DNA from: a virus
Reading direction: 5' to 3' (one strand)
Length of the DNA stretch: 21,237 nucleotides
Virus record (IMG/VR): IMGVR_UViG_3300032116_001527
Location: 1 to 21,237 of that record
Part shown: positions 1 to 21,237 of the stretch, in pieces
Position numbering within the stretch: position 1 is the stretch's first letter
Layout of the letters: each line of letters starts with the position of its first letter
Notes under the pieces: generated by a model
What the model was told of the DNA's origin: nothing
What the model saw: only the letters and a program-made list of their open reading frames with translations
Databases searched by the model: none
Program-made: the position numbers and the translations under genes

Positions 1-170
1 GGTCACTGGAGCTGTACGAGCAAACGATTGGAAGGCTGCACCGTTCCGGACAAACAAAAGCAGTCTGGTGCTATGTGATGCTGACCGAGAAAACGATCGA
101 CGAGAAGATTTGGGGCGCGTTGCATGACAAGCGCGCGATTTCTGATATTGCCTTGGAGGAGTTAAAGTGA
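1..170 (+). CDS. SNF2-type DNA helicase/ATPase, C-terminal end (5' truncated)
   Basis: The reading frame is open from base 3 to the TGA at 168-170, giving the last 55 residues of a protein that begins outside the window. It contains QTIGRLHRSGQTKAV, a clear helicase motif VI of the superfamily 2 SNF2/DEAD type, where the arginines contact ATP. The downstream stretch (YVMLTEKTIDEKIW) is the usual end of the second RecA-like domain. Phages often carry such an ATPase among their replication genes, where it is thought to remodel or unwind DNA in the cytoplasm. Its substrate cannot be judged from this fragment. The stop overlaps the GTG start of the next gene by 3 bases, so the two are translationally coupled. 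The family call is secure; the exact role is not. Confidence 0.85.
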   Translation, partial: SLELYEQTIGRLHRSGQTKAVWCYVMLTEKTIDEKIWGALHDKRAISDIALEELK

Positions 171-364
171 ACCCTAAGTTTATGGCCGCGTGGCTGGACG
201 AGACAGCCACTGATCCGCGCCACAATGAAGCTGCTGCAATGCTCCGCAGGCTAGACCACATCGCGTCAGTCGCTCGCGAGGTTGTCATGGCCAAGACGCA
301 CGAACATAGCAAAGCAGCGTATTCCGAACTCGTCGATCTGATTAAAGGGAAGCCAGATGCCTAA
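167..364 (+). CDS. Small early protein, unknown function (65 aa)
   Basis: I do not recognise a family. The start is a GTG, supported by a strong GGAGGA ribosome binding site at 155-160, six bases upstream and inside the end of the helicase gene. The GTG overlaps the helicase stop. The product is 65 residues, soluble and probably mostly helical (AAAMLRRLDHIASVAREVV), with no cysteine pairs or membrane segment. Its last bases overlap the start of the next gene by 8. Tight packing and the good ribosome binding site make it a real gene of the early operon, but its role is open. Confidence 0.65.
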   Translation: MNPKFMAAWLDETATDPRHNEAAAMLRRLDHIASVAREVVMAKTHEHSKAAYSELVDLIKGKPDA

Positions 365-653
365 GATTAAACATAAACATGCGGCGCTAATTAAAGCTTG
401 GGCCGATGGCGCTCAAATAGAAAAATTCTGCCAGCGCCACAAAAAGTGGACGGTAACTGACCATCCTACGTGGGCAGAAGATACCGAATACCGCGTTAGG
501 AAAGCAGTGATATTTGAAGAGCGTTATGTTGAATTTGACAGTACGATCCAAAAAATTATATGTGTTATGTCGCATATACCACCCCCAAACGTGCGTTTTT
601 GTTTCACTGCTGACGGCGATTTGATTTCTGTAGTTAAATTAGAAGGGAAATAA
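357..653 (+). CDS. Phage early hypothetical protein with HKHAALIKAWADGA motif (98 aa)
   Basis: The N terminus (HKHAALIKAWADGAQIE) followed by a tryptophan-containing segment, DHPTWAEDTEYRV, is a pattern I know from many small phage and prophage proteins of unknown function. In these the conserved part is about 60 residues and reads as a compact alpha/beta fold. The second half (about residues 60-98, with a VRFCFTADGDLISVV strand pattern) resembles what follows the motif in relatives. The ATG at 357 has an AGGGAAG purine stretch upstream within the preceding gene. It belongs to the same + strand operon as the helicase. Family membership is moderately sure; no function is known to me. Confidence 0.7.
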   Translation: MPKIKHKHAALIKAWADGAQIEKFCQRHKKWTVTDHPTWAEDTEYRVRKAVIFEERYVEFDSTIQKIICVMSHIPPPNVRFCFTADGDLISVVKLEGK

Positions 654-654
654 C

Positions 655-849
655 ATGGCACGACTAGACTGGACGACGCTAAACCAGCGTTTGAGTAAAC
701 TAACTGAAAAGCAAGTCTGGACGCTGCTTCAGACTGAACTTGAAACGTATCGCCGCTCCTCCTACCTGACGCGTCTGCATCAGCGCTACTGCGCGCTGCG
801 TGACGCTCGGGAGCGCGAAGAGATTCTTGCAAAGGCCTTAGAGCGATGA
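655..849 (+). CDS. Small helical early protein, unknown function (64 aa)
   Basis: A 64-residue, charged, probably all-helical protein with many Arg, Leu and Glu residues (for example RLHQRYCALRDAREREE). I do not recognise a family. It begins two bases after the preceding stop, behind an AAGGG ribosome binding site at about 642-646. Its TGA overlaps the ATG of the next gene (ATGA at 846-849), which is the usual arrangement for coupled translation. The charged helices could support protein-protein or nucleic-acid contacts, but that is only composition. Confidence 0.65.
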   Translation: MARLDWTTLNQRLSKLTEKQVWTLLQTELETYRRSSYLTRLHQRYCALRDAREREEILAKALER

Positions 850-1106
850 CGAAAGATGACATTACCCGCATGGCGCGGGAGGCTGGCTTTGAATCTCACG
901 ATGCCATCATCAATTACCCAAAAGAACTCCAACGCTTCGCAGCCATAGTCGCAGCAGCCGAGCGCGAGGCGTGTCTTGATCTTTGTTACACCATCGGTAA
1001 TGAGTTTAAAGAAGAATGGGCAGAACACAACGAAGATAGATACTGGGAAAGATGTTTAGGCGCTGGAGAATGTGCCGACGCTATCCGCGCAAGGGAGCAG
1101 GAATGA
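846..1106 (+). CDS. Phage accessory protein, ERFAAxVAAAEREAC family, copy 1 (86 aa)
   Basis: The protein has three recognisable parts: an N-terminal helix (DDITRMAREAGFE), a central helix (LQRFAAIVAAAEREAC) and a C-terminal CADAIRAREQE. I know this arrangement from many short hypothetical proteins in phages and prophages of Betaproteobacteria; their function is unknown to me. The next gene is a paralogue with the same three blocks, and the DNA is also similar at both ends, so the pair looks like a tandem duplication. Copy 1 is longer between the central and C-terminal blocks (about residues 45-75). Start and stop both overlap neighbours as ATGA. Confidence 0.75.
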   Translation: MTKDDITRMAREAGFESHDAIINYPKELQRFAAIVAAAEREACLDLCYTIGNEFKEEWAEHNEDRYWERCLGAGECADAIRAREQE

Positions 1107-1306
1107 ACCACGACGGCATTATCCGCATGGCGCGGGAGGCTGGAATATCTAAGCCGTGGGATCAAGAGCCTGTTAAGTGGGAAACGCTAGAACGCTTTGC
1201 CGCCCTAGTCGCAGCAGCCGAGCGTGAAGCGTGTGCTGTTATTGCATTTAACGCAAAGACGTACGTCGAAGCAGCAAACGCTATCCGCGCAAGGGGGCGG
1301 GAATGA
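1103..1306 (+). CDS. Phage accessory protein, ERFAAxVAAAEREAC family, copy 2 (67 aa)
   Basis: Paralogue of the gene just upstream: MNHDGIIRMAREAG, then LERFAALVAAAEREAC, then ANAIRARGRE. A longer frame is open from 1052. The ATG at 1103 is the right start because it aligns with the start of copy 1, overlaps the previous stop as ATGA, and has an AGGGAGCAGGA purine stretch before it. It is 19 residues shorter than copy 1, with most of the loss between the central and C-terminal blocks. Function is unknown; the tandem copies may have diverged or act as a heteromeric pair (speculation). Confidence 0.75.
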   Translation: MNHDGIIRMAREAGISKPWDQEPVKWETLERFAALVAAAEREACAVIAFNAKTYVEAANAIRARGRE

Positions 1307-1551
1307 ACTGCCGCGAGTGCGATTCGCGTACATATGTTGTAGTATCACAACGCTTGCCGGACGGTATCAAACGGCTACGGCGCTGCTATAACTGCGGAGT
1401 ATCTGCTTACACAGGCGAAGTGTGGCTAACGATCACACCGCCAAAAGCCAACAAAGCGGTTTACACTCAGGAAGAGATTGATGAAATAAACAGGAGTAAA
1501 GTCAATGCGCGTAGGAAAAACGAAGACAGGAGGAAGAAAAATGAAGAATAG
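1303..1551 (+). CDS. Zinc-ribbon protein, NrdR-N-like or Ogr-like (82 aa)
   Basis: Two CxxC pairs frame a beta-rich segment: CREC at residues 3-6 and CYNC at 28-31. About 20 residues between them (TYVVVSQRLPDGIKRLRRC) match the zinc ribbon of NrdR-type regulators and many phage transcription-factor-like proteins. The C-terminal third is very basic and charged, with a Lys/Arg/Glu/Asn-rich helix. By analogy it could bind DNA or RNA and act as a phage transcription regulator, but only the zinc-binding fold is supported. Its ATG overlaps the stop of the preceding gene, and its end overlaps the ribosome binding site and start of the next. Confidence 0.65.
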   Translation: MNCRECDSRTYVVVSQRLPDGIKRLRRCYNCGVSAYTGEVWLTITPPKANKAVYTQEEIDEINRSKVNARRKNEDRRKKNEE

Positions 1552-1765
1552 TAATATGAAGCCGGGCGATCACTACGTCTACACCCCATCGACCACTGAC
1601 GTCACGATACGCTGGCGCGCGAACTACGGCTGGGTGCCGCCTACTGAGGACCCTGTGTACCAAAAGAAATGGGCGGACTTTAGAATCAAGTGTGCCCAAG
1701 GAATTGAAACTTTGGTGAACCCGGAAGCTACGGTCGCAGCTGCCTCACTGCTTCATACTGCTTGA
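1541..1765 (+). CDS. Small early-operon protein, unknown function (74 aa)
   Basis: I do not recognise a family. The frame is open from an ATG at 1505, but 1541 is preferred: AGGAGG lies at 1528-1533, seven bases upstream, and 1505 has no comparable signal. The product begins MKNSNMKPGDHYVY and is rich in aromatic residues (WRANYGWVPPTED). It ends at 1765, which overlaps the tail-to-tail 3' ends of the - strand Rz gene (1728) and Rz1 gene (1745). The end of this protein is therefore antisense to spanin coding DNA. It is the last gene of the rightward operon. Confidence 0.6.
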   Translation: MKNSNMKPGDHYVYTPSTTDVTIRWRANYGWVPPTEDPVYQKKWADFRIKCAQGIETLVNPEATVAAASLLHTA

Positions 1766-2198
1766 CGCATTTGTCGAGTTCGATGGAGAGGCGGGCGGCG
1801 TCGGCACTGTACCGCGCAAGAAACTCTCCATCTCCCCTTGCCAGTTGCGCTCCACTCGCTCCACTACAAGCGCAGGCGGAACCGGACACGGCACCGCTTT
1901 CGGTGGTGGGGCGATCCGGGCGCTCGCGCAGGCTGTTAGCAAGGGCAGTAGCGCGAGCGTTAATATTCTTGATTTCACGTTCTTTCTCCATGCGTAGGTT
2001 GTCTGCGCCTTGTTGCAGCGCCTGTTCTTTCTCGCGCGCTTGACGCTGCGCCTCGGCAAAGGCGGCCATCTGCTCGGCACGCTCTTTATCCCATTGGGCA
2101 TTGACTTTGGCCTGCCCGGCGTCGTCACCTTGCCAGTGACCGACGCCGTAGGCCAAGACGACTGCCACGACTGACCCGGCGATGAAGTACGGGTTCAT
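1728..2198 (-). CDS. Rz: i-spanin, Rz-like (156 aa)
   Basis: The protein has the i-spanin layout: one N-terminal membrane anchor (about residues 4-20, FIAGSVVAVVLAYGVG) followed by a long charged periplasmic part. Residues about 30-95 form a coiled coil rich in Ala, Gln, Glu and Arg. I-spanins sit in the inner membrane and pair with an outer-membrane lipoprotein (o-spanin) to fuse the two membranes at the last step of lysis of Gram-negative hosts. The matching o-spanin is encoded entirely inside this gene in another frame. The ATG overlaps the stop of the small secreted-protein gene (ATGA). Endolysin and holin candidates lie just upstream. The C-terminal codons overlap the converging + strand operon. 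Confidence 0.85.
   Translation of the reverse strand: MNPYFIAGSVVAVVLAYGVGHWQGDDAGQAKVNAQWDKERAEQMAAFAEAQRQAREKEQALQQGADNLRMEKEREIKNINARATALANSLRERPDRPTTESGAVSGSACACSGASGAQLARGDGEFLARYSADAARLSIELDKCVKQYEAVRQLRP
1745..1978 (-). CDS. Rz1: o-spanin lipoprotein, Rz1-like, nested in Rz (77 aa, GTG start)
   Basis: This lies wholly within Rz, shifted one frame. The frame is open further upstream, but translation from the GTG at 1978 gives a textbook lipoprotein signal. It starts with two basic residues in the first four (VKSR), continues with a hydrophobic stretch (ILTLALLPLL), and has the lipobox LTAC with Cys17 as the lipidated residue. GGAG lies eight bases before the GTG. The mature 60-odd residues are proline-rich (PPPKAVPCPVPPA), as in o-spanins, which are tethered to the outer membrane and contact the i-spanin. 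Complete nesting is the lambda-type arrangement. Confidence rests on lipobox, ribosome binding site, proline content and position. Confidence 0.85.
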   Translation of the reverse strand: MKSRILTLALLPLLTACASARIAPPPKAVPCPVPPALVVERVERNWQGEMESFLRGTVPTPPASPSNSTNASSSMKQ

Positions 2199-2374
2199 TT
2201 TGGCGGTACTTTCGTGCCTTCGAGCTTCTTGTGCACCTTGATCGTCTTGCAGACCTCTTTCTTGGTCTTGGCGTCTTCGTGGCAGACCTTCTTCATCTCG
2301 CCGCCAGCATAAGCATTAGCAGCAGCAAAGCAGAATATGGTGTACACGGCCATTATGTATACATATTGCATCAT
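2195..2374 (-). CDS. Tiny secreted protein in the lysis cassette (59 aa)
   Basis: A short gene bounded on both sides by ATGA overlaps: its ATG (2374) overlaps the stop of the holin candidate, and its TGA (2195) overlaps the start of Rz. Residues 1-23 look like a signal peptide with a hydrophobic core (YIMAVYTIFCFAAA) and a likely AYA|GG cleavage site. The mature part would be about 36 residues, strongly basic, with two cysteines ten residues apart and the end CKTIKVHKKLEGTKVPPK. A second ATG directly follows the first and may serve as start. I know similar small basic exported proteins from related phages but no function. Its place suggests a role in lysis or the periplasm (inference). Confidence 0.75.
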   Translation of the reverse strand: MMQYVYIMAVYTIFCFAAANAYAGGEMKKVCHEDAKTKKEVCKTIKVHKKLEGTKVPPK

Positions 2375-2829
2375 TCGATCTCCGGTTGAGGCGCTGGCGG
2401 AGGCGCCGGTTTGCCGCCAAATCCAATCACAACAGGCGCAGCAGCTGCTACAGGCTCGATCGTTGGCTCAGTCCGTTTGGCCGCAGGCGCAGCAGGCGTT
2501 GGGGCCTTGGGCGCGTCTTCGCGGTCTTTTGCGGTCGATAAGCCTGGCGGCACGAACTGTGGCAGGGCGTCCTTGCCTTTGACGGCCAGAAGTGTCGCCA
2601 GCGACCCAAGGATGTACTTGGACATGTCCGACAAGATCAGGAAGAACTGCTTGTCCGCAGGCGCCATGCCGTTCATCGGCTGCGTCACAAACACGACCGA
2701 GTACAGGCTAATCCCTACCATCATGACGACAGTAAAGCAGAACGTGACAGCGATGGCAAACTTAATTACTGCATCGTGCTGCTCCTGGTTCATTGCAAGG
2801 AACTGGCTGATTAACTTTAGCGGGTTCAT
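2371..2829 (-). CDS. Holin candidate with two membrane segments and a Pro/Ala tail (152 aa)
   Basis: Two hydrophobic segments are visible, about residues 24-48 (FAIAVTFCFTVVMMVGISLY) and 62-84 (FFLILSDMSKYILGSLATLL). After them comes a charged, Pro/Ala-rich tail from about residue 96 (APKAPTPAAPAAKR). Two membrane segments with a polar tail next to an endolysin and spanins fit a class II-type holin, which would make holes in the inner membrane to let the endolysin out. No family is certain. The tail is unusually long for a holin. GGAGGA lies before the ATG at 2829, with about 11 bases spacing. A downstream Met13 is an alternative start. The first 68 bases overlap the end of the lipoprotein gene in another frame. 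Confidence 0.6.
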   Translation of the reverse strand: MNPLKLISQFLAMNQEQHDAVIKFAIAVTFCFTVVMMVGISLYSVVFVTQPMNGMAPADKQFFLILSDMSKYILGSLATLLAVKGKDALPQFVPPGLSTAKDREDAPKAPTPAAPAAKRTEPTIEPVAAAAPVVIGFGGKPAPPPAPQPEIE

Positions 2830-3007
2830 CGGATTTCATATCCTCCGGTTTGGTTAATTGATCTGGGCACGTGCCTGTTGACGAACAAATAGGACGCTTG
2901 CATTCTTTGTTTTCCCAGTTCGCTGGGTCTTGGCATGGGTAGCGAAAGCGATCCTGACAACCTATTAACGCCAGACTAGCCAGCAAGAATATGCAACGCA
3001 TGTTCAT
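2762..3007 (-). CDS. Cysteine-rich phage lipoprotein (81 aa)
   Basis: The N terminus MNMRCIFLLASLALIGC is a lipoprotein signal with Cys17 as the likely lipidated residue. The mature part carries six more cysteines, enough for three disulfides, and starts CQDRFRYPCQDPANWENKEC, a phrase I have seen in lysis or tail regions of several phages. The frame is open to 3046, but the ATG at 3007 is preferred because the signal peptide begins there and AGGA lies about nine bases upstream. Function is unknown; a membrane-anchored partner in lysis or superinfection exclusion are guesses. It overlaps the endolysin gene by 32 bases and the holin gene by 68. Confidence 0.7.
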   Translation of the reverse strand: MNMRCIFLLASLALIGCQDRFRYPCQDPANWENKECKRPICSSTGTCPDQLTKPEDMKSDEPAKVNQPVPCNEPGAARCSN

Positions 3008-3626
3008 AGTGTTTGATCCTATCTTCAAGCCCAATGAAACCGCCATTAATCCGGCGCGTCAGTTCTTTTATGTCGCCCGCGTCGGCCCACTTATTTAATC
3101 CATTTTTCTCCCAAAACCAGCAAGCGCTCTGACTTGCCCCTTCGAACGTGGCCAAATAGTCAGGCACGTCGTTTATGGCCATTTCCAAGCTGTCAGCAAA
3201 AGCTTGATAGTTGTCTCGTCCAGTAAGCTGAATAAGCCCACGACCGCGAAACCGATAGCCGTCACCAGAAGACTCATCGCCATTCCCCATACGGTTAGCG
3301 TAAATACGGTTGGCAATAGCCTCCTGCTTGTTAGGTTTCGCGCAATACTGTCCAGCAATAACATCATCGGTGAAATACTTCGAAAAAAGGCGCCGAAGCG
3401 CTTGGGGTTTGTAATTTAGGTTTTCTTGAAGCACAGAAAACCCACCAGATTCATGAGCACATTGCGCAATAAACGCCGCGATTCGTTTTGGGGTATTGAT
3501 ATCGTAGTCGTCTAGCAGCGTGCTGCCGCCAAGCTCGGTCTGAGGCATGGCCAGCGCAGTGTGCCAGTGCTCGACGTACTTATTCTTGGGGAGTAGTTGG
3601 CGTAATTGGCTCAGTGTCAGGCTCAT
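2976..3626 (-). CDS. Endolysin, glycoside hydrolase family 19 (216 aa)
   Basis: The protein shows family 19 (chitinase-like lysozyme) landmarks in order: CAHESGGF at residues 56-63 with the expected catalytic Glu59, QENLNY at 67-72 with Glu68 as the likely second acid, FRGRGLIQLTGRDNY at 126-140, and RRINGG at 191-196. Phage members of this family cut the glycan strands of peptidoglycan, releasing progeny. At 216 residues it is a single catalytic domain with normal length. No signal peptide is seen, so it needs a holin; a candidate lies downstream. AAGGA lies about seven bases before the ATG. The start overlaps the preceding membrane-protein gene by 47 bases. Confidence 0.92.
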   Translation of the reverse strand: MSLTLSQLRQLLPKNKYVEHWHTALAMPQTELGGSTLLDDYDINTPKRIAAFIAQCAHESGGFSVLQENLNYKPQALRRLFSKYFTDDVIAGQYCAKPNKQEAIANRIYANRMGNGDESSGDGYRFRGRGLIQLTGRDNYQAFADSLEMAINDVPDYLATFEGASQSACWFWEKNGLNKWADAGDIKELTRRINGGFIGLEDRIKHYEHALHILAG

Positions 3627-3918
3627 AAAGTTTCCTTAACTCCATTACATATCTACGGCGCGTCTCACGCATACGCTTTAACTCTTCAACGGCTGCGGCA
3701 GTAGCGTTATTCATATCCATGTAAGCCATACCTAGCATCGGTATAGCAAACACAAATGTCAGCGCCATTACTGCCAGACATATGACGATAACGATTGATA
3801 CGTCTGACTTTTCCTTATCATTACCATTAGCGCCCACATCCAAACTTGGACGAACAGGATCGCGCCAATCCAAGTTGCCAGCGCCTTTGCCTTGTTTATT
3901 GTTCTTGCCCGTTGCCAT
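3580..3918 (-). CDS. Single-pass membrane protein, unknown function (112 aa)
   Basis: The layout is a basic, glycine- and asparagine-rich N terminus (residues 1-40), one strong membrane segment (about 42-66, VSIVIVICLAVMALTFVFAIP), and a charged helical region (about 73-98, EELKRMRETRRRYVMELRK) with coiled-coil character. No ribosome binding site is obvious before the ATG at 3918, and the first 151 bases overlap the end of the preceding gene in another frame. Similar small membrane proteins occur at this place, between structural and lysis genes, in other phages. It could assist holin or spanin function, but I cannot name it. Reality is supported by the clean hydrophobic segment and ordered charge pattern. 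Confidence 0.6.
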   Translation of the reverse strand: MATGKNNKQGKGAGNLDWRDPVRPSLDVGANGNDKEKSDVSIVIVICLAVMALTFVFAIPMLGMAYMDMNNATAAAVEELKRMRETRRRYVMELRKLYEPDTEPITPTTPQE

Positions 3919-4460
3919 GCCGCTATTTGAGCTTTCCGCAATTCTTCAGCACGAGCAATTTCTTGCTCTTCATTGATCTGCTTCCACATAGCCTCAAATT
4001 TGCTCCACAATGACCCCAGCTCGGGCGGAGCGTTGTACACCATTTCTTCGCGGATACTAGCCAGCATAGAATCTAGTCTGGATCGTATCAATACGCGCCG
4101 AAGCGCTCGCCTTCCTATACTCTCATCACCCTTATAGACCTTCTTGGCTTCCATCTCTTCTTTCAGGAACAGTTTAATGATCGCGTCATACGCGTCCATG
4201 AACTTTCCTAACTGCTCGCCAATGTCTGTAAACGCATCCCCAGGATCAGTTTTAGCAATCGTCTGGACGCGCTGGACTTCTTCGTTGTACTGTCGTTTCT
4301 CTTCGTTAGATGGGTTGGGTTTAGCAGCAAACTGCTTTTTCAGATCGTCAAGTACATCCTTGACGTCCCCAGCCGCATTCTTAATATCCTTGTAAAGCTT
4401 ACACCCGGCTTTCGCCGCCGCAATGGCTGTATTCGCGGCGGCAATAAGCGCGAATGGCAT
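3768..4460 (-). CDS. Helical protein with C-terminal membrane segment, probably virion-associated (230 aa)
   Basis: The start MPFALIAAANTAIAAAKAGCKLYKD is Ala-rich and mildly hydrophobic. A long charged, mostly helical middle follows (residues 30-185), and a membrane segment lies near the C terminus (about 195-217, ATWIGAILFVQVWMWALMVM). GAGGAG precedes the ATG, which sits just after the stop of the 755-residue protein. I do not recognise a family with certainty. Its position after large structural genes and its membrane segment suggest a minor virion or DNA-entry protein; a lysis-related role is the alternative. Its last 151 bases encode the next gene in a second frame. Confidence 0.6.
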   Translation of the reverse strand: MPFALIAAANTAIAAAKAGCKLYKDIKNAAGDVKDVLDDLKKQFAAKPNPSNEEKRQYNEEVQRVQTIAKTDPGDAFTDIGEQLGKFMDAYDAIIKLFLKEEMEAKKVYKGDESIGRRALRRVLIRSRLDSMLASIREEMVYNAPPELGSLWSKFEAMWKQINEEQEIARAEELRKAQIAAWQRARTINKAKALATWIGAILFVQVWMWALMVMIRKSQTYQSLSSYVWQ

Positions 4461-6728
4461 TTACTCCTCTGGGTATCCTATAACTTCAACGGGCGGCAGC
4501 ATGCGCTCTTCTGGCCGCTCTATGGTCTGCTGTATACCGGTTCGTACTGCACGAGACGGCGCGGTCGATAAATAGCTGGCAAATGTGCGTCTAGTTTCCG
4601 GGCTCATTTTCGCCATCATAGCTTCAGCTATTTTTGTCGTCTCGCGCTTTGGCATGACTTCTAAGAAACCAGCCATTTTTGCAGGGTCTAACATAAGCTC
4701 AGACATTTTGCGGTCAAACTCCGCTTGACTACCGCGTTTAAGGCTATCCAACACGCCTCCGGCGATAGTCCACCAGCGGTTAAGCAAGTTAATCTTTGCG
4801 CCTTCTTCAGGGGTTTTACCTTTAACGCCTTTGCCTAGCTCAAATGCGTTGGCTTTTCTCGCTAAATCCGCACGAACGCTTTCAACTGCTTTAACTTGGG
4901 AGGGCTCAAGAAAATCAGATAGTTTGTCAAATCGTTGCACCCCGGTCGTGCGCTTGATAGTGCTGGCTGCATTATCAACCGCAGACGCGAACGCACCGAC
5001 TTTTTCAACGTCGGTAATTCCAGCGTTTAGTTTGCCGATAATCGCCTGACCAACTTCCATGCGGTTAATTTTTTGGCTGTGCGACGCAAACTTAGATAGG
5101 TAGTCGCTCCACAAATTAGAGCCGGACGCAGTGTTAATCGCGTTGTCCAGCAATTTCTTGAGTGACGTTTCCACGTTAGTAGCTTGTGCGCCAAACGTAG
5201 CTGAAGCGCCTCTTTCCGACATGTACTGTCGGATATCATCGCCAATTTCTTTACGTACGTTATATAGGTCAACGCTATTGATGATGCCATTGTCGTCCGT
5301 GTAGCGAACAAGTTTGTCGCGCAAACTCTGCAAAGAATTTACTAGCAAGGCATTAGATTTTTCGCCCGTCTTGGATAAGCTGTTGTTAATCTTATCCAAC
5401 AAAGGCGCGGACGATAATGGGTAAAACCCTTCGTCTGTGACGCTTTGCAGCTGTAATTTCTTAAACGCCGCTTCCGCTTTACGCTGCCCGACCGCATCAG
5501 CTGCCTCTTGCACAGCAGTATTCAAGCTCTTAGCCATGTCGTAGTTCGGGCTGTAACGCGCAGGGAAGCGCGGTTGCCCTGGCACTGGCGTCCAAGTATT
5601 CGCGCGCTGTAGCGCCTGCGCTTCTTCGGTGGCGATTTTTCCTGTGGTTTGAAGATTTTGTATGGCAGCGGCCTCACGCTGCGCAATTTCTTGCTCAAGA
5701 CGCGGCGCTACCTGCCCATAAATATTGGCTTGCGCTAACGCTTCTTCACGCATAGGCGTTGTTTCAGCTGTTCTGGCGGCACGCGCTGCTTCTAAATCAG
5801 CTTGCGTCCCAAACGCGCCTTCTAGTGTACGGGCGCGGGCAGCGGCTTGTTCTGCGCCGCGCTCAATAAACGCTGGGGCTGTAGCGGCTTGGCCAGCTAA
5901 CCGTTGCTGCTCTTTTATGAGCCCAACCGCGCTTGGCGTGCCTACTAAACTCTCTGCTACAGTAGGACGGCTGCCAGCGACTAATTCACCGGCATTTCTA
6001 AACGCAGACAACGCGGCGTCTTTTTCGGGCCCGACAAGATTTTGTATGTAATCCCACAACGCTATCTCTTTATTTTTAGCCGTTATAGGGAGGCTACGGA
6101 TGTAGTCGAGCACCTTTCCGCCAGCAACACCCACGGCAGGTATTAACCCCCCAAACACGGCGCCTGCGCCCATCTGGAACAGTTTATCGTCGGCAAAGTT
6201 TTCGTCAGTGCCAGCAGTAGGTAGTAAACCACTAAAAATGCCCGCCGAACCTGCTCCAGCTGCCATTTTTCCACCCACGGTCGGCGCAGTGGCGGCGCCA
6301 AATAGCCTATTAAGAGGAGACAGAAAAGCGCCACCAAGCTGCGTGATGTCAAACCCTTCACGCCCCATTGCTTGACGACCAGTCTCGTACGCGGCGCGTT
6401 CTTGCTCAACTGCTTGCTGCGCTCCAAGACGAATGTCTTCACCAAAAAGACCAGACTGTGCCAACAGTTGGTTAATACCAAGCGCGGGTTCGATTACCGC
6501 ACCGCGAAACAGACTGTAAGTAGGCGAGCCGGGACCGACCATTTGCTGGGCAAAACTTGGCGGCTGCAAGCGCGCTTGCTGCGCGGGTGCGGGCGCAGGA
6601 GCAGGCGCGGAAGGAAAATCTGCTTCCGTTGCCAGCCCAGCCTGAATTGCTCGGGCTTTTATCTCTGCCTGAGATACACCTTCAGGCACATCTTCAATTA
6701 CTACGCCATTTGGGAGTTCAATATCCAT
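4461..6728 (-). CDS. Large internal virion or DNA-ejection protein candidate (755 aa)
   Basis: The N terminus (IELPNGVVIEDVPEGVSQ, then IKARAIQAGLATEADF) matches a short domain I know at the start of big structural proteins of podoviruses. A Pro/Ala linker follows at residues 40-50. The rest is long, Ala-rich and mostly helical, with glycine-rich stretches near residues 175-205 and strong coiled-coil character at about 290-380 (EQAAARARTLEGAF). In T7-like phages the genes downstream of the tail genes encode internal core proteins that form a conduit into the cell; length and position fit that. No lytic transglycosylase motif is visible. AAGG lies before the ATG. The specific role is inferred. 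Confidence 0.6.
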   Translation of the reverse strand: MDIELPNGVVIEDVPEGVSQAEIKARAIQAGLATEADFPSAPAPAPAPAQQARLQPPSFAQQMVGPGSPTYSLFRGAVIEPALGINQLLAQSGLFGEDIRLGAQQAVEQERAAYETGRQAMGREGFDITQLGGAFLSPLNRLFGAATAPTVGGKMAAGAGSAGIFSGLLPTAGTDENFADDKLFQMGAGAVFGGLIPAVGVAGGKVLDYIRSLPITAKNKEIALWDYIQNLVGPEKDAALSAFRNAGELVAGSRPTVAESLVGTPSAVGLIKEQQRLAGQAATAPAFIERGAEQAAARARTLEGAFGTQADLEAARAARTAETTPMREEALAQANIYGQVAPRLEQEIAQREAAAIQNLQTTGKIATEEAQALQRANTWTPVPGQPRFPARYSPNYDMAKSLNTAVQEAADAVGQRKAEAAFKKLQLQSVTDEGFYPLSSAPLLDKINNSLSKTGEKSNALLVNSLQSLRDKLVRYTDDNGIINSVDLYNVRKEIGDDIRQYMSERGASATFGAQATNVETSLKKLLDNAINTASGSNLWSDYLSKFASHSQKINRMEVGQAIIGKLNAGITDVEKVGAFASAVDNAASTIKRTTGVQRFDKLSDFLEPSQVKAVESVRADLARKANAFELGKGVKGKTPEEGAKINLLNRWWTIAGGVLDSLKRGSQAEFDRKMSELMLDPAKMAGFLEVMPKRETTKIAEAMMAKMSPETRRTFASYLSTAPSRAVRTGIQQTIERPEERMLPPVEVIGYPEE

Positions 6729-6737
6729 CTCGGCACC

Positions 6738-8036
6738 TTACTTAGGCAGGTCCATAAACTTGACGCGTTTTGGAGTAGAAGTTCCGGTAGCTGGCTGCTC
6801 CTGACCAAAATAAGGCTGCACGCCTTGCGACTTTCTACGGCTCTCAATTATCTGCTTAGTTTTAACTTCTGCATCCTTAATCGCGCCGTTAAACCGTTTC
6901 AGTGCTTCCAGTGTTGCTTGCGTATCGTTATTACCGTAGGCGTCAATAAGCGCCTTCGAGAAACGTATGATGTCGCGATCAGTCTGAACGCCTTTAGCAG
7001 CATCAGCTTGAATATTTACTGCCGTTTTAACAGCAGAACCAAGCTCTGCATATGCGCGGCTTTCGGGCGTAGATTTACTACGGAAGTTTGCGAGCTCATA
7101 CTTACGGTTTTGTAGTGGGCCCAGTACAAGCGGAGGTTTTTTCGTCTTAGGGTCTGGCGTCAACATTTTAATTGGGCTTGCCAGCGCTTTTTGTTGCGCT
7201 TGATAACTATCAATTAACTTGAGGTCTTCATCTTCTTTTACCTGCAAGCCAGCTGTCAGCGTCTTATTCTCTTTCTTTTCTTGTTCCTCTTTTCGTTTAA
7301 GTTCAGCTTGCTCACGTTTAAACTCAAGTTTTTCTTTCTCTATTTCTTTTTTGTCAGCGCCTCTAGCTGCTATTTCAGCTAATCTATTTTTATGTGCTAT
7401 TTCTGCTTCTTGTTCGCGTTGCGCTGCCCTGTCTTTTTGCTCTTGCTCGCGGGCGATACGGTTTTGTTCCGCAATATCTCTACGAGCATCAATGCTTTCT
7501 CTAGTAGTTGCTGCTGTACTGAGCGTTGCCAGTACGCGCTCCGGCGAACCATACTTAGACACGGTAGCGATGATGTCGGACTGTGTCGGATTAGGGCCAA
7601 GCGCAGCCAGTTCATCGCGCAGTTTATTTTCCTGCTCGATAGTCAACTCGGCTTTTTTAGCTGTGGCGATAGAGGCTCTGGTTTTAGCCAATTCAGCTGC
7701 CGCGTTACGGCCGTACTCTGCCAAAGTAGTAGCGAACTGCATGTCGCCTAACTCAGCCGCTTGCTGCGCTACTTGCATAATTGAATTCGGGTCAGACATA
7801 TCCAGACCCTGCGATAGCTGCTGGCGCTGGCTAATCATGCGCAGTTGCGGGTCTTGCATACCAAATATGCCGCCGATAGCGTTACCCAAGCCTGCGCCGC
7901 CACGGAACAGACTCATCTCCGCGCGCTGGAATGGATTTAGCTGGGCATACTGTAGCGCTTTGGCGTCAGTTGCCTGCTGTTGCATTAAGTTGTATTGATC
8001 TGGCGTCGTGAACAGACCTAAGATTTCGCTGGCCAT
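6738..8036 (-). CDS. Coiled-coil structural protein, probable internal virion protein (432 aa)
   Basis: Residues about 1-110 contain Gly- and Gln-rich segments (SLFRGGAGLGNAIGGIFGM, then a QQAAELGDMQFATTLAEYG stretch). Residues about 190-270 form a very charged Glu/Lys/Arg/Gln coiled coil (EKEKLEFKREQAELKRKEE). The C-terminal part is helical and polar. No enzyme motif is seen. It lies between two other large proteins of the late operon with only 9-base gaps and has an AAGGAG ribosome binding site, so it should be made together with them. By place and composition it is probably part of an internal core or ejection complex. I do not recognise a named family. Confidence 0.6.
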   Translation of the reverse strand: MASEILGLFTTPDQYNLMQQQATDAKALQYAQLNPFQRAEMSLFRGGAGLGNAIGGIFGMQDPQLRMISQRQQLSQGLDMSDPNSIMQVAQQAAELGDMQFATTLAEYGRNAAAELAKTRASIATAKKAELTIEQENKLRDELAALGPNPTQSDIIATVSKYGSPERVLATLSTAATTRESIDARRDIAEQNRIAREQEQKDRAAQREQEAEIAHKNRLAEIAARGADKKEIEKEKLEFKREQAELKRKEEQEKKENKTLTAGLQVKEDEDLKLIDSYQAQQKALASPIKMLTPDPKTKKPPLVLGPLQNRKYELANFRSKSTPESRAYAELGSAVKTAVNIQADAAKGVQTDRDIIRFSKALIDAYGNNDTQATLEALKRFNGAIKDAEVKTKQIIESRRKSQGVQPYFGQEQPATGTSTPKRVKFMDLPK

Positions 8037-8045
8037 GTCTACTCC

Positions 8046-9122
8046 TTAGTATGCGTAAAAACCACCAGACCACGGGCTGGACGATGAGGATGTTGCCGGT
8101 ATAGCTGGTGCAGCGGTTATAGGCCTAAATTGCCGCTCCTCAATAGGCGCTGGCGCTGTTGGGAATAGCCGGTTCATATACTGCTGTTGTTGCATAGTGG
8201 AGCCAAGGCCAGTCAAGGCAGAGCCTATTGGACTGTACGCGTTAGCCTGCTGCATCGCTTGCGCGGCGCCCAGACCACCTTGCAGAAGCGCATTTGCGCC
8301 AGAAGTATTGACGTTACGGCCACCCAAATTCACACCCAACTCGAACGGCTGCATACCAAGGCTTTCCAGTGAACTCACGCCACCCAGATAGGAAGTGAAT
8401 GGCGACAGCGCGCCGACTTGACCTGCTTGGTATTGACCCAATAGCCCAGCACCTGTGCCGAACAGGCCGGTACCAAACGCCAGCTGTTGCTGGCCAGCCT
8501 GCTGTGCCTGCGCTGCCAGCGCTGCATCTTGCTGTGCTAGTGCGTTGTAGTAGGCTTCCATCTCAGGGCTGGCAGCACCTAAACCAGCAGCGCCTGATGG
8601 ACGGGTGCTTGTAGCACCTACTGACAAGCCGCCACGGCCAGTTTGATATAGTTGGTTTTGCAGTTGCGCCATCTGACGTTCACGACTAGGCGCCAGCAAA
8701 TCCATCTGACGTTGCATATATTGCTGGGCTACTTGTTCGGGCGACTGCGCTAGGTAGCTCTCACCCAAACCAAACATGCGCTCGGCAGCGCCTGTCAGTG
8801 GCGCGTACATCCCGGCGGCGGCTTCGGCCTGGCCAAGCTGACCACCTAAAAGCGCCGCTAATCGGTCTTGATACGCTTTAAGTTCAGGACTGACCGCGTA
8901 ACTTGCGCTTGATAGGCGCCCAGTCTTGGGGTCGAAACCAAACTGACTCGTACCAAAACGAGTCGTCATGCCGACCGGCCTAAAGCGGGACTCTTCAGCC
9001 GCTATTTTTGCTGCCGCAGTCTGCGCTCCCGCAGATGTAGCCGCCGCATCTTTGGCGGCCTCACCTTGAAGAAAGCCACCTAGCAAACTTGCGCCAGCGC
9101 TAATTAATCCACCGATAGGCAT
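8046..9122 (-). CDS. Gly/Ala/Gln-rich structural protein (358 aa)
   Basis: The N terminus (GGLISAGASLLGGFLQGEAAKDAAA) is a mildly hydrophobic, glycine-rich helix followed by an Ala-rich segment. This pattern recurs in small phage structural and internal proteins. The middle is rich in Ala, Gln and Gly (QQDAALAAQAQQAGQQQLAFG), with many short Gly-Leu-Gly motifs. There are no cysteines or catalytic motifs. AAGGGG precedes the ATG. It is the first of three large adjoining genes after the cupin, in the position where T7-like phages carry internal proteins. The place suggests a virion protein; membrane insertion during DNA entry is possible but not shown. Confidence 0.6.
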   Translation of the reverse strand: MPIGGLISAGASLLGGFLQGEAAKDAAATSAGAQTAAAKIAAEESRFRPVGMTTRFGTSQFGFDPKTGRLSSASYAVSPELKAYQDRLAALLGGQLGQAEAAAGMYAPLTGAAERMFGLGESYLAQSPEQVAQQYMQRQMDLLAPSRERQMAQLQNQLYQTGRGGLSVGATSTRPSGAAGLGAASPEMEAYYNALAQQDAALAAQAQQAGQQQLAFGTGLFGTGAGLLGQYQAGQVGALSPFTSYLGGVSSLESLGMQPFELGVNLGGRNVNTSGANALLQGGLGAAQAMQQANAYSPIGSALTGLGSTMQQQQYMNRLFPTAPAPIEERQFRPITAAPAIPATSSSSSPWSGGFYAY

Positions 9123-9123
9123 G

Positions 9124-9459
9124 TCAGTACCCCTTAATTAAAACGTCATCCACTTTCGCAGGGTCTTTCTCGTCCGTTGCGTGGATACAAAACCAAACAC
9201 AGTCAGTAATTGCCTTGACCCCATGTGTTACACCAGCCTTAATCTCTATGCAAGCTGGCGCCTCAATAACCTGTACTACTTCATCTGCCATTACAGCTAC
9301 TTTTCCTTTAGCCAGAATCGACAGATGACTAAAGTCGTGCGTATGTTTCAATATCGCAGTGCCTGCTGGCACAAGTGCTTCTTTAGCATATAGCCCATCA
9401 GAAAAATGATGTGTAATGCCTCCACCAAAATCTTCGAGCTGTTTTTCAATCGCACTCAT
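9124..9459 (-). CDS. Cupin-domain protein (111 aa)
   Basis: This is a single small cupin barrel. Motif 1 is visible as GTAILKHTHDFSHLSILAKGK (HTH with a further His, and the Gly that ends the motif). Motif 2 is IEIKAGVTHGVKA, with one His. Together these give the usual metal-binding histidines. The frame is open from 9474, but the ATG at 9459 overlaps the stop of the tail-collar gene (ATGA) and starts at MSAIEK, so it is preferred. I have seen cupins beside tail genes in other phages, without known function; sugar binding, modification or a structural role are possible. Substrate cannot be read from the sequence. Confidence 0.8.
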   Translation of the reverse strand: MSAIEKQLEDFGGGITHHFSDGLYAKEALVPAGTAILKHTHDFSHLSILAKGKVAVMADEVVQVIEAPACIEIKAGVTHGVKAITDCVWFCIHATDEKDPAKVDDVLIKGY

Positions 9460-10148
9460 GCAGTGCGCTTCCACATATAAACGACAATGTACGGTTGCAA
9501 GTTAGCATTCGTACCGGATGAGCCAGAAGAGCCCGTAGTCCCTGAGAAAGTATGGTTATGGCTACCAGCCTCACCAGTATCGTAAAGATATGATGCGGTA
9601 GTACCAGTATTTGCATAACCAACGGGTTTTGTCCCACCTGAACTTAAAGCGTTATAAGTAAGTTGCGGGTGGACGTGATTTCCAATAGTGGAGGTAGTAC
9701 CACTAAAACTATGTGTGTGGCTAACTACTGTGGCATCTTTAGAGCCGCCGGTTTCCCCTAGCGTATCAAACGCAGTATCTGAAGCGTTTAAGCCGACCAT
9801 AACGCGGCCAGCTCCAAACGCCTCCCAGGTACCGAAACCAAATAAAGTAGCAGGGTTAGTGCTAACTGATGCGTTTGTGTAAATCGATCCAACTGGGTAA
9901 AGGACAGACAGCGCTGCTTGTACGAACGCTGTGGTAGCCAATTTAGTCGAACTGTCGCCAGACGATTGCGTTGGTGCTGTAGGACTGCCAGTCAGTGATG
10001 GGCTGGCCAAATCAGCTTTAGTCGAAATCGCCGTCGCGATGTTATTAAACTCGGTGTCAATCTCAGTACCCTTGACGATCTTCGCTGCGTTACCAGATGG
10101 CAGCGAATCTTTCGATGCAAAGTCTGTCGATTTTGTATAGTCTGACAT
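9456..10148 (-). CDS. Tail-collar domain protein, short tail fibre (230 aa)
   Basis: The N-terminal 40 residues contain IVKGTEIDTEFNNIATAIS, a head common in phage fibres. Residues 62-80 (SSTKLATTAFVQAAL) form a trimerising-type segment. Residues about 84-125 (YPVGSIYTNASVSTNPATLF, then GRVMVGLNASD) match the phage tail-collar domain. The C-terminal part is Gly/Ser/His-rich (SHTHSF, NHVHP, GSHNHTF) and ends LQPYIVVYMWKRTA, a signature of such proteins. The histidines suggest metal-stabilised trimers, as in T4-type short fibres. It probably binds the host surface. AAGGAG precedes the ATG. The downstream cupin is coupled by ATGA. Confidence 0.82.
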   Translation of the reverse strand: MSDYTKSTDFASKDSLPSGNAAKIVKGTEIDTEFNNIATAISTKADLASPSLTGSPTAPTQSSGDSSTKLATTAFVQAALSVLYPVGSIYTNASVSTNPATLFGFGTWEAFGAGRVMVGLNASDTAFDTLGETGGSKDATVVSHTHSFSGTTSTIGNHVHPQLTYNALSSGGTKPVGYANTGTTASYLYDTGEAGSHNHTFSGTTGSSGSSGTNANLQPYIVVYMWKRTA

Positions 10149-10157
10149 GACTACTCC

Positions 10158-11714
10158 TTAACTAATCCGACCACGCTTGGCCAAGATTTCAATTTTTTGT
10201 ATGGACAACTCAAAACCGTTTACTTCCGCCTCGTAGCCTGTTTGCACTACTTTGCCCGACCCTGTAGCCTGAGAGGTTAAAGTTTGAATCGTAATACCGC
10301 CAGCGTACTGCGCGACAGGCACGCCGTTAGCGCCATATTCGGCAATTCCGTATTCCGATATACCTTGCGTAGGGATAGTGACGTTTTCTGATAAATAGTT
10401 CTCAGAGAAATCATAGCCCCACTTAATGGTTACTACTTGGTCAGACCCACCGATAACGACAATCGATATACGCTTAACAAGGGATGTGACTGTTATGTCG
10501 CCTAAATCCGCATGGTTAGTGTAGTAAGCCATACGGTACGTTTCTGTGTCATCCAAATAGCCAGAATACTTACCGATGTATCCTGGCCTACCAATTAACA
10601 GATCGCCATTACGACGAGCGCACAGCGCGGTGGGCTCTATGTGCGTCCATGTGGTAGCGCGTGATGACCCGTCTTGCATTGCCGCGCGAGTGTCTAGCAC
10701 GTAGACTTGACCGGTAGTTGGCAGCGTCAACAGATAAAACGCGTCTACCTCAGAGTACACCGCTTTAATATTGTCAGGGTCTTCGCCAGCTACCAACTGC
10801 ATCAAGTCATTGCGCACATTTTTTGATAGGTCGCGGAACGGCGCGGACTTTTCTTGGATGGTACGCATGATTGACCGTATACCGCTATTCGACAAAAACA
10901 CGACGTCAGTATTGGTACTCTGGATAGAATCGCGCCATTGGCAGCCAATGCCGATTACCGTGTCGTACAGCGACATCGTCGACGGTGCTGTAGCGCCTTG
11001 GTATACCAAAATCTGGCGTTTGCCGAAGATAAACAAAAATCCGTTATGCGCTGCCAATCCTGTTATTTCATCTGCGCCATTTGGCCAGACGGAATTAACA
11101 TTTAGCGTACCAGCAGTGCCGCCCGTATAAACATGACCGGATAGCAAATCAGAAAACGTCAGTGTCGTCTTATCGGCATTACTACCTGCAACCCAGAGAC
11201 GGCCGTAAGCAGAAATACAAATATTGCCTGAAGGCACTGTGCCTGCATAGCCAGTTTTCTCGCTCACACGCCGGTAGGTAGTGGTACTAACCGCTGGATC
11301 GTATATCAGTGGGTCGTGGCCTGCTTGGAAAAAATACGTGATGCCGTTGAGTGACGCGCACTGCCAGTTACTGGCCGTAATCGTAGGCGCTGTAGCGCCG
11401 CCGCCGTAGGTCAACTCAACTAAACTAGTGCCACTCAGTTTAAAGAGCTTATTGTTGCCAGCGCACAAAACGGTCACAGAACCATCAGTCTGGACTAATT
11501 CATGAATGACGCCTACATCGTTTGCGCCCAAATTGCCAGTACTGGTGTTTACTTTTGCCCAGCCTTTACGAGCGCCCATCCGACCGTACTGGTCGAGAAT
11601 GCAATTCTGCGCCACCAAAGCAAAACCCGCCGCAAGATCAAGCGGCGAATCTTGGGTATTCAGGCCGTAAAAGCCTGGTGCAGAAATCGAAAAGCGCTCT
11701 AACTGTTGGCTCAT
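10158..11714 (-). CDS. Tail tubular protein B-like, tail nozzle (518 aa)
   Basis: The protein opens with FYGLNTQDSPLDLAAGFAL, then NCILDQYGRMGARKGW, the usual head of this podovirus family. It continues with repeated beta-strand blocks spaced like a propeller (residues about 60-330: LFKLSGTSLVEL, ITYFFQAGHDPLIY, GFLFIFGKRQILVY). It follows the tail tubular A-like gene directly, with an ATGA overlap at 11711-11714, as gp11 and gp12 do in T7. In T7 the gp12 product forms the tail nozzle. At 518 residues it is shorter than T7 gp12 (about 790), so the peripheral domains may be reduced. Family assignment is fairly sure from place and head motif; the sub-role is inferred. Confidence 0.72.
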   Translation of the reverse strand: MSQQLERFSISAPGFYGLNTQDSPLDLAAGFALVAQNCILDQYGRMGARKGWAKVNTSTGNLGANDVGVIHELVQTDGSVTVLCAGNNKLFKLSGTSLVELTYGGGATAPTITASNWQCASLNGITYFFQAGHDPLIYDPAVSTTTYRRVSEKTGYAGTVPSGNICISAYGRLWVAGSNADKTTLTFSDLLSGHVYTGGTAGTLNVNSVWPNGADEITGLAAHNGFLFIFGKRQILVYQGATAPSTMSLYDTVIGIGCQWRDSIQSTNTDVVFLSNSGIRSIMRTIQEKSAPFRDLSKNVRNDLMQLVAGEDPDNIKAVYSEVDAFYLLTLPTTGQVYVLDTRAAMQDGSSRATTWTHIEPTALCARRNGDLLIGRPGYIGKYSGYLDDTETYRMAYYTNHADLGDITVTSLVKRISIVVIGGSDQVVTIKWGYDFSENYLSENVTIPTQGISEYGIAEYGANGVPVAQYAGGITIQTLTSQATGSGKVVQTGYEAEVNGFELSIQKIEILAKRGRIS

Positions 11715-12361
11715 ATCGCGACAAACTCCTGCATCTCAGGAAAGCGCGTGGCTTCCAAAGCAATGTAATCCGACAGCATTGATTTATAGAGCTGATATGC
11801 CTCGGATGACGACAAACCGCCATCTTCGCCGCGCTCAACCAGCGCGCGAGCGTAGGCGTTTTGTTCAATCAATTTGTCATTGACCAACGGCACATCACTA
11901 TCTGCGGATAGATCAGCCTGCGGCACACACAAGAAAAATTTCAGGGTATAGACGCCGTTTGGTCGGCCATAAAGTTGCACCTTGGCGTCTCCGCTCCCAT
12001 CTACACCTTCAAAGCAATACTGCGTAGGGATGTTTTGGACGATAGGCGTGAAGTTTTGACGCTGGCGCATGTCGGCGACCGAAATCGGCTGCATGACGAC
12101 ATTGCTTGTGGTGTTCAAGGGGTTGCTGGTGACGCGAAACTTTTGGCCAGCGCCTGTCAGCGCGTACTCGTAGGTGCCAGCGACTGTCGTGATATCGACT
12201 TCCATCCCCAGCGCGTTCCAGTCGAAAGAGTCTTCGATCTGACGCTTGGCGTCGTTGACGAACTTGCCGATTAGCTGGGAGTAAGAGGTCAGTGCGACCG
12301 TCGAGACAGACGGCTCGCGCAGGCGCCCCATGATGGAGTTGACGATTTCTAAGTAGGTCAT
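11711..12361 (-). CDS. Tail tubular protein A-like, head-tail adaptor (216 aa)
   Basis: The start (MTYLEIVNSIMGRLREPSV) and the segment FVNDAKRQIEDSFDWNAL are typical of T7 gp11-type adaptors, with an N-terminal helical bundle whose conserved W follows a helix. Beta-rich residues about 55-140 (GTYEYALTG, KVQLYGRPNGVYTLKFF) and a C-terminal helix (YKSMLSDYIALEATRF) complete the fold pattern. T7 gp11 has 196 residues, so the length fits. In the virion it would sit below the portal and join the nozzle. Both ends overlap neighbours as ATGA (DUF6321 upstream, tail tubular B downstream), so the genes are translationally linked. Confidence 0.8.
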   Translation of the reverse strand: MTYLEIVNSIMGRLREPSVSTVALTSYSQLIGKFVNDAKRQIEDSFDWNALGMEVDITTVAGTYEYALTGAGQKFRVTSNPLNTTSNVVMQPISVADMRQRQNFTPIVQNIPTQYCFEGVDGSGDAKVQLYGRPNGVYTLKFFLCVPQADLSADSDVPLVNDKLIEQNAYARALVERGEDGGLSSSEAYQLYKSMLSDYIALEATRFPEMQEFVAI

Positions 12362-12666
12362 TTGCTTTTCGCCTTATTCCTTGCGGATATAGCTCTAGCT
12401 TTTGCCTTTGCGTCCGCCTTGGAGGATGCGCCCCAAGCCCGTAAAGACAACAAGAGCCGGGTTGGCTCACCGTCTTTAATTTCAGGGCCGGGCATGTTAC
12501 CCATCCTGGCGAGAAAAGAAGCTCGTCTGGGGTTGTCTCCGGACTTGACCGGAGCTTTCAAATTGCCACCTGTGGCGGCATTATAGGACGCTCTGCCCTT
12601 GGCATTCAAGCCGCCCTTGGGGTTTTGACCGGCTTTCCTCTGCCACGCAGGCGTCTTGGTAGTCAT
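12358..12666 (-). CDS. Small basic phage protein, DUF6321-like (102 aa)
   Basis: The sequence is highly characteristic: PAWQRKAGQNPKGGLNAKGR near the start, then DNPRRASFLARMGNMPGPE at about residues 44-62, then TRLLLSLRAWGASSKADA. The tail is Lys/Ala-rich. I match this by memory to the DUF6321 family, common between capsid and tail genes of marine and freshwater phages; no function is known. The protein is very basic and lacks cysteines and membrane segments. Possible roles are capsid filling or DNA contact (inference). Its ATG overlaps the stop of the 52-residue protein, and its stop overlaps the adaptor gene's ATG. Confidence 0.82.
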   Translation of the reverse strand: MTTKTPAWQRKAGQNPKGGLNAKGRASYNAATGGNLKAPVKSGDNPRRASFLARMGNMPGPEIKDGEPTRLLLSLRAWGASSKADAKAKARAISARNKAKSK

Positions 12667-12821
12667 TTTTTCCTCGCTGCTCTCATGTTGTCGATTAAAT
12701 TGGGGTAGGGTCGTCCAGCCTTGGCTGCCATACGCTTGGCAGCGCCTTTCTGGCCGGGCGATAGCTTCTTAGATTCACCCAATTTCTTCGGCCGGGTCTG
12801 ATTCCAGATCGGCTTTTTCAT
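12663..12821 (-). CDS. Very small basic phage protein (52 aa)
   Basis: This short gene is exactly framed by ATGA overlaps: ATG 12821 overlaps the stop of the DUF6496-like gene, and TGA 12663 overlaps the DUF6321-like start. The product (MKKPIWNQTRPKKLGESKKL, followed by SPGQKGAAKRMAAKAGRPYP and NLIDNMRAARKK) has about one Lys or Arg in every three residues. The phrases KLSPxxK and GRPYPNLxDNMRAA recur in small phage proteins I have seen next to DUF6321-type genes, function unknown. High charge suggests nucleic-acid or capsid-wall contact (inference). Confidence 0.8.
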   Translation of the reverse strand: MKKPIWNQTRPKKLGESKKLSPGQKGAAKRMAAKAGRPYPNLIDNMRAARKK

Positions 12822-13009
12822 TTCTTAGCCTTGTTTTTAGCCGTGCGCATGCCGCGCTGCGGCAAAGATTTGCCGGCCTCGGACAAGGCGATGGCGATCG
12901 CCTGCTTGCGGGACTTGACGACGGGACCACCTTTGCCGGAGTGCAGCGTGCCGGACTTGTATTCGCCCATCACCTTCTTAACCTTCTTGTCTGCCTTGGT
13001 CATTTTCAT
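12818..13009 (-). CDS. Small basic phage protein, DUF6496-like (63 aa)
   Basis: The core KKVMGEYKSGTLHSGKGGP followed by VVKSRKQAIAIALSEAGKS (residues about 12-48) is a conserved pattern that I match by memory to DUF6496. This family occurs in phages and bacteria and has no established function. The whole protein is strongly basic. It overlaps the membrane protein upstream (ATGA at 13006-13009) and the 52-residue gene downstream. With its two downstream neighbours it forms a block of three basic proteins between capsid and tail genes. The family call is fairly sure; a DNA-binding or packaging role would be speculation. Confidence 0.82.
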   Translation of the reverse strand: MKMTKADKKVKKVMGEYKSGTLHSGKGGPVVKSRKQAIAIALSEAGKSLPQRGMRTAKNKAKK

Positions 13010-13212
13010 TTGAATACCATCCTATCGACGATAAATGTACCAATGCTGGTTACGGCCGATACAACGGCCATACCAGCCCAGAGGCCACCCTTTGATTTAT
13101 TGGCCATTTCCAGCAGCAGTTTGACGTCCTCGCGCAAGGCGTGAACCTCAGACTGGAGGACTTCTACTTGCGCTTCGAGTTTTCCAAACTCTCTCAAATC
13201 AATCTCAGACAT
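13006..13212 (-). CDS. Coiled-coil membrane protein, possible second holin-like protein (68 aa)
   Basis: Residues about 8-38 (KLEAQVEVLQSEVHALREDV) show a clear heptad coiled coil. A single membrane segment follows at about 43-63 (GLWAGMAVVSAVTSIGTFIV) and the end is short and basic. This topology recalls XhlA-type haemolysins or holin helpers and small phage membrane proteins, but I cannot prove homology. It lies in the morphogenesis operon, far from the lysis genes, so a role in virion assembly at the membrane is equally possible. An AGGAAA sequence precedes the ATG, which lies 8 bases inside the end of the preceding gene. Confidence 0.65.
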   Translation of the reverse strand: MSEIDLREFGKLEAQVEVLQSEVHALREDVKLLLEMANKSKGGLWAGMAVVSAVTSIGTFIVDRMVFK

Positions 13213-13426
13213 TTTCCTGTTTCCTTGGACGGCCGGGTCGCCTCATTTGAGGTATCGGGGCTGAAAATGCGGTATCAGTACGTACGACGTCTTGATGCAA
13301 TGGTTCTTCGTTTCCTTCCTCATCCACTCGGACGTAACCAGCGTGGCCCTTCATGCTGTCGATGTCATGCTGAAGCGTGAAGGTGACGGTTTGACCGCTG
13401 GAGAGGCAGCGAAAAGTTGCAGACAT
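13205..13426 (-). CDS. Small post-capsid phage protein (73 aa)
   Basis: The start (MSATFRCLSSGQTVTFTLQH, then DIDSMKGHAGYVRV) follows a pattern known from small proteins coded just after capsid genes: a short beta-hairpin with Cys and Ser-Gly, then a helix with Met and a tyrosine. The C-terminal half is polar and ends in basic PGRPRKQENV. Function is unknown. It is the first gene after the intrinsic terminator at 13440-13466 and has GGAG before the ATG. Its expression therefore depends on read-through or on an unseen promoter in the short gap. Confidence 0.68.
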   Translation of the reverse strand: MSATFRCLSSGQTVTFTLQHDIDSMKGHAGYVRVDEEGNEEPLHQDVVRTDTAFSAPIPQMRRPGRPRKQENV

Positions 13427-13439
13427 AAATACTCCAGTG

Positions 13440-13466
13440 AAAAATCGGGGGTCGAAACCCCCGATT
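13440..13466 (-). terminator. Intrinsic terminator after the capsid/decoration genes
   Basis: Read on the - strand, AATCGGGGGT, a TTCG tetraloop and ACCCCCGATT form a perfect 10-base-pair hairpin. It is followed directly by a run of five Ts (the last two stem bases supply the first). It starts two bases after the stop of the decoration gene. This is a textbook Rho-independent terminator with an extra-stable UUCG loop. Its place, behind the capsid genes and before the tail genes, mirrors T-phi behind gene 10 in T7. It would let capsid mRNA be produced in excess while part of the polymerases read on (inference from T7). Confidence 0.88.
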
Positions 13467-13467
13467 A

Positions 13468-13794
13468 TTAGGCCAACGAACGAGCGACGACCAGACGCAA
13501 AGTGCTGGATGCCAGGTTAACCGTGCCGCCAGTCTCGTTTTGGAAACGAATACTGACGACGTTAGCTGCACTGACGTAAGCCTCTACAATCAAGCCTGCC
13601 TCATCGACGCTAAGAGATGCACCCAGCACCATATCGCCCAGGGCAACGCCCGGAACAGCTACGGTGTCGGTATCGCCAGCGCCGTCTTCTAAGCTGTCGG
13701 CGTCAATCGTTGCGCGAACCAGCCAAGTATCAGAAAACAGACCGCGAAACTGGTCGTTACCAGCGCGGACTACTACGGAAGTTGCATTTGCCAT
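13468..13794 (-). CDS. Probable head decoration / capsid-associated protein (108 aa)
   Basis: A beta-rich, acidic, cysteine-free protein. The central VAVPGVALGDMVLGASLS, the VEAYVSAANVVSIRFQNETG segment and VNLASSTLRLVV alternate strands and turns like small capsid-surface or fibre-forming domains. I recall the same GVALGDMV and YVSAANxVSxRFQN phrases in proteins coded directly after major capsid genes of other podoviruses. The gene follows the major capsid gene behind a GC-rich hairpin, with AGGAG before its ATG, and is followed by the terminator, so it shares the high capsid-level expression expected of a stoichiometric virion component. The decoration role is inferred from place and composition. 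Confidence 0.6.
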   Translation of the reverse strand: MANATSVVVRAGNDQFRGLFSDTWLVRATIDADSLEDGAGDTDTVAVPGVALGDMVLGASLSVDEAGLIVEAYVSAANVVSIRFQNETGGTVNLASSTLRLVVARSLA

Positions 13795-13815
13795 GATGTT
13801 CTCCTAAAGGTTAAT

Positions 13816-13835
13816 CCCCGGCCCGAAGGCCGGGG
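13816..13835 (-). promoter_or_regulatory. GC-rich UUCG hairpin between capsid and decoration genes
   Basis: On the - strand CCCCGGCC, TTCG and GGCCGGGG form a perfect 8-base-pair stem with a UUCG loop. It lies six bases after the major capsid stop and just before the ribosome binding site of the next gene. No T run follows (ATTAACC), so it is not a classical terminator. A transcript-stabilising, processing or pausing role is more likely. Together with the terminator, it means the decoration gene is framed by two UUCG hairpins. Confidence 0.7.
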
Positions 13836-13841
13836 GCTCAA

Positions 13842-15404
13842 TTAGGCCGGAACAGCCAGAGCAAAAGCCGACGACGAAGTAGCAGCACCGACGGTAGCAG
13901 CAGTACGCATGGCCTTCACACCATAGATCATATCTGCGGTGTAAAGAGTTGCCAGGTATTCCTGCTTGTACTGGGTCTGCGAACGAACGCCCATCTGCTC
14001 AACCAGCACCATCGCGTCGCGGTGGCCCATCAGGCAGATACGGTCAGCGCCGGTGTTACCTGCGCCGTAGTCGGCGTTGGAGGTAACGAACACGGGGATG
14101 CCGTACAGGTTGCCGATTTCGCCGTTGCGGATCGCGTTGCCATTGCCGACGAATGCCTGCTCGGTGTAGCGAGCCAGACCCATCAGGGTGTTACGCGACG
14201 ACGGAGGGATGATGAAGAAACGACCGTCCATTGGAGTGTCGTTGTCATCCAGACGCTGGATCGTGCGGCGGATTGCAGCGTCGGTCAGTGCAGCAGCGTT
14301 CGAAGTCGAGCTGTTGTAGGCCGTGGTGCCATCCGAGCCGATGTAGGCTTTGGTCGATGCAGCCGAGGTAGCGTAGTCGTTGGTGCCAATCGTTGCGCCG
14401 TTGAATGCGCGGCCCAGCTGAATCAGGTCGGTGTCGACCTGCTTGGCCAGAGCGTAACCAGCGTCGTCAGTGTAGAACTGACGCAGCGAGGTCAGCGCCT
14501 GCGTTTCAACGATGTCTTCGATCAAACGGCTGTACTCGTAGTGCTTGTCGATCGAGATTTGCACTTCGTTCTCGGTTGCAGCGATCAGGGTAACAGCGTT
14601 GGTTGCGCCTTTTGCCGAGGCGGAGCCACGGGTTGGAGACGGAACGTGAACGGTGTCACCTTTCTTGCCACGGAAGTTCATCTTCATGACCAGATTGGCC
14701 AGAACGAGGTTCTTCTTGTACGACGCAACAATTTCATCCGACCAAATTTCCCACCAGCTAAAAAGCTGGCCCGACTATCGCATCACAGAATGGCTATAAG
14801 CCGTTCCTGTGCCTTCTCACTTAGTCTGTGCGGGTCACGCTTCATTGCTTTAAGCTCATCCCGGATAAACTCTCTTGCCTCGCTGGCGATCTGTTTACCC
14901 TTTACTGTTGTCTCCAAGGACAACAGAAATTTGGCCTGTTCTTGTTTGATATATAGGTGGTTAGCAAAATTACGCAAGAAAGGGCAGACTAAACTATATC
15001 CGCACAACTCCCATGACGTTGAACTTTGCCAGCTGCTATTTGTGCTCGGGCGGGGAATTAGAGCTCCGCCGTGATTCGCGTGCAGTATGTCTAGGATAAA
15101 TTTGCAGTTATCCGCCAAGCATATTCGTAGCCTTGGCCTAACATAAATACCGCGAGTTACTTGCACATCCAGACAGCCTTCGCCGTCAACCAAACCTGCA
15201 ATGTACTTCCAACTTAGCCGCTTCATACGCCTCCTTGGCGTGAACTGCGATGTTGTTCAATCGTGTTCCCTCTGGTCACAACACCCGAAGTTTGCTCCCA
15301 GTTTTTCAGAGAAGGTTTTACATCCCCAAAATTTATAGGCTAGGGATAAAGGTTGCTGCTGTAGTGGTCGTTACACTATTTGCTGGGCTAAATGCGGTTG
15401 CCAT
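13842..15404 (-). CDS. Major capsid protein, T7 gp10-like, split by a group I intron (323 aa after splicing)
   Basis: The gene is join(15404..15342, 14750..13842) on the - strand. Exon 1 starts at the ATG at 15404 behind TAGGAG and encodes residues 1-21 (MATAFSPANSVTTTTAATFI, then P). Exon 2 begins EIWSDEIVASYKKNLVLANL and continues through the HVPSPTRGSAS block to the stop at 13842. The joined FIPEIWSDEIV is the usual N-terminal phrase of this capsid family, and the total of 323 residues is normal for T7-like capsid proteins. Unspliced mRNA would stop after two further codons (Ser-Leu-TAA). The scaffold gene lies just upstream. A start at the internal Met 14687 would lose a conserved N-terminal segment and is not credible. 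The splice junction is inferred from pairing and frame, not from RNA. Confidence 0.9.
14751..15341 (-). ncRNA. Group I self-splicing intron in the major capsid gene (591 nt)
   Basis: Pairings I can see on the - strand: P1, the exon end UAUCCCU with GGGGAUG (15327-15321), with U.G at the splice site; P10, exon 2 GAAAUUU with AAAUUUU (15334-15328), seven pairs; P3, CCUUCUC (15315-15309) with GAGAAGG (14818-14812); P4, CUGG (15301-15298) with CCAG (15275-15272); P6, GGG (15270-15268) with CCC (14834-14832), extended by UCACGC (15243-15238) with GCGUGA (14840-14835); P7, GACUA (14826-14822) with UAGUC (14777-14773); P8, CACAG (14811-14807) with CUGUG (14788-14784), plus an inner stem; P9, CCAGCU with AGCUGG (14769-14754). 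The order is the canonical one. CAGACUA and GAUAGUC match the R and S elements. The last intron base is G. P5 is not resolved. The intron carries a homing endonuclease gene. Confidence 0.93.
14783..15226 (-). CDS. LAGLIDADG homing endonuclease, intron-encoded (147 aa)
   Basis: Residues 8-19 (YIAGLVDGEGCLDV) are a clear LAGLIDADG motif; Glu16 takes the place of the usual catalytic acid. One motif in 147 residues predicts a homodimer that cuts a pseudo-palindromic target, namely the intronless capsid gene around the FIP|EIW codons, so that repair copies the intron in. The ATG has AAGGAGG only three bases upstream, right beside a P6-extension strand (15243-15238), so folding of the ribozyme could limit translation (inference). 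The last 15 codons and the stop also form P7, P3 and P8. The frame is intact, so it may be active; a maturase function is possible but not shown. Confidence 0.9.
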   Translation of the reverse strand: MKRLSWKYIAGLVDGEGCLDVQVTRGIYVRPRLRICLADNCKFILDILHANHGGALIPRPSTNSSWQSSTSWELCGYSLVCPFLRNFANHLYIKQEQAKFLLSLETTVKGKQIASEAREFIRDELKAMKRDPHRLSEKAQERLIAIL

Positions 15405-15432
15405 GTCTAACTCCTAAAGTCAAAAGTAATAT

Positions 15433-16200
15433 TTACTTGACCCGACCTTCTGCATACGCCGCCATAATTTCAGGCTGTAGCGCATCGTAGCGAGCCGGAT
15501 CGGTCATTTTTAGCCGAATCAGGTCTGCCCTACGGTAAACACGCTTTGAAGACTCTCCAGTTCCACCTGTGTCGACTTGTGCGGACTTCATCTGCTGCTG
15601 GCGCTTGTCTTTAGCTTCTGACTGCACCTGCTGCGTCTTGACGCCCTTAATAGCCTTGTAGGTAGAGAGCAATTCATTACCAGCATCAAAATCAAACTGA
15701 GCATCTGCCTTGGCGTAGAGCTCCAGACGTATCGGGGACGACTTGACCCATGCGTGAAACTCTGGGTCAGCTGCCACCTGCATAAAGTCAGGGTGCTCTT
15801 GCGCCATGCGCTGCTGCGTTTGCATTTTTTTAAACTCAAGCGACGCCTGCCTTGCGGCTACAACGTCAGGATGAGTTGCTACTGTTTGCTGAATTGCCTT
15901 CTGAGGGTCTTCATAGAAGTCCACTTCAGGCTCTTTTTGCTCAACAGGTTGCGATCGGCCGCTGAGATTCTGCTTGATGAGCTCATCTGCCAGCTTTCGC
16001 ACTTCCCCGACTTCTTGCGCCTGTCGGCCGATCACTTTTTCGGCTTCTTGGTGCATTTTGATGATGTCATCGATCGATTTGTTTCTGTATCGATCTGGCA
16101 CTTCAGGCGCTGGGGCCTTGGTGCTATCTTCAATTTCGGGTAGTTTCGCGTCGTCTGCCTCGATTTCGCTCGGCATCTCGGGTTCTTTATCTATCAACAT
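15433..16200 (-). CDS. Capsid assembly scaffolding protein, T7 gp9-like (255 aa)
   Basis: Directly upstream of the major capsid gene, as in T7. The protein is polar, acidic in the first half and mostly helical: EIEADDAKLPEIED near residues 12-25, then IDDIIKMHQEAEKVIGRQAQ at about 43-62. A conserved-looking ADPEFHAWVKSSPIRLELY follows at about 140-160. The basic C terminus (KRVYRRADLIRLKMTDPARY) is the part that usually contacts the capsid in this family. Length is near that of T7 gp9 (about 300). The scaffold guides procapsid assembly and then leaves. AAGGAAC precedes the ATG. The 28-base gap to the capsid gene holds only its ribosome binding site and a weak AT-rich hairpin. Confidence 0.82.
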   Translation of the reverse strand: MLIDKEPEMPSEIEADDAKLPEIEDSTKAPAPEVPDRYRNKSIDDIIKMHQEAEKVIGRQAQEVGEVRKLADELIKQNLSGRSQPVEQKEPEVDFYEDPQKAIQQTVATHPDVVAARQASLEFKKMQTQQRMAQEHPDFMQVAADPEFHAWVKSSPIRLELYAKADAQFDFDAGNELLSTYKAIKGVKTQQVQSEAKDKRQQQMKSAQVDTGGTGESSKRVYRRADLIRLKMTDPARYDALQPEIMAAYAEGRVK

Positions 16201-16264
16201 GTCGAAGTTCCTTTTCCTGCCATCTTTTGGTTCCCAGGATTAAACATGAACAGGGCATTTCTGC

Positions 16265-16492
16265 TTATCTGTTCGCCTTCTGCTCCGATTTTAGCTTGTC
16301 GCGGTGCTTTTTATCAAATTGATGAAAAGCCGTCGGGAAATGCCCCGACCACCCCTCCAACCTAAACGGTGTGGCAGATATTACGCGGCTGGCTAACTTG
16401 CCGCAATTGCAACTAACGGTCTTGTCCTCATAAGACGTAAACCGTTCGATGCGTTGTCCGCTTTCGCAGACAAATTCATACATTCTTTTCAT
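16265..16492 (-). CDS. FmdB-like small zinc-ribbon protein (75 aa)
   Basis: The N terminus YEFVCESGQRIERF, the SCNCGKLASRVIS segment and a basic C-terminal tail follow the pattern of FmdB-type ribbons found in many phages. The metal site is incomplete: Cys9 is followed by Ser-Gly instead of a second Cys, and the second pair is Cys28-x-Cys30, leaving three cysteines. This may mean altered or lost zinc binding. Function is unknown; a regulatory or assembly role is possible. The start at 16492 lies 17 bases inside the previous gene. Met4 (16483) is an alternative; neither has a good ribosome binding site. The following 64-base gap before the scaffold gene holds no gene or clear signal beyond the scaffold's ribosome binding site. 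Confidence 0.7.
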   Translation of the reverse strand: MKRMYEFVCESGQRIERFTSYEDKTVSCNCGKLASRVISATPFRLEGWSGHFPTAFHQFDKKHRDKLKSEQKANR

Positions 16493-16718
16493 CTTGCAAG
16501 TCCTCGTAAGCCTGTTCGCTGACCTGTTTTAGTGTGGACAGCCAGGTTAGTATCGATAACTCACCCTTCTTAAATTGTAAATCTTTTTCGTTCTCTACAA
16601 CAGAAATGTTGTTGAGCGATTCTTTTATTTTTTCGATGTCGTCAATCAGGTCACGCCAGCCTGGCGTGGCCATCATGGCGAACCTGTCTTCGTAGTATTT
16701 TTGTAACTCAGGAGTCAT
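16476..16718 (-). CDS. Small helical phage protein of the late operon (80 aa)
   Basis: The segment MTPELQKYYEDRFAMMATPG, followed by WRDLIDDIEKIKESL, and the later FKKGELSILTWL and EQAYEDLQDEKN make an all-helical, acidic protein. I recall proteins with the same MTPELxKYY opening and a QxxILxWL block beside the capsid genes of other podoviruses, where they are unnamed. Its ATG overlaps the stop of the upstream gene (ATGA at 16715-16718). A head-completion or assembly-chaperone role is a guess from context only. Confidence 0.68.
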   Translation of the reverse strand: MTPELQKYYEDRFAMMATPGWRDLIDDIEKIKESLNNISVVENEKDLQFKKGELSILTWLSTLKQVSEQAYEDLQDEKNV

Positions 16719-17044
16719 AGGGTGCTGATCTGTTCAGACGTCAGCGCCGCAACGTCACTGCTGGCCAGCGCCGCGATCTGGTCGCTTGTGATCGCCGGTA
16801 GCGGATCGGTCGGCAGCTCTGTGATACCTGGTAGTTGATACTCAATCCACTGCATCTGGTCGTGGTTCCACTTCCAGCGGTAGCCTTCGCGGTCTATTGG
16901 CTTTGGATCACGCACTACCCATTGCCAGTTCAGCCACACCACCTCTTTGCCTTCAGGTGCTTCTGGCGGCGTCTCAACTTCTATCCAGCCATCAGTTCCA
17001 TCTGTCTCAGGCTTTGGGATTGATCCGTTTTTTGTATAAAGCAT
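16715..17044 (-). CDS. Small fibre-associated or assembly protein (109 aa)
   Basis: The first 65 residues are rich in Trp, Pro and Glu (ETDGTDGWIEVETPPEAPEG, then VVWLNWQWVV), a pattern often seen in small tail-fibre assembly or virion-attachment proteins. The C-terminal 30 residues form two short repeats around AITSDQIAALASSDVAALTS, a motif seen where short helical repeats bind partners. AAGGA precedes the ATG. It sits directly downstream of the LamG protein, so a link to that fibre (chaperone or attachment) is plausible but not shown. No named family is recognised. Confidence 0.62.
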   Translation of the reverse strand: MLYTKNGSIPKPETDGTDGWIEVETPPEAPEGKEVVWLNWQWVVRDPKPIDREGYRWKWNHDQMQWIEYQLPGITELPTDPLPAITSDQIAALASSDVAALTSEQISTL

Positions 17045-17053
17045 GGTCAGTCC

Positions 17054-19102
17054 TTATTGCAAAGCAAACGCCGCAGTTGGAGCAGTAAAGTTAGCTGTGT
17101 ATCTGGCGTATCCTTTAGTGATACGCAAATCGTCTATATATCCGTTTAAATAAGCGTTTGGTGATGAGTCATCATCTACACCAACGCATACTCTAGCAGG
17201 TGTTGTGTAAGTATTTGCGTCAGTGTAAGTACTACCAGACTGCGTTCCATTTATAAAAAGCTTTGTACTTGAGCCAGATTTTGAAACGGCTATATGCGTC
17301 CATGTTCCAGTGGATAACGTAGATCCAGTAATTCTGTTTACGCCAGATGTTTGGAAAAATACTGCGCCTCCAGCAGAGTTGCCAACAGTAGGCCCAACTG
17401 CTCCAGAACCACTTCTGAAATCTACGTGTATGGATTCAGCAGATACAGAAACCGGATTAACCCAATATTCAATAGTCCAATTTCCTGTTCCTAAACCATT
17501 AACAACGTTGCTTTGCGTTAAAAGATAATCGCCCGTCCCATCAAAGTACATCGAGCTACCGCCCCACTTACTCTGCGTTGTGCTGATCTGCGCATTGCCA
17601 ACAGTCTCCAGCACGTTCTTGGCAGTAGCGTCAGTGATGCCAGCGTTGGTGAAGTTGCATAGCAGTGAAGTGTTGGTTATGGCTGTAGGCGGCGCTGTAG
17701 GAATAGTAATTGTAGAGTTTGCAGCGTTATATCCACCACTTCCCTTTATTAAACGTGCGCCAGAAATATATCCAGTCAGCCGATTGATGTTGTTACCAGC
17801 AGCGCCTATTGTTGGTGGGTAGGTTGTTGATCCATTATTTACAGAACTTGTGCCTAAATCCGTTCTTGTTCCAACTCGAACACCATTTAAATAACTAGAG
17901 AAAGTTCCTCCAGTACGAACAAATGCTACATGCGCCCATTCGTTCAACGTCGGGTTAGGTGATGTAATTCCGTAGCTAGTGCTACCGCTATACAAATCAG
18001 ATGTAGCCGCTGTCGTAGTAGCGTAAAAAATGTAGCTGCTACCAGCCGCAGTTGCTGCATCGCCTTGCCCAAAAAATATGTTTGCAGCGCCAGTTGTTTG
18101 CTTATATACCCATGCCTCAAAAGTAAAGTCGCTGTTACCAAGTAAAAGAGGGGTTTGCCCCGTAGGAAGCGATAGATAATCTCCCGTCCCATCCAAATAC
18201 CCACTACCACCTACTGTCGTAGTGCTATAAGCATCAGTAGGAGCAAACGGGCTGAAGGCTTGGACGGATGGAGTTCCGGTGATAGTCAGGGTTTTGGGGC
18301 TGCTGCTGTTATCAACAAACCTGTTTGACTGGCAAGTCAATAGATAAGTTTGTGTTCCAGTCGGCGGGTTTTGACCTCCTGAAGTTGCACCTAATGGAAC
18401 AGTTGGAGGAGTGAAGTTACTTGTATAAACTGCTGCCCCAATAGCTAAACGAGCGTTTGAAATATAGCCGTTAAAACCCCCGCTTGTACCGCTATCCCTA
18501 CCTAAATATAAGAAAGCAGTTCCAGAACCTATAGTTGCGCTTGAGCTATACGTAGATACGTCAGCGACACCATTAATATAAATTTTTGCTACACCAGAAG
18601 AACGAACTAAAGCTATATGCGTCCATGTATTTAACGAAACTGTGGACGTAGTATTTATTCTATTTCCAGCTCCTGTGTAATAAGTAATTCCATTATTTAG
18701 ATTTACCCATAATTCAAATTCAGAAGCATTTAAAGAAAATATAACTCCTATATTTGGTAATGAAGTTAAATAAATCCACGCTTCTGCTGTGTAGTCTCCA
18801 GTGATTGATGGCACTGTTGATGGTGTTGTTATGTAATTTGATTGACCCGAGGAAAAATAATTACTCCATCCTGTCTGACTAAACGGAGTGAACGTACCCT
18901 GCGTCGTGTTACCGTTGCGGGTAATAGTGAAGTTGTTGCTGCTTGAATCTAAGAACGTATTGTTCTGCGCTCCATTTGTACCATTACCGGGCAACAAAAG
19001 AGTTGTAAGATTGAAATAAGCATCAACAGCCGCAGCAATAGCAGACCGAGTAAATCCATAAGCTCTAGCTGATGCCGCACCAATTGTCGAAAGCAATCCC
19101 AT
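17054..19102 (-). CDS. Tail fibre/adhesin with three LamG (concanavalin A-like) domains (682 aa)
   Basis: The head MGLLSTIGAASARAYGFTRS is a short hydrophobic segment that probably anchors the protein in the virion. Three LamG-like modules follow at about residues 78-233, 300-455 and 515-670. Each has the same landmarks: an EAWIY/EAWVY/EYWVN strand, a TWTHIALVR/EWAHVAFVR/TWTHIAVSK strand, an INGV/LNGV/INGT turn, and GYISNARL/GYISGARL/GYIDDLRI near the end. Such jelly-roll domains bind carbohydrates, so the protein probably recognises host surface glycans. It follows a tail-fibre gene closely. An AAGG ribosome binding site lies just before the ATG. The domain call is sure; receptor binding is inferred. 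Confidence 0.85.
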   Translation of the reverse strand: MGLLSTIGAASARAYGFTRSAIAAAVDAYFNLTTLLLPGNGTNGAQNNTFLDSSSNNFTITRNGNTTQGTFTPFSQTGWSNYFSSGQSNYITTPSTVPSITGDYTAEAWIYLTSLPNIGVIFSLNASEFELWVNLNNGITYYTGAGNRINTTSTVSLNTWTHIALVRSSGVAKIYINGVADVSTYSSSATIGSGTAFLYLGRDSGTSGGFNGYISNARLAIGAAVYTSNFTPPTVPLGATSGGQNPPTGTQTYLLTCQSNRFVDNSSSPKTLTITGTPSVQAFSPFAPTDAYSTTTVGGSGYLDGTGDYLSLPTGQTPLLLGNSDFTFEAWVYKQTTGAANIFFGQGDAATAAGSSYIFYATTTAATSDLYSGSTSYGITSPNPTLNEWAHVAFVRTGGTFSSYLNGVRVGTRTDLGTSSVNNGSTTYPPTIGAAGNNINRLTGYISGARLIKGSGGYNAANSTITIPTAPPTAITNTSLLCNFTNAGITDATAKNVLETVGNAQISTTQSKWGGSSMYFDGTGDYLLTQSNVVNGLGTGNWTIEYWVNPVSVSAESIHVDFRSGSGAVGPTVGNSAGGAVFFQTSGVNRITGSTLSTGTWTHIAVSKSGSSTKLFINGTQSGSTYTDANTYTTPARVCVGVDDDSSPNAYLNGYIDDLRITKGYARYTANFTAPTAAFALQ

Positions 19103-19111
19103 TATTTAACC

Positions 19112-20278
19112 TTAAGCAAACTTAGTTTGAGCAGCAAACACAGTGAACGCAGCATTGCCTGTCTTAACAATCGTATAGGTATAAGCGTCAATAGAACTTG
19201 CATTACCAGCAGTCCAAGCGGTACCACCCTGATATTTAGGTGTGACGCTCGATCCATCTACCTGAACCGCATTATTGTAATAAGCTGTAGAACCATTAGT
19301 TACTAAGAAAGTTACAGTGATAGCTTCGCCAGTGGACATCAGTGTGTTCAAACTCGTACCGCTAGAACCCCGGAAATTAACCGTCCAGTTAGCGCTTGCG
19401 TTGCTTGTGTAATACAGAACAGATTGAGTAGTTACGTCATAAGCAATCGTTCCGGTGGCAGCAGTAGCAGATACAGTAATAGGCTCAATAGCATCTGTAA
19501 TCTTCATCGCAACAGTCGATGAAGAGCCGGTAAACGACTGAGTAGCGGTAAAAGTTGTTGCAGTACCTGGAGCTACGAAATCTGTACCGGCAGTCGCCGC
19601 AGAAAACGCCGATGTGCCGTTACCTTTCAATACCCCTGTCAGCGTAGTAGCGCCAGTGCCGCCGTTGCCAACGGGTAGAGTACCTGTTACGCCAGTGCTC
19701 AAAGGCAAACCAGTAGCGTTAGTCAGCGTACCAGAACTAGGGGTCCCTAAAGCTCCACCAGGAGCAACATAGTCAGTTCCAGCAGTTGCTGCGGTGAAGG
19801 CTGATGTGCCATTACCTTTCAACACACCAGTCAGCGTCGCGGCGCCTGTACCACCATTGGCCACCGGTAGCGTGCCAGTCACTTGAGTGGTTAGATTGAC
19901 CATTCCTGCAACGGTCTTCAAATTGCCGTTGGCATCAAACGTACCGTCAGTTGTCCATGTGTCGCCAACCGCCAAAGTTATCTTAGCTAATGTGCGTTGA
20001 GTAGCATTGTTGTCGTACTTAACGAACACTGTAACGGCTGCTGAATCGCCGTTATAGATCGTAATGTCTTTAATGACGCGGCGATTCGTGCCGGTCGGGG
20101 CCGGGACGACTGTTACGTCAGTTGAGCCGTTTAGTTGCCCGTCTGTCGCGCCTTCAGTAATGCCAGAGCCCGCATTGTCAGCGTAAGTGGCGACGAATGT
20201 CGGGTTAGTGGTGGCCGCTGAGGTGGACATCGCCACCTGAATGCTGATTGCGGTGCCGTCTAAGACCAAAGTTTTCAT
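19112..20278 (-). CDS. Tail-fibre-like protein with internal 44-residue repeats (388 aa)
   Basis: Residues about 1-120 form a beta-rich head (TIYNGDSAAVTVFVKYDN). Residues 131-174 and 195-238 are two near-identical repeats built around VTGTLPVxNGGTGAxTLTGV followed by LKGNGTSAF, a pattern widespread in phage fibre shafts. The C-terminal part (about 250-388) is a beta-rich domain with no enzyme motif (YTIVKTGNAAFTVFAAQTKF at its end). AGAGGT lies before the ATG at 20278. It sits between another fibre-like gene and the LamG adhesin, so the three probably form parts of the host-binding apparatus. The fibre nature is well supported; which tip binds the host is not known. Confidence 0.78.
   Translation of the reverse strand: MKTLVLDGTAISIQVAMSTSAATTNPTFVATYADNAGSGITEGATDGQLNGSTDVTVVPAPTGTNRRVIKDITIYNGDSAAVTVFVKYDNNATQRTLAKITLAVGDTWTTDGTFDANGNLKTVAGMVNLTTQVTGTLPVANGGTGAATLTGVLKGNGTSAFTAATAGTDYVAPGGALGTPSSGTLTNATGLPLSTGVTGTLPVGNGGTGATTLTGVLKGNGTSAFSAATAGTDFVAPGTATTFTATQSFTGSSSTVAMKITDAIEPITVSATAATGTIAYDVTTQSVLYYTSNASANWTVNFRGSSGTSLNTLMSTGEAITVTFLVTNGSTAYYNNAVQVDGSSVTPKYQGGTAWTAGNASSIDAYTYTIVKTGNAAFTVFAAQTKFA
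19565..19888 (-). repeat. Two tandem-type 132-base coding repeats in the fibre gene
   Basis: Two units at 19757-19888 and 19565-19696 encode the 44-residue repeats of the fibre protein, separated by 60 bases (20 residues). They differ at only about six residue positions (for example VANG/VGNG, AFTA/AFSA, TDYV/TDFV). They are a likely site for gain or loss of shaft units by recombination. Confidence 0.85.
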
Positions 20279-20287
20279 GTTTACCTC

Positions 20288-21237
20288 TTAAGATAAGAAC
20301 CAGGCGTATGCACCGCCATCACCAGAACCGCCGCCACCGCCGGTAGACGCAATCGTAATTGATCCAGCGCCATTCGTGATCGTAATATTCGATCCGGCGG
20401 TAATATTGGCCTTCTCCCACAGACTTGTCGTCTCGTTGTAGATCAATATCTGGCCGTTAGTGGGGTTTTGAGCCGACACATTGTGTAGCTCATCTATTTC
20501 ATAGCCATTTTGAACGCGCACATAGATTTGCCCATTACCTGCATTAGCGCGCTCAACTGTTCCGATATAGACCAAATGGTTTGGTGCGTATGGCTTTGTT
20601 GCAGTCAAGGCGCCATTGGTTGCACCAAGGTACAAGGAGTCGCCCGCTGTGTACGCGCTGGTGTCCAAGCCATCTAGTACGCCTTGGCAGATAATCATGC
20701 CGGTGCCACCAGCAGTAATATCTTCAGCGGCCAAACCAAAAGTTTTTGCTGAGGTGGCGTCGCCAGTATTGTTGGCTAATTTAACGGATACACGGTTTCC
20801 CGTTGCGCCGAACGCGTAAACAGCTTGGCCTTTGGTAATGGTTACGGCTTCAGCATTAGTTGCGCGAGCGTAAAGCGTCTGGCCTACATCGGCCACAAGT
20901 GTAGATGTCAGGCCAACGGCCAAAGTATTCTGCGCCGCGTCCCAATACATGCGGCCAATAGCGTTGGAGACTGTGGGTGTCGTATCAAAGTCGATGTAGT
21001 CCGCTACACCTAACGACGTAACGCCAGACATAGCGCCTGTGTCGCTGATCGTCACGACACTGTTTTGAATCAGCTTGCCAGTCGTCGAATCAAAACGTGC
21101 GACCGCGTTGTCGGTGGCTGATGCTGGGCCTACAACGTCACCTGAGCCCGCTGGCGTGCCCCAAGAGGCCGTGCTGCCGTCAGTCGTTAGGAACTTGCCC
21201 GCGTTGCCTGTCTGATCTGGCAGACTCGCCCCGCCTC
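20288..21237 (-). CDS. Tail-fibre-like protein, N-terminus outside the window (315 residues visible)
   Basis: The frame is open to the right edge (first full codon at 21235), so a start at the GTG 21055 is not needed. The upstream residues (LPDQTGNAGKFLTTDGSTAS, then GSGDVVGPASATDNAVARFD and TTGKLIQNSVVTI) are a common fibre segment. Later parts include YTAGDSLYLGATNGALT, then PNHLVYIGTVERANAGNGQI, and QNGYEIDELHNV, a module known in many fibre proteins. A glycine-rich linker (GGGGGSGDGG) precedes the last nine residues. It probably forms part of the virion's fibre or tail-tip system. It ends 9 bases before the next fibre-like gene. Confidence 0.78.
   Translation of the reverse strand, partial: GGASLPDQTGNAGKFLTTDGSTASWGTPAGSGDVVGPASATDNAVARFDSTTGKLIQNSVVTISDTGAMSGVTSLGVADYIDFDTTPTVSNAIGRMYWDAAQNTLAVGLTSTLVADVGQTLYARATNAEAVTITKGQAVYAFGATGNRVSVKLANNTGDATSAKTFGLAAEDITAGGTGMIICQGVLDGLDTSAYTAGDSLYLGATNGALTATKPYAPNHLVYIGTVERANAGNGQIYVRVQNGYEIDELHNVSAQNPTNGQILIYNETTSLWEKANITAGSNITITNGAGSITIASTGGGGGSGDGGAYAWFLS

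Follow-up and report, generated by a model that had tools for sequence, protein, structure and literature searches.

A probably mobile group I intron, with a LAGLIDADG reading frame overlapping its ribozyme core, in the major capsid gene of uncultured phages

Group I introns in phage capsid genes have been described before. In mycobacteriophage LittleE (JF937101), splicing of a capsid-gene intron was shown by RT-PCR and N-terminal sequencing (PMC3706429), and the same paper cites a capsid-gene group I intron of Tuc2009. In crAss-like phages, major capsid genes contain one or several group I introns, one gene being in five pieces (PMC7886860). In the T4 td intron, which encodes I-TevI, and in others, an open reading frame (ORF) reaching into the core and a hairpin at its ribosome-binding site are known (PMC3073962). 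The published capsid-gene introns correct the novelty hinted at in the initial annotation of the locus reported here, according to which few or none were known in this position of a podovirus capsid gene. Like the LittleE locus, this one has a phage major capsid gene that is split by a group I intron with a LAGLIDADG ORF. However, the LittleE ORF is encoded on the other strand and lies clear of the core, the capsid is that of an HK97-like siphovirus interrupted at another site, and the two ORF products are only 22% identical over 73 amino acids (aa). The crAss-like group I introns likewise split major capsid genes, in different phages (PMC7886860). What is new is therefore not the kind of intron but the family and the site that it occupies, and no report on this family was found in open-licence papers.

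The window, i.e. the whole stretch of DNA analysed, comprises 21,237 bases and corresponds to a single virus record in IMG/VR. Its capsid gene (15404..13842, minus strand, as are all features of the window below) is split between codons 21 and 22. Exon 1 (15404..15342; 63 nt, 21 codons, MATAFSPANSVTTTTAATFIP) is followed by an insertion of 591 nt ending in G (15341..14751), and by exon 2 (14750..13842; 909 nt including the stop codon, 302 codons), which matches Pfam Phage_capsid_2 and the major head protein family phrog_267. The positions, lengths, and phases of both exons and of the insertion had all been given correctly in the initial annotation, as had the CCT|GAA junction that restores FIPEIWSDEIV. 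Scanning viral contigs with exon 2 identified 80 near relatives, approximately 75 of which have a readable N terminus. With the exception of the same phage, these relatives, which are 79-91% identical, read TFIP EIWSDE without interruption and are free of the insertion. Intronless alleles, proposed earlier as a check, thus exist in about 75 close relatives. The same insertion, its ORF 100% identical, occurs in four further contigs of IMG/VR, which shows that it is not an artefact of a single assembly. In a contig with the identical intron (L085:3477-4242), exon 2 matches as two overlapping pieces, which suggests a deletion, a frameshift, or an assembly error.

The affiliation originally proposed for this phage, T7-like, found no support. 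The best cultured relatives of the capsid protein are cyanopodoviruses, only 27-33% identical; two of the cyanopodoviruses, A-4L and Pf-WMP3, are assigned to the Saffermanviridae. None of 13 related contigs of 30-44 kb has a detectable T7-type single-subunit RNA polymerase, a search in which the control was likewise silent, and eight of the 13 encode a DNA polymerase A. Elsewhere in the window, a protein of 682 aa (17054-19102), encoded upstream of the scaffold gene, contains repeated modules that match many phage tail and baseplate families.

When the window was searched with Rfam, there was no group I match at the gathering cut-off or at E ≤ 10. Because the absence of a covariance-model hit was the first refutation named in the initial annotation, this outcome formally speaks against the intron. 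A match to this model is, however, a means of detection and does not define group I introns. The Rfam group I model misses the entire intron family, probably because the core is interrupted by the ORF, which sets P6 apart from P7. As controls for RF00028, the introns of LittleE, Pf-WMP3, and T4 nrdD scored 30.7, 31.9, and 105 bits, respectively, two of them below the model's own cut-off. A family covariance model made from 14 diverse ORF-less cores, with the window excluded, matches the window twice (15347-15204, E = 1.1e-14, and 14956-14745, E = 4.6e-13), and the outer ends of both matches coincide with the predicted splice-site pairings. Among known introns, this model matches that of LittleE weakly (a rough E of 0.0045), where Rfam places it, and that of Pf-WMP3 with an E of only 0.048, and it does not match that of T4 nrdD.

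The fold that we propose can be followed along the transcript. The internal guide begins with its P10 part (AAAUUUU, 15334-15328), which pairs with exon 2, and continues with its P1 part (GGGGAU, 15327-15322), which pairs with AUCCCU, the six terminal bases of exon 1 (15347-15342), with a U.G pair at the splice site. The 5' strand of P3 (CCUUCUC, 15315-15309) is followed by P4 (15301-15298/15275-15272) and P5 (15295-15292/15281-15278), both defined on an alignment of 39 introns, and by the 5' strand of P6/P6a (GGGaaCACG, 15270-15262), whose partner bases lie within the ORF. Immediately 5' of the ORF start, a covarying hairpin (15241-15227) contains the Shine-Dalgarno sequence AAGGAGG. Just 5' of this hairpin, CGCAGUUC (15249-15242) is near-invariant across the family and lies outside the assigned pairs. 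Covariation places P6a' (14839-14836), P6' (14834-14832), the 5' strand of P7 (14826-14822), P3' (14818-14812), and P8 (14811-14807/14788-14784) within the ORF. These are followed by the 3' strand of P7 (UAGUC, 14777-14773) and, on the same alignment, the P9 hairpin (14770-14765/14758-14753). P4-P6 and the location of P6', P7, P3', and P8 inside the ORF had gone unmentioned in the initial annotation.

This fold was tested on the 39 aligned homologous introns, using 52 pairs from P1, P3, P4, P5, P6, P6a, the hairpin, P7, P8, P9, and P10. Bases are paired in 95.4% of 1969 cells, and 36 of the 52 pairs show double-sided changes. The covariation score is 0.501 versus 0.141 after shuffling, none of 500 shuffles reaches any of the measures, and sliding the partners reduces pairing to 37-44%. 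P3 and P7 are 100% paired with compensatory changes in the 39 sequences. All seven P3 pairs form in every sequence and six are compensated; in P7, the 3' strand is paired in 39/39 and an A-U pair is replaced by G-C in four sequences. The order P3-P4-P5-P6-P7-P3'-P8-P7' is present. P8 is undercounted in eight sequences whose ORF is extended at its C terminus, because there the aligner misplaced the 3' strand. RNAalifold run without the window returns the same helices, but no P7 pseudoknot and another P6. Its choice (GAAC/GUUC) was rejected; it is GGG..CACG/CGUG..CCC that covaries. P6a also covaries with the ORF codon preceding Asp131.

The pairings at the splice sites vary with the host gene. 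The U.G pair at the 5' splice site is found in all 39 introns, P10 is 95% paired, and the mapped introns terminate in G. P1 follows the terminal codons of exon 1 (AUCCCU/GGGGAU, AUUCCU/GGGAAU, GUCCCU/GGGGAC, ACGCCU/GGGCGU, UUGCCU/GGGCAA, and AUACCU/GGGUAU), and the first pair of P10 changes from G.U to C-G where a C opens exon 2 (L141, L143). Beyond its first four pairs, P10 is particular to the window sequence. Each element that had been drawn in the initial annotation (P1 with its U.G pair, a seven-pair P10, P3, P7, P8, P9, and the terminal G) is present, and covariation backs all of them except the length of P10. Together, the 39-homologue covariation and the family covariance model strongly support the reading of the capsid-gene insertion as a group I intron. 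Translational bypassing elements occur in phages, and the ribozyme is not recognised by Rfam, so we considered whether a non-intronic insertion (a free-standing endonuclease gene, a programmed frameshift or translational bypass, or an intein) might split or inactivate the gene. Since every diagnostic group I helix covaries, including a P1 that tracks host codons, we regard this as extremely improbable. An intein is excluded by in-frame stop codons, found within codon 4 in 45/45 distinct 5' parts.

Loop L6 of this intron is filled by an ORF of 147 aa (15226..14783) with one LAGLIDADG motif (YIAGLVDGEGC), which had been overlooked initially, as had the mobility of the intron. A profile of 34 homologues compared with the PDB matches an engineered protein best (9e-15), then I-MsoI (3e-14), and also I-CvuI and I-CreI. 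The predicted structure of the ORF product (pLDDT 95) matches I-CvuI/I-CreI at 1e-8 to 1e-7. With Pfam LAGLIDADG_1 the window protein scores 16.1 bits, below the curated cut-off of 23.1, but this cut-off is a threshold on scores and does not define such enzymes. At E ≤ 0.1, each of the 34 family members is matched (the best at 2.7e-9), and every one retains the motif and its acidic residue. The PHROGs label "HNH endonuclease" (phrog_5046) was rejected, as the motif, the Pfam profile, and the fold indicate LAGLIDADG instead. The enzyme is predicted to be an I-CreI-like homodimer. It shares a single-motif LAGLIDADG fold with I-CreI/I-CvuI, but these are ∼20% identical to it and are encoded by introns in organellar rRNA genes. 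In seven relatives (L122, L123, L125, L126, L136, L150, and L151), the C terminus of the ORF carries a Cys-rich, zinc-finger-like tail inside P8.

The ORF overlaps the ribozyme by 57 nt (14839..14783), corresponding to P6a', P6', P7, P3', and P8. Its C-terminal codons double as P6', P7, P3', and P8, and protein and ribozyme are therefore jointly constrained. This constraint can be seen in synonymous codon usage as well as in covariation. At conserved residues outside the overlap, codon entropy is typically ∼1.0 bits for 2-fold, 1.8 bits for 4-fold, and 2.2 bits for 6-fold amino acids. The values within it are 0.19 for Asp131, 0.21 for Pro132, 0.97 for Arg134, 0.52 for Leu135, and 0.77 for Ser136. 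The initial codons of the ORF are likewise somewhat frozen, perhaps reflecting translation initiation. In the T4 td intron, too, the P6 loop holds the ORF, the 3' end of which makes P6a and P7, and a hairpin surrounds the ribosome-binding site, but the enzyme is of the GIY-YIG type, the overlap is 20 nt, and the host gene encodes thymidylate synthase (PMC3073962). A LAGLIDADG ORF overlapping P6/P7/P3/P8 (and P9) is listed for the LSU rRNA intron of Synechococcus lividus (PMC3073962, Table 1), which differs by its bacterial rRNA gene, the placement of the ORF in P8, and an overlap of 81 nt. The coupling of ORF and ribozyme over 57 nt could also be taken to mean that the product no longer works as an endonuclease and chiefly serves as a maturase, helping its own ribozyme to fold, while the intron is now for the most part passed on with the phage genome. 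Maturases of the LAGLIDADG type do exist, one example being a Thermotoga protein cited in PMC3984707. We consider this unlikely, considering that the motif and its acidic residue are retained in all members, that introns were transferred recently relative to their flanks, and that ORFs are more alike than capsids in 350 of 406 pairs. Maturase and endonuclease activities are in any case compatible rather than exclusive.

Relatives of the ORF were found at 72 viral loci (35-100% identity). The family is present in ∼70 uncultured phage contigs, mostly in the capsid gene and at one and the same codon boundary, although capsid identity falls to ∼20%. In the ∼65 contigs in which splice sites were mapped, exons join in-frame as [FY]xP|[EQ], U ends exon 1, and G ends the intron. 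No other six residues of the capsid are as conserved as FIPEIW/IPEIWS (ranks 1-2 among 318 stretches of this length), in which P and E are invariant. Because the site encodes these residues, the intron can move among very divergent phages. In bacterial genomes, the nine pattern matches all appeared to be due to chance.

The histories of introns and flanks disagree. L104 and L088 have 98.5% identical introns, but exon 2 and the upstream flank are ∼80% identical, which indicates that the intron is mobile. Conversely, L104 and L095 are 98.2% identical in exon 2 and 93.1% in the intron, and L095 and L091 have identical introns with exon 2 at 90.5%. Introns have thus been transferred horizontally relative to their flanks. 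An old and mostly vertical intron, lost many times in intronless relatives rather than gained by repeated homing, would agree with the use of one site throughout and with the correlation between intron and capsid distances (Spearman 0.59). It would not readily explain intron alleles that cross flanks in L104/L088/L095, or capsids at 31% identity with ORFs at 64-65%. In the capsid tree, the window and L086 are placed separately amid intronless capsids, the gain count being meaningful for the window's clade only, as intronless rows were drawn solely from its neighbourhood. We therefore find vertical descent quite unlikely. The excess of ORF over capsid identity and the mismatch of alleles and flanks are what homing would predict.

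Taken together, these findings make it very probable that the locus is a mobile, endonuclease-bearing group I intron in a capsid gene, homing to the FIP/EIW site, with a ribozyme dual-coded with its enzyme. The transcript would fold into P1 and P3-P9, and two transesterifications, directed by the 13-nt guide abutting both exons, would remove the intron and restore the capsid mRNA. The phage would then depend on this splicing. The Shine-Dalgarno hairpin in L6 would allow translation of the 147-aa enzyme, which is expected to cleave intronless capsid genes at FIP/EIW, repair copying the intron in. In the window, an in-frame UAA (15335-15333) lies three codons past the 5' splice site. A stop codon in the capsid frame occurs within four codons of this site in 45/45 distinct 5' parts, at the third codon in 40; an early-stop pattern of this kind is absent from both other frames. 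Stop codon and hairpin may shield the core from ribosomes. A tentative extension, to which we give a low probability, is a translation-coupled switch of capsid splicing: ribosomes completing the ORF would unwind P6', P7, P3', and P8, so that enzyme synthesis and splicing would exclude each other on a given transcript, with timing set by the ribosome-binding-site hairpin and the conserved third-codon stop.

Each of these features has a precedent. The family offers ∼70 natural alleles in which a ribozyme and its encoded enzyme co-evolve codon by codon, making the "core creep" idea testable. It is a mobile intron aimed at the most conserved spot of the capsid gene, crossing very distant phages, and belongs to a class that Rfam's standard model of group I introns did not detect. 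Capsid genes of this type will be listed as truncated by gene callers and in surveys of phage marker genes.

Further insertions occur near this site. In L192 and L176, the family's intron lies ∼6 nt further downstream (FIPEV|WS in L192), and in L176 another insertion, whose LAGLIDADG ORF has two motifs, follows almost immediately, leaving a micro-exon in between. In L101 (about 3512-4422), L135 (from about 3563), L143, L150, and L157/L218/L221, the capsid gene is interrupted again after a few codons by insertions that contain LAGLIDADG or other ORFs. The family's RNA model also matches the second of the two introns in L101. In L114 (3564-3834, plus strand), a second, ORF-less group I intron, recognised by Rfam RF00028 with 81.4 bits, lies ∼28 codons beyond the first one in the capsid gene. 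The N-terminal segment of the capsid gene looks like a multi-site intron hot spot.
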